Assembly: GCF_017876515.1 (NCBI RefSeq)
Contig: NZ_JAGIOC010000001.1
Coordinates: forward strand, 868,001-932,000
Origin: Brachybacterium fresconis
GTDB taxonomy: Bacteria > Actinomycetota > Actinomycetes > Actinomycetales > Dermabacteraceae
Direction: 5' to 3'
Length of the DNA: 64,000 nt
In this document: positions 1-64,000 of the stretch, piece after piece
Layout: each line of letters opens with the position of its first letter
How positions within the stretch are numbered: position 1 is the first letter of the stretch
The notes under the pieces: model-generated
Told to the model about the DNA's origin: nothing
Databases searched by the model: none
The model's input: only the letters and a program-made list of their open reading frames with translations
Program-made: the position numbers and the translations under genes

Positions 1-72
1 TCCCCGGGACCCCGGGTCAACCAGCAGAAGCGGTCCGACCTGCGAGAACGCCACCATATGGTGTGGAACGCA
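1..72. other. Gene-free left edge with a short palindrome
   Basis: No credible gene start or end is visible left of the rne stop. A perfect 12-bp palindrome (CACCATATGGTG, 52-63) lies about 10 bp beyond the rne stop. It is short and has no T-run, so it is at best a weak 3' hairpin. Confidence 0.35.
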
Positions 73-2949
73 TCACGCCTGGGTCGAGGAGTCCGATTCC
101 TCGCTGGACGTGTGGCTCCCGGAGGCCGCCGCGATGGACGCGATCGTCGCCCGCGCCTGGGCCCGGCTGGTCTCGTCGTCCTCGAGGCGGTGGACGTCCT
201 GGGCGGAGTCCTCGCTCGAGCTCTCCTCGGAGTCCGAACCCTCCTTGGCCGAGCCGCTGCCGCCCCCGCCGTTGCCGCGCGAACGACGGCCTCGGCGCTT
301 GGACGAGGACGACTTGGAGGAGTCGTCGTTCCCGCCGCCGCTGCCGCCTGCCGACCCGTGGTCCCCGTCGATGTCGACGTGGTGGCCGCGGCCGTTGCAG
401 TGCTCGCACGTGGTGGAGAAGGTCTCCAGCAGGCCCTGGCCGACGCGCTTGCGCGTCATCTGCACCAGACCCAGCGAGGTGACCTCGGCGACCTGGTGCT
501 TGGTGCGGTCCCGGCCCAGGCACTCCACCAGGCGGCGCAGCACCAGGTCCCGGTTGGCCTCGAGCACCATGTCGATGAAGTCGATGACGATGATGCCGCC
601 GATGTCACGCAGCCGCAGCTGACGCACGATCTCCTCGGCCGCCTCGAGGTTGTTCTTGGTGACGGTCTCCTCGAGAGAGCCGCCGGAGCCGGTGAACTTG
701 CCCGTGTTCACGTCGACCACGGTCATGGCCTCGGTGCGATCGATCACCAGCGAACCGCCCGAGGGGAGGTAGACCTTGCGGTCCATCGCCTTCAGCAGCT
801 GCTCGTCGATGCGGTGCTTGGCGAACACGTCCTTCTCGCCCACGTGGGCGGTGACGCGCTCGAGCAGGTCGGGGGCGACATCCGCGACATAGGAGTGGAC
901 CTCGTCGTAGACCCTGCTGCCCTCGACGATCAACGAGGTGAAGTCCTCGTTGAAGACGTCGCGGACCACCTTGATGGCGATGTCCGGCTCCTGGGAGAGG
1001 GCCACCGGCGCGGACTTGGCCTTCTGCGCCTTCTGGATCTTCTCCCACTGGCCGCGCAGGCGCTCGACGTCATGGGTCAGCTCCGCCTCGCTCGCGCCCT
1101 CGGCGGCCGTGCGCACGATGACGCCCGCGTCCTCGGGGATGAGCTGGCGCATGAGCTTCTTCAGCCGGGAGCGCTCGGTGTCCGGCAGCTTGCGGGAGAT
1201 GCCGGTCATGGAGCCGCCGGGCACGAACACGACGTACCGCCCCGGCAGAGAGATCTGGCTGGTCAGGCGGGCGCCCTTGTGGCCGATCGGGTCCTTCGTG
1301 ACCTGGACCAGCACCGGGTCCCCGCTCTTGAGGGCGAGCTCGATGCGGCGGGGCTGCCCCTCGAGGCCGACGGCGTCCCAGTTGACCTCGCCGGCGTACA
1401 GCACGGCGTTGCGGCCCTTGCCGATGTCGATGAAGGCGGCCTCCATCGAGGGCAGCACGTTCTGGACCTTGCCCAGGTACACGTTGCCGACCATCGAGGT
1501 CTGCGACTTCTGGGCGACGTAGTGCTCGACCAGCACGTCGTCCTCGAGGACGCCGATCTGGGTGCGGCCCGGGCGCTCGCGCACCACCATCGAGCGCTTG
1601 ACGGACTCGCGACGGGCGAGGAACTCGGATTCGGTGATCACGTTGCGCTTGCGGCCGTTGTCACGGCCCTCGCGGCGACGCTGACGCTTGGCCTCGAGCC
1701 GGGTCGAGCCCTTGACGGACTTGACCTCGTCGCGCGCCTCGCGGACCTTGACCACGGTGTTCGGCGGATCATCCGTCGAGGAGGAGCTGTCGCTGCCGCC
1801 CCCGGAACGGCGACGGCGCCGCCGACGGCGGGAGCTGGATGAGCTCGAGGAGCCGCCGGAGGAGTCGTCGCCGGGTTCCTCGCCGTCGGCACCTTCGGGG
1901 CGCGCATCGTGCGAGCCCTTGCGGTCCTCGTCGGAGTCGGCGTCGGACTCGGAGCCCGAGTCGTCCGACTCCTCGTCGTCCCCGCGACCGCGGCCACGCC
2001 GACCGCGGCCTCCGCGACGACGACGGCGACGGGAGCTGCCCGAGCCGCCGGAGGAGTGCTCGGAGCTGTCCTCGTCGTCCTGGTCGGAGTCGTCCTCGTC
2101 ATCCCGCTCGGAGGTCTTCTCGTCCGAACCGTCCTGGCCGTCCTCCTCACGCTGCCCGCTGCGGCGCGAGCCGCGGCGGCGGGTGCGGGACCGGGAGGTG
2201 GAGGCCCCCTCGGAGCTCCCGGAGACGTCCGAGCGATCCGAGTCGTCCGAGCGATCCGAGTCGTCCGAGGAATCCTCGTCCTCGGAGTCCTCGCCGGCCT
2301 CGAAGGAGAGCTCGGCGGAGCCCACCGGGGCATCATGCGCGCCGACGGTGGTCCGCGGCGCGGGGGTGGGCGCCTGGAACAGGAGCGAGGCGAAGTCCAT
2401 CTGGACCTGCTCGCGACGTCGACTGCGGTCCTCGTCGACCTCGTCCTCGCCCTCGCTCGCGCCGCGGGCGGAGGCCAGGGCGCGCAGGTCGTCGACGACG
2501 GGGTTGCCGACGGCGTCCGTCGCGGGTGCCGGCGTCTCGACGTGCGCCTGTTCCTCGGCGGGGGTCTGCGTCTCGGCCGGCGCCTGCGCCTCGGAGAAGC
2601 TCTGTGCAGCGGGAGCATCGGCGGTGACGTCCTCGGGCTCGACGTCCTCACCGGTCACCGTGTCCTGGGGCTCCGGCTCGGCGGGGACCGCGGGCGCTCC
2701 GGCGGGGGCGCCCGCGCGGCGGCGGGCCCGTGCGGGGGCGGGGGCCGGTGCGGACTCGGGAGCGGTCTCGCCCTGCGGGGCGACGACGGTGCGCGGCGCA
2801 GCGGGAGCGGCGTCCTCGCTCGGCGGGGGCGGCGGGGCCGCGACCGGGGCTCCGGCGGGCGCGCCGGCGCGGCGCCGACGGCGGGCGGGCGGCGGGGTGG
2901 AGCTCTGCTCCGAGGAGTCGTTCTCGGGAAGATGGGTGCTGTCAGCCAT
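73..2949 (-). CDS. rne: Ribonuclease E/G family endoribonuclease
   Basis: This is an Rne/Rng endoribonuclease of 958 residues that cleaves single-stranded RNA in mRNA turnover and rRNA maturation. The first ~440 residues are a low-complexity extension rich in Ala/Pro, then Ser/Asp/Glu and Arg runs, as in actinobacterial RNase E. An S1-like domain begins near residue 483 (VGNVYLGKVQNVLPS), the DNase I-like catalytic part contains VVDVNTGKF near residue 741, and the zinc-link CEHCNGRG is near residue 846. A short charged tail follows. The ATG start has AAGGAG 8 nt upstream. The gene diverges from cydA. The family assignment is secure; the extension is presumably a scaffold for partners and RNA, by analogy. 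Confidence 0.95.
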   Translation of the reverse strand: MADSTHLPENDSSEQSSTPPPARRRRRAGAPAGAPVAAPPPPPSEDAAPAAPRTVVAPQGETAPESAPAPAPARARRRAGAPAGAPAVPAEPEPQDTVTGEDVEPEDVTADAPAAQSFSEAQAPAETQTPAEEQAHVETPAPATDAVGNPVVDDLRALASARGASEGEDEVDEDRSRRREQVQMDFASLLFQAPTPAPRTTVGAHDAPVGSAELSFEAGEDSEDEDSSDDSDRSDDSDRSDVSGSSEGASTSRSRTRRRGSRRSGQREEDGQDGSDEKTSERDDEDDSDQDDEDSSEHSSGGSGSSRRRRRRGGRGRRGRGRGDDEESDDSGSESDADSDEDRKGSHDARPEGADGEEPGDDSSGGSSSSSSSRRRRRRRRSGGGSDSSSSTDDPPNTVVKVREARDEVKSVKGSTRLEAKRQRRREGRDNGRKRNVITESEFLARRESVKRSMVVRERPGRTQIGVLEDDVLVEHYVAQKSQTSMVGNVYLGKVQNVLPSMEAAFIDIGKGRNAVLYAGEVNWDAVGLEGQPRRIELALKSGDPVLVQVTKDPIGHKGARLTSQISLPGRYVVFVPGGSMTGISRKLPDTERSRLKKLMRQLIPEDAGVIVRTAAEGASEAELTHDVERLRGQWEKIQKAQKAKSAPVALSQEPDIAIKVVRDVFNEDFTSLIVEGSRVYDEVHSYVADVAPDLLERVTAHVGEKDVFAKHRIDEQLLKAMDRKVYLPSGGSLVIDRTEAMTVVDVNTGKFTGSGGSLEETVTKNNLEAAEEIVRQLRLRDIGGIIVIDFIDMVLEANRDLVLRRLVECLGRDRTKHQVAEVTSLGLVQMTRKRVGQGLLETFSTTCEHCNGRGHHVDIDGDHGSAGGSGGGNDDSSKSSSSKRRGRRSRGNGGGGSGSAKEGSDSEESSSEDSAQDVHRLEDDETSRAQARATIASIAAASGSHTSSEESDSSTQA
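2227..2269 (-). repeat. 18-bp tandem repeat inside rne
   Basis: Two full copies of an 18-bp unit (2227-2244 and 2245-2262) plus a partial third encode the repeated acidic run SDRSDD in the disordered RNase E extension. It probably arose by slippage within a low-complexity coding region. Confidence 0.7.
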
Positions 2950-3322
2950 AGGGCCGTCTCCTTCCGGGAAACCAGCGCACCCTGGTCCCGCGTGTCATCG
3001 TCCCTGGGGACGGAAGTCTGAGGCCCTCGCCGTCGCGCAGCTCCCTGGACGGAAGCGCTGCGATGCCGATCGCTGGAGCACAGCGGTCGCGGACACGCGT
3101 TGCCGGTGCTCCCGACGTGACGACACCGGGAGGTTCCCCCACCCGGTACGGAGCAGGAGAGTGCCGCCGTCAGTATGGCACAGCACGTCCCTGACGCCGC
3201 GGAGGCCCCGGATCCCGGACTCCTCTCGACCCGTGCGGGCGCGGGGAGGACCATGGTCCCCGGGGCTCGCCGATGGGACCGCCTAGGTTGTATCGCGGCG
3301 TGTCACACCCCCAGGAGGATCC
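2950..3322. promoter_or_regulatory. Divergent rne / cydA intergenic region
   Basis: This 373-bp stretch holds no supported gene and must contain the promoters for rne (minus) and cydABDC (plus). A perfect 12-bp palindrome GGACCATGGTCC sits at 3248-3259, about 65 bp before the cydA start, and is a candidate operator. A strong Shine-Dalgarno AGGAGG lies just before the cydA ATG. I saw no clear Rex-type TTGTGA-N8-TCACAA site. Confidence 0.45.
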
Positions 3323-4879
3323 ATGGAAGCCCTGGACATCGCACGGTGGCAGTTCGGCATCACCACCGTGTACCACTTCATCTTCGTGCCGTTGACCATC
3401 GGATTGTCCCTGCTGGTGGCGATCATGCAGACCACCGCGGTGTTCTCGAAGGACCCCGGGCGCAAGGACGCCTGGACGCGGATGACGAAGTTCTTCGGCT
3501 CGATGCTGATCGTCAACTTCGGCATCGGCATCGCCACCGGCATCGTCCAGGAGTTCCAGTTCGGCATGAACTGGTCCGAGTACGCCCGCTACATCGGCGA
3601 CGTGTTCGGCGCACCGCTCGCGCTGGAGGGCCTGGCCGCCTTCTTCCTCGAGTCCGTGTTCCTGGGCCTGTGGATCTTCGGCTGGGGCAAGCTGCCCGAG
3701 AAGATCCATCTGCTGACGATCTGGGTCGTGGCCGCCGGGACCACCGCCTCGGCGTACTTCATCGTCGCCGCCAACTCCTTCATGCAGCATCCCGTCGGCG
3801 CGAGCCTGAACCCCGAGACCGGGCGGGCCGAGCTCGACCCCTCGGAGGGATCCCTGCTCGCGGTGCTCACCAACGTCACCACCCTCGCCGCCTTCCCCCA
3901 CGTCGTCTCCGGGGCCTGGCTGGTCGCGGCCGCCTTCGTCACCGGCATCGCCTCCTGGCACATGGTCCGCCACCATCGCAGGGCCCGCGAGGCGGGCCTG
4001 GAGAGCACCGAGGGCGCCGACCATCATCACGCGGCGAAGAACCTGTTCCGACCCGTCGTGCGCTTCGGCGTGGTGGCGATGTTCGCCTCCGCGGTGGTGC
4101 TCGTGATCTCCGGCGACTTCCAGGCCCAGATCATGTTCAAGCAGCAGCCGATGAAGATGGCCTCGGCCGAGGCGCTGTGCGAGACCGAGACGGGCGCCTC
4201 CTTCTCCATCCTCACCGTCGGCGGTCCGGACGCCTTCGCGACCGAATGTGACGAGGTCACCCACCTCATCGAGGTCCCCTACGTCACCTCCTTCCTGGCC
4301 ACCCACACCTTCGACGCGGAGCTGCAGGGCGTCGACGACCTCAACGCCCAGTACAAGGAGCAGTTCGGCGAGACCGTCACCGACATCCACGGCGACGAGG
4401 TCGCGGCCGACTACCGCCCGAACCTGTTCGTCACCTACTGGTCGTTCCGGCTGATGATGGGCCTGGCGGCCTTCAGCGGGATCCTCGCCCTGTCGGCGCT
4501 GTGGGTGACTCGTGGCAAGGGCGAGAACGCACGGACCACGGGCTCGAAGCTCTTCCAGTGGTTCGCGGTGCTGTCGATCCCGATGCCGTTCTTCGCGAAC
4601 TCCGCCGGCTGGGTGTTCACCGAGATGGGCCGCCAGCCCTGGGTGGTCCATCCCAACCCCGACGACCCGACGGTCCGCCTGATGACGATGCAGGGGGTCT
4701 CCAGCCACCCGGCTTGGATGGTCGCGACCTCCCTGGGGGCGTTCACCCTCGTCTACGGCGTGCTCGCCGTGGTCTGGTTCCTCATGATGCGCAAGGCCGC
4801 CCTGCGCGGCGTGCCGTTGCCGCAGCGGGATCCGGAGACCGACGAGCTCGACACCCCGACGCTCTCGTTCGACTACTGA
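3323..4879 (+). CDS. cydA: Cytochrome bd oxidase subunit I
   Basis: CydA (518 residues) is the quinol-oxidising, haem-carrying membrane subunit of cytochrome bd oxidase, which reduces O2 to water with high affinity and without proton pumping. Visible signatures are the first helix with its haem-ligand histidine (VYHFIFVPLTIGLS), the following hydrophobic helices, and the GWVFTEMGRQPW segment around the Met ligand and conserved Glu. The length fits the short-Q-loop type common in Gram-positives. AGGAGG precedes the ATG. cydB follows after 10 bp, so this is the first gene of cydABDC. Confidence 0.97.
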   Translation: MEALDIARWQFGITTVYHFIFVPLTIGLSLLVAIMQTTAVFSKDPGRKDAWTRMTKFFGSMLIVNFGIGIATGIVQEFQFGMNWSEYARYIGDVFGAPLALEGLAAFFLESVFLGLWIFGWGKLPEKIHLLTIWVVAAGTTASAYFIVAANSFMQHPVGASLNPETGRAELDPSEGSLLAVLTNVTTLAAFPHVVSGAWLVAAAFVTGIASWHMVRHHRRAREAGLESTEGADHHHAAKNLFRPVVRFGVVAMFASAVVLVISGDFQAQIMFKQQPMKMASAEALCETETGASFSILTVGGPDAFATECDEVTHLIEVPYVTSFLATHTFDAELQGVDDLNAQYKEQFGETVTDIHGDEVAADYRPNLFVTYWSFRLMMGLAAFSGILALSALWVTRGKGENARTTGSKLFQWFAVLSIPMPFFANSAGWVFTEMGRQPWVVHPNPDDPTVRLMTMQGVSSHPAWMVATSLGAFTLVYGVLAVVWFLMMRKAALRGVPLPQRDPETDELDTPTLSFDY

Positions 4880-4889
4880 GAAGGGACGG

Positions 4890-5981
4890 ATGCAGCTCAT
4901 GGACTCCCTGCTCGACCCCACGGCCCTGCAGACCCTCTGGTTCGGCCTCATCGCCTTCTTCTTCCTCGGCTACTTCCTCCTGGAGGGCTTCGACTTCGGG
5001 GTGCAGATGAACGTGGCCGCCTCCTGGCGGCGCGGCCCCGGGACCCGCGGCACGATCCTGAAGACCGTCGGTCCCGTCTGGGACGGCAACGAGGTCTTCC
5101 TCATCACCGGCGGCGCCCTGCTGTTCGCCGCCTTCCCGGAGTGGTACGCGACCCTGTTCTCGGGGTTCTACCTCGCGCTCCTGCTGCTTCTGCTGGTGCT
5201 GATCGTGCGGGTGTGCGCCTTCAAATGGCGCGACAAGGTCGACGACCCCCGGTGGACGAGGACCTGGGACGTCGTCCACGTGATCGGCGGCTTCGCCCCC
5301 GCCCTGCTGTGGGGGTTGGCGATGGCGAACATCGTCGCCGGCGTCGAGATCGACGAGAACCACTGGGTGACCACCTCCCTGCTGGGCCTGCTCACCCCCT
5401 TCGCGCTGCTCGGCGGGGTGGTGTTCGTGCTGCTGTTCTGGCTGCACGGGACCCTGTATCTCGCCCTGAAGGTCACCGGGGAGCTGCGCGAGGTCGCGAA
5501 CCGTCGCGCCGCGATCCTGGTGTGGCCGACGATCGCTGCCGCCGCCGCCTATCTCCTGTGGAACCAGCTGGCGCATGCGCATGCGAGCTGGACCTGGGTC
5601 CCGCTGGTGCTCGCGGCCGCGGCCCTGGTGGCGGTGGTCCCGCTGAACCGTCGGCGCCGGGAGGGCCTGGCCTTCGCCGCGACCGCCACCGCGATCACCG
5701 GCGCCGTCGTCGCCCTGTTCGGAGGGCTGTTCCCCTACGTGCTGCCGTCCACCGGTGACCCCGCGAACTCGCTCACCGTCGCGAACGCCTCCTCCAGCGA
5801 GCACACCCTGACCGTGATGCTGGTGGCCACCGCCATCCTGCTCCCGCTCGTGCTGGCCTACACCGTGTGGACCTACCGGGTGTTCCGCCACCGCATCACG
5901 GACGAGGAGGGCCCCGCCCCCGGCTCCCAGCTGCTGGCGAAGGCGAAGCAGGGCTACCGCGAAGCGTTCGACCAGGAGTGA
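4890..5981 (+). CDS. cydB: Cytochrome bd oxidase subunit II
   Basis: CydB (363 residues) is the second membrane subunit of cytochrome bd oxidase. Conserved features include GFDFGV near the N-terminus and WDGNEVFLITGGALLFAAFP, followed by several hydrophobic helices. AAGG lies about 5 nt before the chosen ATG; an ATG four codons later (4902) is also possible. The gene lies 10 bp after cydA, and its TGA overlaps the GTG of cydD. Confidence 0.96.
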   Translation: MQLMDSLLDPTALQTLWFGLIAFFFLGYFLLEGFDFGVQMNVAASWRRGPGTRGTILKTVGPVWDGNEVFLITGGALLFAAFPEWYATLFSGFYLALLLLLLVLIVRVCAFKWRDKVDDPRWTRTWDVVHVIGGFAPALLWGLAMANIVAGVEIDENHWVTTSLLGLLTPFALLGGVVFVLLFWLHGTLYLALKVTGELREVANRRAAILVWPTIAAAAAYLLWNQLAHAHASWTWVPLVLAAAALVAVVPLNRRRREGLAFAATATAITGAVVALFGGLFPYVLPSTGDPANSLTVANASSSEHTLTVMLVATAILLPLVLAYTVWTYRVFRHRITDEEGPAPGSQLLAKAKQGYREAFDQE

Positions 5982-7663
5982 GCACCCGCCGCGCTCCCCT
6001 GGACCCCCGCCTGGTGCGGGAGGTCCGCTCCGCCCGCCACCACGTGCTGCGCACCGTGGTGCTGGGTCTGGTCCAGACCGCATGCGTGATCGTCACGGCA
6101 CTGGTGATCGCCCGGATCGGGGCGCAGCTGCTGATCCATCACGAGCTGCCGCAGGAGGCTCCGGGGCTGCTGGTCGTGCTGCTCGGGGCGCTGGCGCTGC
6201 GGGCCGGCGCCGTCCTGGTCGAGCAGCGCACCGCCCATCGGGCCGCGACCGAGGCCATCGGCGAGCTGCGGGGCCGGATCGTCGCCCATGCGGCGGCCCT
6301 GGGACCGCGCGGCGGTGCCGGCCGGGGCGCCGATCTCACGGCTCTGGCCACCACCGGCGTCGAACAGCTGCGGCCCTATCTGGTCGGCTACGTCCCCCAG
6401 CTGATGCTCTCGGTGACGGTCACCCCGCTGTGCCTGCTGACCATCGGGATCCTCGACCCCCTCAGCGCTCTCATCGCCGCGGTCACCCTGCCGCTGGTGC
6501 CGTTGTTCATGGTGCTGGTCGGCAAGCTCACCGTCGGCCGCTCCGAGAAGCTGCTGACGGACATGCGCTCGCTGTGGACCCAGCTGCTGGACCTCGTCGA
6601 CGGGCTGCCGACGCTGCGGGCCCTGGGCCGGGAGAAGGGCCCGGAGACGATGGTCCGCACCCTCGGCGACCGCCACCGCGCCTCCGCGATGGGCTCGCTG
6701 AAGTTCGCCTTCCTCTCCTCCATGGTGCTCGAGCTGTTGGCCATGCTCTGCGTCGCCCTGATCGCCGTGAGCATCGGCATGCGCCTGGTGTACGGCGAGA
6801 TGGACCTCGCCCCCGCCCTCGCGGTCCTCGTCCTCGCCCCGGAGGTCTACCAGCCGCTGCGCAACGTCGGCGCCCAGTACCACGCCTCCACCGACGGGCT
6901 GGCCGCCGTCAGCGCCTCCTTCGCGGTGCTGGACGAACAGCCGATGACCGACGGGACGGTGCCCGCCCCGGACCTGCGCACCTCGACCCTCGCCCTGCGC
7001 GGGGTCTCCGTTCGCTCCCGCGACGGCGACGCGCCCGCCGGCGCCGAGCTGACGGTCCGCCCCGGCCGGGTGCTGGCGCTGACCGGTCCCTCGGGAGCGG
7101 GCAAGACCACCGCGGTCCAGGTGCTGCTGGGCCTGCTGGAGGCCGACGAGGGGCGCGCCGAGGTGATCGACGCCGACGGCACGGCCACCGACGTGCGGGC
7201 GCTGCGGCGGCGCGAGCTGTGGGACCAGGTGGCGCTGCTCCCCCAGCGCCCGGTGCTGCCGGCGGGAACGCTGCGCGAGGTCCTGGTCGCCGCACGGCCC
7301 GGGGCCGGGCGCGATGAGCTCGCCGCCGTCGCGGCGGCGACCGGCCTGGACGCGGTGGTCGCCGAGCGCGGCTGGGAGGCACCGCTGGGACGGGCCGGCC
7401 GCGGCCTCTCCCTCGGCCAACGCCAGCGCCTCGCCCTCGCCCGAGCGCTGCTCTCCCCCGCCCCCCTGGTGGTGCTCGACGAGCCCACCGCGCATCTGGA
7501 CGGCGCCACCGAGCAGGTGGTCCTCGACCTGATCGGGACCCTGCGCGCCCAGGGACGCACCGTGCTGGTCATCGCCCACCGGTCCCGCCTGGTCGAGGTC
7601 GCCGACGACGTCGCCGCCGTGGGGATGACGTCGATGCGGGCGACCGGCGCGGAGGTGTCGTGA
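5978..7663 (+). CDS. cydD: ABC transporter CydD (thiol reductant exporter)
   Basis: CydD (561 residues) is one half of the heterodimeric CydDC ABC exporter, which moves cysteine or glutathione-type thiols outward and is needed for cytochrome bd assembly. The N-terminal half is a six-helix exporter domain. The C-terminal nucleotide-binding domain has Walker A GPSGAGKTT, a signature region LSLGQRQRLALARAL and Walker B LVVLDEPTAHLD. I chose the GTG at 5978, which overlaps the cydB stop (GTGA), because an in-frame upstream start would lie inside cydB. The stop overlaps cydC. Confidence 0.93.
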   Translation: MSTRRAPLDPRLVREVRSARHHVLRTVVLGLVQTACVIVTALVIARIGAQLLIHHELPQEAPGLLVVLLGALALRAGAVLVEQRTAHRAATEAIGELRGRIVAHAAALGPRGGAGRGADLTALATTGVEQLRPYLVGYVPQLMLSVTVTPLCLLTIGILDPLSALIAAVTLPLVPLFMVLVGKLTVGRSEKLLTDMRSLWTQLLDLVDGLPTLRALGREKGPETMVRTLGDRHRASAMGSLKFAFLSSMVLELLAMLCVALIAVSIGMRLVYGEMDLAPALAVLVLAPEVYQPLRNVGAQYHASTDGLAAVSASFAVLDEQPMTDGTVPAPDLRTSTLALRGVSVRSRDGDAPAGAELTVRPGRVLALTGPSGAGKTTAVQVLLGLLEADEGRAEVIDADGTATDVRALRRRELWDQVALLPQRPVLPAGTLREVLVAARPGAGRDELAAVAAATGLDAVVAERGWEAPLGRAGRGLSLGQRQRLALARALLSPAPLVVLDEPTAHLDGATEQVVLDLIGTLRAQGRTVLVIAHRSRLVEVADDVAAVGMTSMRATGAEVS

Positions 7664-9372
7664 TGAACGCCCCTGCCACCCCGCTGCGGCGCGCCGAGCG
7701 CGCCCTGGAGATCCCGCGCGCCCGCCTCCTGGCCGCCGTGCTCGCCTCCTGTGCGACCCTCGCGGCCGCCTTCGCTCTCGCCGCTGTCTCCGCCTACCTG
7801 GTCACACGGGCCTGGACCATGCCACCTGTGCTGGACCTGACGGTCGCCGTGGTGATGGTGCGGGCGCTGGGCATCTCCCGCGGCGTGTTCCGCTGGCTGG
7901 ACCGCATGCTGATCCACGACGTCGCCCTGCGCGGAGTGGTCTCCCTGCGCACGAACCTGTTCACGGCGCTGGCCGCCCGCACCGACGATGCGCTGACCCG
8001 GCTGAGCCGCGGCGACCTGCTCTCCCGCCTGGGGGACGACGCCCAGGAGCTCGGCGACCACGTGATCACGGCACTGGTGCCGGCGCTGGTCGCGGTCGTG
8101 ATGGGCGTGGTCGTCGTGGCCACCATCGCCCCCATGTCCCTGCTGGCCGCCATGACGATGCTGGTCGCCCTGGTGGTCGCGAGCCTGCTGGCCCCGCTCG
8201 CCGCCTACCGCGCCGCACGGATCACCGAACAGGCCGTGGTCACCACCCGCGCGGCGGTGGGTGCCTCGGCGCTGGAGATCCTCGACGACGCCACCGCGCT
8301 GCGGGTCGACGGGCGGCTCGAGCAGTCGCTGGCGGAGCTGCGGACCGGCCAGCGGACCCACGATGCGGCGCTGGACCGGGCCGCGCTGCCCGCGGCCGTG
8401 GCCTCGGCGGCGGTGCCGCTGGCGATGGTCCTGGCCGTCGCCGGTTCGCTGTTGGCCGCCGGGGCCGCATGGACCGACGGCGGCGCCTCGGCGGGACAGA
8501 TCGGCGTGCTCCTGCTGCTGCCGCTGTCCTCCTTCGAGGCGGCCACGACCCTGCCCGCCGCGGCCTCCCAGTACGCCCGCTCCCGCGCCGCCGCCCAGCG
8601 CCTGGCCGAGATCGTCGGGCCCGAGGGCGGCGACGCCGCGCCCGCCGCAGCCCCCGCGGACCCCACAGCCCCTGCCGTCCCCGCGGCCGACGGAGCCGCG
8701 GCGGGCGCGGGGACGCTGCGGGCCGTCGGGCTCAGCGCCGGATGGAGCGACGGGGCGGCACGGGTGGCGGACCTCGACCTGGATCTCCCGCCGGGCTCGC
8801 GCCTGGCCGTGGTGGGGGCCTCCGGCACCGGGAAATCGACCCTGCTGGCCACGCTCGCGGGACTGCTCGAGCCGCTGGCCGGCCGTATCGAGCTCGCCGG
8901 CGGCGCTCCCCTGCGCTCGGCCGTGACGATGTTCGCCGAGGACGCCCACGTCTTCGCCACCACGCTGCGGGAGAACCTCAAGGTGGTCCGCGGCGACCTC
9001 GCTGACGAGACCGCCCGCGCCGCTCTGGAGGCCGTCGGCCTCGCGGGCTGGGTCGCGACCCTCCCCCGTGGTCTGGACACCCTGCTCGGACCGGACGGCA
9101 CCACCGTCTCCGGCGGAGAACGGCGCAGGCTGCTGCTGGCCCGGGCGGTGATCCGCCGCGGCCCGGTCCTGCTGCTGGACGAGCCGACCGAGCATCTCGA
9201 CACCGCCCGCGGGGACGCCCTGCTGCGGGCGCTGCTCGACCCGGCCGATGAGACCCTCGTGCCGTCGGCCGGCACCGTCGTGGTGGTCACCCACCGTCCC
9301 GAGGCGATCCCGGCGGGCACCCCGGTGCTCCGCATCGGCGAGAATGCGAGCACCCGCCTCGAGGAGAGCTGA
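7660..9372 (+). CDS. cydC: ABC transporter CydC (thiol reductant exporter)
   Basis: CydC (about 570 residues) is the partner of CydD in the thiol-exporting ABC heterodimer. It has a hydrophobic exporter domain, then Walker A GASGTGKSTLL, signature VSGGERRRLLLARAV and Walker B VLLLDEPTEHLD. The Ala/Pro-rich linker before the nucleotide-binding domain is longer than usual. Start may be GTG 7660 or ATG 7663; both overlap the cydD stop. Its TGA shares one base with the ATG of the downstream kinase gene, so cydABDC and the kinase appear to be one transcription unit. Confidence 0.92.
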   Translation: MMNAPATPLRRAERALEIPRARLLAAVLASCATLAAAFALAAVSAYLVTRAWTMPPVLDLTVAVVMVRALGISRGVFRWLDRMLIHDVALRGVVSLRTNLFTALAARTDDALTRLSRGDLLSRLGDDAQELGDHVITALVPALVAVVMGVVVVATIAPMSLLAAMTMLVALVVASLLAPLAAYRAARITEQAVVTTRAAVGASALEILDDATALRVDGRLEQSLAELRTGQRTHDAALDRAALPAAVASAAVPLAMVLAVAGSLLAAGAAWTDGGASAGQIGVLLLLPLSSFEAATTLPAAASQYARSRAAAQRLAEIVGPEGGDAAPAAAPADPTAPAVPAADGAAAGAGTLRAVGLSAGWSDGAARVADLDLDLPPGSRLAVVGASGTGKSTLLATLAGLLEPLAGRIELAGGAPLRSAVTMFAEDAHVFATTLRENLKVVRGDLADETARAALEAVGLAGWVATLPRGLDTLLGPDGTTVSGGERRRLLLARAVIRRGPVLLLDEPTEHLDTARGDALLRALLDPADETLVPSAGTVVVVTHRPEAIPAGTPVLRIGENASTRLEES

Positions 9373-10514
9373 TGAGCACGACCACCCCGCCGCCCCGGCC
9401 CGACCGCCCCCGGGTCCAGGACCTCGTCGGCGCCGTGCTCGCCGGCGGCGACACCGAGGACCTGCTGGATCTGCTGGTCCGCTCCGCCCGCACGGACCTC
9501 GACGCCCGCACTGCGGCCCTCGCCCTGCCTCTGGGGCCCGGTACCTGGACGCACGAGATCGTCGACGGCCCCGACGCGCCGGCTCTGCTCGGGGAACCTG
9601 TGGTGCCGGACTCCCCCGCCGGGCGCGCCCTCGAGGACGCCGACGCCGAGGCGTTCGAGGAGATCGGCAGCCTCTCGATCGACGCGCAGGAGCACCGCGC
9701 GCTGCTGGCTCTGATCGACGCCGCCGAGCACGGCGTGGGGACCCTGGTCGTGCTGCGCGGCACCGCAGATGCCCCCTCGGCCCCGTTCACTCCGGCGGAC
9801 CGCGAACGGCTCGACGCCTTGGCCGGTCTCATCGCCCTCACCCTGCGAGCCCCGACCCTGGGCGTCTCCGGGGAGCTGGACGACGAGCGCGGGCGGATCG
9901 CGCGCGATCTGCACGACCTGGCGATCCAGGAGCTGTTCGCGGTGGGGATGGAGCTCGAAGGTCTCACCGACGCCCTGGCCTCCCCCGGGGAGCCGCCCTC
10001 GAACACACGGATCCGCTCCTCCGTCGCCGCCTCCGTGCAGGGGGTGGAGAACGCGGTCGCACAGATCCGGCAGATCGTGCAGTCTCTGCGCCGGCAGCGG
10101 CCGGAGGCGACCCTGACCGAGCAGCTGCGCCACGAGGTGGGACTGGCCACCGCCGGCCTGGGCTTCGTGCCGGCCCTGCGGCTGCCCCCGCACCCGGGGG
10201 AGATGGATGCCGAGCTGCCCGCCGAGGTCGCCGAGGACGTGGTCGCGGTGGTCCGGGAGGGCCTGGCCAACGCCGCACGCCACGCCCACGCCAGCGCCGT
10301 CGCGGTCTCGGTGAGCGTATTCAGCGAGGGCGTGGACCGCGTGGTGCAGGTCAACGTCTCCGACAACGGGCGCGGGATCGACCCCGCGGTGCAGCGGCGC
10401 AGCGGGCTGGCGAACATGTCCAGCCGCGCCCGGCGTCACTCGGGATGGGTCGACGCGATCACCCTCGAGCCGGGCACGATGATCTCCTGGCGCGTCACCC
10501 TGCCGCCGGTGTGA
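9372..10514 (+). CDS. Sensor histidine kinase (NarL/DevS-like)
   Basis: A cytoplasmic histidine kinase of 380 residues without membrane segments. Residues ~20-160 resemble a GAF-like sensor region. The HisKA_3 dimerisation and phosphotransfer helix contains RIARDLHDLAIQEL with phospho-acceptor His181. The C-terminal HATPase domain shows the N-box EGLANAARHAHA and the G-box DNGRGI. It starts on the last base of the cydC stop, so it is probably co-transcribed with cyd, and faces a NarL-type response regulator 15 bp away. Control of cyd in response to redox state or oxygen is an inference from position; the ligand is unknown. Confidence 0.88.
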   Translation: MSTTTPPPRPDRPRVQDLVGAVLAGGDTEDLLDLLVRSARTDLDARTAALALPLGPGTWTHEIVDGPDAPALLGEPVVPDSPAGRALEDADAEAFEEIGSLSIDAQEHRALLALIDAAEHGVGTLVVLRGTADAPSAPFTPADRERLDALAGLIALTLRAPTLGVSGELDDERGRIARDLHDLAIQELFAVGMELEGLTDALASPGEPPSNTRIRSSVAASVQGVENAVAQIRQIVQSLRRQRPEATLTEQLRHEVGLATAGLGFVPALRLPPHPGEMDAELPAEVAEDVVAVVREGLANAARHAHASAVAVSVSVFSEGVDRVVQVNVSDNGRGIDPAVQRRSGLANMSSRARRHSGWVDAITLEPGTMISWRVTLPPV

Positions 10515-10529
10515 TCGGGCCCGGGATGA

Positions 10530-11159
10530 TCAGGAGGGGTCCTGCTTCCAGCCGACGCGGCGGCGGGCGGCCACCATCGCGGCGACCTGGGTGCGGCGCT
10601 GCATGCCGAGGGTCTGCAGGATCACCGTCACCCGGTTCTTGACGGTCTTCTCGGCGATGCCGAGCTCGTCGGCGATCTCGCGGTTGGAGTGCCCGTCGCC
10701 GATCAGGTCGACGATGCGCTGATCGGACTCGGACAGATCCGGGCCGTCGGCGACGTGGTCGGCGGGCCACACGTCCCGGCCCTCGTGCACCGCCCGGATG
10801 GCCGCGACGATCTCCTGGGAGCGGGCGGACTTCAGCATCAGTCCGGCGGCCCCGGCCGACCGCGACTCCCGCAGCGCGGCGTCGTCGTCGAAGCTCGTCA
10901 GCACGAGCATCCGCTGCTCGGGGCAGGTGCTACGAGCGGACCTCATGACGTCGACGCCGGTGCCGTCGGGCAGCTGCAGGTCGACCACCAGCACGTCGGG
11001 GCGGATCGCGGGCAGACGGCGCGTCGCCTCGGCGACGGAGGACGCCTCCCCCACGACGCTCAGACCGTCCTGGGCGTCGATGACCGTGACGATGCCGCGG
11101 CGGACCACCTCGTGGTCGTCGACCAGCATCACGCGGACCTGCTCTGGCGAAGCTGTCAC
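10530..11159 (-). CDS. LuxR/NarL-family response regulator
   Basis: A 209-residue response regulator. The receiver domain carries acidic residues VDDHE near residues 13-17, phospho-acceptor Asp60 in LVVDLQLPDG and the Lys of MLKSA. The C-terminal GerE/LuxR helix-turn-helix contains GHSNREIADELGIAEKTVKNRV. I chose the GTG at 11159 because the reading frame upstream has no receiver homology and runs into the mutM remnant. The gene converges on the kinase gene 10514/10530, and the pair probably forms one two-component system despite opposite orientation. Confidence 0.9.
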   Translation of the reverse strand: MTASPEQVRVMLVDDHEVVRRGIVTVIDAQDGLSVVGEASSVAEATRRLPAIRPDVLVVDLQLPDGTGVDVMRSARSTCPEQRMLVLTSFDDDAALRESRSAGAAGLMLKSARSQEIVAAIRAVHEGRDVWPADHVADGPDLSESDQRIVDLIGDGHSNREIADELGIAEKTVKNRVTVILQTLGMQRRTQVAAMVAARRRVGWKQDPS

Positions 11160-11245
11160 GGCACATCCTTCCGGGTCGGGCCTGCCGTCAGCATATCCGG
11201 CGGCCGCCTCGGGCGAGCCGGAGCAGCGACGTGAGGAGGACGACC

Positions 11246-11398
11246 TCAGCGCCGCGGGAGCGGGCGCTGGCAGCGCGGGCAGAAGTGGCTGCTGCGCCCC
11301 TGATGGACGGCGCGCCGGAGCACGGTGCCGCACCGTCGGCAGGGGGTGCCGTCCTGTCCGTAGGCGGCCAGGGACCGGGCGAAGTAGCCCGACTTCCC
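11246..11398 (-). pseudogene. mutM: mutM 3' fragment (Fpg zinc-finger end)
   Basis: This is the severed C-terminal ~50 codons of formamidopyrimidine-DNA glycosylase. It begins at [14 protein letters not shown] and includes the complete zinc finger pattern CRRCG...FCPRCQ, ending at a normal stop. No start codon or N-terminal domain precedes it. The matching 5' part lies 6.36 kb away at 17742-18575 in the same orientation, ending in GRSGY. Together they make one normal Fpg, so the gene was split by an insertion. The fragment should be non-functional. Confidence 0.9.
11384..11389. repeat. Low-end junction core (direct repeat GTAGCC)
   Basis: This six-base core lies where mutM 3' coding sequence meets island DNA. 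Read on the minus strand the junction codes G-K-S-G-Y-F, versus G-R-S-G-Y at the other junction. A 15-bp context (11378-11392) recurs with one mismatch at 16647-16661. It may be an attachment-site core, or only conserved Gly-Tyr codons. Confidence 0.5.
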
Positions 11399-11618
11399 AC
11401 GATAGATACATTGAAAAACTGGGAGCCTCTGAAGGTGGCGTTTCCGCTGGTCAGAGGATACTTCACGGTGCGACGACGCGTGAAGGACGCGCACTGCCTA
11501 CACACCAGAGTACGGCCTCAGGACTTCAACATGTCAACGGCCCGGTCGAAGGAAGAATCGGGCATCCGTGACCGTGCGCACAGGATGCCTCCGCCAACGA
11601 AGATGGGCACTGCGTCGG

Positions 11619-11958
11619 CTACGACGCAGTCCCGGCCTCCCCTTCTCTTCTTCTCTTGGCGTCCTGTTCGAGCAGGTGGTCCGTGAAGACCTTGGCGATG
11701 AACGTCGTCTGCTCCCGCGTCAGCGGCGGCGCGGCCTGGCGGATCTTCCGGACGTGCTCGGCGTGCGCGGTCAGGCCGAACGCCCGGGTCCAGGTCGGAG
11801 ACCCGGATCAGCGTCTTGATGACCATGCGTCCGTCGCGTCCGTCCACCTTCTCGGTCCGGGCTGGGAGCCTGCCCTGCCAGACGCGCCGCCAGCTGCTCT
11901 TGCTGCAGCCGTGGCGCTCTGCCGAGGCGGCGACGTCGAGCCATTCGTCCACGGCCAT
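11619..11958 (-). pseudogene. Frameshifted small HTH-like protein gene at island end
   Basis: The first ~56 codons read MAVDEWLDVAASAERHGCSK and continue through a GRMVIKTLIRVSD segment that looks like a small winged or excisionase-type DNA-binding fold. After that the frame turns into a low-quality Arg/Pro-rich run, whereas the +1 frame continues sensibly (HAEHVRKIRQAAPPLTREQ, then a charged C-terminus) to a TAG at 11619. The 340-nt span is one base out of frame, so a single indel near 11785-11795 has split it, or the sequence has an error. The family is not recognised. Its position at the island edge suggests a regulatory or mobility role, which is only inference. Confidence 0.5.
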
Positions 11959-11973
11959 CGGCCAGGGTTGTGG

Positions 11974-12891
11974 TCACTCGGTTTCTGCGCTCTGGCGGTC
12001 GTCGGCAGAGCGCGCTGGCTCCGGGGCGCAGCAGTCTGCCTCAGTCTTCCGGAGGCTGGCGCGGCGGCGACGGCTGAGGGTCCCGATCAGCAGCACGACG
12101 ATCACGGCGGCGACGGACACTCCGGTGACGACACCGACGTGTCCTTGGACCCAGCCCGACACCGCAGTGGCGACTCCGGCGACGGCGTTGGTGCGACTGG
12201 AGGCGGCAGCGTCGCCGGTGGCGGCCGGGTACCAGTACCAGGCCAGATAAGCACCGGTGAGTACGAGGACGAAGGCAGTAATCCTGGGCCCATAGCGCGC
12301 CAGCGATGCGATGCGTCGCGACAGCGCCGAACCTGCTGCGGCGGCGGCAACGGCGACGATCAGCAAGACGGTGGCAGAGCCCGCGGCGTACACGCCGAAC
12401 ACGAGGAGCAGCCCTGCGAAGCTGGCTGTGGCCTGGGCCTGCGCGATGACGGCCAGGAGTACGCCGAAGGTGCACGACAGCGACGCCACGGCGTAGCCGA
12501 CCCCGAAGAGGACCATGCGTGCGGTGCTCGGAGGGCGGTCCGTGACTCGGGAAGGGATGCTGGGCAGTCGGAGCGAGAAAGACCGGCCTGTCAGCATCGC
12601 CGCGCCGAACAGGACGAGCACGACGCCGACGGCGAGCCCCAGCACGGGAGCGGCCTGGATCAGGCTCCGCGCTCCGGCGCTCACAGCGATGCCTGCCAGC
12701 GCGAGCGTTCCCGCGAACCCGATGGTCACCGCGACGCCGGCACGCAGCGACCGCAGGAGTCGCACCGGTGCCGGGGAGGAGGAGGCGTCCCCGAGCGCGT
12801 GGGTGATCCACGCCGGGAGCAGGGCAAAGCCGCAGGGATTGACCGGGGCGATCATCCCGGCGGCGAAAGCGAGCGCGAGAAGTCCACCCAT
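11974..12891 (-). CDS. CcdA/DsbD-type membrane thiol transporter in mer operon
   Basis: A 305-residue polytopic membrane protein with about six to seven hydrophobic helices. The two cysteines expected for CcdA-type electron carriers are present: Cys20 in APVNPCGFALLP and Cys140 in SLSCTFGV. Such proteins pass reducing equivalents across the membrane to extracytoplasmic thioredoxin-like partners. The cytoplasmic tail has a vicinal pair in ADCCAPEP, unusual for CcdA and suited to binding a thiophilic metal. It lies 3 bp after a TlpA-like lipoprotein gene, its likely partner, and is the last gene of the mer operon. A role in Hg(II) uptake or in keeping the lipoprotein thiols reduced is inferred. 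Confidence 0.8.
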   Translation of the reverse strand: MGGLLALAFAAGMIAPVNPCGFALLPAWITHALGDASSSPAPVRLLRSLRAGVAVTIGFAGTLALAGIAVSAGARSLIQAAPVLGLAVGVVLVLFGAAMLTGRSFSLRLPSIPSRVTDRPPSTARMVLFGVGYAVASLSCTFGVLLAVIAQAQATASFAGLLLVFGVYAAGSATVLLIVAVAAAAAGSALSRRIASLARYGPRITAFVLVLTGAYLAWYWYPAATGDAAASSRTNAVAGVATAVSGWVQGHVGVVTGVSVAAVIVVLLIGTLSRRRRASLRKTEADCCAPEPARSADDRQSAETE

Positions 12892-12894
12892 GGC

Positions 12895-13422
12895 TCAGGC
12901 CCCGGCCTTCTCGAGCTCGGCGACGATCGTGTCGGCGGCGGGGTCGGTGGCGCGGAATGTCACCTTGCCGTCGGCGTCGACGATGATCAGGGTGGACAGC
13001 GCGGCGACGTCGAAGCGCTGCGACAGGACCGCGCCCTCGTCGATGGCGGCGGGGACGTGTTCGGCCTCGACGTACTCCATGAAGCCCTCAATGGTCTCCT
13101 TGGGCTCGCGCGGATCCATGTCGACGGCGAGGAACTGTGCATCAGTGCCGTTGTCCTCGGCGCTGGCGGCGGCTTCACCGAGGGACCGGACGCCGCCGAC
13201 GCATTCGCCGCAGCCGACGGAGAAGAAGAACACGGCGGTGGGCTTCCCAGCGGCTGGCAGGCTGACCTGCTGGCCGTCGATACTGGTCACGGGTGCGGGC
13301 GAGCCGGCGTCCGCGGAGGACCCGTCCTCGTCGGCGCTACCACAGGCACTCAAGGCCAGAGAACCCACGATCAGGAGGCCTGCGAGCGAAAGGGTTGTGC
13401 GGCGGGTGAGGGATATCGTCAT
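12895..13422 (-). CDS. TlpA/thioredoxin-like lipoprotein in mer operon
   Basis: A 175-residue exported protein. The N-terminus is a lipoprotein signal with lipobox LSAC (lipidated Cys27), then a short disordered linker and a thioredoxin-fold domain with active-site motif CGEC (Cys71, Cys74) after FFFSVG. The fold resembles TlpA/ResA redoxins. It overlaps the MerF-like gene by four bases and is followed by the CcdA-like gene. No MerP with its usual metal-binding motif is present, so this protein may take the extracellular Hg(II)-binding role or act as a redox partner. Function is inferred from the motif and operon. Confidence 0.82.
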   Translation of the reverse strand: MTISLTRRTTLSLAGLLIVGSLALSACGSADEDGSSADAGSPAPVTSIDGQQVSLPAAGKPTAVFFFSVGCGECVGGVRSLGEAAASAEDNGTDAQFLAVDMDPREPKETIEGFMEYVEAEHVPAAIDEGAVLSQRFDVAALSTLIIVDADGKVTFRATDPAADTIVAELEKAGA

Positions 13423-13715
13423 CGGTTCTGGTCGTCCTTCGGGTCTGCGGGCTGGGCGGGGTCGGTGGTCGGGCAGCAGTCGGGTCCGGTGCGGCCGTGG
13501 TGGGCTCGGCGACGGGCGACGACCAGCAGGACGAGCGCGACGAGCGCGATGCCCGCGCCGATCACCCAGGGGTTGCCGAGGAGGCCTCCGACGCCGGCGA
13601 GCACTCCCCCGGCTATGAGCAGTGGCAGTGCGCAGCAGAGGGCCATGAGCAGCACGGCTCCTGCCCCGAAGAGCAGGCCTCCGCCACCTGGCCGGTCATA
13701 GTGTTCTGATGTCAT
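13419..13715 (-). CDS. MerF-like small mercury transport membrane protein
   Basis: A 98-residue protein with two transmembrane helices (about residues 14-40 and 48-68). The first helix contains the vicinal pair Cys27-Cys28 in the form CCxxP, as in MerT and MerF, and a second pair Cys80-Cys81 lies in the cytoplasmic tail. MerF is ~81 residues with the same two-pair layout, so Hg(II) uptake towards MerA is the likely role. It sits between merB and the TlpA-like gene. Sequence similarity to MerF outside these motifs could not be tested. Confidence 0.72.
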   Translation of the reverse strand: MTSEHYDRPGGGGLLFGAGAVLLMALCCALPLLIAGGVLAGVGGLLGNPWVIGAGIALVALVLLVVARRRAHHGRTGPDCCPTTDPAQPADPKDDQNR

Positions 13716-13744
13716 CTGTATCTCGAATCTCTCGAAGTCTTGGG

Positions 13745-14407
13745 TCAGCAGCAGCGGCGGCAGTCGTCGGCCGCCGAGACATCACCCTGGGACCGGTCGA
13801 GCAGGCGCGCGGCGAGTTCGGCTCCGATCCGATGCGCCTCGGCCACCGGCACCGCCTCGGCCCCGGGATGCTCGGCGAGCCACTCGGCAGCGTCGCCAAC
13901 AGAGGTGAAGTAGTGCACCTGGTTGCAGAACGACGATCGGATCGAGGTGATCTGGTCCGGATTCATCAGCGAGACCACGGCAGTGGCGGGCTCGATGCTT
14001 ATGGCTCCGGCGACCGGATCGACGGCGACGCGGATCATCTCGCCGCTGGCCGGGGAGACCGACTCCACGCGCGCTGGGCGGCCGAGAAGCGCCGGGAAGA
14101 CCAGGGTGTCCAGCGCGCACCAGGTGTAGAGCCCTTCTCCTGACGCGGTGAACCGGTGCGGGGTGGGCCGCAGGGTGAGGCCCTGGCCGACGATCCGACC
14201 CAGGTCGTCGTACTCGGTGTCGGGCACCGCTGCCAGCCTGGTCCTGACCTGCTCGGGTGTGCGGCCCGCGGCCGTGGCGAGCTGCTCGACCGTGACGGGA
14301 TCGCCGTCGGCGAGAAGCCGAAGCAGCGGGACGAGCAGGCCGGGGTCGAGACCCGTCTCCTCGGTGCGGCCGAGCCGCTCGGGAAGTTGCTTACTGAGGT
14401 CGGACAT
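13745..14407 (-). CDS. merB: Alkylmercury lyase
   Basis: MerB (220 residues) cleaves the carbon-mercury bond of organomercurials by protonolysis and hands Hg(II) to MerA. The N-terminal winged-helix region is followed by the catalytic residues Cys97 and Asp100 in YTWCALDTLVFP and Cys161 in SSFCNQVHYF, matching C96, D99 and C159 of the well-studied enzyme. The C-terminus ends in CRRCC, an extra thiol cluster that might help transfer mercury. The gene lies 49 bp after merA. Confidence 0.95.
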   Translation of the reverse strand: MSDLSKQLPERLGRTEETGLDPGLLVPLLRLLADGDPVTVEQLATAAGRTPEQVRTRLAAVPDTEYDDLGRIVGQGLTLRPTPHRFTASGEGLYTWCALDTLVFPALLGRPARVESVSPASGEMIRVAVDPVAGAISIEPATAVVSLMNPDQITSIRSSFCNQVHYFTSVGDAAEWLAEHPGAEAVPVAEAHRIGAELAARLLDRSQGDVSAADDCRRCC

Positions 14408-14456
14408 TGCGGGTTCCTCCAGTTCTGAATGCGGGCGGTGTGCTGTCGCGGGGTTC

Positions 14457-15878
14457 TCACGCGCAGCAGGAGAGCTTCGAGACGTCGGTGGTGAAGGCCT
14501 TGGCGGCGATCCGGATGCCCTCGGCCATGGTCAGGTACGGAGCCCAGGCGTCGGCGACCTCGGCGATGGTCTTGCCGAGCACGTGGACCCCGGCGGCGGC
14601 CAGCTCCCCCGCGTCCTTGGCGACCGCGGTCAGCCCCAGGATCTCCCCGGTGTCCGCGTCGGCGACCATCTTGATGAAGCCGCGGGTGTCGCGATTGACC
14701 AGCGCGCGGGGCACGTAGTGCAGGGGCAGGACGCGGCAGTCGCAGCGGATCCCCGCCTCGAGGACCTGCTTCTCGGTCATCCCGACCGCGCCGATGGCAG
14801 GAGAGGTGAACGTCACCCGGGGCAGCCTCGCGTAGTCCACCGGCTTTTGGGCATCTGTGAACGCGTTCTCAGCCACGAGGGTGCCGTGGTGGGCGGCGAC
14901 ATAGACGAACTCGGGGTGCCCGGTGACGTCCCCCGCGGCCCAGACCCGGGGGTTGGACGACTGCAGCTGGTCAGAGACGACGATCTGCCCGGCGTCGCCA
15001 GTCTTCACCTCCACCGCCTCGAGGTTGAGTCCCTCGGTGACCGGCCGTCGGCCGAGCGCGACCAGAACCTGGTCGGCGCGGAAGTCCTGCGATCCGCCGG
15101 ACACGTCGGCGGTGACGACGACCTGTCCGTCCGCGTCGCGGGCGACGCGGGTCGGGACCACTCGGCGGACCACTCGGATGCCCTCGTCGGAGAAGACCTC
15201 GGCCAGGGCATTGGACACCTCCAGCTCCTCCTTCGACGCCAGCCGGGAACGGACCAGCAGGGTCACCTTCGCCCCGAGACGCGCATACAGCTGGGCCTGC
15301 TCCAGCGCCACGTAGCCGCCGCCGAGCACCAGCAGCGACTTCGGCACCGCCGTCAGCTCCATCGCCGTGGTCGAGGTCAGGTACCCGGCCTCTTCCAGGC
15401 CCTCGATCGGCGGGGCCCATGGCCGGGATCCGGTCGCGACCAGGTACTGGTCAGCCTCGATGGTCCCGACGGCCCCGTCGGGTCCGACGACCTCCAGGAC
15501 CGGCGCGTCGGGGGTGCCGGCGAACGAGGCGTCGCCCTTGCGGACGTGCCATCCGTACGCCTCGGCGACATCGACGTACTTCTCGCCTCGCAGGCTCTCG
15601 ACCAGGTCCTGCTTGCTCCCGATCAGCGCCGGCATGTCCACCGGTTCCGCGGCCGCGACGATGCCCGGGAACCGACCAGACGCGTCCATGGCGACGTGGC
15701 GGGCCTCGGCGGCGGCGATGAGCGCCTTCGACGGCACGCAGCCGGTGTTCACGCACGTGCCGCCGAAGGTTCCGCGCTCGATCATCACCACCGACTTGCC
15801 GAGCGTGTTCGCACGGATCGCGGCGGCGAACGCTCCGCCGCCCGATCCGATGATGGCGAGGTCGTACTTCGTAGGCAT
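14457..15878 (-). CDS. merA: Mercuric reductase
   Basis: MerA (473 residues) is the cytoplasmic FAD- and NADPH-dependent enzyme that reduces Hg(II) to volatile Hg(0). Seen are the FAD-binding GSGGGAFAAA, the redox-active disulfide GTCVNTGC (Cys42, Cys47), a second nucleotide-binding site LGGGYVALE, and the C-terminal pair LSCCA that shuttles mercury into the active site. There is no N-terminal heavy-metal-associated domain, so this is the short form. AGGAG lies about 7 nt upstream of the ATG at 15878. It is the first gene of the operon divergent from merR. Confidence 0.97.
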   Translation of the reverse strand: MPTKYDLAIIGSGGGAFAAAIRANTLGKSVVMIERGTFGGTCVNTGCVPSKALIAAAEARHVAMDASGRFPGIVAAAEPVDMPALIGSKQDLVESLRGEKYVDVAEAYGWHVRKGDASFAGTPDAPVLEVVGPDGAVGTIEADQYLVATGSRPWAPPIEGLEEAGYLTSTTAMELTAVPKSLLVLGGGYVALEQAQLYARLGAKVTLLVRSRLASKEELEVSNALAEVFSDEGIRVVRRVVPTRVARDADGQVVVTADVSGGSQDFRADQVLVALGRRPVTEGLNLEAVEVKTGDAGQIVVSDQLQSSNPRVWAAGDVTGHPEFVYVAAHHGTLVAENAFTDAQKPVDYARLPRVTFTSPAIGAVGMTEKQVLEAGIRCDCRVLPLHYVPRALVNRDTRGFIKMVADADTGEILGLTAVAKDAGELAAAGVHVLGKTIAEVADAWAPYLTMAEGIRIAAKAFTTDVSKLSCCA

Positions 15879-15927
15879 CCCTGCTCCTGTCAGTCCTTGG
15901 TCTTCTGTTCCGTCATCAACTATGCTG

Positions 15928-15951
15928 GACCTTCCAGTACAGGGGAAGGTC
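15928..15951. promoter_or_regulatory. mer operator/promoter (MerR dyad)
   Basis: A perfect 8-bp inverted repeat, GACCTTCC-N8-GGAAGGTC, lies between divergent merA and merR. On the merA strand TTGACC (complement of 15948-15953) gives a -35 box immediately next to the dyad, as expected for a MerR-type promoter in which the regulator binds inside a long spacer. The -10 is not clear-cut. MerR should repress without Hg(II) and activate merA with Hg(II). Confidence 0.88.
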
Positions 15952-15982
15952 AAGTACGGCCGCGACACGATCGGAGGACGGC

Positions 15983-16372
15983 GTGAAGATCGGGGAGCTC
16001 GCACAGGCGGCCGGCACCACGGCCAAGACCCTGAGGTTCTACGAGGAGCAGGGGCTGCTACCGCCGCCCGGCAGGACGTCGTCGGGGTACCGTGACTACC
16101 CGCCGGACGCGATCGCACGTGTCGACTTCGTCCACCGCGGCCAGGCCGCCGGCCTCACCCTCGCCCAGATCCGCCAGATCATGGACATCCGCGACGCCGG
16201 ACGTGCCCCGTGCGACCACGTGCGCGACCTGCTCGACGCGCGCCTGCACGACATCGAGCAGCAGATCTCCCAGCTGTCCGCACTGCGCGACACCATCACG
16301 GACCTCCGGGACGATGCAGCGCACCCCGAGCCGGAGACCTGCAGCGCCGATCAGGTGTGTCGCTACCTGTAG
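15983..16372 (+). CDS. merR: Mercury-responsive regulator MerR
   Basis: MerR (129 residues) is a dimeric DNA-distorting regulator. It has the N-terminal HTH (MKIGELAQAAGTTAKTLRFYE), the coiled-coil dimer helix, and three cysteines Cys77, Cys120 and Cys126 whose spacing fits the Hg(II) site of classical MerR (82, 117, 126). It starts with GTG and is transcribed away from merA across the dyad at 15928-15951. CueR-like metal sensors also use this dyad, but the three-Cys pattern and merAB context favour mercury. Confidence 0.95.
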   Translation: MKIGELAQAAGTTAKTLRFYEEQGLLPPPGRTSSGYRDYPPDAIARVDFVHRGQAAGLTLAQIRQIMDIRDAGRAPCDHVRDLLDARLHDIEQQISQLSALRDTITDLRDDAAHPEPETCSADQVCRYL

Positions 16373-16699
16373 GTCCTCGTCAGACGTCGAAAGTTGTGAA
16401 AGGAAGACCGTCAGTCAGCCTCGACGGCTTCGTCGATTGAACGGGTCTCATGGACCGCCGCTGCAAGTCAGTGCCCACCCCGAACTGGGCAAATCGCCCT
16501 GTCCTCACCACTGCCGGTTCGTGCCGTGGAACTGCAGTGTCCGCATCGACGCCCACGCGCGGTGCGAGAGAATACCGTGACCGGAGCGCTTCTGGAGCGA
16601 CGGTGATCGTCCTACATTGACGTATCGGGAAACGAGGCGACGCCATGGCGATGTAGCCCGATCCCCTGTTTGTGATCGCGTCGCAGGCGACCGATCGAA
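16373..16699. other. Gene-free stretch between merR and mutM2, with att-like site
   Basis: This 327-bp stretch holds no convincing gene. A 15-bp segment at 16647-16661 matches the low-end island junction (11378-11392) at 14 of 15 bases, including the GTAGCC core, and lies 38 bp beyond the mutM2 stop. A sequence ACATTGACGTA at 16614-16624 recurs in inverted orientation at 17727-17737 in the high end. Near 16400 a short run resembling the start of dihydrofolate-reductase-like proteins (SVSLDGFVD) ends at once in a stop, and is too short to call. Confidence 0.5.
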
Positions 16700-17539
16700 C
16701 TAGCGTTTCCGCTGGCAGACAGGGCAGAAGAAACTCGATCGGTTCATGAACTTCTCCCGCACGATCGACGTCCCGCAGCGCATGCAAGGCTGGCCAGCAA
16801 GACCGTAGGCATTCAGGCTGCGGGCAAAATAGCCGCTGCTGCCGGCCACGTCGACATAGAGGGAGTCGAACGATGTACCGCCCTGGGCAAGAGCAGCGGC
16901 CATGACCTCCCGCGCCGCATCGACCAGCGCTGAGATCCTTGGCTTGCTCAACGACGAGGCTGCCGTCTCCCCCTGCTCCTTGGCAGCCCACAGTGCCTCG
17001 TCGGCGTAGATGTTCCCGATGCCGGACACCACCGTCTGGTCCAGCAACACGCGCTTGATCCCGGTGCTCCTGGCCTTGATCCGCGCGACCGCCGCCGGCT
17101 GGTCGAACTGCGGGTCGAAGGGATCCCTCGCGATGTGGGCGATCAGCGAGGGCAGCACCGCTCCGCCCTCGTCGTACAGCAGATGGCCGAACGTGCGCTG
17201 GTCGTCGAACCGCAGATCGTGGCCTCCGTCGGTGAAGGTGAAGCGCGCCCGCTCGTGCGCGGCGACTGCGGCATCAGGGGACGAAATGAGCATCTGCCCG
17301 CTCATCCCCAGATGCATCAGCAACGCATCTGCACCGTCCAGGATCAGCCACAGGTACTTGCCGCGGCGCGCAGTCCCCGTGATCGTCGCACCGACCATCC
17401 GTGCTGCGAGATCCGCCGGACCGCCCACATGACGTCGCGCCGCACGCGGATGCAGAACAGTCGCCGAGGCGATCGTCCGGCCACGGACATGATCGTCGAT
17501 CCCCCGACGCACGACCTCGACCTCAGGCAATTCAGGCAC
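16700..17539 (-). CDS. mutM: Second, complete formamidopyrimidine-DNA glycosylase (island-borne)
   Basis: A full-length Fpg/MutM of 279 residues that excises 8-oxoguanine and formamidopyrimidines and nicks the abasic site. It has the catalytic N-terminus [12 protein letters not shown] (Pro after the initiator, then Glu), the conserved Lys in [16 protein letters not shown], the helix-two-turn-helix motif [12 protein letters not shown], and a complete zinc finger CMRCG...FCPVCQ. GTG 17539 puts Pro at position 2 and has GAGG 8 nt upstream; a GTG 9 bp earlier would add residues incompatible with catalysis. It clearly differs from the broken host copy (for example no ~35-residue insertion mid-protein), so it came from another lineage and probably restores MutM activity. 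Confidence 0.93.
16829..16834 (-). other. Recoded target core inside mutM2
   Basis: In mutM2 the Gly-Tyr codons at the position where the host mutM is cut read GGCTAT instead of the GGCTAC found at both junctions. The amino acids are unchanged. If GGCTAC is the recombination core, the replacement gene would be a poorer target. Confidence 0.4.
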
Positions 17540-17741
17540 AGGCCACACCTCGCAGACTCCGCGACCCGACTTTGTGTCGGTGCGCTACTAAATGGGCTGG
17601 ACCGTTGAGCTGCTTGTCCAGAGCCCTTCGTGCCAGGTCAGACCGCAATATCGCTTGTCGACGCATGGCCGATGCCCGGCACAGACAATCGCGACCTTCG
17701 TGTGCACGGCTTCCTTCGACTCGCTCTACGTCAATGTCGAG
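17540..17741. other. High end of the mutM island
   Basis: No gene is seen between mutM2 and the junction. A hairpin at about 17594-17626 (GGGCTCTGGAC paired with GTCCAGCCC on the minus strand, then ATTTA) could stop transcripts entering from the truncated host mutM. The last 28 bp (17714-17741) resemble mutM codons S-F-D-S-L-Y-V-N-V-E but in inverted orientation. Confidence 0.5.
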
Positions 17742-17784
17742 GTAGCCGCTGCGCCCCTCGACGTTGACGTACAGCGCATCGAAG
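17714..17784. repeat. 28-bp inverted repeat across the high-end junction
   Basis: The arm 17714-17741 (island) and the arm 17757-17784 (host mutM) are inverted copies with 24 of 28 matches, separated by a 15-bp spacer that contains the GTAGCC core. In coding terms the island arm reads SFDSLYVNVE and the host arm SFDALYVNVE; three of the four differences are silent. This is either a recombinase recognition dyad or a captured mutM fragment. Confidence 0.7.
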
Positions 17785-18575
17785 CTGGTGCCGCCGACGG
17801 CCAGCGCCCGCTCCATCACCGCGCCGGCCGCACGCAGGATCGCCAGCGCCCTGCGCTGGGTCAGCGCCGCGCCGGGGGTGTCGTAGCGGGTACGGGCCTC
17901 CCACAGCGCCTCGTCGGCGTAGATGTTGCCGATGCCGCTGACCAGGTCCTGGGCCAGCAGCAGCGACTTCACGCCGGCGCGCCGGGAGCGGATCGTGCGG
18001 GCGATCGCGGGCAGGTCCGCCGCGGGGTCGAGCAGGTCACGGGCGATGCGCGCGGCGTCGGTCGGCAGCATCGCGTCCGGGCTGCCGAGCCCGGCGAGGG
18101 AGCCGTCGGCGGCGGGTTCGAGGGGGCTGGACCAGATCCCGCCGAAGATCCGCTGGTCGATCAGGTCGATCGCGGTGCCGTCGTCGAGGTGGAGGCTCAG
18201 GCGGCGGTGGCGCAGCGGATCCGAGGCGGGTCCCTCGGACGGGGCGAGCTCGGATGGGGCGGCAGCCTCGGAGCGCCCAGGGGTGAGCGGCCCGGCGTCG
18301 CGCACGCGCAGCTGCCCGCTCATGCCCAGGTGCGCCATCAGCGCCTCGCCGGTGTCCTCGCCGGTCTCGTCGGCCAGGCGCCACCACAGGAACTTCCCGC
18401 GGCGCACGACGGCGGTCATCCGGGTGCCGGCCAGGGCACCGCGCAGACGGTCCGCTCCGCCGCTCTGACGGCGCAGGATCCGGGGGTCGAGCACCTCGAC
18501 CGATTCGATCAGGCGGCCGACGGTGCGGGGTTCCAGGCCTCGACGGACGACCTCGACCTCGGGCAGCTCGGGCAC
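17742..18575 (-). pseudogene. mutM: mutM 5' fragment (Fpg without zinc finger)
   Basis: This is the host Fpg gene up to codons for GTSFDALYVNVEGRSGY, starting with GTG at 18575 ([12 protein letters not shown] follows). The catalytic Pro/Glu, MAHLGMSGQ and [14 protein letters not shown] motifs are intact, with a ~35-residue Ser/Pro/Ala-rich insertion mid-protein. After GRSGY the frame enters island DNA and runs on to 17532 as a meaningless tail, so the zinc finger needed for DNA binding is lost. It begins 4 bp after the rnc stop, so its transcription is likely still driven with rnc. Residual activity is unlikely but untested. Confidence 0.9.
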
Positions 18576-18579
18576 GGCC

Positions 18580-19332
18580 TCAGCCCCGCGGGATCAGAGA
18601 TTCGCCGCGCTCGGCCAGGACGGTGCGCACGGCGGTCTGGGCGGCGGCGAGCTCGGCGTCCTTCTTGGAGGCCCCCTCGCCGTGCGCGCTCACGACGCCC
18701 TCGACGCTGACGGAGGCGGTGAAGACCTTGGCGTGCTCGAGGCCGTCCTCGGTGAGGCGGTAGGTGGGGCTCGTGCCCGCGGCGGCGGCGATCTCCTGCA
18801 GGCGGGACTTGAAGTCGTAGCTGGTCTCGAGGAACTCGTCGGAATCCAGCAGCGGGGCCATGAGGTCGAGCACGAAGCGGCGGGAGACGCTCTGGCCGAG
18901 GGCGAGGTGGACGGCGCCGATCACGGCCTCGGTGGTGTCGGCGAGGATGGAGGACTTCGCCCGGCCGCCGGTGAGGTCCTCCCCGCGGCCCAGCTTCACG
19001 TACGCGCCGAGGTCGAGCTTCGAGGCGATCACGGCGAGGGCCCGGGTGCTCACGGTCGCGGCACGCCGGCGGGCCAGATCACCCTCGGGCAGCGTGGGAT
19101 GGGAGGCGTACAGCTGCTCGGTGACCGCCAGCTGCAGCACCGCGTCGCCGAGGAACTCCAGGCGCTCGTTGTGCGGGAGGCCGTCGTGCTCGTAGGAGTA
19201 CGAACGGTGGGTCAGAGAGAGGTCGAGCAGACCTGATTCGCGCAGGTCCGCCGCCTGTGCGCCGTCCAGGGGCAGGCCCTCGAGCAGCTGCGCCGGATCG
19301 GCGGCCTCGGTGGCGCGGCGCCTGCGCGCCAT
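18580..19332 (-). CDS. rnc: Ribonuclease III
   Basis: RNase III (250 residues) cleaves double-stranded RNA, including rRNA precursors. The catalytic signature NERLEFLGDAVLQL is present with the second acidic site in DTTEAVIGAVHL, and a C-terminal double-stranded RNA-binding domain ends in GEGASKKDAELAAAQTAVRTVL. The ATG at 19332 overlaps the stop of the DUF177 gene (TGATG); longer in-frame extensions are Arg/Pro-rich noise. mutM follows 4 bp later, the usual actinobacterial order. Confidence 0.95.
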   Translation of the reverse strand: MARRRRATEAADPAQLLEGLPLDGAQAADLRESGLLDLSLTHRSYSYEHDGLPHNERLEFLGDAVLQLAVTEQLYASHPTLPEGDLARRRAATVSTRALAVIASKLDLGAYVKLGRGEDLTGGRAKSSILADTTEAVIGAVHLALGQSVSRRFVLDLMAPLLDSDEFLETSYDFKSRLQEIAAAAGTSPTYRLTEDGLEHAKVFTASVSVEGVVSAHGEGASKKDAELAAAQTAVRTVLAERGESLIPRG

Positions 19333-19958
19333 CAGCGGTCCTGGCCCTGGGGCCCGGAGTCCTCGCCGTCGGAGTCCTCGGAGTCGGCGGGGTCCTCGGC
19401 GTCGGCGGAGTCCTCGAACATGCCCTGCAGCGCGGCGAAGCGATCGTCGATGACGTCGTGGTGGTGCGTGGGGTCGTCCTCCATGCGGAAGCCGCACTGG
19501 GCGCACAGCCCCGGGCAGTCCTCACGGCACAGCGGTCGGTCGTCGGCCTCCTCGGCGAGCGCGTCGCGGACCAGGGAGCCCAGCTCGACGGCATCGCCGC
19601 TGAGCATCGTGGTGTCCTCGCGCTCGTCGGCCTTGACCTTCTCGGGGTACATGAACAGCTCGTCGAGGCGTGCGGTGACGTCCTGCTCGACCGGGTCGAG
19701 GCAGCGGGAGCATTCGCCGTCCAGGTGGGCGCTGACGGTGCCGTGGACGAAGACGCCCTCGACGACGGACTCGAGCTCCACCTCGACCTCGAGCGGCTGC
19801 CCCTCGGGCGCCTGCATCGCGGCGCCGCCCACCTCGCGGGCGGGAGCAGGGACGGTGCTGGTCAGATGTCGGTGCGTGCCGGTGCGGCCGATGAGGTCGA
19901 CGGCGTCGACGCGCAGGGCCGTATCGAGCGGGGAGACGGGCGGGGTGTCGGCAGACAT
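19332..19958 (-). CDS. DUF177 (YceD-like) protein
   Basis: A 208-residue member of the DUF177/YceD family, which has been linked to 23S rRNA or large-subunit biogenesis. The metal-ligand-like cysteines CSRC and CREDCPGLCAQCG are typical. The acidic tail (EDSADAEDPADSEDS) is longer than usual. In many bacteria rpmF (L32) follows directly, but here rnc follows with a one-base overlap and no rpmF is seen. It lies 4 bp after coaD. Confidence 0.88.
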   Translation of the reverse strand: MSADTPPVSPLDTALRVDAVDLIGRTGTHRHLTSTVPAPAREVGGAAMQAPEGQPLEVEVELESVVEGVFVHGTVSAHLDGECSRCLDPVEQDVTARLDELFMYPEKVKADEREDTTMLSGDAVELGSLVRDALAEEADDRPLCREDCPGLCAQCGFRMEDDPTHHHDVIDDRFAALQGMFEDSADAEDPADSEDSDGEDSGPQGQDR

Positions 19959-19962
19959 GCCC

Positions 19963-20454
19963 TCAGGATACCGGCGGGACGGCGCGCAGTGCGTCCAGGG
20001 AGGGGACCGGCAGCATGTCGGAGACGTCACCGCCGAGGGCGTGCACCTCACGCACCAGCGACGAGGAGATGTGGGCGTAGGCGGAGTCGGTCAGGAGGAA
20101 GACCGTCTCGAGCCCGGCGAGGTGATGGTTCATCCGCGACATCGGCTCCTCGTAGGCGAGGTCGAGCTGCGAGCGCAGACCGCGCACGACGGCTCCGGCG
20201 CCCACCTCGCGGCAGAAGTCGACCAGCAGGCCCTTGGGCAGGGTGCGCACTTCGACGTCCTCGGCGAGTCCCTCGGTGACGACGGCGGCGCGGATCGCGG
20301 CCATGCGGGTCTCGAGATCCAGCATCGACCGCTTGGAGGGATTGTGGGACACAGCGATGATCACGTGGTGGCCCAGGGCGACGGCCCGACGGGTGAGGTC
20401 GAGGTGGCCCAGGGTGAAGGGGTCGAACGAGCCGGGCAGGACGACGGTGGTCAT
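19963..20454 (-). CDS. coaD: Phosphopantetheine adenylyltransferase
   Basis: CoaD (163 residues) transfers AMP from ATP to 4'-phosphopantetheine, the penultimate step of coenzyme A synthesis. The nucleotidyltransferase motif GSFDPFTLGHLD and the later ISSSLVREV are clear, and the length is typical. It is the first gene of the coaD-DUF177-rnc-mutM cluster. Confidence 0.96.
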   Translation of the reverse strand: MTTVVLPGSFDPFTLGHLDLTRRAVALGHHVIIAVSHNPSKRSMLDLETRMAAIRAAVVTEGLAEDVEVRTLPKGLLVDFCREVGAGAVVRGLRSQLDLAYEEPMSRMNHHLAGLETVFLLTDSAYAHISSSLVREVHALGGDVSDMLPVPSLDALRAVPPVS

Positions 20455-20485
20455 GGCGCCACTGTAGCCGGGCCGGATCGGGCCT

Positions 20486-20525
20486 GGTCAGGTCAGGTCA
20501 GGTCACGTCCGGTCAGGTCAGGTCA
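20486..20525. repeat. GGTCA pentamer tandem repeat
   Basis: Four GGTCA units (20486-20505), a degenerate CGTCC, then three more GGTCA units (20511-20525). The array lies just upstream of coaD and its last unit overlaps the stop of the DUF3224 gene. Five-base periodicity makes it prone to slippage. Confidence 0.85.
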
Positions 20526-20903
20526 GGCGAGCGAGATCCCGACCCGGTGCACGCCGTCGTCGTCGATGCCCTCGATGGTGAGGGTGCCGCGGATCCCCGC
20601 GAGAGCTCCGGTGCCGGAGCCGGGCACCAGGACGTACTCCAGGGCCGGCTCCCCGCCCGCCATCGTGCCGAGCTGCTGGAGGGCGACGGTCCCGGTGCGG
20701 CCCTGGAAGGCGCCCTCGAAGATCTCGCTCGCGATGTACCCGGCATCGCCGGTGGCGGGATCGCCCGCCGTGAGCATGGTGCCGCGGCTGGTCCCCTCCA
20801 GCGCGCCGGTCCAGGTCTTGGTCAGCTCGAAGCGGCCGGCCGCCCCGGGCAGGTCCTCGCCGGGGCGGAGGTCGACGGTGAAGGCGGCGGTGATCGCGGT
20901 CAT
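20523..20903 (-). CDS. DUF3224 family protein
   Basis: A 126-residue protein resembling the DUF3224 family, small beta-barrel proteins of unknown function (segments TKTWTGALEGTSRGTMLTAG, GTVALQQLG, LVPGSGTGALAGIRGTL). Its start overlaps the stop of the AraC-type gene (ATGA), so the two are translationally coupled. The 3' end merges with the GGTCA repeat. Confidence 0.75.
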   Translation of the reverse strand: MTAITAAFTVDLRPGEDLPGAAGRFELTKTWTGALEGTSRGTMLTAGDPATGDAGYIASEIFEGAFQGRTGTVALQQLGTMAGGEPALEYVLVPGSGTGALAGIRGTLTIEGIDDDGVHRVGISLA

Positions 20904-21784
20904 GGGGGCAGTATCCCAGCTGCGCGGTCGCCGCGGGAACCGCCGTACGAGGACGGGGTCCGTCCCGTCACGGTGCGGAAGTCGCGGATGAAGTGGGACT
21001 GGTCGAACCACCCGAGACCCTGGGCGAGATCCGCGAGAGAGCGCGGGTCGCCGCGGTCGATCGCGGCGACGGCGTCCATCACCCGCGCGCGCAGCAGCAT
21101 GCGTTTGGGACCGACGCCGACGTAGCGGTGGAACTGCCGCTGCAGGGAGCGGATGGAGCGGCCCGAGCGCCGCTCGAGCACGGCGGTGCCGGTGACCTCC
21201 GGGTCCTCCAGCACGGCGAGGACCTCCCGGAAGGCGGCAGCACCGGGATCCTCGCGGGGTTCGCGCGCCAGCAGCCAGGCGTCGAGAGCGGGTGCCGCGC
21301 CGGTGGCCGTACTGGGGAGGTCCGGCGGCGGGAGGTCGGCGCCGAACCATTCGGCCGCCGGCACCGTGCGGTCGCGGAGCGCGGCGAGGTCGGCGCGGGT
21401 GAAGGCGGTGGTGCCCCCGAGACGGAAGCGCACCCCGACGACGCCGCCCGCCTCATGCTGGGTGACATCGAACCTGCCCTGGGTGACGGGCCCCGTGATC
21501 CAGGTTCCGGCACCGTCGGTGCCCTCTCGCCGAACCCCTCCCCATTCGCGGGTGAGGTGGGTCGAGGGCTCGTCGAGCGTGGTCACGCGGTGCATCCGGC
21601 CGGGACCGAGGTCCCAGGTCACCGACCAGTAGCGATCGATCCAGCAGCGCAGACGGCGGTCGGGGACGGCGTGGTCGTAGCGGGCATGCCGTAGGAACTC
21701 CTCGGGCCGCAGCACGTGCCCGTACAGGTGCCCGGGCTCGACGGCGGGAGCTGTCGCGTTCGTCCAATCTCCAGACGGGTCCAT
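20900..21784 (-). CDS. AraC-family transcriptional regulator
   Basis: A 294-residue regulator. The N-terminal ~150 residues form a sensory domain (CWIDRYWSVTWDL, GVVGVRFRLGG). The C-terminal ~100 residues form the double helix-turn-helix of AraC/XylS proteins (RSIRSLQRQFHRYVGVGPKR, GWFDQSHFIRDFRTVTGRTP). It overlaps the downstream DUF3224 gene by four bases and diverges from the VOC gene 18 bp away, so it may control one or both. The ligand is unknown. Confidence 0.88.
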   Translation of the reverse strand: MDPSGDWTNATAPAVEPGHLYGHVLRPEEFLRHARYDHAVPDRRLRCWIDRYWSVTWDLGPGRMHRVTTLDEPSTHLTREWGGVRREGTDGAGTWITGPVTQGRFDVTQHEAGGVVGVRFRLGGTTAFTRADLAALRDRTVPAAEWFGADLPPPDLPSTATGAAPALDAWLLAREPREDPGAAAFREVLAVLEDPEVTGTAVLERRSGRSIRSLQRQFHRYVGVGPKRMLLRARVMDAVAAIDRGDPRSLADLAQGLGWFDQSHFIRDFRTVTGRTPSSYGGSRGDRAAGILPP

Positions 21785-21802
21785 GCCAGGAGTATGGCGG
21801 GC

Positions 21803-22201
21803 ATGACACAGACCGCCGCCTCCACGACAGAGACCGTCCCCGTCGCCCGCCTCGCCATGATCACCCTGGACGCGTCCGAGACCGAGCCGATCGCCCGGTT
21901 CTGGTCGGCCGTGCTGGGCTGGCCGATCCTCGCCCTCACGCCCGAGTACGCGATGCTGCAGGGGCCCTCGCATGCCCTCGGCATCGGGATGATCCCGGAT
22001 CATCAGCGCCCCGCCTGGCCGGACGACGGTCGCAAGCAGTTCCACTTCGACCTGGCCGTGGACGACCTGGAGGACGCGGCCGCACGCTGCGTGGAGCTCG
22101 GGGCCGAGCGGGTCGACCCCCAGCCCGGGGAGACCTGGATCGTGCTGCGCGATCCGGCCGGGCACGCCTTCTGCCTCACCGACGCCGCCGCCTGGGGCTG
22201 A
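21803..22201 (+). CDS. VOC-fold (glyoxalase-like) protein
   Basis: A 132-residue single-domain vicinal-oxygen-chelate protein (Glyoxalase_6 type) with two beta-alpha-beta-beta-beta modules: ETEPIARFWSAVLGWP in the first and QFHFDLAVDDLEDAAARCVELGA in the second, ending DPAGHAFCL. An ATG 9 bp upstream is an alternative start. Its substrate cannot be predicted. It converges on the GNAT gene. Confidence 0.8.
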   Translation: MTQTAASTTETVPVARLAMITLDASETEPIARFWSAVLGWPILALTPEYAMLQGPSHALGIGMIPDHQRPAWPDDGRKQFHFDLAVDDLEDAAARCVELGAERVDPQPGETWIVLRDPAGHAFCLTDAAAWG

Positions 22202-22212
22202 GGGTCAGCCCC
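22194..22212. terminator. Bidirectional hairpin over two opposing stop codons
   Basis: GGGGCTGA-GGG-TCAGCCCC is a perfect 8-bp stem that contains both the VOC stop (TGA) and, on the other strand, the GNAT stop. There is no T-run, but the position suggests a shared terminator. Confidence 0.55.
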
Positions 22213-22777
22213 GGCCGGCCCGGTGCTCGCGGGCCAGCAGCGCCCAGGTCATCCCGTCCAGCCAGCGCCCGCTGCGGTGCAGGGACTCCTCGAGGAAGAC
22301 GCCCTCGAGCCGCATGCCGATCTTCTCCATGACCCGCCGGGAGGCGACGTTGTCGGCGAAGCATTCCGCCACCACGCGGCGCACGTCGAGGCCGTCGACC
22401 GCGGTGTCCAGCAGGGCGGCGGCGAACTCGGTGCCCAGGCCCCGGCCCTGGATCGACGGATCGAGCACCCAGCCCAGCTCCGCCTGCCGGCCGCGGGCCT
22501 GCTCGGCCATGTCGGCCTGGGACCAGGCATCCTGCCGCTGGACCTTCCCGGCGGCGACGATCCGGCCCTCGAACTCTCCGACGACGCAGTCCCCGAGCCC
22601 TCGATCCCACCACTGCTGGTGGTCCGCGAGGGTGTCGCTGAGGGTGGTGGTCCACTCCTGGACCTCCGGCAGGCGGTACCAGGGCCAGACCGCTGCGGCG
22701 TCCTCGGCCCGCCCGAGGCGCAGCTGCAGGCGCTCGGTGCGGACGGGCCAGGCGAGATCGGTGAGCGCGATGGTCAT
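22205..22777 (-). CDS. GNAT family N-acetyltransferase (RimJ/RimL-like)
   Basis: A 190-residue acetyltransferase. It starts with ERLQLRLGRAEDA, has the acetyl-CoA pyrophosphate loop in DPSIQGRGLGTEFAAALL, and a typical ending DNVASRRVMEKIGMRLEGVF. Such enzymes acetylate amino groups of proteins or small molecules; the substrate is unknown. It lies 18 bp downstream of the SDR gene. Confidence 0.85.
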   Translation of the reverse strand: MTIALTDLAWPVRTERLQLRLGRAEDAAAVWPWYRLPEVQEWTTTLSDTLADHQQWWDRGLGDCVVGEFEGRIVAAGKVQRQDAWSQADMAEQARGRQAELGWVLDPSIQGRGLGTEFAAALLDTAVDGLDVRRVVAECFADNVASRRVMEKIGMRLEGVFLEESLHRSGRWLDGMTWALLAREHRAGRG

Positions 22778-22795
22778 CGGCTCATCCTAGAGTTC

Positions 22796-23560
22796 TCAGA
22801 GGCTGGGGAGATCGCTCCCGTTCAGCGCCGCGACCACCTGGGGATAGTCACCGCGGGCCTCGGCATGGCGGAGGAACCCCACCTGCTGGACCTGGATCTC
22901 CGCGGCCTCCGGTCTGTTCTCCAGGATCTCCATCACCTCGTCGACGAACTCCGCCAGCGGCATCGCCGCCGCGCTGGTGGCCTGACCGGGCATGAGGTCC
23001 GTGCGCACCGCCGGGGGGACGAGCTCGAGGACCTCGACCCCCGTGCCGGCGAGCTGCAGGCGCAGGGACTCCGAGAGCAGGTGGATCGCGGCCTTGGTGG
23101 CGTTGTAGGTCGGGGTGGCGCGCAGCGGGACGAACGCGAGACCCGAGGAGACGGTCATGATCGTCGCCGACTCCTGGGCGAGCATGTGCTCGACGAAGGC
23201 CGCGATCAGCCGGATCGGGCCCAGCAGGTTGGTGGTCACGGTCGTCTCGGCGGTGGAGAGGAAGCCGGCGGGGTCCGTCCAGTCCTCGGCGCGCATGATG
23301 CCGGCCATCGTGATGAGCACGTCGAGGTCCGGGTGCTCGGCGAGCACGATGCGGGACGCGGTGTCGATGCTGTCCGGATCGGCGGTGTCCAGACGGACGG
23401 TGGCGATCCCGGGGTGCTCCGCGGCGACGCGTTCGAGCAGCTCGGTGCGGCGCCCGCCGACGATGATCCGGTTGCCCTCGTGGTGCAGGGCCAGGGCGAG
23501 GGCGAGACCGATACCGCTGGTGGCGCCGGGGATGAAGATGGTGTGTCCGGTGATGTTCAT
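22796..23560 (-). CDS. Short-chain dehydrogenase/reductase (DltE-like)
   Basis: A 254-residue Rossmann-fold oxidoreductase. The cofactor loop GATSGIGLALALA, the GGRRTE segment after beta-2 (suggesting NADP), the Ser in VSSGLAF and the catalytic YxxxK in YNATKAA are present. The substrate is unknown. It diverges from an XRE-type regulator gene 102 bp away, which probably controls it. Confidence 0.88.
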   Translation of the reverse strand: MNITGHTIFIPGATSGIGLALALALHHEGNRIIVGGRRTELLERVAAEHPGIATVRLDTADPDSIDTASRIVLAEHPDLDVLITMAGIMRAEDWTDPAGFLSTAETTVTTNLLGPIRLIAAFVEHMLAQESATIMTVSSGLAFVPLRATPTYNATKAAIHLLSESLRLQLAGTGVEVLELVPPAVRTDLMPGQATSAAAMPLAEFVDEVMEILENRPEAAEIQVQQVGFLRHAEARGDYPQVVAALNGSDLPSL

Positions 23561-23661
23561 GCCCTCGAGCCTGTCCCCCGTCCCGCAGGCGCACCAGAGT
23601 CCGGACATCGGGGGATCGCCGGTCCCTGGCTCCGACGGCGTGCAGGCTCGATACTTCTGGG

Positions 23662-24531
23662 ATGGACAGGGACGCGCTCGCAGACTTCCTCGTGCGGCAT
23701 CGTGCCGCGCTGGCCCCGGCCGACGTCGGTCTCGGCCCCGGGGCGCGGCGCCGCACCCCGGGGCTGCGCCGCGAGGAGGTCGCGCAGCTCGCGACCATGT
23801 CCACCGACTACTACACGCGGCTCGAGCAGCGGCGCGGGCCCCAGCCGAGCACGCAGATGCTCGCCGCGATCGCGCGGGCGCTGCGGATGACTCCCGACGA
23901 GCGCGACTACCTGTTCCGGGTGGCCGGGCACAGCGCCCCCGAGCGCTTCGCCGTCGAGGGGTACGTGGCGCCCGCCCTGATGCGCGTGCTGGATCGTCTG
24001 CACGACACTCCGGCCATGATCCTGTCCCCCCTCGAGGAGCCGCTGGTCCAGAACGACCCGGCGCGCGCGCTGTTCGGGGACGCCGACCTCCTCAGCGGGT
24101 GGGAGCGCAGCGCGATCTACAGCTGGTTCCAGGATCCCGAGCAGGCGCGCACCGTGTATCCGCTCGAGGCGCACGCGCATCACAGCCGTGCCCGGGTGGC
24201 GTCGCTGCGCGCCGCCTACGGGTCGATGGGACCGCAGTCCCGGGCCGCCGAGCTCGCCGAGCTCCTGCATGCGCGCAACGCCGAGTTCGCGCAGCTGTGG
24301 GACTCCCAGGTCGTGGCGCGCCGCTTCGAGGACCACAAGGTGGTGCTGCATCCGCAGGTCGGCCGGATCGAGGTGGACTGCCAGGCGCTGCTGACCGAGG
24401 ACGCCTCGCAGGTGCTGCTGGTGCTGACCGCTCCCCCGCACAGCGAGGACGCCGGCAAGCTCGACCTGCTGGCGACTCTCGGCACTCAGTCCGTCGCCGG
24501 CCCGCCGAACTGGAGGACGGTCTCGCCGTAG
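23662..24531 (+). CDS. XRE-family regulator with MmyB-like domain
   Basis: A 289-residue regulator. The N-terminal helix-turn-helix (TPGLRREEVAQLATMSTDYYTRLEQ) is of the XRE type often found divergent from SDR genes in actinobacteria. The remainder resembles the MmyB ligand-binding domain, a PAS-like fold (LVQNDPARALFGD, LEDHKVVLHPQ-like segment). Its 3' end overlaps the convergent rsmD gene by 46 bp. Confidence 0.85.
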   Translation: MDRDALADFLVRHRAALAPADVGLGPGARRRTPGLRREEVAQLATMSTDYYTRLEQRRGPQPSTQMLAAIARALRMTPDERDYLFRVAGHSAPERFAVEGYVAPALMRVLDRLHDTPAMILSPLEEPLVQNDPARALFGDADLLSGWERSAIYSWFQDPEQARTVYPLEAHAHHSRARVASLRAAYGSMGPQSRAAELAELLHARNAEFAQLWDSQVVARRFEDHKVVLHPQVGRIEVDCQALLTEDASQVLLVLTAPPHSEDAGKLDLLATLGTQSVAGPPNWRTVSP

Positions 24532-25058
24532 CTCTTGGTGCCGTCGTCGGCCCATCCCGTCGGCCAGGTGAGCGCCCGGGTGCGGCTCGAGCGCTCGATG
24601 ACGACCAGGGCGTCGTCGCTCAGCGCCGGGCGCAGGGTGAGCAGCAGGGTCTCGAGTGTCTCGGTGCTCACGCCGTAGGGCGGGTCGAGGAAGACGAGCG
24701 AGAAGACCGGGTCGTCGTCGGTCGTGGCCAGCTGGGCGGCGACGGTCTCGGCCTTCCCGGCGCGGATCTCGCAGCGCTCGGCGAGGCCGAGGCCTGCGGC
24801 GGTGCGGCGCAGCTGCCGGACGGTGGGGCCGTGCAGCTCGACCAGGAGGGCGTGCTCGGCACCGCGGGAGAGGGACTCGAAGGCGAGACCGCCGGTCCCG
24901 GCGTACAGGTCCAGCACCCGGGCGCCGTCCAGGGCGTCCCAACCCTCCAGACGGGAGAACAGTGCCTCGCGCACCCGGTCGGAGGTGGGGCGGGTGCCCT
25001 TTCCGGGCGGTCCGGGGATGGTGCGCCCGCCGAGAGCGCCGGCGATGATCCGCGGCAT
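24486..25058 (-). CDS. rsmD: 16S rRNA (guanine(966)-N2)-methyltransferase
   Basis: RsmD (190 residues) methylates G966 of 16S rRNA using S-adenosylmethionine. It begins RIIAGALGGRTI, has the SAM-binding LDLYAGTGGLAFE and the catalytic VFLDPPYG. It lies one base after recG, the common actinobacterial arrangement, and its 3' end overlaps the convergent XRE gene. Confidence 0.93.
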   Translation of the reverse strand: MPRIIAGALGGRTIPGPPGKGTRPTSDRVREALFSRLEGWDALDGARVLDLYAGTGGLAFESLSRGAEHALLVELHGPTVRQLRRTAAGLGLAERCEIRAGKAETVAAQLATTDDDPVFSLVFLDPPYGVSTETLETLLLTLRPALSDDALVVIERSSRTRALTWPTGWADDGTKSYGETVLQFGGPATD

Positions 25059-25059
25059 G

Positions 25060-27273
25060 TCAGCTCCTCTCCACGTCCGGGTCGGCGTCCCGCAGGCGAT
25101 CGTCGATGGCGCCGGCGAGATCGGGGTGGTCGGCGAGGTCGGGATCAGCCGCGATCACGGCGAAGGCGTCCTCGCGGGCCTGCTCGATGACGCGGGCGTC
25201 GCGGATCACGTCGAGATATCGCAGGGTGCGCTGCAGACCGGATTGCTCCTCCCCCACCAGATCCCCGGCGCCGCGCACCTGCAGGTCCAGCTCCGCCAGG
25301 GCGAAGCCGTCGGCCGCCGACGCGATCCCCTCCAGGCGGTCGAACGCCGGAGCGCCCGGCGGCAGGCGGGTGTCGAGGAAGGCGATGCCGGGGTGCTCGC
25401 CGCGGCCGACGCGGCCGCGGAGCTGGTGGAGCTGGGAGACGCCGAAGCGCTCGGCGTCCAGCACGATCATCACGGAGGCGTTGGGCACGTCGACGCCGAC
25501 CTCGATGACGGTGGTGGAGACCAGCAGGTCGATCTCGCCGGCGAGCACACGGTCCATGGCCTGCTGCTTCTCCTCGGTCGCCATCCGGCCGTGCAGCTCG
25601 CCGATGCGGGCGCCGGCCAGCTCGGGGCGCCGCGCGAGGCGCTCGGCGGTCGCGGAGACGCCGCGGGCCTCCTCGAGGCGGGTCTCGGCCACCTGACCGT
25701 CCGCGTCGAGGATCGCGGGAGCCGCAGGCGCCTCGTCGGCCTCGTCGATGCGGGCACAGACCACGAACACCTGGCGGCCCGCGCCGATCTCCTCCCCGGC
25801 GCGCGCCCACATCCGACTCTCCCAGGCCGAGACGGTCTCGGGGACCACGAAACTGGTCACGCCCGCCCTCCGGCCGGGGCTCTCGCGCAGGGTGAGCACG
25901 TCGAGGTCGCCGACCGTCGCCAGAGCCGCAGTGCGCGGGATCGGGGTCGCGGTCATCACCACGACGTGCGGACTGGTGCCCTCGGGCCCCTTGGTGCGCA
26001 GGCGGCGGCGGTGGTCGACCCCGAAACGGTGCTGCTCGTCGATCACGACCAGGCCCAGCGAGGCGAACTCCACGGACTCGGTGAGCAGGGCGTGGGTGCC
26101 GATCACGATCCCGGCCTCGCCGGAGGTGACGTCCAGCAGGGTCTCGCGCCGGGCGGACGTCTTCTGGGAGCCGGTCAGCAGGCGCACCCGGGTGGCATCG
26201 GCGTGCCCGTCCAGCCGTCCGGCACCGGCCAGCTCCCCGAGCAGCGTGGTGATCGTCCGGTGGTGCTGCTCGGCGAGGACCTCAGTGGGGGCGAGCAGGG
26301 CGGCCTGGTGGCCGGAGTCGACCGCGCGCAGCATGGCGCGAAGCGCGACGACGGTCTTGCCGGAGCCGACGTCGCCTTGCAGCAGCGCGCTGGTGGGGTG
26401 CTCCCGGACGAGACGTTCGCTGATCTGCTCGCCGATCTCGCGCTGGCCGGCGGTGAGCTCGAAGGGCAGGCGCTGCTCGAACGCCCCTTGGAGGGGGCCG
26501 TCGGCCCGCAGCGCCGGGGCGGGCGTGCGGGCGTCCACGGCGCGGCGCTGGGCGAAGATCGATTGCAGCACGAACGCCTCCTCGTACACCAGGTGCGCCA
26601 TGCCGTTCCGAGTGTCCTGCACCGTCGTGGGCAGGTGGACCTGGGTGACGGCCTGCGGCAGAGGCGCGAGGCCGCGGGCGGCGACGAGCTCGGCGGGCAC
26701 GGGCCGGGCGAGGGAGTCGGCGAACTCGATGCCCTTCTCGGTGGCCGAGCGCATCGTGCGCTGGGCGATGTTCTTGCGCAGCGGATAGACCGGCAGCGGC
26801 CGCTGGGCGCGCAGCCGCCCCTCGGGGGTGTCCTCGTAGGCCTCGTAGGCCGGGTGGGTGATCTGCGGCCGGTCGGTGTGCTTGTTCCGGCCGACGATCC
26901 CGTGGACCACGATGTGCGCGCCGACCGTGAGGTGCTTGCGATGCCAATCCACCAGATGCTGTTTGGCCAGGAAGAACGTCAGAGTGATCTCCTCGGCCCC
27001 GTCGGAGACCCCGACCTCGAGGATGGTGCCCTGGCGGCTGCGCATGCGGCGCTCTCGCACCCCGAGCACGGAGACGATCGCGCTCATCTCCTCACCCTCG
27101 TGGACCTCGTGCAGCGAGCGCAGCGGAGCAGGCGTGGTGTAGCGCCGAGGTGCGAAGCGCATCATGGTGTCGAGGTCCCGCACCCCGAAGGACGCCATGG
27201 CGCGGATCTCGCGGCGCTCCAGCAGCTCCGTCAGCGGCATCGAGCCGCGGGCGGATTCCCGTCTCCTGGCCAT
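25060..27273 (-). CDS. recG: ATP-dependent DNA helicase RecG
   Basis: RecG (737 residues) remodels stalled replication forks and Holliday junctions. It has the N-terminal wedge/OB-fold region, Walker A LLQGDVGSGKT, the box IDEQHRFG, motif III VMTATPIPRT, and motif VI LRGRVGRGEHPG. I chose the ATG at 27273 (MARRRES), since the longer frame upstream is unlike RecG. It is followed directly by rsmD and lies divergent from rpmB. Confidence 0.95.
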   Translation of the reverse strand: MARRRESARGSMPLTELLERREIRAMASFGVRDLDTMMRFAPRRYTTPAPLRSLHEVHEGEEMSAIVSVLGVRERRMRSRQGTILEVGVSDGAEEITLTFFLAKQHLVDWHRKHLTVGAHIVVHGIVGRNKHTDRPQITHPAYEAYEDTPEGRLRAQRPLPVYPLRKNIAQRTMRSATEKGIEFADSLARPVPAELVAARGLAPLPQAVTQVHLPTTVQDTRNGMAHLVYEEAFVLQSIFAQRRAVDARTPAPALRADGPLQGAFEQRLPFELTAGQREIGEQISERLVREHPTSALLQGDVGSGKTVVALRAMLRAVDSGHQAALLAPTEVLAEQHHRTITTLLGELAGAGRLDGHADATRVRLLTGSQKTSARRETLLDVTSGEAGIVIGTHALLTESVEFASLGLVVIDEQHRFGVDHRRRLRTKGPEGTSPHVVVMTATPIPRTAALATVGDLDVLTLRESPGRRAGVTSFVVPETVSAWESRMWARAGEEIGAGRQVFVVCARIDEADEAPAAPAILDADGQVAETRLEEARGVSATAERLARRPELAGARIGELHGRMATEEKQQAMDRVLAGEIDLLVSTTVIEVGVDVPNASVMIVLDAERFGVSQLHQLRGRVGRGEHPGIAFLDTRLPPGAPAFDRLEGIASAADGFALAELDLQVRGAGDLVGEEQSGLQRTLRYLDVIRDARVIEQAREDAFAVIAADPDLADHPDLAGAIDDRLRDADPDVERS

Positions 27274-27515
27274 GTCCGTCCTCCTCGTCCCTGGTCCGAG
27301 GACTATCGTGCCATCGTGGTACGACGCTGTGTCGGAATCCACAGGGCGCGCTCGGGCCCCGCTCTTCAGGCCGGGGGCGACCTGCGATATGCTTCCGAGG
27401 TTGCCCTGACCTCCGGGGGCCGCGCCCCCGCGCTCACCCATGGTCACCGACTCCGACGGGACGTCGCCGGGACGGGCGGGCATTCGAACAGAATTCGACT
27501 TTTCAGGAGACGACA

Positions 27516-27710
27516 GTGGCTTCCACGTGTGACATCTGCGCCAAGGGCCCGAGCTTCGGCAAGAGCGTGTCCCACTCGCATCGCCGCGCCTCGCGTCGCT
27601 GGAACCCGAACATCCAGTCCGTGCGCACTGTGATCAAGGGCACCAGCAAGCGCGTGAACGTGTGCACCTCCTGCCTCAAGGCAGGCAAGGTCAGCACGCT
27701 CGGCGCCTGA
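27516..27710 (+). CDS. rpmB: 50S ribosomal protein L28
   Basis: L28 (64 residues) with a GTG start preceded by AGGAG. It is the cysteine-containing (zinc-binding) form, with CDIC near the N-terminus and CTSC near residue 50. The 242 bp upstream, between recG and rpmB, should hold divergent promoters, but I see no boxes I would defend. A strong terminator follows. Confidence 0.96.
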   Translation: MASTCDICAKGPSFGKSVSHSHRRASRRWNPNIQSVRTVIKGTSKRVNVCTSCLKAGKVSTLGA

Positions 27711-27734
27711 GCGGGACTGCACCGAGCTCACCCG

Positions 27735-27768
27735 CGAGAGCCCTCACCCGTCGGGGTGGGGGCTCTCG
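27735..27768. terminator. Terminator after rpmB
   Basis: A hairpin of 15 pairs with one G-T pair (CGAGAGCCCTCACCC against GGGTGGGGGCTCTCG, 4-nt loop) lies 24 bp after the rpmB stop and before the convergent toxin gene. It could end transcripts from both sides. Confidence 0.8.
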
Positions 27769-27784
27769 TGCATTCCGGGTGCTC

Positions 27785-28198
27785 TCAGGGAGCGACCACG
27801 CTCAGCCCGCGCGCCTGCGCCACGCGGGTCATGTTCGCGTCGTAGGTGATCAGCGTCTGGTTCCCTGCCCCGAGCGCCGTCGCGACATGGAGAGCATCCA
27901 ACGATCTGATGTGTTCAGGGATGGCTCGGGCCCGCACCAGGACGTCGTCGTCGATGCCGGCGCCATGGATCACGGATCCGAACAGAGCGTCCACCATGTC
28001 CTGCAGCGGCTCGTCCTGCTCGCTGACAGCGACCCGGGTCGCCTCCAGATGAGTGAGCTCACTGCTCCACAGGCTCCGGTTGCGAAGCAGCCCGTGGTCA
28101 CGGAGGTAGGTGGTCAGCGGCGCGCAGGAAGGATGAGTGATGTCGAGGAAGCGCATCAGCGCCGAAGTGTCGAGATAATGGGTCAGGATGATCGGCAT
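27785..28198 (-). CDS. PIN-domain toxin (VapC-like)
   Basis: A 137-residue PIN-domain ribonuclease. The acidic active-site residues are visible in YLDTSALMRF, SSELTHLEATR, SLDALHVATA and TYDANM. Toxins of this family cut tRNA or rRNA when released from their antitoxin. The upstream gene overlaps its start by one base and codes a Phd/YefM-like antitoxin, completing a type II pair. Confidence 0.9.
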   Translation of the reverse strand: MPIILTHYLDTSALMRFLDITHPSCAPLTTYLRDHGLLRNRSLWSSELTHLEATRVAVSEQDEPLQDMVDALFGSVIHGAGIDDDVLVRARAIPEHIRSLDALHVATALGAGNQTLITYDANMTRVAQARGLSVVAP

Positions 28199-28491
28199 CA
28201 GCGGGTCTCCTGCTCCCGCATCTCCTCCAGCGAGCGTGCGAGGCGCCCGTCGTACGCGCGTCGCCGTGCCAGGAGCTCCTCGAGGGGCGGCGCCTGGTCG
28301 GCGTCGCTGCGGGCGCGGTCGATGGAGGCGTGATCGAACATCATCTCGGCCGGCACCACATAGGCGATGATCTCTCCACCGCGACCTCGACGGATCGGAA
28401 CGATGTCCACCTCTTCCCGCACCGAGTTCAGGACCTTGCTCGCGTTCTGATTGAACTCTCGAACATTCATGGCCGGAGTGATCTTGTGCAT
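28198..28491 (-). CDS. Phd/YefM-family antitoxin
   Basis: A 97-residue protein with the N-terminal DNA-binding fold MNVREFNQNASKVLNSV and IAYVVPAEMM of the Phd/YefM family, followed by an acidic, probably flexible C-terminus that would wrap the toxin. I chose ATG 28491 because homology begins there. It precedes and overlaps the PIN toxin gene, and presumably represses the pair. Confidence 0.85.
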   Translation of the reverse strand: MHKITPAMNVREFNQNASKVLNSVREEVDIVPIRRGRGGEIIAYVVPAEMMFDHASIDRARSDADQAPPLEELLARRRAYDGRLARSLEEMREQETR

Positions 28492-28685
28492 GGTGCCCCC
28501 TCGTCCTGGTGCCGTGGCGGCAATACTATCGGAACGTAGAACGGTAGAACAGTCTTGGGGGACGATCTTCCGAGCCCGGTGCCGGCGCTCGGCGCGTCGA
28601 ATAAGGTTCCACCCCTGCGGCATCTTTCACGACACCCCGTGAGATGCCCGGTCCTGACAGGCCCGACACCGTCCGAGGAGCAGCG

Positions 28686-29435
28686 ATGCCCGCCGCCGTC
28701 CCCACCATCCTGGCCACCAGCGCCGGATACCTGCCTCATCCGCGACTGCGCTTCGGGTTCGGGCCGATGATGGCCTTCGCCGTGCAGCTCGCCCAGGAGA
28801 CCCCGCCCCGGGCGGGACGTGCCGGCCCGCCCCGCATCTGCCACATCGGGACCGCCGGCGGTGATGACAAGGGCTTCCAGCGGGACATGGCGGAGGCGGC
28901 GCGGGAAGCCGGCTACGAACTGCACCACCTCAGTCTGTTCTCCATGCCCAATGTCGAGGACGTGGAGGGATACCTGCGCGGCTTCGACGTGATCTGGGTG
29001 AACGGCGGCTCGGTGGTGAACCTGCTCGCCGTGTGGCGCGCCCACGGCCTTCCCGAGATCCTGTACCGGCTGTGGCAGGAGGGCGTCGTGCTCGCCGGCG
29101 TCTCGGCGGGCTCGATCTGCTGGTTCGAGGCCGGGGTCACCGACTCCTTCGGCCCCGAGCTGGCCCCGGTCACGAACGGCTTGGGTTTCCTGCCCGGGGC
29201 CAACGGGGTGCACATGGACTCGGAAGAACGACGGCGCCCCCTGATCCGAGAGCTGGTCGCCGACGGGACCCTGGGCCCGACGCTCTGCACCGATGACGGT
29301 GCCGGCCTGCTGTTCCGCGGGACGGAGCTGATCGAGGCGGTCATCGAGGTCGACGAGGCTCGGGCCTGCCGCATCGCCCTCGACGAGGCCGGCGCAGTGG
29401 TCGAGTCCGAGCTGCCGCTACGGCGACTGGGCTGA
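28686..29435 (+). CDS. Peptidase S51 family (peptidase E-like)
   Basis: A 249-residue cytoplasmic serine peptidase related to alpha-aspartyl dipeptidase E and cyanophycinase. The nucleophile elbow is GVSAGSICWFE; other typical segments are TAGGDDKGF, VNGGSVVNLL and a nearby GLGFLPG. GAGGA just upstream supports the ATG at 28686 over one 42 bp earlier. Dipeptidase activity is likely; the exact substrate is not. It converges on the alcohol dehydrogenase gene. Confidence 0.85.
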   Translation: MPAAVPTILATSAGYLPHPRLRFGFGPMMAFAVQLAQETPPRAGRAGPPRICHIGTAGGDDKGFQRDMAEAAREAGYELHHLSLFSMPNVEDVEGYLRGFDVIWVNGGSVVNLLAVWRAHGLPEILYRLWQEGVVLAGVSAGSICWFEAGVTDSFGPELAPVTNGLGFLPGANGVHMDSEERRRPLIRELVADGTLGPTLCTDDGAGLLFRGTELIEAVIEVDEARACRIALDEAGAVVESELPLRRLG

Positions 29436-29444
29436 GCCTCAGCC
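29430..29444. terminator. Hairpin over opposing stop codons
   Basis: GGCTGAG-C-CTCAGCC spans the stop codons of the peptidase gene and of the convergent dehydrogenase. The 1-nt loop would open in RNA to leave about 6 pairs. It is a weak but suggestive shared terminator. Confidence 0.4.
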
Positions 29445-30515
29445 GACCTCCGCGCCCTCGAAGGTGCTGGTGTCGATGACGGCGCGGAAGTAGACCTCGC
29501 CGGCGACGACGCGGTCGTAGGTGGCATCGGCCTCATCGATCCCGATGGTCTCGATCAGGGCCGTGAGCCCGTGCTCGGCGCAGAAGTCGAGCATCTCCTG
29601 GGTCTCGGCGATGCCGCCGATGTTCGAGCCAGCCAGCACCTTGCCGCCGCCGATGATCGACCCGAAGCTGAGCTCCTGCTTCGCAGGCGGCATCCCGACC
29701 ACGGCCATCACGCCGCGGGGCGCCAGCAGCGAGAGGTACCGGTCCACGGGGATGTCGGCGCTGATGGTGTTCAGGATCAGGTCGAAGGTTCCGCGGTGGT
29801 CCTCGAAGAAGCCGTCGTCGGTGGTGGCGAGCATCTGCTGGGCCCCGAGATCCAGGGCCAGCTGCTCCTTCTTGCGGGTCCGCGACAGCACGGTCACCTC
29901 GGCGCCCATGGCCGCGGCGATCTGCACCCCCATGTGGCCGAGTCCGCCCAGGCCCAGCACGGCGACCTTCTTCGGGGCGCCGTCCTTCTCGTCCCCGGCG
30001 CCCCAGCGGTTGAGCGGCGCGTACGTGGTGATGCCTGCGCACAGCAGCGGGGCGGCGGCGTCGAAGTCCAGGGCGTCGGGGATGCGGCACACGAAGCGCT
30101 CGTCGACGACGACCTTCTGCGCGTAGCCGCCCTGGGTGATGGTCCCGTCGACGTCGGGGGCGTTGTAGGTGCCGACGTTGCCGCTGAGGCAGTTCTGCTC
30201 CTGGCCGGCGCGGCACTCCTGGCAGGTCCCGCAGGAGTTCACCAGGCAGCCGACGCCCACGCGGTCGCCGACCTCCCAGTCGGTGACGTCCGTGCCGACG
30301 GCCTCGACGACCCCGGCGATCTCGTGGCCGACGGTCAGCGGGAAGTGCGCCTCGCCCCACTCGTTGCGGATGGTGTGGATGTCGCTGTGGCAGATCCCGG
30401 CGGCCTTGATGTCGATGACGACATCGTCCGGCCGAGGGTCCCGCCGTTCGATGTTCGCGACGCGGAACGGCTGGTCCGGGCCGCCCTTCTGCAGTGCCTT
30501 GACCGTGATCGGCAT
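29439..30515 (-). CDS. Zinc alcohol dehydrogenase (CAD/YahK-like)
   Basis: A 358-residue medium-chain dehydrogenase. Catalytic zinc ligands appear in AGICHSDIHTI and TVGHEIAGVV, the four structural-zinc cysteines in CGTCQECRAGQEQNC, and the cofactor loop in LGLGGLGHMGVQIA. The residues after beta-2 (SRTRKKE) lack the Asp expected for NAD and favour NADP(H). Cinnamyl-alcohol-type aldehyde reductase activity is likely. It lies in an accessory islet between thiL and rpmB. Confidence 0.92.
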   Translation of the reverse strand: MPITVKALQKGGPDQPFRVANIERRDPRPDDVVIDIKAAGICHSDIHTIRNEWGEAHFPLTVGHEIAGVVEAVGTDVTDWEVGDRVGVGCLVNSCGTCQECRAGQEQNCLSGNVGTYNAPDVDGTITQGGYAQKVVVDERFVCRIPDALDFDAAAPLLCAGITTYAPLNRWGAGDEKDGAPKKVAVLGLGGLGHMGVQIAAAMGAEVTVLSRTRKKEQLALDLGAQQMLATTDDGFFEDHRGTFDLILNTISADIPVDRYLSLLAPRGVMAVVGMPPAKQELSFGSIIGGGKVLAGSNIGGIAETQEMLDFCAEHGLTALIETIGIDEADATYDRVVAGEVYFRAVIDTSTFEGAEVG

Positions 30516-30561
30516 GGGGTCTCCTTCGAAGATGAGGGTGCCCTCGCGGGGCGCGCCCAGC

Positions 30562-31560
30562 CTAGACGGAGGCTCCGAAGTGGTCGAAGCCGCTGCCCGG
30601 GATCTCCGCGCCGTCCAGCAGCACCCGGTGGTCCTTCTCTCCCCCGGCGGGCCGAACGCGCCCGATCCGTCGGAATCCGGCCGGGACCGCGCCGGGCGCG
30701 AAGGTGGCGAGCATCGCGTGCTCCTCTCCCCCGTGCAGCACCCACGTCCAGGGGTCGGCGTCGAGCTCGGCGGCCAGCGGTGCCAGCTGCGCGACATCGG
30801 GGCCCAGTGCGGTGCGGTCCAGGTCCAGCTGCACGCCGGAGGCGCGGGCGATGCGGGTGCCGTCCCGGACGAGACCGTCGGAGAGGTCCATCATCGAGCT
30901 CGCCCCGCGACCGAGAGTCCACCCCAGCGAGAGGTCCGGCTCCGGAGCGTCGTGCCAGATCACGAGGTCGCCGTGAGGGCCCGCTCCCTCGACCTCCTCA
31001 CCGCTGACCCGGATCCGGCCGGCCAGGACGAGGGCCAGGCCCGCGGCGGAGCGACCCAGTCTCGGGGAGCCGATCACGAGCACGTCCCCGGGGCGGGCGC
31101 CGGAGCGCAGCACCGGTGCCTGGCCCTCCTCGAGGGCGCCGAGGGCGGTGACCGTCACCGTGAGCTGCTCGGCGCGGCCCAGGTCACCACCGACCACCTC
31201 GGCGCCGTCGGCCTCCGCCCGCCCGGCGAGACCGATCGTGAGCTCCTCGAACACGTCCGCCGGGGTGTCGGCGGGAGCGGAGAGGGCGACGACGAGGGCG
31301 AGAGGGCGAGCTCCCATCGCGGCGACGTCGGCGAGGTTCTGCACAGCGGCCTTTCGGCCGATCCAGGCCGGCGTGGTCGCACCGGGCAGGAAGTCGTGCC
31401 CCTCGACGAGGGAGTCGGTGGTGACCACCATCCGCGGTGAGGGCAGGCGCACCACCGCGGCGTCGTCGCCGGGGCCGACCTCGAGCCGGTCGGAGGCGGA
31501 CAGGTGCGGGAGCATGCGGGCCAGCAGCCCGGCCTCCCCGAGGGGTGCGTCGGAGGTCAT
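30562..31560 (-). CDS. thiL: Thiamine-monophosphate kinase
   Basis: ThiL (332 residues) phosphorylates thiamine phosphate to thiamine diphosphate. The fold shows GPGDDAAVV, TTDSLVEGHDF, GRKAAVQNLADVAAMGA and VVGGDLGRA in order, then SDGLVRDGTRIA and LHGGEEHAML. I chose ATG 31560, as the upstream extension is not ThiL-like. It diverges from the DUF3515 gene by 90 bp. No TPP riboswitch is visible, as expected for a salvage kinase. Confidence 0.95.
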   Translation of the reverse strand: MTSDAPLGEAGLLARMLPHLSASDRLEVGPGDDAAVVRLPSPRMVVTTDSLVEGHDFLPGATTPAWIGRKAAVQNLADVAAMGARPLALVVALSAPADTPADVFEELTIGLAGRAEADGAEVVGGDLGRAEQLTVTVTALGALEEGQAPVLRSGARPGDVLVIGSPRLGRSAAGLALVLAGRIRVSGEEVEGAGPHGDLVIWHDAPEPDLSLGWTLGRGASSMMDLSDGLVRDGTRIARASGVQLDLDRTALGPDVAQLAPLAAELDADPWTWVLHGGEEHAMLATFAPGAVPAGFRRIGRVRPAGGEKDHRVLLDGAEIPGSGFDHFGASV

Positions 31561-31650
31561 GGCCCCAGTGTGCCGGAGCAGGGCTGTGGAACGGGGCCGC
31601 GGAGCAGGATCGCGCCGTCGGGATGCAGGTTCGGACGGTAGCCTGCGGGC

Positions 31651-32148
31651 GTGCTCCGCTCCCGTCTTCCCGCCCTCGCGGCCGCCGGTCTGATGACCCT
31701 CTCGCTCGCCTCCTGCGGCACGGTGCAGGTCCCGGCGGGCCCGGCGGCCACCGATCCGCTGTGCGCCGACATCATCCTGCAGGCACCGCCCCAGGTGCTG
31801 GGCATGGATCGGGTGGAGACCTCCAGCCAGGGCACGGTCGCCTGGGGCGACGGCGAGGACACCGTGGTGATGCGCTGCGGTGTCACCCCGCCCGGGCCCA
31901 CCACCGACATCTGCACCACCCTGGAGGACGGAGGCGGCATCCAGATCGACTGGATCGTCCGCGAGGTGGAGGACGGCATGTTCCTGTACACCACCTACGG
32001 GCGGGAGCCGGCCATCGACGTCACGGTCCCGTACTCGGCCGCTCCGGACCAGCCCTCGGGCGCGGCGCTCGATCTGGCGCAGGTCATCGATCGCAACATC
32101 GAGGCGACGGACCATTGCGTCGGCCCGGGCGACGCCCCGGAATCCTGA
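31651..32148 (+). CDS. DUF3515 family lipoprotein
   Basis: A 165-residue exported protein with a lipoprotein signal ending in LASC. The domain fits DUF3515, an actinobacterial family of unknown function that commonly lies next to ddl and thiL, as here. GTG start. It converges on ddl with 18 bp between stops. Confidence 0.82.
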   Translation: MLRSRLPALAAAGLMTLSLASCGTVQVPAGPAATDPLCADIILQAPPQVLGMDRVETSSQGTVAWGDGEDTVVMRCGVTPPGPTTDICTTLEDGGGIQIDWIVREVEDGMFLYTTYGREPAIDVTVPYSAAPDQPSGAALDLAQVIDRNIEATDHCVGPGDAPES

Positions 32149-32170
32149 GCGGTCGCCCCGGCGGGCTCAG
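32145..32170. terminator. Possible shared hairpin between DUF3515 and ddl
   Basis: CTGAGC (32145-32150) pairs with GCTCAG (32165-32170) across a 14-nt loop. Each arm contains one of the two opposing stop codons. It is a weak terminator candidate. Confidence 0.35.
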
Positions 32171-33282
32171 CGGGGTCCGAGCCGGCGGGATCGGGCCTGC
32201 TCGATCAGATCGGCGATGAGCTCCGCATAGGGCAGTCCCATGTGCTCCCACAGCACCGGGAACATCGAGTACGGGGTGAAGCCCGGCATCGTGTTGACCT
32301 CGTTGACCACCACGCGCCCCTGCTCAGTGACGAACACGTCCACCCGCGCCAGACCCTCGAGGCCGAGCACCGTGAAGGCTCTCGAGGCGACCTCGCGGAC
32401 CTCCTCGAGCACGCCGTCCGGGAGTCCGGCGGGCACGTCGATGCTCACGGTGCCCTTGCCGAAGTACTTGGCCTCGTAATCGTAGAAGTCCAGATCGTCG
32501 CCGACGAGCACCTCGCCGGGCACCGTGGTGCGAGGGCCGCGCTCGTCGGTGCCCTGGAGCACGCCGCACTCCACCTCGCGGCCGACCACGGCCTCCTCGA
32601 TGAGCACCTTGGGATCCTCCGCGAAGGCGGTCTTCATCGCGTGCTCGAGCTCCTCGGGGTCCTCCACCCGGGTGACGCCGAGACTGGATCCTGCGCGGGC
32701 GGGCTTGATGAACCAGGGCAGGTCGTGGTGGCGGCGCAGATGAGCCCGGACCTCGTCGGCGCCGGCGGCCCAGCGGTCCTCGTGGACGACGATGCCGGGG
32801 GCGCACTCGAGGCCGGCCGCCCGCAGGGACAGCTTGGTGGCGGCCTTGTCCATGCAGGTCGCCGAGGCGAGCACGCCGCTGCCGACGTAGGGGAGGTCGA
32901 GCATCTCCAGCATGCCCTGGATGGTGCCGTCCTCGCCGTAGGCCCCGTGCAGCAGCGGCAGCACCACGTCGATCTCCGCCAGGTCGGTGATCTGCCCACC
33001 GGTGACCTGGCGCAGCATGCTGCGCTCGCCCGGCCGGTGCCGGGCCGCGGGCAGCACCACCTCGGGGCCCTCCGCGACCACCTCGGGGGCGCGGCCGTCG
33101 ACCAGGGTCCAGTCCGAGGGGTCATCGGAGACATGCACCCAGCGGCCCTCGCGCGTGATGCCGACGGCGGTCACCGCGAAGCGCTCGCGGTCGATCGCGG
33201 CGAGGATGCCGCCGGCGGTGACGCACGAGATGCCGTGCTCGCCGCTGCGGCCGCCGAACAGGAGGGCGACGGAGGTTCTCAT
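32167..33282 (-). CDS. ddl: D-alanine--D-alanine ligase
   Basis: Ddl (371 residues) is the ATP-grasp enzyme that makes D-Ala-D-Ala for peptidoglycan. The motifs LLFGGRSGEHGISC, LHGAYGEDGTIQGMLE, PARAGSSLGVTRV, YDYEAKYF and VVNEVNTMPGFT are present. The YDYEAKYF region with the Tyr-containing omega loop indicates D-Ala rather than D-lactate as second substrate. It follows gpsA after 13 bp in the murA-plsC-gpsA-ddl operon. Confidence 0.95.
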   Translation of the reverse strand: MRTSVALLFGGRSGEHGISCVTAGGILAAIDRERFAVTAVGITREGRWVHVSDDPSDWTLVDGRAPEVVAEGPEVVLPAARHRPGERSMLRQVTGGQITDLAEIDVVLPLLHGAYGEDGTIQGMLEMLDLPYVGSGVLASATCMDKAATKLSLRAAGLECAPGIVVHEDRWAAGADEVRAHLRRHHDLPWFIKPARAGSSLGVTRVEDPEELEHAMKTAFAEDPKVLIEEAVVGREVECGVLQGTDERGPRTTVPGEVLVGDDLDFYDYEAKYFGKGTVSIDVPAGLPDGVLEEVREVASRAFTVLGLEGLARVDVFVTEQGRVVVNEVNTMPGFTPYSMFPVLWEHMGLPYAELIADLIEQARSRRLGPR

Positions 33283-33295
33283 GCTCGCAGGGTAG

Positions 33296-34285
33296 TCACT
33301 CGGGCCGGACGCCGCGTGCCAGAAGGGCCATGGTGACCTCGTCGATACGGGCATCGTGATCGACGACATCCACCACGGCGGCGGTGATGGGCATGTCCAC
33401 GCCGAGCCGGGCCGCGAGGTCCGCGACGGCCCGGGCGGTCGCGACGCCCTCGGCGGTCTGGCCCACCTCCGCGGCGGCGGCGTCCACGTCGAGACCGCGG
33501 CCGAGAGCGAGGCCGAGGCGGTGATTGCGGCTCAGCGGGGAGGCGCAGGTGGCCACCAGGTCGCCCATCCCGGCCAGCCCGGCGAAGGTGTCCCGGCGGC
33601 CGCCGAGGGCGATACCGAGGCGGGTGATCTCCGCCAGGCCGCGGGTGATCAGGCTCGCGGTCGTGTTGTGCCCGTGACCGAGCCCGGCGGCCGCGCCGAC
33701 GGCGATCGCGATGACGTTCTTCACGGCGCCGGCGATCTCGACGCCGACCACGTCGGTGGAGGTGTAGGTGCGCAGGTAGGGCGCCTGGCACCAGGTCGCC
33801 AGCACGCCGGCGAGCTCCTCGGATCCGGCGGCGACCACGCTCGCGCAGGGGCGGCGCTCGGCGATCTCGGCCGAGAGGTTGGGGCCCGACAGCACTCCGA
33901 CGCGCTCGGGGTCCGCTCCCCCGGCATCGACGATGATCTCGCTGATCCGGGCATCGGTGCCCCGCTCGATCCCCTTGGTCAGCGAGAGGATCGGGACGGG
34001 CGGCAGGTCCGGCCAGGCGGCGAGGGTGGTGCGCATCGACTGCGCGGGGATCGCCAGCACGATCCCCTCGGCCCCGTCGACGGCCGCGGCCACCGAGGAG
34101 CTGGCGTCCACCGCCGCCGGGAGCACCCGGTCGCCGAGATACGCCGGGTTGCGGTGCTCCTCGCGGATCTCGCGGGCGACCTCCTCGCGGCGCGCCCAGA
34201 GCGTCACCTCGTGGCCGCTGTCCGCGAGGACCTGCGCGAAGGTGGTGCCCCAGCTGCCGGCACCGAGCACGGCCAGCGCGGTCAT
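33296..34285 (-). CDS. gpsA: Glycerol-3-phosphate dehydrogenase [NAD(P)+]
   Basis: GpsA (329 residues) reduces dihydroxyacetone phosphate to sn-glycerol-3-phosphate for phospholipid synthesis. It has the cofactor loop LGAGSWGTTFA, SLTKGIE, SGPNLSAEIA and the catalytic-Lys segment GAVKNVIAIAVGAAAGL. It overlaps plsC by four bases, so the supplier of glycerol-3-phosphate and an acyltransferase are coupled. Confidence 0.96.
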   Translation of the reverse strand: MTALAVLGAGSWGTTFAQVLADSGHEVTLWARREEVAREIREEHRNPAYLGDRVLPAAVDASSSVAAAVDGAEGIVLAIPAQSMRTTLAAWPDLPPVPILSLTKGIERGTDARISEIIVDAGGADPERVGVLSGPNLSAEIAERRPCASVVAAGSEELAGVLATWCQAPYLRTYTSTDVVGVEIAGAVKNVIAIAVGAAAGLGHGHNTTASLITRGLAEITRLGIALGGRRDTFAGLAGMGDLVATCASPLSRNHRLGLALGRGLDVDAAAAEVGQTAEGVATARAVADLAARLGVDMPITAAVVDVVDHDARIDEVTMALLARGVRPE

Positions 34286-35085
34286 CGCTGCCGAACCGGT
34301 CGGAAGCCGGCCTGCGGGCGACCGACCTCGGGGCGGTGATCATCGTCCCGGGGATCGTGGAGGACCTCCGGGGGGCGCTCGCCGCGGGTCCGACCGAGGA
34401 GGGCGGAGATCCGGGTCATGAGGTCCGTGGAGACGCGCTCGGCGGCCTGCTGAGGGGTCTCGCCTTCCTGACGGGCCACGGTGTACGGCTCCCCCACCCG
34501 GATCACGACCCGGCGTCCCGGGCCGGGGCGCGGGACCGGGGAGCCGACGGGCCACAGCTTCCTCCCGCCCCAGCTCGCCATCGGCACCAGCGGCGCCCCG
34601 GTGTCCACCGCGAGCCGGGCCGCCCCGAGGCGGGCCTGCATCGGCCACAGCTGTTCATCGCGGGTGTACGTCCCCTCGGGGAACATCATCAGCAGCTCGC
34701 CGCGGCCGAGGGCCTCTCGCGCATCGTCCAGGGCGTCCCGGCCGCGGGGACCACCGCGGCGGACCTCGATCTGACGGGCCGACCGCAGCGCAGCACCCAG
34801 GACGGGCACACGGAACATGGCCTCCTTGGCCAGGAATCGGGGGGCGAAGCCGGAGGCCTGCAGCAGATGGCCGTAGGCGAAGGCGTCCACCGGTCCCAGA
34901 TGGTTCCCGCAGGCCAGGACGGCCCCGGTCGCCGGCAGGTTCTCGGTGCCGATCCAGGTGGGCCGGGTCAGCACGCTCAGCAGCGGGCGCACCGGGAGCT
35001 GGACGAGGCCGATCACGGCCCCGGCCCGCCGCGGGGCCGGGCGTGCCCCGAGCACGTCCCAGCTGCGCAGCAGCGACGTGCTCAC
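34282..35085 (-). CDS. plsC: 1-acyl-glycerol-3-phosphate acyltransferase
   Basis: A 267-residue membrane-associated acyltransferase that makes phosphatidic acid. The HX4D catalytic motif is NHLGPVD and the substrate-binding motif is FPEGT; the N-terminal hydrophobic stretch should anchor it. Its start overlaps the upstream hypothetical gene (ATGA) and its stop overlaps gpsA, so the operon is tightly coupled. Confidence 0.9.
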   Translation of the reverse strand: MSTSLLRSWDVLGARPAPRRAGAVIGLVQLPVRPLLSVLTRPTWIGTENLPATGAVLACGNHLGPVDAFAYGHLLQASGFAPRFLAKEAMFRVPVLGAALRSARQIEVRRGGPRGRDALDDAREALGRGELLMMFPEGTYTRDEQLWPMQARLGAARLAVDTGAPLVPMASWGGRKLWPVGSPVPRPGPGRRVVIRVGEPYTVARQEGETPQQAAERVSTDLMTRISALLGRTRGERPPEVLHDPRDDDHRPEVGRPQAGFRPVRQR

Positions 35086-35642
35086 TCGGAGGCGGAGGAC
35101 GAGCGGCCGAGGGCCTTGCGGGTCGCCTGGCCCGTCACCGACCGCACCGACGAGGGGCCGGAGACCATGGTGCGACGCCGCAGCGTGGTCGGGGCGCGCC
35201 GGGCCAGCGTGTTCACGGCGGCGGCGTGCATCAGCCGTCGCGGACCGAAGGCGATCCGTCCGCGCACGGAGCGGTACTTCACGGCGGTCGTCACCTGCAG
35301 CAGCTCACCGCCGGGCAGCAGCGCCACCCCGATGCGGATGCGCAGGTTCGCGTCGTCGTCGATGATCAGGGCCTCGGCGCCCACCACCTCGTCGGCCACG
35401 TACTCCTTCTCGGGCGGGGGCACCATGTCGAACAGGCGGATCGCCTCATCGCGCAGCGCCCGCATCCCGCGCTTGGACAAGGGCGTGTTCTCGTGCGAGA
35501 AGATCGCGTCGGCCCAGACCCGGGGATCCGGCTCGTCGACTCCGCCGGTGGGGACGATGACCACATCGCAGTAGTCCGGGATCGGGATGTCGCGCAGCGC
35601 CAGGGAGCTGCCGGCCGTCGGGGTCGTGACATCGTCGGCCAT
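35082..35642 (-). CDS. Conserved hypothetical protein between murA and plsC
   Basis: A 186-residue soluble protein I do not recognise. It starts MADDVTTPTAG, then ALRDIPIPDYCDVVIVPTGG and a segment that reads like a small alpha/beta domain (RIGVALLPGGELLQVTTAVKY). The C-terminus is Arg/Ser-rich and probably disordered. It lies 2 bp after murA and overlaps plsC, so it belongs to the envelope operon and may be involved with it. A relation to DUF2867 is possible but not supported firmly. Confidence 0.75.
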   Translation of the reverse strand: MADDVTTPTAGSSLALRDIPIPDYCDVVIVPTGGVDEPDPRVWADAIFSHENTPLSKRGMRALRDEAIRLFDMVPPPEKEYVADEVVGAEALIIDDDANLRIRIGVALLPGGELLQVTTAVKYRSVRGRIAFGPRRLMHAAAVNTLARRAPTTLRRRTMVSGPSSVRSVTGQATRKALGRSSSASE

Positions 35643-35644
35643 CC

Positions 35645-36961
35645 TCAGTCCTCCCAGTACTCGGCGCCGAGCGCGTCGAGCTTCTCGCGGAAGGACTCGT
35701 ACCCGCGGTCGATGAGATCGATGCCGCGGATGGTCGAGACCCCCTCGGCGCCGAGCGCCGCGATCAGGTAGGAGAAGCCGCCCCGCAGATCCGGAACCGT
35801 GATGTCCGCGCCGCGGAGGGTCTTGGGCCCGGAGATCACGGCGGAGTGGTTGTAGTTGCTGCGTCCGAAGCGGCAGCTCGATCCGCCCAGGCATTCCCGG
35901 TAGACCTGGGTGTGGGCGCCCATGTCGTTCAGCGCGGAGGTGAAGCCCAGACGGTTCTCGTACACCGTCTCGTGGACGATGGAGATGCCGTCGGCCTGGG
36001 TCAGCGCCACCACCAGCGGCTGCTGCCAGTCGGTCATCAGTCCCGGGTGGACATCGGTCTCGACCGCGATCGCCCGCAGCGGCGTGCCCGGGTGGTGGAA
36101 GCGGATCCCGGCCTCGGTGATGTCCAGTCCGCCGCCGATCTTGCGGAAGGTGTTCAAGAAGGTCGCCATCGGCTTCTGCTGAGCGCCGCGCACCATCACC
36201 GATCCCTGCGTGACCAGAGCCGCACACGCCCAGGAAGCGGCTTCGATGCGGTCGGGCAGGGCCATGTGCTCGTAGCCGCCGAGCCGGTCGACGCCCTCGA
36301 TGGTGATGGTGCGGTCGGTCTGCAGGGAGATGAGCGCACCCATCTTCTGCAGGACGGCGATGAGATCCTCGATCTCCGGTTCGACCGCGGCGTTCGTCAG
36401 CTCGGTGACGCCCTGGGCGCGGACGGCGGTCAGCAGCACCTGCTCGGTGGCGCCGACGCTCGGGTACTCCAGGTGGATCTTGGTGCCGTGCAGGCCGTTG
36501 GGCGCGGTGATGTAGATGCCCATCTCGCGCTTGTCGACCACGGCGCCGAAGTTCCGCAGGACGTCGAGATGGTAGTTGATGGGGCGGTCCCCGATCCGGC
36601 AGCCGCCGAGGTCGGGGATGATCGCCTCCCCCAGGCGGTGCAGCAGTGGGCCGCAGAACAGGATCGGGATGCGGGAGCTGCCGGCATGGGCGTCGATGTC
36701 CGCCACATGCGCGCGCTCGACGTTCGAGGGGTCCATCCGCAGCGTGCCGCCGACGACGTCGCGCTCGACCTTGACCCCGTGGATCGCCAGGAGCTCGGAG
36801 ACGATCCGCACATCGCTGATGTCCGGGACCGATTCGAGCAGGCTCGGGCCCTCCCCGAGCAGAGACGCGACCATCGCCTTGGAGACGAGGTTCTTCGCCC
36901 CGCGGACGGTGATCTCACCGTCCAGGGGCCGTCCTCCGCGCACGTGGAATGTGGAACTCAT
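35645..36961 (-). CDS. murA: UDP-N-acetylglucosamine 1-carboxyvinyltransferase
   Basis: MurA (438 residues) transfers enolpyruvate to UDP-GlcNAc, the first committed step of peptidoglycan synthesis. The start VRGGRPLDGEITVRGAKN is typical. The catalytic loop GGCRIGDRP carries Cys121, the residue alkylated by fosfomycin, so the resistant Cys-to-Asp change is absent. The ATG at 36961 is chosen because the homology begins there. leuD lies 119 bp upstream. Confidence 0.95.
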   Translation of the reverse strand: MSSTFHVRGGRPLDGEITVRGAKNLVSKAMVASLLGEGPSLLESVPDISDVRIVSELLAIHGVKVERDVVGGTLRMDPSNVERAHVADIDAHAGSSRIPILFCGPLLHRLGEAIIPDLGGCRIGDRPINYHLDVLRNFGAVVDKREMGIYITAPNGLHGTKIHLEYPSVGATEQVLLTAVRAQGVTELTNAAVEPEIEDLIAVLQKMGALISLQTDRTITIEGVDRLGGYEHMALPDRIEAASWACAALVTQGSVMVRGAQQKPMATFLNTFRKIGGGLDITEAGIRFHHPGTPLRAIAVETDVHPGLMTDWQQPLVVALTQADGISIVHETVYENRLGFTSALNDMGAHTQVYRECLGGSSCRFGRSNYNHSAVISGPKTLRGADITVPDLRGGFSYLIAALGAEGVSTIRGIDLIDRGYESFREKLDALGAEYWED

Positions 36962-37080
36962 AGTGTCCTTGCCTCGCTGGACAGGCGCCCGGGACGCCCG
37001 CTGCCACCGGCTCACCATACCGGAGCGGCCTGCGGCCATCGCGCAGGCTCTGGTCGTCGCGACGGCCTGCCGGGGCCGCC

Positions 37081-37695
37081 TCAGCGGGCGTCGGCGGTCC
37101 GGGCCGGCAGCGTCTTGGGCAGCCAGGCCGGGCGGGTCCGCTCGAAGTCGGTGATCATCTGCTCGTGGCGCAGCGTGAGCCCGATGTCGTCCAGGCCCTC
37201 CATCAGCCGCCACCGCGTGTAGTCGTCGAGCTCGAAGCGGAAGGTCGCATCGCCGGCGTGCACCTGGCGGGATTCGAGGTCGACGGTCACCTCGGTGCCC
37301 GGTGCCTCCTCGAGGATCTTCCACAGCTGCTCGATGTCGTCCTGGGTGAGCACGCCCGCGACCAGGCCCTGCTTGCCGGCGTTGCCGCGGAAGATCTCCG
37401 CGAAGCGGGTCGAGAGCACGGCCTGGAAGCCGTAGTCGCGCAGCGCCCAGACGGCGTGCTCGCGGGAGGAGCCGGTGCCGAAGTCGGCGCCGGCGACCAG
37501 CACGGACCCCTTCGTGTACTCGGGGCGGTTCAGCACGAACTCGGGGTCGTTCGTGCGCCAGGCGTGGAACAGTCCGTCGTCGAAGCCGGTCTTGGTGACG
37601 CGCTTGAGGTAGACGGCCGGGATGATCTGATCGGTGTCGACGTTGCTGCGGCGCAGCGGCACGCCGATGCCGGTATGAGTGGTGAAGGCTTCCAT
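37081..37695 (-). CDS. leuD: 3-isopropylmalate dehydratase small subunit
   Basis: LeuD (204 residues) is the swivelling small subunit of isopropylmalate isomerase in leucine synthesis. It shows [20 protein letters not shown] near the N-terminus and [20 protein letters not shown]. It lies 14 bp after leuC. Confidence 0.96.
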
Positions 37696-37709
37696 CGGGG
37701 TGCTCCTGA

Positions 37710-39149
37710 TCAGGCGACGGGCTGGAGGTCGGAGGACGCTGTCGGCGAGCCGAGGTCCGACGGGGACGAGAGCGTGCCGCGCACCGCGGTGGCGGCGGCC
37801 ACCACCGGCGAGACCAGGTGGGTGCGCCCGCCCTTGCCCTGGCGCCCCTCGAAGTTGCGGTTGGAGGTGGAGGCGGCGCGCTCACCGGGGGCCAGCTGGT
37901 CCGGATTCATGCCCAGGCACATGGAGCAGCCGGCCTGGCGCCATTCGGCGCCGAAGGCTTCGAACACCTCGTCCAGACCCTCCTGCTCGGCCTGCAGTCG
38001 CACGCGGGCCGAGCCCGGCACCACCATGACGCGCACGTCGGGGTGCTTGTGCCGGCCCTCCAGGACGGAGGCGAAGGCGCGCAGATCCTCGATGCGGCCG
38101 TTGGTGCACGAACCCATGAACACCGTGTCGATCTTGATGTCCTTCAGCCGGGTGCCGGGCACCAGGTCCATGTACTCCAGGGCGCGCTCGGCCGCGTTGC
38201 GGGAGCTGTCGTCGGTGAAGTCCTCGGGGGCGGGGACGGCGGCCGACAGCGGCAGGCCCTGACCGGGGTTGGTGCCCCAGGTGACGAAGGGCTCGAGCTC
38301 GTCGGCGTCGATGACGACCTCGGAATCGAAGGTCGCGTCGTCCTCGGTGCGCAGCGCCTTCCAGGAGGCGACCGCTTCGTCCCAGTCGGCACCCTGCGGG
38401 GCGTGGGGGCGACCCCGGACGTACTCGACCGTGGTCTCGTCGGGCGCGATCATGCCCGCGCGGGCGCCGGCCTCGATGGACATGTTGCAGATGGTCATCC
38501 GGCCCTCCATCGAGAGCTCCCGGATCGCCTCGCCGCGGTACTCGAGCACGTAGCCCGCGCCGCCGCCGGTGCCGATCCTCGCGATCACCGCCAGGATGAT
38601 GTCCTTCGCGGTCACGCCCGGCTTCAAGGACCCGTTCACGGTGACCGCCATGGTCTTGAACGGGGTCATCGGCAGGGTCTGGGTGGCGAGCACGTGCTCG
38701 ACCTCGCTGGTGCCGATGCCGAAGGCCAGCGCGCCGAAGGCGCCGTGGGTCGAGGTGTGGGAGTCGCCGCACACGACGGTGATGCCGGGCATGGTCAGCC
38801 CCAGCTGCGGGCCGACCACGTGGACGATGCCCTGGTCCTTGTCGCCGAGGCTGTGGATGCGCACGCCGAACTCCTCCGCGTTGCGCCGCAGCGTGTCGAT
38901 CTGGGTGCGCGAGGTGATGTCCGCGATCGGCTTCTCGATGTCGATCGTGGGCGTGTTGTGGTCCTCGGTGGCCAGGGTCTGGTCCAGGCGGCGCGGGGTG
39001 CGGCCCTCCTGGCGGAGCCCGTCGAAGGCCTGCGGACTGGTCACCTCGTGCAGGAGCTGGAGGTCGATGTACAGCAGGTCCGGTTCGCCGTTCTCACCGC
39101 GGCGCACCACGTGGTCCGCCCACACCTTCTCCGCGAGGGTCCCCGCCAT
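37710..39149 (-). CDS. leuC: 3-isopropylmalate dehydratase large subunit
   Basis: LeuC (479 residues) binds the [4Fe-4S] cluster of isopropylmalate isomerase. The cluster cysteines are in [11 protein letters not shown] and [10 protein letters not shown]; other signatures are [21 protein letters not shown] and [20 protein letters not shown]. It is divergent from an IclR-type regulator of the NdgR/LtbR class, with 164 bp between. Confidence 0.96.
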
Positions 39150-39281
39150 GTCGATCCTTCCCTGCGCCCCTCGTGGGGACGCGTGCCGTCGACGCCCCGG
39201 TACGGGACATCTGCATGCTGCGTCGCGCTCGGGGTACGAGCACGTCACCATCCTGGGCCGGTCCACGATGCGGCGCACTTG

Positions 39282-39300
39282 CGTCTCACTGAATAAGACG
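39282..39300. promoter_or_regulatory. Candidate NdgR operator upstream of leuC
   Basis: CGTCT-N9-AGACG forms a 19-bp imperfect dyad in the leuC / ndgR intergenic region, 14 bp before the regulator start. NdgR/LtbR proteins repress leuCD in related bacteria, so this is a candidate site. I have no motif match to confirm. Confidence 0.35.
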
Positions 39301-39313
39301 GCAGTATCGGAGC

Positions 39314-40048
39314 ATGGACAAGACCTCGGAGGAGAACGGCAGCGGCGTCGGTGTGCTCGACAAGGCGGCCGTCGTGCTCGGCGCCCTGGAGGCCGGGCCC
39401 GCGACCCTGGCCCAACTCGTGCAGTCGACCGGCCTGGCCCGCCCCACCGCACATCGGCTGGCCGTGGCGCTGGAGTACCACCATCTGGTCACCCGGGACA
39501 TGCAGGGCCGCTTCATCCTGGGCCCGCGCCTGGGTGAGCTGGCCGCCGCCGCGGGCGAGGACCGGCTCCTGGCCGCCGCCGGCCCGGTGCTGGCCGCCCT
39601 GCGGGACCACACCGGCGAGTCCGCCCAGCTCTACCGCCGTCAGGGCGACCACCGCATCTGCGTGGCCGCCGCCGAGCGTCCGATCGGTCTGCGCGACTCC
39701 GTGCCGCTGGGGTCGGCGCTGACCATGCGGGCCGGCTCCGCGGCACAGATCCTGCTGGCCTGGGAGGAGCCCGATCGGCTGCACCGCGGTCTGCTCGGCG
39801 CCCGCTTCACCGCCACGCAGCTCTCCGCGGTGCGCCGCCGCGGCTGGGCGCAGTCCATCGGGGAGCGGGAACCGGGCGTGGGCTCCGTCTCCTCCCCGGT
39901 GCGCGGTCCCAACGGCCGGGTCGTCGCAGCGCTGAGCATCTCGGGGCCGATCGAGCGCATCACCCGTCAGCCCGGCCGCCTGCACGCCGCGTCCGTCATG
40001 AGCTCGGCGAACCACCTCACGGAGCTGCTGCGCCGCGCCGGCGCCTGA
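39314..40048 (+). CDS. IclR-family regulator (NdgR/LtbR-like)
   Basis: A 244-residue regulator with an N-terminal winged HTH ([24 protein letters not shown]) and a C-terminal IclR effector domain ([17 protein letters not shown], then [10 protein letters not shown]). It is divergent from leuCD, the position of NdgR in Streptomyces and LtbR in Corynebacterium, which repress leuCD and other amino-acid genes. The same role here is inferred. Confidence 0.88.
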
Positions 40049-40121
40049 GACATCGAGCCGCAGCGCCCGTCGGGACAGCGGCCTTCGGGTCAGCGCCCTC
40101 CCGGCGCAGCGCTCGGCCAGA

Positions 40122-40961
40122 TCATTCGCGCTCGATCCAGACCGGGGTGTTGGCGAAGCGGAGCACCGTGACCAGCTGGCGCGGCGCGGCGACCGGCTTG
40201 TCCGGCCCATGGATCCGCTCCCCCGCGACCACCATGATCGAGGCGTCCTCACTGGCGTGGACCAATTCCTTGGCGGTGCCCGAGGCGGCGATGGTCACGT
40301 CGGAGACCACGATGCTGGGATGGGACAGCGCGATCTGCTCCGCGGTGCGGGCGCGGATCGCCTCGGCCTCCTCGGCGGTGGTCTCGGCGCGCACCACGAG
40401 ATGGATGTCCCGCTCGTAGGCCTCGGCGAGGTCCGCCGCACGGGTGACGACCTCGGCGGCCGTCTCGTGATGGACCAGGCCGATCGGCCCCTCGTGCTCG
40501 ATATCCCCGCGCGCCACGACGACCGGGCAGTGCGAGCGGGCGGCCAGGGCGAGGGACTTGGATCCCACGATGAGGGTCAGCAGTCGACCCAGTCCCCGCC
40601 CGCCGACCACGATCACATCGGATTCGGCGCTCGCCTCGACCAGGACGGGCACGGCGCTGCCGTCGACGATCTCGGAGGTGATCGGCAGCTCGGGATGGTC
40701 GGCGCGCGCGATCTCCAGGGCGTCGTGGATCAGGCTGTGGGCGGCGTTGCGGATCCCGGAACCGGTCATCCCGGGGATCGGGTCGGTGTTCACGTCGAGC
40801 TCGGTCCACACGAAGGCGTGGATCAGGTGGAGGGTGCCGCCGACACGCTGCGCGTGGCGCGCCGCCCAGCGGACGGCGAGGTCGGACTCATCGGCATCGA
40901 AGACGCCCACGGTGATCCGCGGCGTCGTGCTCCGGGGCGACTGCGGTGTGGGGTGCGTCAT
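40122..40961 (-). CDS. Tandem universal stress protein
   Basis: A 279-residue protein of two UspA domains. The first has ITVGVFDADESDLAVRWAA and the ATP-loop-like VVGGRGLGRLL-N-GSKSLALAARSHCPVVV; the second, weaker domain ends in IMVVAGERI. USPs bind ATP or cAMP and help under starvation and oxygen limitation. I chose ATG 40961, as the upstream frame crosses the tRNA genes. It converges with the IclR gene. Confidence 0.87.
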   Translation of the reverse strand: MTHPTPQSPRSTTPRITVGVFDADESDLAVRWAARHAQRVGGTLHLIHAFVWTELDVNTDPIPGMTGSGIRNAAHSLIHDALEIARADHPELPITSEIVDGSAVPVLVEASAESDVIVVGGRGLGRLLTLIVGSKSLALAARSHCPVVVARGDIEHEGPIGLVHHETAAEVVTRAADLAEAYERDIHLVVRAETTAEEAEAIRARTAEQIALSHPSIVVSDVTIAASGTAKELVHASEDASIMVVAGERIHGPDKPVAAPRQLVTVLRFANTPVWIERE

Positions 40962-41042
40962 GTCACGACGATACTCCGCGCGAGGGCATCGGGGCGGAGA
41001 AACAGAAAAGGAGCCGATGCCCCTGGCATCGACTCCTGTCCG

Positions 41043-41115
41043 TACCCCGTACCGGATTTGAACCGGTGTTACCGCCGTGAGAGGGCGACGTCCTGGGCCG
41101 CTAGACGAACGGGGC
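41043..41115 (-). tRNA. tRNA-Glu (CTC), copy 1
   Basis: A 73-nt tRNA without encoded CCA. Acceptor GCCCCGT pairs with ACGGGGT (first pair G-U), discriminator A, anticodon loop CTCTCAC with anticodon CTC, and T-arm with TTCAAAT. It is the third gene of a tRNA-Gln/Glu/Glu unit. It differs from copy 2 only at position 27 of the anticodon stem (U-G instead of C-G). Confidence 0.95.
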
Positions 41116-41118
41116 CCG

Positions 41119-41140
41119 CACGAGAATCGAGATTCTCGTG
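41119..41140. repeat. Perfect palindrome between the tRNA-Glu genes
   Basis: CACGAGAATC-GA-GATTCTCGTG is a perfect 10-bp inverted repeat exactly between the two tRNA-Glu genes. In RNA it would give a stem of about 8 pairs, perhaps a processing signal. Confidence 0.7.
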
Positions 41141-41144
41141 GTCG

Positions 41145-41217
41145 TACCCCGTACCGGATTTGAACCGGTGTTACCGCCGTGAGAGGGCGGCGTCCTGGGC
41201 CGCTAGACGAACGGGGC
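41145..41217 (-). tRNA. tRNA-Glu (CTC), copy 2
   Basis: A 73-nt tRNA-Glu nearly identical to copy 1, with anticodon CTC. The stem CCGCC/GGCGG is fully paired. The 102-bp spacing from copy 1 suggests a local tandem duplication. Confidence 0.95.
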
Positions 41218-41251
41218 GCGGACCGCACGACGTCCGAGACGTCATGCAGAG

Positions 41252-41323
41252 CTGGGGTACCAGGACTCGAACCTAGAACGACGGTACCAGAAACCGCTGT
41301 GTTGCCAATTACACCATACCCCA
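41252..41323 (-). tRNA. tRNA-Gln (CTG)
   Basis: A 72-nt tRNA with acceptor TGGGGTA/TACCCCA, discriminator G and anticodon loop TTCTGGT (anticodon CTG). The D-arm GGTGTAATTGGCAACAC is typical of tRNA-Gln. It is the first gene of the tRNA unit. Confidence 0.95.
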
Positions 41324-41418
41324 TGGTGACAGTACGTTTTCCGTGGTTCTCCCGAATCGCTCCCCGGTGGTTCCCGAGGGCTTTTCGGACTGATCCGCAG
41401 TTGCCGTACCGAGGTAAG

Positions 41419-41447
41419 ACTCTACCGGGTCATCCCGCCCATGACAA
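41419..41447 (-). promoter_or_regulatory. Promoter of the tRNA-Gln/Glu/Glu unit
   Basis: On the minus strand TTGTCA (41442-41447) and TAGAGT (41419-41424) are separated by exactly 17 bp and lie about 96 bp upstream of tRNA-Gln. This is close to the vegetative sigma consensus. Confidence 0.7.
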
Positions 41448-41462
41448 AGCGAGAGGGCCCCT

Positions 41463-41500
41463 GGGCGCTGTGAGGCTGAGCACCTCGCCCCCCAGCGCCC
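41463..41500 (-). terminator. Terminator of gltX
   Basis: GGGCGCTG pairs with CAGCGCCC, with an inner GAGG/CCTC stem, starting 8 bp after the gltX stop. It separates gltX from the tRNA promoter. Confidence 0.7.
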
Positions 41501-41507
41501 GGAGCAC

Positions 41508-43037
41508 TCAGGAACCGCTGGCGAGCCGGTCGCGCAGCGCGCGCAGCCGCGCCAGGCTCGAGGGCTTCCCGAGCAGCTCCATGGACTCGAACAGCGGCGG
41601 GGAGATGCGGCGACCGGAGACGGCGCTGCGCAGCGGTCCGAAGGCCAGCCGCGGCTTGATCCCCATGTCCTCGACGATCGCCTCCCGCAGGGCGGCCTCG
41701 AGAGCCCCGGCGGTGAAGGAGACCTCGGGCAGTGCGGCGACCTCGTCGATCGCCCGTTCGAGCACGCCGACAGGGTCGTCGCCGAGCTTCTTGAGGGCAT
41801 CGTCGGTGACGACGAGGTCCTCGTCGGCGGTGAACAGGAAGCCCAGCAGGTCCGCCGCCTCCCCGAGCAGGTTCATGCGGGTCTGGACCAGCGGGGTGGC
41901 GGCGGCGACCAGGGAGCGCTGCTGCTCGGTGACGGTCTCCCCCAGCACCTCGGCCTGCTGGAGGTACGGGATCATGCGCTCGGCGAGCTCCGCCTCGGGC
42001 AGCAGACGGATGTGGTCGGCGTTGATCGCGGTGGCCTTCTTCAGATCCACGCGGGCGGGGTTGGGGTTCACGTCCTCGGCCGTGAAGCGCTCCACCAGCT
42101 GCTCGCGCGAGAAGATGTCCTCGTCGGCGCTGTATCCCCAGCCCAGCAGGGCGAGGTAGTTGACCATGCCCTCGGGGGTGAAACCCTGGTCGCGGTAGTG
42201 GAAGAGGTTCGCCTGGGGATCACGCTTGGAGAGCTTCTTGCTGCCCTCGCCCATGACGTAGGGCAGGTGTCCGAACTCGGGGACGTGCTCGGCGACCCCG
42301 ATCTCGATCAGCGCCCGGTACAGGGCGATCTGACGGGGCGTGGAGGAGAGGATGTCCTCGCCGCGCAGCACATGGGTGATGCGCATGAGGGCGTCGTCGA
42401 CAGGGTTGACGAGCGTGTACAGGGGCTGACCGTTCGCCCGCACCACCACGAAGTCCGGGGTGGAGCCGGCCTTGAAGGTGATCTCGCCGCGCACCAGATC
42501 GGTGAAGGAGAGGTCCTCCTCGGGCATGCGCAGCCGCCAGGTGGGCTCGCGGCCCTCGGCGCGGTAGGAGGCCTTCTGCTCCTCGGTGAGGTCGCGGTCG
42601 TAGCCGTCGTAGCCGAGCTGGGGGTCCCTTCCGGCATCGCGGTGGCGCTGCGCGATCTCCTCCGCGGTGGAGAAGGACTCGTAGATGTGGCCGGCCTCCT
42701 TCAGCTTCGCGATGACCTCCTGGTAGATGTCGGCGCGCTGGGACTGGCGGTAGGGGCCGTCGGGCCCGCCGACCTCGACACCTTCGTCCCAGTCGATTCC
42801 GAGCCAGCGCATCGCCTCCAACAGCTGGTCGTAGGACTCCTCGCTGTCGCGCGCGGCGTCGGTGTCCTCGATGCGGAAGACGAGCTTGCCGCCGTGGTGG
42901 CGGGCGTGCGCCCAGTTGAACAGGGCGGTGCGCACCATGCCCACGTGCGGAGTGCCGGTGGGGCTGGGGCAGAAGCGCACCCGCACCTCACCGGGCGAGG
43001 GCGAGGCGGCGGAGGTCGAGCTCGGGGTGGTGGTCAC
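41508..43037 (-). CDS. gltX: Glutamyl-tRNA synthetase
   Basis: GltX (509 residues) charges tRNA-Glu. The class I HIGH motif appears as PTGTPHVGM near residue 31, and the KMSKS loop as KKLSKRD. The length and the C-terminal anticodon-binding helical region are typical. It lies directly upstream of two tRNA-Glu genes and a tRNA-Gln. In actinobacteria it may also misacylate tRNA-Gln for the GatCAB route, which the sequence alone cannot show. Confidence 0.96.
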
Positions 43038-43086
43038 GCGGGGTGCTCCTGGGGTCGCAGGGGGTGGCAGATCGGGGCGGGGCGTC

Positions 43087-43872
43087 TCAGCGCCGCACGA
43101 CGGGATTGGTCAGCGTGCCGATCCCCTCGATGGTGATGTCGATGCTCGATCCGGCCTCGACGGTGCGCACGCCGGCAGGAGTCCCGGTCAGGACCAGGTC
43201 GCCGGGCAGCAGGGTGACGACGGTGGAGATCTCGGCGATCAGCTCGGCGACCGAGCGGACCATGTCCGCGGTGGAGCCGTCCTGGGCGATCTCGCCGTCG
43301 ACGCGTGAAGAGATCGACAGGCCGGAGGGGCCGGAGACATCGAGGTCCGTCTCGATCCAGGGTCCGATGGGGCAGGAGGTGTCGAAGGCCTTGGCGCGGA
43401 ACCACTGGTTCTCCGCGCGCTGGGAGTCCCGGGCGGTGAGGTCGTTCGCGCAGGTGTACCCGAGGACCGCCTCGGGCACCTCCTCGGCGGAGATGTCCTT
43501 GGCCATCCGCTTCATGACCACGGCGAGCTCGGCCTCGAGGCTGACCTCCTGGCTGTACGGCGGGATCGCCACCGGGTCGCCGGGGCCCACGACGGTCGTG
43601 TTGGGCTTGAGGAAGAACAGCGCCTGATCGGGCACCTCGCCGCCCATCTCCGCGGCGTGCGCGGCGTAGTTGCGGCCGACGCACACCACCTTCGAGCGCG
43701 GGATGACCGGAGCCAGCAGGCGGACGTCCTGGAGCGGGACGATCGTGCCGGTCGGACGGATCTCTGTGTACAGGGGGTCACCGGTGATCCCATAGACCAT
43801 GTCCTGGCCGTCCTTCTCCTGGACGATGCCGTACATGGGATCTTCGCCGGTGGTGAATCGGGCAATACGCAT
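43087..43872 (-). CDS. Fumarylacetoacetate hydrolase family protein
   Basis: A 261-residue FAH-fold enzyme. The signature [15 protein letters not shown], the metal ligands in [10 protein letters not shown] and the block [10 protein letters not shown] are present, with [15 protein letters not shown] near the end. Members hydrolyse or decarboxylate acylpyruvates and related dicarbonyls; acylpyruvase is a reasonable guess. It lies 49 bp after gltX start, in the same direction. Confidence 0.9.
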
Positions 43873-44038
43873 GGTCGACAGTCTAAGCGGTCGTCCCGCT
43901 CCGCATCCCCTGCCCATCGCCGGCGGGCAGCACGCAGGTCGACCACCGTCCCGGTCCTGGACACGCCGTACATCAGCCCATATGTTTGAACCCTCAACCA
44001 CTCGGGAGGATCCCGACGACCAGGAGGTCCCCCAGAGC

Positions 44039-45079
44039 ATGACGACCGCACCCCAGCACCCCACCTTCGGCCTGGACACCTTCGGCGACGTCACGGTCGA
44101 TCTCGCCGGCGACCCGGTGCCGGCCGCCCAGGTGATCCGCGACATCGTGGCCCAGGGCGAGCTGGCCGACGCCGTGGGCGTCGACCACTTCTCCATCGGT
44201 GAGCACCACCGCCCCGACTTCGCCGTGAGCGCCCCCGACACGGTGCTGGCGGGCCTGGCCACCCGCACCGAGCGCATCACGCTCGGGACCGCGGTGACCG
44301 TGCTGAGCTCGGACGACCCGATCCGGGTCTTCGAGCGCTTCTCGACGCTGGACGCGCTCTCGGACGGTCGCGCCGAGCTGACGGTCGGACGGGGCTCGTT
44401 CACCGAGTCCTTCCCGCTGTTCGGCTTCGCGATGCAGGACTACGAGACCCTGTTCGAGGAGAAGCTGGACCTGCTCGCGGCGGTGCTCCCCCAGGATCCG
44501 GTCACCTGGTCCGGCAGCATCCGCCCGCCTCTGAAGGGCCAGTCGGTGTACCCCCGGATGGAGCGGACGCTGCCCACCTGGGTGGCCGTCGGAGGCAGCC
44601 CCAACTCGGTGGTGCGCGCGGCGCGATACCGCTTCCCGCTGATGCTCGCGATCATCGGAGGGCCCGCCCAGCGCTTCGCCCCGTACGTGGAGCTGTTCCA
44701 CGAGGCGACCGAGAAACTCGGCCACGCACGTCTGCCGGTCGGCGTGCACTCCCCCGGTCACATCGCCGCGGACGATGCCACGGCGCGCGAGCAGCTGGCC
44801 CCGCACTGGATCCACAACCGCACCGAGATCGGTCGCGAGCGCGGCTGGGGACCGGCCGGCATCGATGAGTTCGACGCGGAGATGCAGCACGGCGCCCTGT
44901 ACGTGGGCGGCCCCGAGACCGTGGCACAGAAGATCGCCGCGACGATCCGTGACCTCGGCATCGATCGCTTCGACCTCAAGTACGTCAGCGGCCCGATGCC
45001 GCACGAGCAGCTCATGGAGTCGATCCGCCTGTACGGCACCGAGGTGATCCCCCGGGTGCGCGAACTGCTGGCCGAGTGA
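44039..45079 (+). CDS. LLM class flavin-dependent oxidoreductase
   Basis: A 346-residue luciferase-like flavin monooxygenase. It shows VDHFSIGEHHRPDF, RITLGTAVTVLSSDDP, GRAELTVGRGSF and WVAVGGSP. AGGAGG about 12 nt upstream supports the ATG at 44039; an ATG at 43982 is possible. The substrate is unknown. Divergent from the FAH gene by 166 bp. Confidence 0.88.
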   Translation: MTTAPQHPTFGLDTFGDVTVDLAGDPVPAAQVIRDIVAQGELADAVGVDHFSIGEHHRPDFAVSAPDTVLAGLATRTERITLGTAVTVLSSDDPIRVFERFSTLDALSDGRAELTVGRGSFTESFPLFGFAMQDYETLFEEKLDLLAAVLPQDPVTWSGSIRPPLKGQSVYPRMERTLPTWVAVGGSPNSVVRAARYRFPLMLAIIGGPAQRFAPYVELFHEATEKLGHARLPVGVHSPGHIAADDATAREQLAPHWIHNRTEIGRERGWGPAGIDEFDAEMQHGALYVGGPETVAQKIAATIRDLGIDRFDLKYVSGPMPHEQLMESIRLYGTEVIPRVRELLAE

Positions 45080-45151
45080 CCGCCGACAGGCGGCGCACCG
45101 CAAGTACGGCGGATCCCGCTTCGGCCGCGGGTGAGGATCGCCGCCCGGGCC

Positions 45152-45694
45152 TCACGCCTCGGTCGCCGGCAGCAGCATCGACCGGATGCGCAGCTCCGCC
45201 TCCCTGCGGGAGATCCCGTCGTAGAAGTCGCGCACCAGGGCATGGCCGAAGGTCGAATCCGGCACCAGGAGGGGCCGCTCCAGCCCACGGGTGATCACCT
45301 GCACGGGCACCGCGAACGGCTGCTCGTAGCCCGGGATCGCGGTGGCGAGCTGTCCGGCATAGTGCTCACGGTGCGCGGGGTCCTCGTAGTGTTCGGCATA
45401 GTCGAGGTAGCCGGCCTCGCTCACGGCGGCCCAGGGCCCGTACTCGAGCGTGATCTGCTCCCCCGTGATCGGAAGGGAGAGGATCGCGCGCAGGAAACAG
45501 TCGATGCCCTCGCCCCGCTCGATCAGGCACAGGTCGTCGGTGGTCCGGGCGTGAAAGCGGCGGGCGTGCGTGTCCAGCTCCAGGTACGGATCCGGTCGGT
45601 GGAACCCGAGGGCCGGCCACGGGCTGGCGGCGCTCCCGTCGGTGCCGTGGTGGTGCTCCCCGCAGTACGCGCAGTCGAAATCTATGCCGGCCAT
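45152..45694 (-). CDS. DUF2199 family protein
   Basis: A 180-residue protein with an N-terminal zinc-binding-like CAYCGEHH and a second part matching the DUF2199 pattern (CLIERGEGIDCFLRAILSLP). Function is unknown. It converges on the oxidoreductase gene. Confidence 0.75.
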   Translation of the reverse strand: MAGIDFDCAYCGEHHHGTDGSAASPWPALGFHRPDPYLELDTHARRFHARTTDDLCLIERGEGIDCFLRAILSLPITGEQITLEYGPWAAVSEAGYLDYAEHYEDPAHREHYAGQLATAIPGYEQPFAVPVQVITRGLERPLLVPDSTFGHALVRDFYDGISRREAELRIRSMLLPATEA

Positions 45695-45889
45695 CTCTGA
45701 TGCTCCTCACCGGTCACGGCGGTCACTCTCTGATGCGCCTCACCGTAGGGATGCAGGAGTCGCGGGCGCTCGGCGCGCGGCCCCGCTGTGGACGCGCAGC
45801 CGCTGAGGAGGAAGGACGGCCCGCCTCGTAGGATGGGTCGGGCCGATCGACGGATCGTGCCCTACCTCGACCTGCGCCAGGAGGCCGCC

Positions 45890-46861
45890 GTGAGCACCTC
45901 GACCCTCACCGCTGAACCGCACCTGGTCTCCGCCCAGAAGGCCACCCGAGCACGGCAGGCGCACGAGCAGCGGGCCGACGCCCTGACCGCGGGTCATCGC
46001 GAGCGCAAGGCCCGGGGCGAGAAGCATCCGGTCGAGGACTTCCTGTTCACCTACTACCCCTTCTCCCCCGCGAAGCTGCGCCGCTGGCATCCGGGGTGGG
46101 AGGTCGCCTACGACGCGGCGGCCGACCTCGATGCGCACGGAGGACCGGTCATCACCGACCTCGACGCCGCAGGGCACCGCTCCTGGTACCGGGACGTTCC
46201 CGCGGGAACGTCCACCGGGCACCGGGTGATCGCGCGGCGGGCGGATGTCGAGCGGTACCGGCGCGAGCGCGCCGACGCCCTGTCGTTCATGACGCGGCTG
46301 CTCTCGGCGTCCGCACTCGGCAGCCGCCGGCCGCAGTTCGGCTGCTTCGGGCTGCACGAGTGGGCGATGGTCCACCGGCTCCGCCCTGGCCAGCAGCGCC
46401 ACGAGGATCTGCCGCTGCGGCTCTCGCAGAGCGAGACCGATGCCGTCGTCGAGCGGGAGAAGCTGGTGTGCTCGCACCTGGACGCCTTCCGCTTCTTCAC
46501 GCCGACGGCCGCTCCGCGCAATGCCCTGCAGCCCACCCGTGAGCGGCAGGTCGAGTTCGACAACCCCGCGTGTCTGCATGTGGGCATGGATCTGTACAAG
46601 TGGGCGATGAAGCTGACCCCTCTGGTGCCCTCGGCTCTGGTGCTGGACTGCTTCGAGCACGCCCGGGAGACGCGGGTGCTGGATATGGAGGCGAGCCCCT
46701 ACGACGTGCGGGACCTCGGCTACGGGATGGTCCCGATCGAGACGGCGTCGGGGAAGGCCGAGTACGTGCGCCGGCAGCGGGCTCTGACCGAGAGGGCCGA
46801 CGTGCTGCGCGCTCAGCTCCTGGACGTCCTCGCGCCGCTGATCGACGGCACCGCCGGATGA
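45890..46861 (+). CDS. Actinobacterial '3-methyladenine DNA glycosylase'-annotated family
   Basis: A 323-residue protein with GTG start. It has HPVEDFLFTYYPFSPAKLRRW and FGCFGLHEWAMVHR, conserved blocks of an actinobacterial family often labelled 3-methyladenine DNA glycosylase. I do not see a known glycosylase active site, so the label should be taken lightly. A Cys/His-containing segment NPACLHVGMDLYKWAM may be catalytic or metal-binding. The next gene overlaps its stop. Confidence 0.72.
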   Translation: MSTSTLTAEPHLVSAQKATRARQAHEQRADALTAGHRERKARGEKHPVEDFLFTYYPFSPAKLRRWHPGWEVAYDAAADLDAHGGPVITDLDAAGHRSWYRDVPAGTSTGHRVIARRADVERYRRERADALSFMTRLLSASALGSRRPQFGCFGLHEWAMVHRLRPGQQRHEDLPLRLSQSETDAVVEREKLVCSHLDAFRFFTPTAAPRNALQPTRERQVEFDNPACLHVGMDLYKWAMKLTPLVPSALVLDCFEHARETRVLDMEASPYDVRDLGYGMVPIETASGKAEYVRRQRALTERADVLRAQLLDVLAPLIDGTAG

Positions 46862-47397
46862 GTGGGGACCGGGGGCAGGTGCTCTACACCGCGCAGTACC
46901 TGCTCTGGCTGCGGATCTGTCAGGCGGTCGCACTCTGCCTCGCCGCCATGATGCTTCTCGGCACGTTCGCCCTCGTCACCGTGCTGTCGTTCGCCGTTGC
47001 GGAGTCCGTCGTGGGGTACGTCGTGGCAGGGCTCGTCCTCATGCTCGGCGCAGCGTTCCTCGTGCTCCTGCTCGCCTCCGGGGTGCGCAGCCTGCGCATG
47101 CTGATGTCAGTGACCACGAAGGGGATCGAGGTGCGCGGCTTTCTGCGCGACCACCGGGTCCCCTGGGAGCAGGTCATGCGCGTCGAGACCAGCGGGCACT
47201 GGTACTGGCGTCGCGCCACCTCCATCGTCACGGCCGACGGCACCTGCATCGTCCCGATCATCACGGCGCATCAGAACCTCATCTTCCGCGGTGAGCCGTA
47301 CGACGCGACGGCCCGGGACCCGCGGATCCCGCAGCTGCCCACCCGCATCGCGATCGACGCCCACCGGCGATTCCTGCGCGGAGAGTTCTCCCACTGA
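46858..47397 (+). CDS. Small membrane protein with PH-like domain
   Basis: A 179-residue protein with two transmembrane helices (about residues 17-45 and 50-75), then a cytoplasmic region with the bacterial PH-like pattern MLMSVTTKGIEVRGFLRDHR-VPWEQV. It starts by overlapping the upstream gene (ATGA) and may be coupled to it. Function is unknown. Confidence 0.7.
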   Translation: MSGDRGQVLYTAQYLLWLRICQAVALCLAAMMLLGTFALVTVLSFAVAESVVGYVVAGLVLMLGAAFLVLLLASGVRSLRMLMSVTTKGIEVRGFLRDHRVPWEQVMRVETSGHWYWRRATSIVTADGTCIVPIITAHQNLIFRGEPYDATARDPRIPQLPTRIAIDAHRRFLRGEFSH

Positions 47398-47443
47398 TCG
47401 CCGCGCCGGCGCGACACGGATCCGCATGTCAGAGGACATTTTC

Positions 47444-47465
47444 GACGAATCCGACTGATTTCGTC
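47444..47465. promoter_or_regulatory. Candidate operator upstream of gntP
   Basis: GACGAATC and GATTTCGTC form a near-perfect dyad (one extra base) about 100 bp before the permease start. Nearby CCACA-C-TGTGG (47498-47508) is another short dyad. No adjacent regulator is present, so assignment is speculative. Confidence 0.3.
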
Positions 47466-47563
47466 CGCCTCCCGTGAGCGCCCGCCCCCGTGCTCCACAC
47501 TGTGGTGGTCATCGCGCCGGGGCACCGTCGTCCCGTCGCTTCACGAGAGAACAGGAGCGCTCG

Positions 47564-48937
47564 GTGCTCATCCTCCACACCACGATCGCCATCGTCGGGA
47601 TCGTGGCCCTCATCCTCAGGGCGAAGGTCGACCCGGTGATCGCCCTGATCATCGGCTCGCTCTACCTCGGCCTCGCCACCGGAGTCGGCTTCACCGGCAC
47701 CGTCACGGCGATCACGGGCGGGTTCGGCGACATCATGGCCGAGGTCGGTCTGCTGATCGGCTTCGGGGTCCTCATCGGCTCCCTGCTCCACGCGATGGGG
47801 GCGTTCCAGAAGATGGTGACCCTGCTCGTCGACGGCGTCGGCGGGCGTCGACTGCCCTACGCCCTGACGGCGGCGATGTCGACCGTGTTCCCGGCGATCT
47901 ACGTGGATGTGCAGGTCGTCCTGGCCGCCCCGGTGGTGCGCTCGGCGGGTCCGATGATCGGGCGACGGGGACTGCCGCTCATGGCCGGAGCGCTGGGGAC
48001 CGGGATCTTCGCTGGCTACGTCTTCGTGGTGCCGGGGCTGGCCGCCGTCTCCATCGCCGGCCTCATGGGCATCCCGCTGGGCACCTGGATCCTCTACGGC
48101 ATCGTCCTCGGGCCGCTGACCGCGATTCTCACCACCTTGGTGTTCCGCCAGATCCTCCGCAGCGGCTTCTGGAGGCCGGCCGTCGACGAGCCCGTCGAGA
48201 AGACGGTCGCTCCCGGCGAGGAGGCCCGCAGTGAGGAGGACGGCGAGGGGACGGAGCCGCCGGAGAAGCAGCGGAGCACGACGCCGCCGCTGGTGGTGTG
48301 CCTCCTGCCGATCCTGGTGCCGCTGCTGATGATCGGCGGCGGGGCCTTCGCCAAGCTGTTCGGCGTCACCCACGATGCCATCTCGTTCCTCGGCGACGCG
48401 AACATCGCGCTCTTCGTCGGCCTGCTCGGCGCCTATCTGCTGTGCCGCCGCGCCCTGGGGTCCGAGGGCACGAACCGCGCGCTCGGCGAGGGCTTCCACA
48501 CCACCGGCGAGATCCTGCTGATCACGGGGATCGGTGGATCGCTGGGCGCCGTCATCGCGGAGACCGGCCTCGATGAGATCCTGGCCGGCCTGTTCACCGC
48601 CGACGCCGGAGCCCCGGTGCTCGTGAGCATCCTGCTGGCCTGGGTGATCGCCGCGGTGCTCCACCTCGCGATCGGATCCGTCTCCGTGGCGGCGATCGCC
48701 GCGGCCGGCATCATCGGGCCGGTCCTCGGCTCGATCGACGTCTCCCCCATTGCGATCGGACTGGCCGTGGCCTCCGGCGCCATGTTCGCCCTCCAGGTCA
48801 ACAGCAACTTCTTCTGGATGTTCAAGTCACTGGTCGGGCTGAGCACCCAGGGCACCCTGAAGACGCTCACCCTGGTCACCGCCCTCGGCTCCGTCATATC
48901 CCTCCCCCTGGTGATGGTGGTGGGCCTTCTCGCCTGA
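47564..48937 (+). CDS. GntP-family permease
   Basis: A 457-residue transporter with about twelve hydrophobic segments. It has the GntP-type start (ALILRAKVDPVIALIIGSLY) and the later AVLHLAIGSVSVAAIAAAG and MFALQVNSNFFWMFK. The family moves gluconate and related hydroxyacids with protons. A charged ~45-residue cytoplasmic loop (EEARSEEDGEGTE) splits the two halves. GTG start with AGGAG upstream. No sugar-acid catabolic genes adjoin it, so the substrate is open. Confidence 0.88.
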   Translation: MLILHTTIAIVGIVALILRAKVDPVIALIIGSLYLGLATGVGFTGTVTAITGGFGDIMAEVGLLIGFGVLIGSLLHAMGAFQKMVTLLVDGVGGRRLPYALTAAMSTVFPAIYVDVQVVLAAPVVRSAGPMIGRRGLPLMAGALGTGIFAGYVFVVPGLAAVSIAGLMGIPLGTWILYGIVLGPLTAILTTLVFRQILRSGFWRPAVDEPVEKTVAPGEEARSEEDGEGTEPPEKQRSTTPPLVVCLLPILVPLLMIGGGAFAKLFGVTHDAISFLGDANIALFVGLLGAYLLCRRALGSEGTNRALGEGFHTTGEILLITGIGGSLGAVIAETGLDEILAGLFTADAGAPVLVSILLAWVIAAVLHLAIGSVSVAAIAAAGIIGPVLGSIDVSPIAIGLAVASGAMFALQVNSNFFWMFKSLVGLSTQGTLKTLTLVTALGSVISLPLVMVVGLLA

Positions 48938-48989
48938 TCACGGCACTCCTCACGGCCGGATCATCGCCTCCCCCTGGCAGACTGGTCCC

Positions 48990-51548
48990 ATGCCGATCCT
49001 GACGCCGTTCCTGCCCGAGACCGCCTCCGCCGACGGACAGGATGCGATCGTCGACGGCTTCATGGACGCCCAGGAGTCCGTCGGCCGCACCCTGTACCCG
49101 CACCAGGAAGAGGCGCTGCTGGCGATCGCGGCCGGCGACCACGTGATCGCTGCGACCCCCACCGGGTCCGGGAAGACCACGATCGCCTACTCCGCGCTCT
49201 TCGCCGCCATGGCCCGCGGCCAGCGCTCGTACTACACCGCGCCGATCAAGGCGCTGGTCTCCGAGAAGTTCTTCGACCTCGTCGCGCAGTTCGGCGCCGA
49301 GAACGTGGGCATGATGACCGGGGACTCGAGCGTGAATCACGATGCACCGATCATCGTGTGCACCGCCGAGATCTTCGCCAACCATGCCCTGCGCGACGGC
49401 CCCACCTCGGACGTCGGCCTGGCGGTGATGGACGAGTTCCACTTCTACGGGGACTCCCAGCGCGGTTGGGCCTGGCAGGTACCGCTCGTCGAGCTGCTCG
49501 ACTGCCAGTTCGTGCTGATGAGCGCGACCCTCGGGGACGTGTCCTTCTTCGTCGAGGACCTGGAGCAGAGGACGGAACGCGCCGTCAGCGTCATCGACGA
49601 CGCCCCCCGCCCGGTGCCCCTGGACTTCCGCTGGTCGCTCGAGCCCTTGCCGGAGACGATCACGACGATCCTGCAGGATCGCGACGCCCCGGTCTACATC
49701 GTCCACTTCACCCAGAAGGACGCCCTGGAGCAGGCTCAGGCGCTGCTCGCCCAGAAGGTCCTCACCGCCGAGGAGAAGGTGCAGATCCGGGAGATCATCG
49801 GAGACTTCCGCTTCTCCCGCGGGTTCGGACAGATCCTGTCCAAGCTCGTCCGCGAGGGCATCGGCGTCCATCACGCCGGGATGCTGCCGAAGTACCGGCG
49901 CCTGGTCGAGAAGCTGGCCCAGTCCGGGCTGCTGAAGATCATCTGCGGCACCGACACGCTCGGCGTCGGCATCAACGTGCCCATCCGCACGGTACTGCTG
50001 ACGGGACTCGCGAAGTTCGACGGCTCCAGGACCCGCCTGCTGAACGCCCGCGAGTTCCACCAGATCGCCGGCCGTGCGGGCCGCGCCGGATTCGACACGA
50101 TCGGCCACGTCGTCGTCCAGGCGCCGACCTGGACCATCGATCTCGAGCGGGAGCGGGCCAAGCTCCGGGCCCGGGAGGAGGCCGGGAAGGTCTCCAACAA
50201 CGCCAAGAAGCGCAAGAAAGAGCCCAAGCCCAAGATCCCCGACGGCGCGGTGACCTGGTCCGAGGCCAACATGACCAAGCTGGTCGAGAACGCTCCCGAG
50301 TCCCTGCGCCCCCATCTGAAGATCACCGCGGGCATGGAGCTGGCGCTGATCTCCCGGCCCGGTGACGCCATCGCCGCGGGGCGCCACCTGATCATGACCA
50401 GCCACCAGACCCGCACCCAGAAGCTGGCGCTGGTCAAGGATGCGCTGGCGATCCTCAAGGGGCTGCGGGACGCCGAGATCATCGAGGTGCTGCCCGAGCC
50501 CGACCACCTCGGCCGACGGCTCGCGCTGGTCGAGGATCTCCAGCTGGACTTCACGATGAACCAGCCGCTGGCACCCTTCGCGATCGCGATGATCGACACC
50601 CTCGACGAGGAGTCGGAGTCGCTGACGATGGACACCGTCTCGATCATCGAGGCGATCCTCGAGGACCCGCGCCAGATCCTGATGGCGCAGCAGAATGCCG
50701 CCAAGGGCGAGCTGCTGGCCGAGCTGAAGGCCGACGGCGTCGAGTACACCGAGCGCATGGCCCAGCTCGACGAGGTCACCTGGCCCAAGCCGCTCGAGGA
50801 TGATCTGGAGGCCGCTCTGGAGATCTATGCGAAGACCCGTCCGTGGGTGCGGGTCGAGGACCTCTCCCCCAAGTCGGTGGTCCGGGAGATCCACGAGACC
50901 GGCCAGACCTTCTCCGAGTTCGTCCAGCGCTACGGGCTGCAGCGCTCCGAGGGCATCGTGCTGCGGTATCTCTCCGACGCCTACCAGGCGCTGCGGCGCA
51001 CGATCCCCCAGGACCTGCGCACCGAGGAGCTCGAGGACCTCATCGAATGGCTCGGGGTGCTGGTGCGCGGCATCGACTCCTCCCTGCTGGACGAGTGGGA
51101 GGCGCTCTCGCATCCCGAGGACGCGGAGACCGACGGAGCCAGCGAGATCCGCCCGAGCTCCCCCCGCGGGCTGTCCGCGCAGACCAAGGTGCTGCGCACC
51201 ATGGTGCGCGCAGCCATGTGGCAGCGCGTGGAGCACTTCGCCTTCGAACGCGAGCAGCGTCTGGCCGAGCTGGACGGGGACTCCGGCTGGGATCGTCCGG
51301 CGTGGGCGGAGGCGATGGACGCCTACTACGACTCCTATGACGACGTGGGCATCGACGGCCCGGCACGCTCACCGCAGCTGTTGCAGATCACGGAGGAGTC
51401 GAAGCTCTGGCGGATCCGTCAGGTGCTCGCCGACCCGGAGGGCAATCACGACTGGGCGATCGAGGCGGAGCTCGACCTCGAGGCCACCGACGAGGCCGGG
51501 GAGCCGGTCCTCACCATCGTCCACGTCGGCGACATCGCCGACCGCTGA
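48990..51548 (+). CDS. DEAD/DEAH-box helicase with DUF3516
   Basis: An 852-residue superfamily 2 helicase. Walker A is ATPTGSGKTT, the DExH-like box is VMDEFHFYGD, motif III is LMSATLGD, and the helicase C region has GIGVHHAGMLPKYRR, TLGVGINVP and FHQIAGRAGRAGFD. The C-terminal half is DUF3516. This architecture is Ski2/Mtr4-like and common in actinobacteria; an RNA-processing role is inferred. Confidence 0.92.
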   Translation: MPILTPFLPETASADGQDAIVDGFMDAQESVGRTLYPHQEEALLAIAAGDHVIAATPTGSGKTTIAYSALFAAMARGQRSYYTAPIKALVSEKFFDLVAQFGAENVGMMTGDSSVNHDAPIIVCTAEIFANHALRDGPTSDVGLAVMDEFHFYGDSQRGWAWQVPLVELLDCQFVLMSATLGDVSFFVEDLEQRTERAVSVIDDAPRPVPLDFRWSLEPLPETITTILQDRDAPVYIVHFTQKDALEQAQALLAQKVLTAEEKVQIREIIGDFRFSRGFGQILSKLVREGIGVHHAGMLPKYRRLVEKLAQSGLLKIICGTDTLGVGINVPIRTVLLTGLAKFDGSRTRLLNAREFHQIAGRAGRAGFDTIGHVVVQAPTWTIDLERERAKLRAREEAGKVSNNAKKRKKEPKPKIPDGAVTWSEANMTKLVENAPESLRPHLKITAGMELALISRPGDAIAAGRHLIMTSHQTRTQKLALVKDALAILKGLRDAEIIEVLPEPDHLGRRLALVEDLQLDFTMNQPLAPFAIAMIDTLDEESESLTMDTVSIIEAILEDPRQILMAQQNAAKGELLAELKADGVEYTERMAQLDEVTWPKPLEDDLEAALEIYAKTRPWVRVEDLSPKSVVREIHETGQTFSEFVQRYGLQRSEGIVLRYLSDAYQALRRTIPQDLRTEELEDLIEWLGVLVRGIDSSLLDEWEALSHPEDAETDGASEIRPSSPRGLSAQTKVLRTMVRAAMWQRVEHFAFEREQRLAELDGDSGWDRPAWAEAMDAYYDSYDDVGIDGPARSPQLLQITEESKLWRIRQVLADPEGNHDWAIEAELDLEATDEAGEPVLTIVHVGDIADR

Positions 51549-51629
51549 GCCGTCCGGGGCCTCACCCCGGCGGGTGGCACCCGGAGCCCGGCATCGGCGC
51601 CCGGTCCCGGCGCCCAGCCCGGACAGCAC

Positions 51630-51662
51630 AGGAGGACGGTGCCCAGCGGGCGCCGTCCTCCT
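51630..51662. terminator. Strong terminator between helicase and repeat-peptide genes
   Basis: AGGAGGACGGTGCCC-AGC-GGGCGCCGTCCTCCT is a 15-bp stem with one G-U pair. It is placed to stop the helicase transcript and the convergent repeat-peptide transcript. Confidence 0.8.
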
Positions 51663-51699
51663 GCTGTCTCAGGCCGACGTGTTCAGGCGGCCTGCGGGG

Positions 51700-51963
51700 T
51701 CACCGCCCCTGCGGATTGCCCCAGATCTGGGGGTTCACCTCCACGAACTGCGGGTTCACCTCCACGAACTGGGGGTTCACCTCCACGAACTGTGGGTTCA
51801 CCTCCACGAACTGGGGGTTCACCTCGACGGCCGAGGCCATTCCAGCACCGGCGAAGCTCAGCCCGGCGGCGAGGGCAGCACCACCGAGGACGCGCACTCC
51901 GCGGCGCATCCAGGTCGGGGTGGAGGGATGGGAGGACGTCGTGTCGCTCATGGGGGTCATCAT
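51700..51963 (-). CDS. Secreted heptad-repeat peptide (VEVNPQF x5)
   Basis: An 87-residue exported protein I do not recognise. Residues 1-45 form a Sec signal with a twin-arginine-free basic n-region (WMRRGVRV), a hydrophobic core and the cleavage site ASA. The mature part is five perfect or near-perfect heptads VEVNPQF (last one VEVNPQI), then WGNPQGR. ATG 51963 is chosen with AAAGG just upstream; GTG 51969 is also possible. The mature chain has no Cys. It could be a surface or structural peptide, a pheromone precursor or a multi-core modified peptide; nothing nearby decides it. A secreted protease gene lies directly upstream. Confidence 0.82.
   Translation of the reverse strand: MMTPMSDTTSSHPSTPTWMRRGVRVLGGAALAAGLSFAGAGMASAVEVNPQFVEVNPQFVEVNPQFVEVNPQFVEVNPQIWGNPQGR
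51731..51830 (-). repeat. 21-bp tandem repeat in the peptide gene
   Basis: Four full 21-bp units (starts 51731, 51752, 51773, 51794) differ only at the last base, and a fifth is partial. The near-identity at the DNA level, including silent sites, indicates recent expansion or gene conversion, so copy number may vary between strains. Confidence 0.95.
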
Positions 51964-52027
51964 CGGCACCTTTCACAGAACTGGGATCGGATCCAGCACT
52001 ATCTCCGACGAGAATACCCACACTTGT

Positions 52028-52070
52028 CTGGTTTGCACCAGTACTTCCGACCTGCCGGTCACTTCCGACC
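52028..52070. promoter_or_regulatory. Candidate regulatory region of the repeat-peptide gene
   Basis: An inverted repeat CTGGT-N4-ACCAG (52028-52041) and two direct copies of ACTTCCGACC (52043-52052, 52061-52070; 18-bp spacing) lie 65-107 bp upstream of the start. The 18-bp phasing is close to two helical turns. TATTCT on the minus strand nearby could be a -10 box. Confidence 0.4.
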
Positions 52071-52127
52071 CGAACCGCGACCGACACCCGTCGGGGAACC
52101 GGCCGCGACGCGGGCTGCCCGGCGACG

Positions 52128-53156
52128 TCAGGCGACCGCCGCGGCCTCGTAGATGTCCTGGGCGACATCGCCGAGATAGGGGCCGTACATGACGTCCGGC
52201 TGCGTCCTGTACCCGAAGCTGTTGACCGAGATCTGGTAGCCGGAGGCGTCCTCGCCCACGAACCAGGGGCCGCCGGAGGAGCCGCCGGTCATGTCGCAGT
52301 CGATGGCCTGGTCGTCGGTCCCGCCGATCGTGTCGTCGGAGCCGACCCCCTGGCACTGCTCGAGGCTCTCACCGTCGAAGGGAGCCGCCGCGGGGTAGCC
52401 GTAGGAGGTGTACAGCGCTCCGCGCCGAGTGTTGAACTCGATGCCGGAGCCGCCCACCGCGTCGGTCAGGTTCGCCGAGCCGCTCTCGGGCTCGACGACC
52501 GCGAAGGCGATGTCATAGTTCATGTCCTCGGCGTCGACCCACTGATCCGTGGCGTACAGGTCCGAGGCGCCCCACAGCCCGTAGGGGGTCGAGCCCTCGT
52601 CGTACCCCGGGGCGAAGACCCAGTTGTCCGCCCAGGTCCCGGCGCTGTTGACGCAGTGCCCGGCGGTCGAGACGGTCGAACCGTTGCCGGAGGCCACCGC
52701 ATTGCCGGAGCACACGTAGTCGGTGCCGCCGACGGTGAAGAAGACCTTGCCGACATGGTCGGTGCCTGCGGCCGCGGTCCCGGCCTCAGCGCTCCGGCCG
52801 GAGGCCTCCTGCGACTCGGCGCGGACCTGAGGGTCCGCGGCGACGGCGGAGATGCTCTCGGTCGCCGAGCTCTCGACCTGCCCGTCGGCGACCTCCTCAT
52901 CGGCCACGAGCTCGGCGGCCGGGCTCGCCGACTCCATGCGCTCCGCGGTCCAGTACTGCGTGGCGTCGTCCTGAGCGGAGGAGGACAGAGTGGTCGTCTC
53001 GAGGTCGCCGTCGTCCGACGGGTCGGCCGCGGCCACTCCCGCACCGCCGAGCGCCAGCGCCCCGGCGAACGCGATGCCGCCCGCGGTGCGCGCACACCGG
53101 GTGAGGAGGCCGGGCAGGGACGGATGAGCGTCCTGGGATTCCGGAGAGGGGATCAC
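52128..53156 (-). CDS. Secreted trypsin-like serine protease (S1 family)
   Basis: A 342-residue secreted protease. An N-terminal signal (hydrophobic core AGGIAFAGALALGGAGVAAA) and a ~90-residue acidic pro-region precede the chymotrypsin-fold domain. The triad is His167 in STAGHCV, Asp215 in NYDIAF and Ser294 in GGSSGGPW. Cysteines fit two or three disulfides. GTG start with GAAAGGA upstream. It lies 158 bp upstream of the repeat-peptide gene in the same direction, so the two could act together. Confidence 0.92.
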   Translation of the reverse strand: MIPSPESQDAHPSLPGLLTRCARTAGGIAFAGALALGGAGVAAADPSDDGDLETTTLSSSAQDDATQYWTAERMESASPAAELVADEEVADGQVESSATESISAVAADPQVRAESQEASGRSAEAGTAAAGTDHVGKVFFTVGGTDYVCSGNAVASGNGSTVSTAGHCVNSAGTWADNWVFAPGYDEGSTPYGLWGASDLYATDQWVDAEDMNYDIAFAVVEPESGSANLTDAVGGSGIEFNTRRGALYTSYGYPAAAPFDGESLEQCQGVGSDDTIGGTDDQAIDCDMTGGSSGGPWFVGEDASGYQISVNSFGYRTQPDVMYGPYLGDVAQDIYEAAAVA

Positions 53157-53254
53157 CGTGGAGTCCTTTCGGAGGGGGAACGGGAGCGGTCGGGAACCGC
53201 GGCGCCACCCTACGCATGGTGATCCCGTTCACACCAGAGGTCCGCCGCAACAGA

Positions 53255-53268
53255 TGACCGATCGGTCA
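53255..53268. promoter_or_regulatory. TetR-like 14-bp palindrome upstream of the protease
   Basis: TGACCGATCGGTCA is a perfect palindrome about 100 bp upstream of the protease start, overlapping the stop of the small upstream gene. Its shape is typical of TetR-family operators. No TetR gene is seen in the window. Confidence 0.45.
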
Positions 53269-53565
53269 CTTCTGAGCGGAGCCCTCCGCGTCCGGCCCGG
53301 AGTCATCCCCTCTCTCCTCGGCCCCCTCCTCAGCTGTCCCGGCGCCGGGAGCATCGCTGCTGGTGGTGGCTTCCTCCGGTTCCGCCGCCGGTCGCACGGG
53401 TACGTCCTGCGCGCCATCGACCGGGCCGCGCGACGACGGCGGGTCCTTCCGGATCTGGGCGGGACGCGCCTCCCGACGGCGTGTCGGCGTCCAATAGGCG
53501 GCCGCGGCGGACCCGTCCCGACTGCTGTCCCGCCCGGCCGGATCCTCGGAGCGGCGTGCGGTCAT
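53266..53565 (-). CDS. Small disordered hypothetical protein
   Basis: A 99-residue, highly charged protein (AAAAYWTPTRRREARPAQIR, then Glu/Ala-rich tail) without recognisable domains. GGAGG lies 8 nt before the ATG, which supports a real gene, but composition alone is weak evidence in GC-rich DNA. It lies downstream of the nar operon. Confidence 0.4.
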   Translation of the reverse strand: MTARRSEDPAGRDSSRDGSAAAAYWTPTRRREARPAQIRKDPPSSRGPVDGAQDVPVRPAAEPEEATTSSDAPGAGTAEEGAEERGDDSGPDAEGSAQK

Positions 53566-53580
53566 CAGGGCCCTCCTCCG

Positions 53581-53646
53581 TCTGCGAACTCCATCTGCGA
53601 ACTATTCTCCACCGGCTTCTGCATCAGGGATCGGCTTCTGCGTCAG
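53581..53646. repeat. Short direct repeats after the nar operon
   Basis: TCTGCGAACT occurs twice (53581-53590, 53594-53603), and CGGCTTCTGCRTCAG occurs twice (53613-53627, 53632-53646). The second copy of the latter contains the DUF6457 stop, so a slip or duplication at the gene end is likely. Confidence 0.7.
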
Positions 53647-53924
53647 ATGCCGACGGACGCCGCGTCCGCGGAGGTGACCTGCTCGACCATGCGACAGGCG
53701 TCCTCGAGCTCGGCACCGCGCGCGACCGCGGCCCCGACCAGGAAGGCGGAGATCGGAGCCATGGAACGCTGCACGCCCTCCGCCACCACGCCCGTCATCT
53801 CATGGACGCGGTCGACGTCGAGGGCGACGCCGCCGACGTCCAGCTCGTCCGCCACGCGCCGCAGCCAGGGCAGCAGCGTGGTCTCCCAGTCGCTCTGGAG
53901 GGTCACCGGGGGCTTGGACGCCAT
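53643..53924 (-). CDS. DUF6457 family small protein in nar operon
   Basis: A 93-residue protein (LPWLRRVADELDVGGVALD, then AEGVQRSMAPISAFLVGAA) matching DUF6457, a helical family often encoded near molybdenum-cofactor genes in actinobacteria. Its ATG overlaps the narI stop, so it is coupled to nitrate reductase. A role in cofactor supply or insertion is inferred. Confidence 0.72.
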   Translation of the reverse strand: MASKPPVTLQSDWETTLLPWLRRVADELDVGGVALDVDRVHEMTGVVAEGVQRSMAPISAFLVGAAVARGAELEDACRMVEQVTSADAASVGI

Positions 53925-54655
53925 CAGAACTTCACCTTCTCCCAGCCGCGACGCTCCGCCTCGCGGCGGGGGTCCTTGCTGCGGTAGAGGATGTACGGGC
54001 GGGTCAGGTAGCCCAGCGGTGCCGCGAACACGTGCACCAGACGCGTGAAGGGCCAGATCGCGAACAGCGTCAGGGCGGACAGGACGTGCAGCTGGAAGAA
54101 GATCGGGGCCTGGGACATGAGATCGGTGGTGGGCCGCATCGTCCAGAAGTTGCGGAACCAGATCGAGACGCCCTCGCGGTAGTCGTAGGTGCCGAAGGCG
54201 GTGTGCACGACCGTGGCGAGCACGCCGAAGACGATCGTCAGCGCCAGCAGCAGGTACATGAGCTTGTCCCCGGGCGTGGTCGCGCCGAACACGCGCCGGT
54301 TGGTGCGTCGGCGGTACAGCAGGATCATCAACCCGCCGACGCAGGCCACGGCCGCCGCCAGCCCGATCGTGATCGCCATCAGGTGGTACACGTGGTCGGA
54401 GATCCCCAGGAACCGTGTCCACGACTTGGGGACGGCGAGGCCCGCCACGTGCCCGAGGAAGATCCCGATGATCCCGTAGTGGAACATCGGCGAGCCGATG
54501 GACAGCAGCTTGGACTCGTACAGCTGGCTGGACCGCGTCGTCCATCCGAAGCGATCCGCCTTGAAGCGCCACACGTGTCCGAGGACGAACACGGCGAGCA
54601 CCATGTAGGGGTAGACCACCCACAGCAGCAGCTGGAGCGTCGTCACGTCGTTCAT
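53924..54655 (-). CDS. narI: Respiratory nitrate reductase gamma subunit
   Basis: NarI (243 residues) is the cytochrome b subunit that anchors NarGH and takes electrons from quinol. Five hydrophobic helices are visible, with haem-ligand histidines in FHYGIIGIFLGHVAGL and FFQLHVLSAL. I chose ATG 54655; the upstream frame lies inside narJ. It overlaps the narJ stop by four bases. Confidence 0.95.
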   Translation of the reverse strand: MNDVTTLQLLLWVVYPYMVLAVFVLGHVWRFKADRFGWTTRSSQLYESKLLSIGSPMFHYGIIGIFLGHVAGLAVPKSWTRFLGISDHVYHLMAITIGLAAAVACVGGLMILLYRRRTNRRVFGATTPGDKLMYLLLALTIVFGVLATVVHTAFGTYDYREGVSIWFRNFWTMRPTTDLMSQAPIFFQLHVLSALTLFAIWPFTRLVHVFAAPLGYLTRPYILYRSKDPRREAERRGWEKVKF

Positions 54656-55485
54656 GAGGGTCGTCCTCTCATCAGGTCCACCGGCACCGGACCGGGCGCC
54701 GCCGCGTGGGATCCGCAGGAATCCGGTGGGGACGAGGCGGCGGCGGTCCGCGCCGCCTGGTCCGCGGCGTCGCCGTCCAGGCCGTAGCCGTCCAGCCCGA
54801 CGGTCTCCTCCTCCGGACCCTCCTCCGCGAGCTTCAGCACCGCGGCCCTGTCCTCCGCGTCCAGCGGCGGAAGCGTCGCGCACAGGGCCACGAGCGCCCC
54901 GTGCCAGGGCGAGGAGATGTCCGCGAGATGCAGGCGCAGCAGCTCCACCCCGGGACGGTTCGCCCGCAGGATCTTCGCGCCGCGCTCGGCATCATGCCCG
55001 GCGGCGAATTCCAGGACCACGGGCAGGTGGTCCGGCAGCTCGTCATCACCGATCTCCAGACCGGCGGTGCGGAAGTCCTGCTTGATGCGCAGCAGCGCCA
55101 TACCGCGCCGGCGGGTGTCCCCGTGGCTGAAGTACGTCAGGTGCAGGCATCCGCGGCGCCGCGTGTCGAAGGTGTCGACGTAGTCCTCCTGGACGGCGAC
55201 CGCATCCCGCCCCGTGAGCGCCTCCAGGGTCCCGAGCACGCCGTCGCGCGCCGGCTCCGGGATCGACGCCGCGAGCGATCGGACGGTCCCGAAGCGCTCG
55301 ATGGTCTCCGGATGGGGGTAGGTCAGCAGCCAGGACACGGCGATCCAGGTCACCCGCAGCTGCTCCGTGGTCATCCCCGAGGCATGCAGCAGACCCAGGG
55401 GCCCACGTGCTCGCCGGGGAGCGGACGCCGTCGGCCCCGCACCGGCGTCCCCGCGCCGGGTGAGGAGCCGAGCCAGGGTGCCCAT
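54652..55485 (-). CDS. narJ: Nitrate reductase assembly chaperone
   Basis: NarJ (277 residues) is the dedicated chaperone that binds apo-NarG for molybdenum-cofactor insertion. The core shows SWLLTYPHPE, QEDYVDTFDTRRRGCLHLTY, DELPDHLPVVLEFA. The C-terminal ~40 residues and first ~37 residues are extra. The start overlaps the narH stop (TGATG), which supports 55485. Confidence 0.92.
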   Translation of the reverse strand: MGTLARLLTRRGDAGAGPTASAPRRARGPLGLLHASGMTTEQLRVTWIAVSWLLTYPHPETIERFGTVRSLAASIPEPARDGVLGTLEALTGRDAVAVQEDYVDTFDTRRRGCLHLTYFSHGDTRRRGMALLRIKQDFRTAGLEIGDDELPDHLPVVLEFAAGHDAERGAKILRANRPGVELLRLHLADISSPWHGALVALCATLPPLDAEDRAAVLKLAEEGPEEETVGLDGYGLDGDAADQAARTAAASSPPDSCGSHAAAPGPVPVDLMRGRPS

Positions 55486-57122
55486 CAGGCCCTCCCCCCG
55501 GACGTCTGCGGGAACAGTCCATCGGGCCGACCCTTCCCGTCCCAGTTCAGGAGGTTGATGCGCACGCCCTCGGGACGGTCCACCGGGCCGTTCTCCTGAC
55601 GCTTGGTGGCGTAGCCGGGACCCGACATCCCCATCGACTCCTCCGGCAGGGACATGTTCATGCCGGGGCCGCCGGGAGCGTCCAGCGGGCACTCGGTGCC
55701 GGTCGCCTCGAGGTCGTGGGCCGATTCGTGATGCCCCACGGGGATCACGTAGCGCTCGTCGTACTTCGCGATCGCCAGCAGGCGGTACATCTCCTGCATC
55801 GTCTCGCCGTCCATGCCGACGGCGTTGGCGATCCCTTCCTTAGGCTCCCGCTCGAGGTTGATGTCGCGCATGTAGGAGCGCATGGCCGCCATCCGGTAGA
55901 GGACCCGCTCGACCGTGGGGACGTCCCCCGCGGTGAACAGGTTCGCGAGATACTCCACCGGGATGCGCAGGGCGTCGATGGCGGCGAACAGGCTGTCGGC
56001 GTCCTCCGCGTCGTAGCCGGTGTCGCGCACCACGTCCACCACCGGCGACAGCGGCGGGATGTACCAGACCATCGGCATGGTGCGGTACTCCGGGTGCAGC
56101 GGCAGGGCCACCTCGTAGTCCTTGATCAGCCGGTATGTCGGGGACTTCTGGGCGGCCATGATCCAGTCGTGCGGGATCCCGCCCTCCTCGGCGCCCCGGA
56201 TCACCTCGGGATCGTGGGGGTCGAGGATGATGTCGCGCTGGGCGACGTAGAGGTCCTTCTCGTCGGTCGTCGACGCCGCCTCCGTGACGCGGTCGGCGTC
56301 GTACAGGACCAGTCCGATGTAGCGCAGGCGTCCCACGCAGGTCTCGGCGCAGACGGTCGGCTCCCCCTGCTCGATGCGGGGGTAGCAGAAGGTGCACTTC
56401 TCGGCCTTGCCGGTGCGGTGGTTGAAGTAGATCTTCTTGTACGGGCAGCCGGTGACGCACATGCGCCAGCCGCGGCAGGTGTCCTGGTCCACCAGGACGA
56501 TGCCGTCCTCCTCCCGCTTGTAGATCGCGCCGGAGGGGCAGGAGGCGACGCAGGTGGGGTTCAGGCAGTGCTCGCAGATGCGCGGCAGGTAGAACATGAA
56601 GGTCTCGTCGAACTCGAACTGCACCTTCTCCTCGATGCCCTTGAGCATCGGGTCCTTATCCTTGTGCAGGTAGGTGCCGCCGAGGTCGTCGTCCCAGTTC
56701 CCGGACCACTGGATATCGGTGCGCTCCCCAGTAATCAGCGACTTCGGGGGCGCGGTCGGGATCGTGTCCTGCTGGGCCGGCGCATGCAGCAGGTTGTCGT
56801 ACTCGTAGGTCCACGGCTCGTAGTAGTCCTCGATGCCGGGAAGCCTCGGATTGGAGAACAGCTGCAGCAGCTTGGTGATGCGCCCGCCGGCCTTCAGCTT
56901 GAGCCGTCCGTTCCTGCCGAGCTCCCACCCACCCTTCCACTTCTCCTGGTCCTCGTACCCGCGGGGGTACCCCTGGCCGGGCCGGGTCTCGACGTTGTTG
57001 AACCACATGTACTCGGTCCCGGAACGGTTGGTCCAGGCCTGCTTGCAGGTCACCGAGCAGGTGTGGCAGCCGATGCACTTGTCGAGGTTCATCACCATCG
57101 ACATCTGTGCCATGACTCTCAT
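55485..57122 (-). CDS. narH: Respiratory nitrate reductase beta subunit
   Basis: NarH (545 residues) carries four iron-sulfur clusters. The cysteine groups are CIGCHTCSVTCKQAW, CEHCLNPTCVASCPSG, CRGWRMCVTGCPYK and CTFCYPRIEQGEPTVCAETC; the Trp within CRGWRMC marks the [3Fe-4S] site. AAGGAG lies 7 nt before ATG 57122. It follows narG after 37 bp. Confidence 0.97.
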   Translation of the reverse strand: MRVMAQMSMVMNLDKCIGCHTCSVTCKQAWTNRSGTEYMWFNNVETRPGQGYPRGYEDQEKWKGGWELGRNGRLKLKAGGRITKLLQLFSNPRLPGIEDYYEPWTYEYDNLLHAPAQQDTIPTAPPKSLITGERTDIQWSGNWDDDLGGTYLHKDKDPMLKGIEEKVQFEFDETFMFYLPRICEHCLNPTCVASCPSGAIYKREEDGIVLVDQDTCRGWRMCVTGCPYKKIYFNHRTGKAEKCTFCYPRIEQGEPTVCAETCVGRLRYIGLVLYDADRVTEAASTTDEKDLYVAQRDIILDPHDPEVIRGAEEGGIPHDWIMAAQKSPTYRLIKDYEVALPLHPEYRTMPMVWYIPPLSPVVDVVRDTGYDAEDADSLFAAIDALRIPVEYLANLFTAGDVPTVERVLYRMAAMRSYMRDINLEREPKEGIANAVGMDGETMQEMYRLLAIAKYDERYVIPVGHHESAHDLEATGTECPLDAPGGPGMNMSLPEESMGMSGPGYATKRQENGPVDRPEGVRINLLNWDGKGRPDGLFPQTSGGRA

Positions 57123-57159
57123 CGCGGCTCTCCTTCGCTCTGTGTTCGTCGGGCTGGGC

Positions 57160-60100
57160 TCAGTACTCGACGGGCGCGGTGCGCTTGCGGATCATCGTGA
57201 CTTCGTCGCGCTGGTTCCCGGTCGGGCCGTAGTAGTTGAAGGCGAAGGACAGCTGCGCGTATCCGCCGATCAGGTGCGAGGGCTTGATCATGATCCTCGT
57301 CAGCGAATTGGTGATCCCGCCGCGCTTGCCGTCGCGCTCCGTCCGCGGCACGTTGACGGTGCGCTCCTGCCCGTGGTGCATGAACGCCGTGCCCTTCGGC
57401 ATCCGGTGGCTGACCACCGCGCGGGCGGAGACGACGCCGTTGCGGTTGACGGCCTCGACCCAGTCGTTGTCGGTGATCCCGACGGCCTCGGCGTCCTCGA
57501 CGCTCATCCAGATGTTCTGCCCGCCCCGGGACAGGTTCATCATGAAGAAGTTTTCCTGGTACATCGAATGGATCGCCCACTTGTTGTGGGGCGTCAGGTA
57601 GCGCACGGAGATCGAGGTGCCGTCGGTGGCGCCCGGGGCCTGCTCGCCGAACAGGGCCGTCATGTCCAGCGGCGGGCGGAAGACCGGCAGGGCCTCTCCC
57701 ATCTCCAGCATCCAGTCGTGGTCGAGGTAGAAGTGCTGTCGCCCCGTGAGGGTGTGCCAGGGCTTCTTGCGCTCGACGTTGATGGTGAAGGGGCTGTAGC
57801 GCCTCCCTCCGCTCTCGGAGCCCGACCATTCGGGGCTCGTGATCACGGGGACCGGGGCCGCCTTGGTGTCGGCGAAGCGCACGTTCTTGCCCTCGTGCTC
57901 GGCCGCGAGATCGTGCATGCGCACACCGGTGCGTTTCTCGAGGGTCCTGAAGCCCTGCGTGGCCATGCGGCCGTTCGTGGTGCCGGACAGGCTCAGGATG
58001 AACTCGCAGGCCTGCAGGTCCGTCTCCAATCGGGGCCGGCCCGCCGCGGGCCCCGTGCGGTGGACTCCGTTGATCTCGCCCAGCTCGGCGACGAACTCGG
58101 TGACGTCGTAGGTGAGTCCCTTGGTGGTCATGCCCTGGGACTCCAGCAGCGGGCCGGCCGAGGAGTACTTGGCATGGATCTGGGTGTAGTCGCGCTCGAC
58201 CTCCACCAGGTCGGGCATCGTCAGGCCCGGGACGGCCTCGCACTCGCCCTTCTTCCAGTCCCGCACCTGTCCGTGCGGGGTCGCCATCGCGCTCGGCGAG
58301 TCGTGCTGCAGCGCCAGCGCGACAACATCCTTCCGGGTGCCCAGGTGAGTCTCGGCGAGCTCGCTGAAGCGCTCGGCGATCGCCGACCAGGCCTCCCAGT
58401 CGGTGCGGGACTCCCACGGGTTGGAGATGGCCGGGTTGAAGGAGTGGATGAAGGGGTGCATGTCGGTGGTGGACAGATCGTGCTTCTCGTACCACGTCGA
58501 GGCCGGCAGCACCACGTCGGAGTGCAGCGTGTGGCTGGTCATCCGGAAGTCGAGGGTGAGCAGCAGGTCCACCTTGCCGATCGGCGCCTCGTCCCGCCAG
58601 CGCACGTCCCGCGGCCGGAACTGCTCCGGGGTCTCCTCCTCCGTAGCGGAGGAGTCCACACCGAGCAGGTGGCGGAAGAAGTACTGGTCCCCCTTGGCGG
58701 AGGAGCCCAGGGTGTTGGCCCTCCAGATGGACCAGATCCGCGGGAAGTTCTCCGGGGCGTCCGGGTCCTCGGCCGCGAAGGTGACGGTGCCGTCCTGGAG
58801 GGCGTCCACCAGCCACGGCACGGTCTCCCGTCCTGCTTCCGCAGCACGGTCGGCGACGTCCAGGGAGCTGATGTCGAACTGCGGGAAGAAAGGCTGCCAG
58901 CCCAGCCGCTGCGACAGCGCGATGGCGTCCGCGGTGGTCATGCCCGCGAAGGAACCGGCCCCGGTGGTCGCGGCGAGGGTGTCCGCCCCGAAGCGGTCGT
59001 ACCGCCACTGGTCGGCGTGCATGTACCAGTAGGTGGTCTGGCACATCTGCCGCGGCGGGCGCGACCAGTCCAGGGCGTTGGCCAGGTGGGACCAGCCGGT
59101 GATGGGGCGCACCTTCTCCTGGCCGACGTAGTGGGCCCAGCCCCCGCCGCCCACCCCCTGGGTGCCGCAGAGATTGGTGAGCGTGAGGAAGGAGCGGTAG
59201 ATGGTGTCGGAATGGAACCAGTGGTTGGTGCCGGCGCCCATGATGATCATCGACCGGCCCTTGGAGTCGACCGCGTTCTGGGCGAACTCGCGGGCGATGC
59301 GCGCCGCGGCCTGGCCGGGCACCCCGGTGATGGTCTCCTGCCAGGCCGGGGTGTACAGGGCGTCGACATCGTCGAGGCCGCTGGCCCAGCTGCCGGGCAG
59401 ACCCTCCCGCCCTACTCCGTACTCGGCCAGCAGCAGATCGAACACGGTAGTGACGACACGGCCGTCGATCGTTCGCACGGGCACCCCGCGCGACACGTCG
59501 CCGCGGCCGCCCTGCCCGGCGGTGTCGAAGCGCGGCAGCAGCACCTCGGCGACGCCCTCGTGATGGCCCAGCAGGCTCAGAGCGGGGTCGAGGTCGCCGA
59601 GCTCGAGGTTCCAGCGGCCCTCGCCGTCGGCGGAGAAGCGATGCCCGAGGGTGCCGTTCGGGGCGGCGATCTCGCCGGTGGCCGCGTCCAGCAGCATCGG
59701 CTTGAAGTCCGCGTGCTCGGTGGCCGCCTCGGCGGTGCGGTGCTCCCCCGCCTCGCTGGCGACCAGGAACTTGCCCGGAACCAGGGAACCGTCTCCGCGC
59801 CGCTCCAGCTGGACCAGGAAGGGCAGGTCGGTGTACTGCTTCGAGTAGGCGTCGAAGTAGGGCTCGCGGCGATCGACGTAGAACTCGCGCAGGATCGTGT
59901 GGCCCATCGCCATCGCCAGCGCGGCGTCCGTGCCGGGGTGCGGGGCGAGCCATTCGTCGGCGAACTTGACGTTCTCCGCGTAGTCCGGTGCCACCGCGAT
60001 CACCTTCTGCCCGCGGTAGCGGGCCTCGGTCATCCAGTGCGCATCGGGGGTGCGGGTCAGGGGGACGTTCGATCCCCACATCATGAGGTAGGAGGCGTTC

Positions 60101-60936
60101 CACCAGTCCCCGGACTCCGGGACGTCGGTCTGGTCGCCGAAGACCTGCGGGGAGGCGGGCGGCAGATCGGCGTACCAGTCGTAGAAGGAGAGCATCGGGC
60201 TGCCGATGAGCTGGTGGAAACGGGCTCCGGAGGAGAACGAGACCTGGCTCATCGCCGGGATCGGGGAGAACCCGGTGGCGCGGTCCGGGCCGTGCTCGGC
60301 GACGGTGTGGACGTACGCGGCGGAGATCAGATCGACCGCCTCGTCCCAGGAGGCGCGCACGAGGCCGCCCTTGCCGCGCGCCCGCTTGTAGCGCATGGCC
60401 TTCTCGGGATCGGAGACGATCGCCTTCCACGCCTCGACGGGATCGTGACCGGGGGCCTTCGCCTTCTCCTCACGGAACAGCCGCAGCAGCTCCGAGCGCA
60501 CGTAGGGGTAGCGCACCCGGGTCGGCGAGTAGGTGTACCAGGAGAACGAGGCGCCGCGGGGGCAGCCGCGCGGCTCGTACTCGGGCTTGTCCGGTCCGGC
60601 CGTGGGGTAGTCCGTCTCCTGCGATTCCCAGGTGATCACGCCGTCCTTCACGTAGACCTTCCAGGAGCAGGACCCGGTGCAGTTCACGCCGTGGGTGGAG
60701 CGCACCACCTTGTCGTGGCTCCAGCGCTCGCGGTAGAACGAGTCGCCGCTGCGCCCGCCGACCCGATGGATCTCGCGGTTGTCCTCGGTGATCTTCTGCG
60801 AGCGGGTGAACATCTTCCGGGTGCCGATGAGGGCGTCGAACAGCGGGGAGTCGATGCCGGGTGCTGTCTGCTGCTGGTCCTTCCGCTGCTGGTCCTTCCG
60901 CGCGGTACGGCGGGCATCGGGATCGTGGACTGTCAT
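57160..60936 (-). CDS. narG: Respiratory nitrate reductase alpha subunit
   Basis: NarG (1258 residues) is the molybdopterin-containing catalytic subunit that reduces nitrate to nitrite on the cytoplasmic side. The FS0 cluster motif is HGVNCTGSCSWKVYVKDG, followed by the CPRGASFSWYTYSPTRVRYPY block. No signal peptide is present, as expected. ATG 60936 is supported by homology; the longer frame upstream crosses narK. It is the first gene of narGHJI. Confidence 0.97.
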   Translation of the reverse strand: MTVHDPDARRTARKDQQRKDQQQTAPGIDSPLFDALIGTRKMFTRSQKITEDNREIHRVGGRSGDSFYRERWSHDKVVRSTHGVNCTGSCSWKVYVKDGVITWESQETDYPTAGPDKPEYEPRGCPRGASFSWYTYSPTRVRYPYVRSELLRLFREEKAKAPGHDPVEAWKAIVSDPEKAMRYKRARGKGGLVRASWDEAVDLISAAYVHTVAEHGPDRATGFSPIPAMSQVSFSSGARFHQLIGSPMLSFYDWYADLPPASPQVFGDQTDVPESGDWWNASYLMMWGSNVPLTRTPDAHWMTEARYRGQKVIAVAPDYAENVKFADEWLAPHPGTDAALAMAMGHTILREFYVDRREPYFDAYSKQYTDLPFLVQLERRGDGSLVPGKFLVASEAGEHRTAEAATEHADFKPMLLDAATGEIAAPNGTLGHRFSADGEGRWNLELGDLDPALSLLGHHEGVAEVLLPRFDTAGQGGRGDVSRGVPVRTIDGRVVTTVFDLLLAEYGVGREGLPGSWASGLDDVDALYTPAWQETITGVPGQAAARIAREFAQNAVDSKGRSMIIMGAGTNHWFHSDTIYRSFLTLTNLCGTQGVGGGGWAHYVGQEKVRPITGWSHLANALDWSRPPRQMCQTTYWYMHADQWRYDRFGADTLAATTGAGSFAGMTTADAIALSQRLGWQPFFPQFDISSLDVADRAAEAGRETVPWLVDALQDGTVTFAAEDPDAPENFPRIWSIWRANTLGSSAKGDQYFFRHLLGVDSSATEEETPEQFRPRDVRWRDEAPIGKVDLLLTLDFRMTSHTLHSDVVLPASTWYEKHDLSTTDMHPFIHSFNPAISNPWESRTDWEAWSAIAERFSELAETHLGTRKDVVALALQHDSPSAMATPHGQVRDWKKGECEAVPGLTMPDLVEVERDYTQIHAKYSSAGPLLESQGMTTKGLTYDVTEFVAELGEINGVHRTGPAAGRPRLETDLQACEFILSLSGTTNGRMATQGFRTLEKRTGVRMHDLAAEHEGKNVRFADTKAAPVPVITSPEWSGSESGGRRYSPFTINVERKKPWHTLTGRQHFYLDHDWMLEMGEALPVFRPPLDMTALFGEQAPGATDGTSISVRYLTPHNKWAIHSMYQENFFMMNLSRGGQNIWMSVEDAEAVGITDNDWVEAVNRNGVVSARAVVSHRMPKGTAFMHHGQERTVNVPRTERDGKRGGITNSLTRIMIKPSHLIGGYAQLSFAFNYYGPTGNQRDEVTMIRKRTAPVEY

Positions 60937-60995
60937 GGGAGATCTCCTGGGCCGGAACGGGGGATGCGAGAGGTGGATGCGGGTGGTGGCCGCCG

Positions 60996-62258
60996 CTACC
61001 CGGAGCCGGGAGCGCTGGGGGCGCTGGGAGCGGACGCCCGGGCGCCCCGCGCGACGGCGATGGTCACGGCCACGGCGCCGAGGGTCGCCATCAGCAGCAG
61101 GACGATGCCGAGGGAGTAGCTGCCGGTGTCGGCTTGGATGGCCGCCATGACCAGCGGCGGAACGAATCCGCCCAGTCCTCCGGCCGCACCGACGAAGCCC
61201 GTGACCGAGCCGACGATCGAGGGATCGCTGCTCTGGGAGACGAGGGCGAACACGGCCCCGGAACCCAGCCCCAGGCCTGCCGCCATCACGATGAAGTCGA
61301 TCGTGCCCAGTGGCATCAGCGCAGGTTGGAAGGCGAGGGCGAAGGCGGCCAGGGACACCGCGCTGTAGGAGACCAGCAGGGTTCTGGCGGCTCCGAAGCG
61401 GTCCGAGAGGATGCCGCCGAACGGGCGGGCGATGACCGCGACGATCACGAAGCCGGCCATCCGGAAGGAGGCATCGGTGGCTACGAGGCCGTACCAGTTC
61501 TGCAGCATGGTGGGCAGGAAGACGGAGAAGGCGACGTACCCGCCGAAGGACAGCGCGTACAGGTAGCACGCCTGCCAGGTGACGGTGAGCTTCATGACCA
61601 CGGCCGTCTGGGCGAGGATGCTCTTGCGCGAGGGCTTCCAGGAGGGGGCGTTGCGCATCAGCAACCGGCCCACCACGGCGTACGCGATCAGGGCCGCGGC
61701 GGTGATCACGAAGGGCGTGCTGTCGCCGAAAGTGTCAAGGAGCGGGACGGTGGTGAAGGCGCTGATCGCGGTACCGCCCATGCCTGCGCCGTACAGACCC
61801 GTGGCCATGCCGCGCTTGGCGGGCGGGAACCAGGAGTTCACGTACGGCACCCCGATCGCGAACGTCGTCCCGGCAATTCCGAGGAAGAATCCGCCGATCA
61901 ACAGCGAGGGGTACGTATATTGTGCGAGGAATCCCAGGTACAGCACAGGAACGACGGTGATCAGCGAGACCAGGGGGAACATCGCGTGGCCCCCGAAGCG
62001 GTCGGTCAGCGCCCCCAGGGCGATGCGGCCCAGGGATCCGACCAGCACGGGGATCGCCACGATCAGCGACGCGTCCGCCGTCAGACCGCGCTCGACGTAG
62101 ACCGGCCCCAGTGGACTGAGCAGCGCCCACGCCCAGAAGTTGACGACGAATCCGAGCGTGACCAGGGCCAGCGCACGCCAGGCACCGGGGGGCACGGCCG
62201 CAGGGTCATCGGGAACGTCGGCGGAGTCGGTGATCGGGGGCGGTGCGGACGAAGGCAT
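60996..62258 (-). CDS. narK: Nitrate/nitrite transporter
   Basis: NarK (420 residues) is a major facilitator with twelve hydrophobic segments. The nitrate-signature-like blocks GIAGTTFAIGVPYVNSWFPP and GFVGAAGGLGGFVPPLVM match NarK/NNP transporters. It probably imports nitrate or exchanges it for nitrite. ATG 62258 has GGAG 9 nt upstream. narG begins 60 bp downstream, so it likely leads the nar transcription unit. Confidence 0.95.
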   Translation of the reverse strand: MPSSAPPPITDSADVPDDPAAVPPGAWRALALVTLGFVVNFWAWALLSPLGPVYVERGLTADASLIVAIPVLVGSLGRIALGALTDRFGGHAMFPLVSLITVVPVLYLGFLAQYTYPSLLIGGFFLGIAGTTFAIGVPYVNSWFPPAKRGMATGLYGAGMGGTAISAFTTVPLLDTFGDSTPFVITAAALIAYAVVGRLLMRNAPSWKPSRKSILAQTAVVMKLTVTWQACYLYALSFGGYVAFSVFLPTMLQNWYGLVATDASFRMAGFVIVAVIARPFGGILSDRFGAARTLLVSYSAVSLAAFALAFQPALMPLGTIDFIVMAAGLGLGSGAVFALVSQSSDPSIVGSVTGFVGAAGGLGGFVPPLVMAAIQADTGSYSLGIVLLLMATLGAVAVTIAVARGARASAPSAPSAPGSG

Positions 62259-62460
62259 CGGCGGTTCTCCACGCTCAAGGACGAGGGCGGGGGCCCGGGG
62301 CATCCTGACGCCGCGCGACTCGAGGATCGGCTGGAGCCAGCTTCCAGGACCCGTGGCCCCAGACTAGAGGACTTCGGTCCCGAAATACACCGCTTTCGGC
62401 GCGCATTTCGTCCGCCCCCTGATCGCCGGGACCCAGGTCCTTCGGAATTCCACAGGAAAC

Positions 62461-62492
62461 CGAATTACGAAACATCGACGGGTCGTAATTCG
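62461..62492. promoter_or_regulatory. Candidate nar operator (10-bp dyad)
   Basis: CGAATTACGA and TCGTAATTCG form a perfect inverted repeat with a 12-bp spacer, about 205 bp upstream of narK. It is AT-rich in a GC-rich genome, suggesting a selected binding site. The protein is unknown. Confidence 0.5.
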
Positions 62493-62547
62493 CGCAGCCG
62501 CCGACCGAACGCCGGCGCTCGGCACCCGGCGCCCGGCGCCCGACAGT

Positions 62548-62589
62548 TGGCAGCTGGCAGCTGGCAGCTGGCAGCTGGCAGCTGGCAGC
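62548..62589. repeat. TGGCAGC heptamer tandem repeat (6 copies)
   Basis: Six perfect copies of the 7-bp unit TGGCAGC. They lie in the nar / hydrolase intergenic region, 186 bp before the hydrolase start. Perfect units suggest instability and strain variation. Confidence 0.95.
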
Positions 62590-62774
62590 GACGGCGGCGC
62601 ACGCAGGCGCAGTTGACAGGCTCCGGTCCGTCAGGTCTAGTGGGCGGGCGACCTCCTGCTGTGATGCGTTTCACGCGGGAGGCCCCGCGGCATGACGGCG
62701 ACGACATGTCGGCGACGACGATCGAGCGCATGCCGGCCGGATGTGGTCCGGACCGTGCGGAGAGCGAGAACGCA

Positions 62775-64000
62775 GTGTCCCTGACTCGACGAGGTTTCGT
62801 CGGCGCCACTCTGGGGGCGGCAGCGCTCCTGACGGCGCGCCCGGCGATGGCAGAGCCCACCGGCAGCGGTGAGCTGGTGGTCCACTACTACTCCCCCACC
62901 TGGAAGTACGACGACGCGGTGCGGGCGGTCGCGCTCACGGGCGAGGGCGGCGCCCGGACCGGGGTGGAGCGCGACGAGTTCGGGATGACGTACACGTTCT
63001 CGTTCTCCGACACCCCGCCGCAGGGTCACCTGGGCTTCACGGTGCGCACCGACGCAGTGTTCCCCGACGACCTCCGCTACGTGCAGGCCGCCGGAGGACG
63101 CGCCGAGGTGTGGGTGATCGACGCCGATCCGCATGTCTACTCCGCACCGCGGACGATCGCGGCTCGCGACGTCACCACGCGCCAGGACACTCCGTACGTG
63201 GCGGTGGAGGACCTCGCCGAGCTCCTCGACCTGACCTATGAGTACGGCACCAACGGCTACGAGTTCGACGGCGCCGGGGCCGGCACGCTCGAGATCCTCA
63301 CCATCCATCGCGGCCGGGACCACTACGAGATCGCCGTGGATCGGGACCGGATCGGATCGAACGTCACCGGCAACATGCTGCGCGCGTACACCGATCTCGT
63401 CTTCGACGACGTCGACGGCCACCGCTCCGGCGATACGTACCGCCTCTCGTTCGGCGCCCTCGAGCGCCTGTTCCAGGTGCGCACCCTCAGCCTCGGGACG
63501 GAGCATCTCCTGCTCATACCGGTCGACGTCGCGCATGACGTCCTGCGCAGCGCCGCACCGAGCGCGGTGGGCTTCGACGAGGACCGGCTCGCCGAGCTGG
63601 ACTCCTTCATCGAAGGGCAGGTGGAGGACGGCAGCCCTGCCGTCGCCCTGATCGTGGCCCGGAGCGGCAAGGTGATCAAGGAGGATGCCTACGGGTACGC
63701 CCTGCGATACTCCACCCACGACTCCGGCGGCGAGACGCTGCCCGCCGAGCTGCTGCCCGAGGACCGGTGGGAGCCGGCGACCACGGACACGCTTTTCGAC
63801 CTCGCCTCCAACACCAAGATGTATGCGACGAACTATGCGCTGCAGCGCCTGGTGAGCCAGGGACGACTCGATCTGGACAGCCCCGTGGCGAGCCTGCCCG
63901 GGTGGGAGGCCTTCCGCGACGAGTCCACCGAGTACACGGGCGACTGGACCGTCGGCGGCGAGGGCGGGATCGAGCAGGCCCATACCGGCAAGGACACGAT
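62775..64000 (+). CDS. Secreted beta-lactamase-fold serine hydrolase (partial)
   Basis: This gene runs off the window; 408 codons are visible. It starts with GTG and a signal resembling a Tat signal (SLTRRGFVGATLGAAALL, cleavage near AMA). Residues ~30-115 look like the carbohydrate-binding domain found in pullulanases (ELVVHYYSPTWKYDD, AEVWVIDADPHVY). A segment at about 135-245 resembles a copper-amine-oxidase-N-like fold, and then the serine hydrolase domain begins with the catalytic SxxK motif at Ser345-Lys348 (LASNTKMYATNYALQRL). It could act on peptidoglycan or esters. Because the C-terminus is missing, its class is not certain. Confidence 0.82.
   Translation, partial: MSLTRRGFVGATLGAAALLTARPAMAEPTGSGELVVHYYSPTWKYDDAVRAVALTGEGGARTGVERDEFGMTYTFSFSDTPPQGHLGFTVRTDAVFPDDLRYVQAAGGRAEVWVIDADPHVYSAPRTIAARDVTTRQDTPYVAVEDLAELLDLTYEYGTNGYEFDGAGAGTLEILTIHRGRDHYEIAVDRDRIGSNVTGNMLRAYTDLVFDDVDGHRSGDTYRLSFGALERLFQVRTLSLGTEHLLLIPVDVAHDVLRSAAPSAVGFDEDRLAELDSFIEGQVEDGSPAVALIVARSGKVIKEDAYGYALRYSTHDSGGETLPAELLPEDRWEPATTDTLFDLASNTKMYATNYALQRLVSQGRLDLDSPVASLPGWEAFRDESTEYTGDWTVGGEGGIEQAHTGKDT

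Follow-up and report, generated by a model that had tools for sequence, protein, structure and literature searches.

The 6.36-kb island that interrupts mutM in Brachybacterium fresconis is probably one of a family of small, non-autonomous, site-specific modules that use a single GG dinucleotide of actinobacterial mutM as their insertion point and are moved in trans. In the stretch of 64,000 nucleotides analysed (the window), the host mutM, on the minus strand, is interrupted within the Gly codon of ...R-S-G|Y-F, at its GG. Its 5' part (17746..18575, minus strand) ends at this GG, with the Fapy_DNA_glyco and H2TH domains present and zf-FPG absent; the left crossover dinucleotide lies at 17746..17747, where host AGC-GG is followed by module sequence CTACCTCGACATTG. 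Junction comparison placed the right crossover GG at 11388..11389, and the 3' part (11246..11389, minus strand) reads CTACTTCGCCC..., followed by the zinc finger, the stop and then a response-regulator gene. Between the two GGs lie 6,356 bp, which carry mer genes as well as a second mutM that is complete and distinct from the first. The initial annotation, which had reported a host mutM split by an island of 6.36 kb with a mercury operon and a full-length second mutM, was right to within a few bases, with the GG as the exchange point. It had let the fragments meet at G-R/K-S-G-Y; the 'G-K' before S-G-Y is part of the right end of the module and not host sequence.

The 5' part was 91.7% identical over its 278 aa to mutM of congener G023 (93% in another comparison), and the 3' part resembled the native C-terminus in congeners G020 and G001 (L008, L010), where the response-regulator gene directly follows mutM, the same as in the window. 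These congener matches and the shared downstream gene indicate that the two parts are adjacent pieces of one gene; the alignment suggested in the initial annotation thus returned neighbouring fragments and an uninterrupted site in congeners. The mutM C-terminus was uninterrupted in all 29 congener loci fetched (of 37 congeners), among which G028 clearly, G023 and G014 probably and G031 maybe have been restored by other modules; for G023 and G014 a separate host 3' piece was not recovered, and the module reading there comes from interposed genes only. In the window, the host mutM has lost its zinc finger and its frame is unrestored.

The left end of the module (17532..17745, minus strand) continues the host fragment in frame (YLDIDVERVEGSR...) without a zinc finger, and the fused ORF terminates 8 nt inside the start of the island mutM/fpg. 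This gene is complete (16700..17539, minus strand; 279 aa from GTG; listed ORF 17548-16700) and contains a GG (16833..16834) that marks where the mer module proper starts on the left, the boundary employed in Brevibacterium CS2. Profile searches identified merR (15983..16372, plus strand) and, on the minus strand, the mercuric reductase gene merA (14457..15878, TIGR02053), the organomercurial lyase gene merB (13745..14407) and a redoxin/TlpA-like lipoprotein gene (12895..13422). Also on the minus strand are a gene for a small membrane protein, weakly MerE-like below the cut-off (13419..13715), and one for a CcdA-like membrane protein (11974..12891), named from similar annotated plasmid genes and with no Pfam match over the cut-off. 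Near the right end lies a helix-turn-helix (HTH) gene of family fam10 (11625..11955, minus strand), frameshifted into pieces at 11737-11955 and 11625-11786. A comparison of ends across modules defined the conserved right end, AATGTATCTATCGTGGGAAGTCG (11390..11412, minus strand). By eye, the two ends of the window module share a 7-bp TCAATGT/ACATTGA and are otherwise not inverted repeats of each other. An Rfam scan of positions 10500-19000 returned no RNA family.

Tn21-like mercury transposons carry tnpA/tnpR and, at their termini, inverted repeats about 38 bp long. Here, a profile search of nine window proteins found no transposase or resolvase, and no long terminal inverted repeat was present among the 25 longest listed for the window. 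Mer operons are frequent on transposons and plasmids, and the best plasmid matches of these mer genes are about 79-83% identical, which would suit an ordinary mercury transposon or ICE remnant that broke mutM by chance with the second mutM as random cargo. We consider this highly improbable and rejected a chance transposon hit, because members of a family have inserted at one and the same nucleotide in many genera, carry cargos unrelated to each other and have conserved ends and restoring tails, and because the island mutM copies form one clade and lie at the same module end.

The same mutM site is occupied in Brevibacterium, Kocuria, Arsenicicoccus, Thermocrispum, Tomitella, Janibacter, Curtobacterium and others, among the samples of actinobacterial genomes surveyed (940 genome look-ups). 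The modules, some in tandem, carry mercury, copper or arsenic resistance or defence genes. The same right end was found at the corresponding mutM position in other genera, indicating that the insertion position is not due to chance; the use of a coding gene as an insertion site, as initially proposed, therefore extends beyond this host, and the view of a lone element gave way to a wider family, in which modules can form tandem arrays and the arrays searched contain no recognisable recombinase. The same insertion point in independent hosts, with uninterrupted relatives, is the pattern of an integrative site-specific island. The mutM site is not absolute, since in Glutamicibacter a related array adjoins pdxS and the host mutM is intact elsewhere.

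At 13 of the 18 loci checked, the host frame continues into a complete 3' tail, mostly module-borne, with a four-Cys zinc finger. At the other five, the window included, the host gene stays unrestored, and each of these carries a complete travelling mutM. A split mutM accompanied by a second copy, which the initial annotation had proposed searching for, thus recurs, but restoration predominates; likewise, the claim that a cargo paralogue repairs the damage fits the intact, selected island mutM of the window, but the usual remedy is the 3' tail. It had also been argued that the island is hard to lose, a reasonable proposal that would be confined to loci with an unrestored host gene; excision precisely at the GG would give back an intact host gene.

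Nearly the same module was found in different host mutM genes, with 98.3-99.4% identity between the window and Brevibacterium W7.2 and 95.7-97.1% between the window and B. sandarakinum. In Brevibacterium CS2, a mer module 97.3% identical over 5.5 kb begins exactly at the GG within the island mutM and completes the host mutM. These results demonstrate that the mer module is separable from the 5' part of the island mutM at the GG, and that the island mutM has the restoring tail of the mer module as its 3' end; the cargo paralogue, initially taken as one gene, consists of two parts. The host sequence of CS2 runs through a diverged stretch up to the GG, and module sequence follows from the GG onward, which excludes an exchange in the identical stretch upstream. 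This bears on the idea that mutM-flanked DNA, acquired by transformation or conjugation, spreads the modules through homologous recombination, with mutM as a conserved anchor and no dedicated recombinase. Conserved mutM and the lack of an integrase in any searched array would agree with that; however, modules 98-99% identical reside in hosts from two different families, and on either side the native flank extends to the GG itself. Together with the CS2 junction, these flanks led us to reject homologous recombination as the sole mechanism, and we regard it as an unlikely explanation.

We then consider the junctions and the moving enzyme. Both junctions were tabulated for seven single-module hosts, of which three contain nearly the same module, and GG was present at both; the base before it differed between left and right in 7/7 and the base after it in 4/7. 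The common core is GG, with 2-3 bp shared. Inside the arrays, no match was found to PF00589 (tyrosine integrase; 13 + 9 genomes), PF00239 (serine recombinase; 17 genomes) or PF07508 (13 genomes), so the searched arrays do not represent islands encoding their own tyrosine or serine integrase. Arrays in Kocuria, Tomitella, Janibacter, B. casei, XM4083 and G491 are cut by contig ends, beyond which an integrase could lie; the complete arrays searched contained none. Searches of viral contigs with the island MutM and fam10 proteins and two end patterns revealed no autonomous or helper element, and plasmids contained neither a fam10 match nor a mutM at least 60% identical to the island copy.

IMEX-type elements are moved by host XerC/XerD. 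A similar use of host Xer proteins would accord with Brevibacterium W7.2, which holds a near-identical module and has only two tyrosine recombinases, with XerD and XerC as best models (the second below the XerC cut-off; relatives occur in the four other hosts compared), and with genome G598, which has two tyrosine recombinases and no PF00239 match. Against it, inspection of the ends by eye alone showed no dif-like 28-bp site, and the junctions share 2-3 bp rather than a 6-bp overlap; we judge Xer-mediated movement to be rather improbable. By eye, some arrays carry IS transposases as passengers. These, and the GG at both ends, could point to a 2-bp target duplication made by a transposase in trans during site-selective transposition, but the single preferred target, same orientation, tandem addition and restoring tails are typical of attP x attB recombination, and the ends are by eye not inverted repeats save for the 7-bp motif of the window module. 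We therefore hold target duplication to be quite improbable. For the site-specific module family, we infer that a recombinase would act in trans with a serine-type 2-bp crossover and that helper elements may provide transfer.

The island MutM is full length, scores over the NCBIfam Fpg cut-offs and has the N-terminal Pro-Glu, H2TH, four-Cys zinc finger and Fpg equivalog score. Its identity to the host 5' part is 41.9%, a value obtained with the identical copy in L036, and it is the only full-length MutM in the genome, where the other four matches are the two host fragments (accounting for three matches) and a weak relative (73 aligned residues, 34% identity). The travelling mutM genes form one clade (100/94; 12/12 rows), and dN/dS values of 0.12-0.19 for the island mutM demonstrate purifying selection. 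Judging from these sequence features, the island MutM presumably performs repair in vivo, and the host appears to have ceded a core DNA-repair gene to a mobile element. MutM was rejected as the mobility enzyme, since Curtobacterium S6 carries three modules with its host mutM restored and lacks a second complete mutM.

The landing-site codons of the island mutM read V-D-V-A-G-S-S-G instead of the usual V-N-V-N/D-G-x-S-G. Compared with 92 other MutMs picked by similarity, residue 230 is D in 12/12 island copies (N in 78/92 and D in 10/92 others) and residue 232 is A in 11/12 (N, D or E in 90/92 others); residue 234 is S in 12/12 island copies. These residues are at most suggestive of a gene that might be immune to insertion. 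A stricter filter over the whole alignment, retaining columns where the island differs and at least 85% of natives share one residue, passed three columns, none in the landing site, which disfavours special recoding.

The most recurrent accessory gene is fam10, often broken and absent from some modules. It is frameshifted in the mer modules of the window, L036, L037 and CS2, has stops in B. casei and Glutamicibacter, and gave no match in G028, G023 and G014; a requirement for fam10 in cis was rejected, because it is broken or missing in many modules. Its predicted fold is a confident HTH model (pLDDT 83.5) with no PDB match at E<=0.001, the best including MerR- and MarR-type regulators and BldC. 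Calling the modelled protein 'excisionase-like' would be a guess.

SCC/SCCmec elements are site-specific cassettes at rlmH with ccr genes, tandem accretion and resistance cargo. Unlike them, the mutM modules have no ccr or other serine recombinase in the searched arrays, and their site is mutM, in the gene interior rather than at the extreme 3' end, with a restoring tail of about 45 codons. The core-gene site, tandem accretion and resistance cargo are shared with SCC. PMC3146451, in which SCC is compared, describes Dehalococcoides ssrA islands, which lie in tandem in the 3' part of a core gene present as a single copy and have variable cargo, sixteen of them with an integration module and the CcrB-like serine recombinase DsiB. 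Like the mutM modules, these are bounded by repeated gene ends and include members without integration genes; in contrast, the mutM modules lack a recombinase in the searched arrays, target a protein-coding repair gene and, in one subfamily, carry a complete second target copy. Cis-mobilizable elements or hitchers, as outlined in parts of PMC3146451 and PMC11389934, have att-type ends and no integration or transfer genes and are mobilised with adjacent islands. The mutM modules match this class, including CIME-type accretion, in their att-type ends, tandem arrays and lack of integration and transfer genes (transfer genes by ORF reading only), but form a cross-genus family with no autonomous partner found in viral contigs or plasmids. 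With the CALINs, integron cassette arrays that lack an integrase (PMC11389934), they share tandem mobile cassettes and would share a recombinase in trans, whereas cassettes at mutM are multi-gene and restore the host gene.

Under the site-specific module reading, insertion occurs at the single GG in the codons for ...V-N-G-E/R-S-G-Y-F, and a normal module is laid out as mutM 3' tail, cargo and right end. The tail takes the place of the displaced host 3' end to give a chimeric, complete MutM, and later modules can join in tandem. One subfamily is headed by a captured mutM that comes from a single mobile lineage. In the window, the outer left end no longer restores the host gene; the host copy is dead, and the only complete MutM gene left is the travelling one, composed of a 5' part and the tail of the mer module. 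A more elaborate version is tentative and somewhat doubtful: mutM would be the landing platform of integrase-less actinobacterial cassettes, each with a restoring tail and moved by an unrecognised trans recombinase at GG, and the recoded whole mutM of one lineage may resist insertion and let the host copy decay.

No account of mobile elements in mutM/fpg was found in the open-access literature searched, and the available passages of PMC2621215 and PMC11078745 name mutM/fpg only as a repair gene or within a reference. These findings identify mutM as a recurrent insertion hotspot for which that literature yielded no earlier description, and raise the question of which enzyme moves site-specific modules without an integrase. 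The genes found at this hotspot across actinobacterial genera are those for resistance to mercury, copper and arsenic and for phage defence.

The initial annotation that host mutM is split by an island carrying mer genes and a complete second mutM was confirmed. On the minus strand, the host mutM 5' part (18575-17746) encodes the Fapy and H2TH domains, lacks the zinc finger, and breaks off two bases into a Gly codon. After a 6,356-bp module, the gene resumes as a 3' part (11389-11246, minus strand), which contains the zinc finger and is followed by a response-regulator gene. This 3' part and its downstream neighbour are similar to those of congeners with an unbroken gene (loci L008 and L010), as expected if the pieces came from one gene. 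Besides the complete island mutM (16700-17539), the module carries merR, merA, merB, genes for a small membrane protein, a redoxin and a CcdA-like protein, and fam10, an HTH gene with a frameshift. No second full-length MutM besides the island copy was found in the genome. A tandem repeat of about 43 bp occurs in loci L036 and L037, and the window has one copy fewer (12062-12116).

Scanning with island MutM yielded at least 80 loci, 14 of those listed having about 80% identity or more, two of which end at contig ends. Around most of these 14, the host 5' part was followed in turn by a left end, the island mutM, cargo and a right end, with the host 3' part last. We mapped mutM pieces in 13 genomes, including that of the window, fetched the regions, and found tandem arrays: three modules spanning 56 kb in Curtobacterium S6, two modules each in Arsenicicoccus and Brevibacterium CS2, two within view in Kocuria sp. 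36, and a further array in B. casei. Cargo comprised Hg, As, and Cu resistance (As and Cu assigned by eye), type I restriction, ApeA, and helicase, nuclease or AAA systems. In genome G028, of the window's own genus, a module of ~2.7 kb occupies the same site and the native 3' piece is detached. In two other genomes of this genus, G023 and G014, ~5.4 and 7.3 kb of other genes separate mutM from the response regulator; because no detached 3' piece was found in either, we consider them only probable module cases.

In Glutamicibacter nicotianae, a mer-Cu array of this family (L133, about 1150-1230) is located next to pdxS (assigned by eye) instead of within mutM. It follows a short stretch that resembles mutM, TGTACGTCAATGTGAACGTAAAATCGG; an intact host mutM is present elsewhere in the genome, and we regard the position next to pdxS as a secondary or relic site. 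In the Curtobacterium sp. S6 record (L113/L121), host MutM clusters with Kocuria sp. 36 and a Rothia MAG, and a XerD-like protein is 78% identical to that of Kocuria, indicating that the genus name may be wrong.

We then compared the junctions. Of 26 junction strings, 25 were located, the missing one being that for CS2. As the strings hold GG (17746-17747 and 11388-11389 in the window) by construction, the informative positions are those around it. Both junctions were tabulated for seven hosts with a single module (window, L036, L037, Thermocrispum, Phytoactinopolyspora, G028, and G353; the first three carry nearly the same module). In these hosts, the base preceding GG differed between left and right junctions in all seven, and the base following it in four. 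These differences place the exchange point within GG. A 2-bp crossover is a mark of serine recombinases, and 6-8 identical bases are expected at the junctions of a tyrosine recombinase. GG at both ends could possibly also represent a 2-bp target duplication.

We checked 18 host loci for restoration of the gene. In 13 of them, the 5' part of the host gene continues into a tail that supplies a four-Cys zinc finger and ends in a stop, and the module-borne origin of this tail is shown by a detached 3' piece or a further downstream tail in all except G023 and G014 (in Tomitella, on another contig). The 18 leave out Glutamicibacter, contig-end pieces of B. casei, XM4083, Kocuria C2, and Tomitella C50, and genomes G491, G024, and G031. 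The five unrestored loci are the window, B. sandarakinum, Brevibacterium W7.2 (5' part additionally frameshifted), B. casei contig L042, and Janibacter, whose tail is present minus one zinc-finger Cys and the stop. A complete island mutM adjoins the host gene in all five, which are non-independent in that three carry nearly the same module. An island mutM also occurs in five of the restored loci (Thermocrispum, Kocuria, Phytoactinopolyspora, Tomitella, and Arsenicicoccus, there in a later module); in the other eight, none was in view. A cargo mutM, the remedy proposed in the initial annotation, is not the most frequent one: most of the host frames checked run into a zinc-finger tail.

In a MutM tree built from the first part only, up to Ser-Phe-Asp before the landing site, island MutM formed a single clade of 12 (support 100/94), with the 92 other rows and every one of the 12 host copies falling outside it. 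Host MutM of Brevibacterium, the window's genus, Janibacter, and Arsenicicoccus clustered with relatives, and that of Thermocrispum, Phytoactinopolyspora, and Tomitella was poorly placed. Nine comparisons of the window with other island copies gave dN of 0.060-0.115 and dS of 0.39-0.82; L036 and L037 encode the same island protein as the window. In CS2, host mutM continues exactly from GG as the island mutM tail, followed by mer genes (97.3% identity to the window over 5.5 kb), and the complete island mutM is missing. This join suggests a separable mer module proper of about 5.4 kb that includes a restoring tail; the window's complete mutM would combine this tail with a 5' part that travels and has a separate outer left end. 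Equally possible is a later GG-to-GG deletion of the travelling 5' part in CS2, which likewise requires exchange at GG. The fused host ORF stops 8 nt into the island mutM, so that the latter may be expressed from the promoter of the host gene and may be translationally coupled to it; since mutM begins ATG/GTG-CCT-GA, any such frame would stop there.

No match to PF00589 (tyrosine recombinase; 13 genomes plus 9 more), PF07508 (13 genomes) or PF00239 (17 genomes; both serine recombinase profiles) was found between the mutM pieces of any array, although arrays at contig ends were visible only in part. Just two tyrosine recombinases, one XerD-like and one XerC-like, are present in W7.2, together with three large serine recombinases outside the array; the latter type is absent from 4 of 13 hosts (G436, G437, G440, and G443). 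In the genomes searched, these hosts thus share no dedicated helper at present. Possible movers include Xer, transient helper elements, or an enzyme of a type not yet recognised. Just left of the window, ~20 kb from the module, lies a gene for a large serine recombinase (G000:C1:858188-859003; open frame 676 aa).

With the window's genome counted, fam10 occurred in 2 genomes of a phylum sample of 396 and, by profile, in 8 genomes of an order sample of 396. One of the eight, G602, has the coordinates of the Janibacter genome already seen; in the remaining six, fam10 lies near mutM pieces, except in G024, where only a partial island mutM adjoins. An XRE-type regulator gene (~74 aa, by eye) is divergent from and adjoins fam10 in several modules (L137/L138, L156, L157, and L119, near right ends), and ApeA-HEPN genes recur in the interval between fam10 and the right end, as Pfam confirmed for L158. 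Repeated GAGTCGA/AGTCGACT motifs, noted by eye within ~80 bp before the right GG (L119-L121, L125, L127, and L128), resemble sites that a recombination or accessory protein might bind.

No account of elements in mutM/fpg was found in the literature searched. The modules resemble Dehalococcoides ssrA islands and SCC/CIME accretion (PMC3146451, PMC11389934), but the integrase of such systems was absent from every mutM-module member seen. The initial interpretation was partly borne out. Most likely, the modules form a family that is site-specific and non-autonomous and whose tails restore the gene; one branch of this family has taken over mutM entirely.
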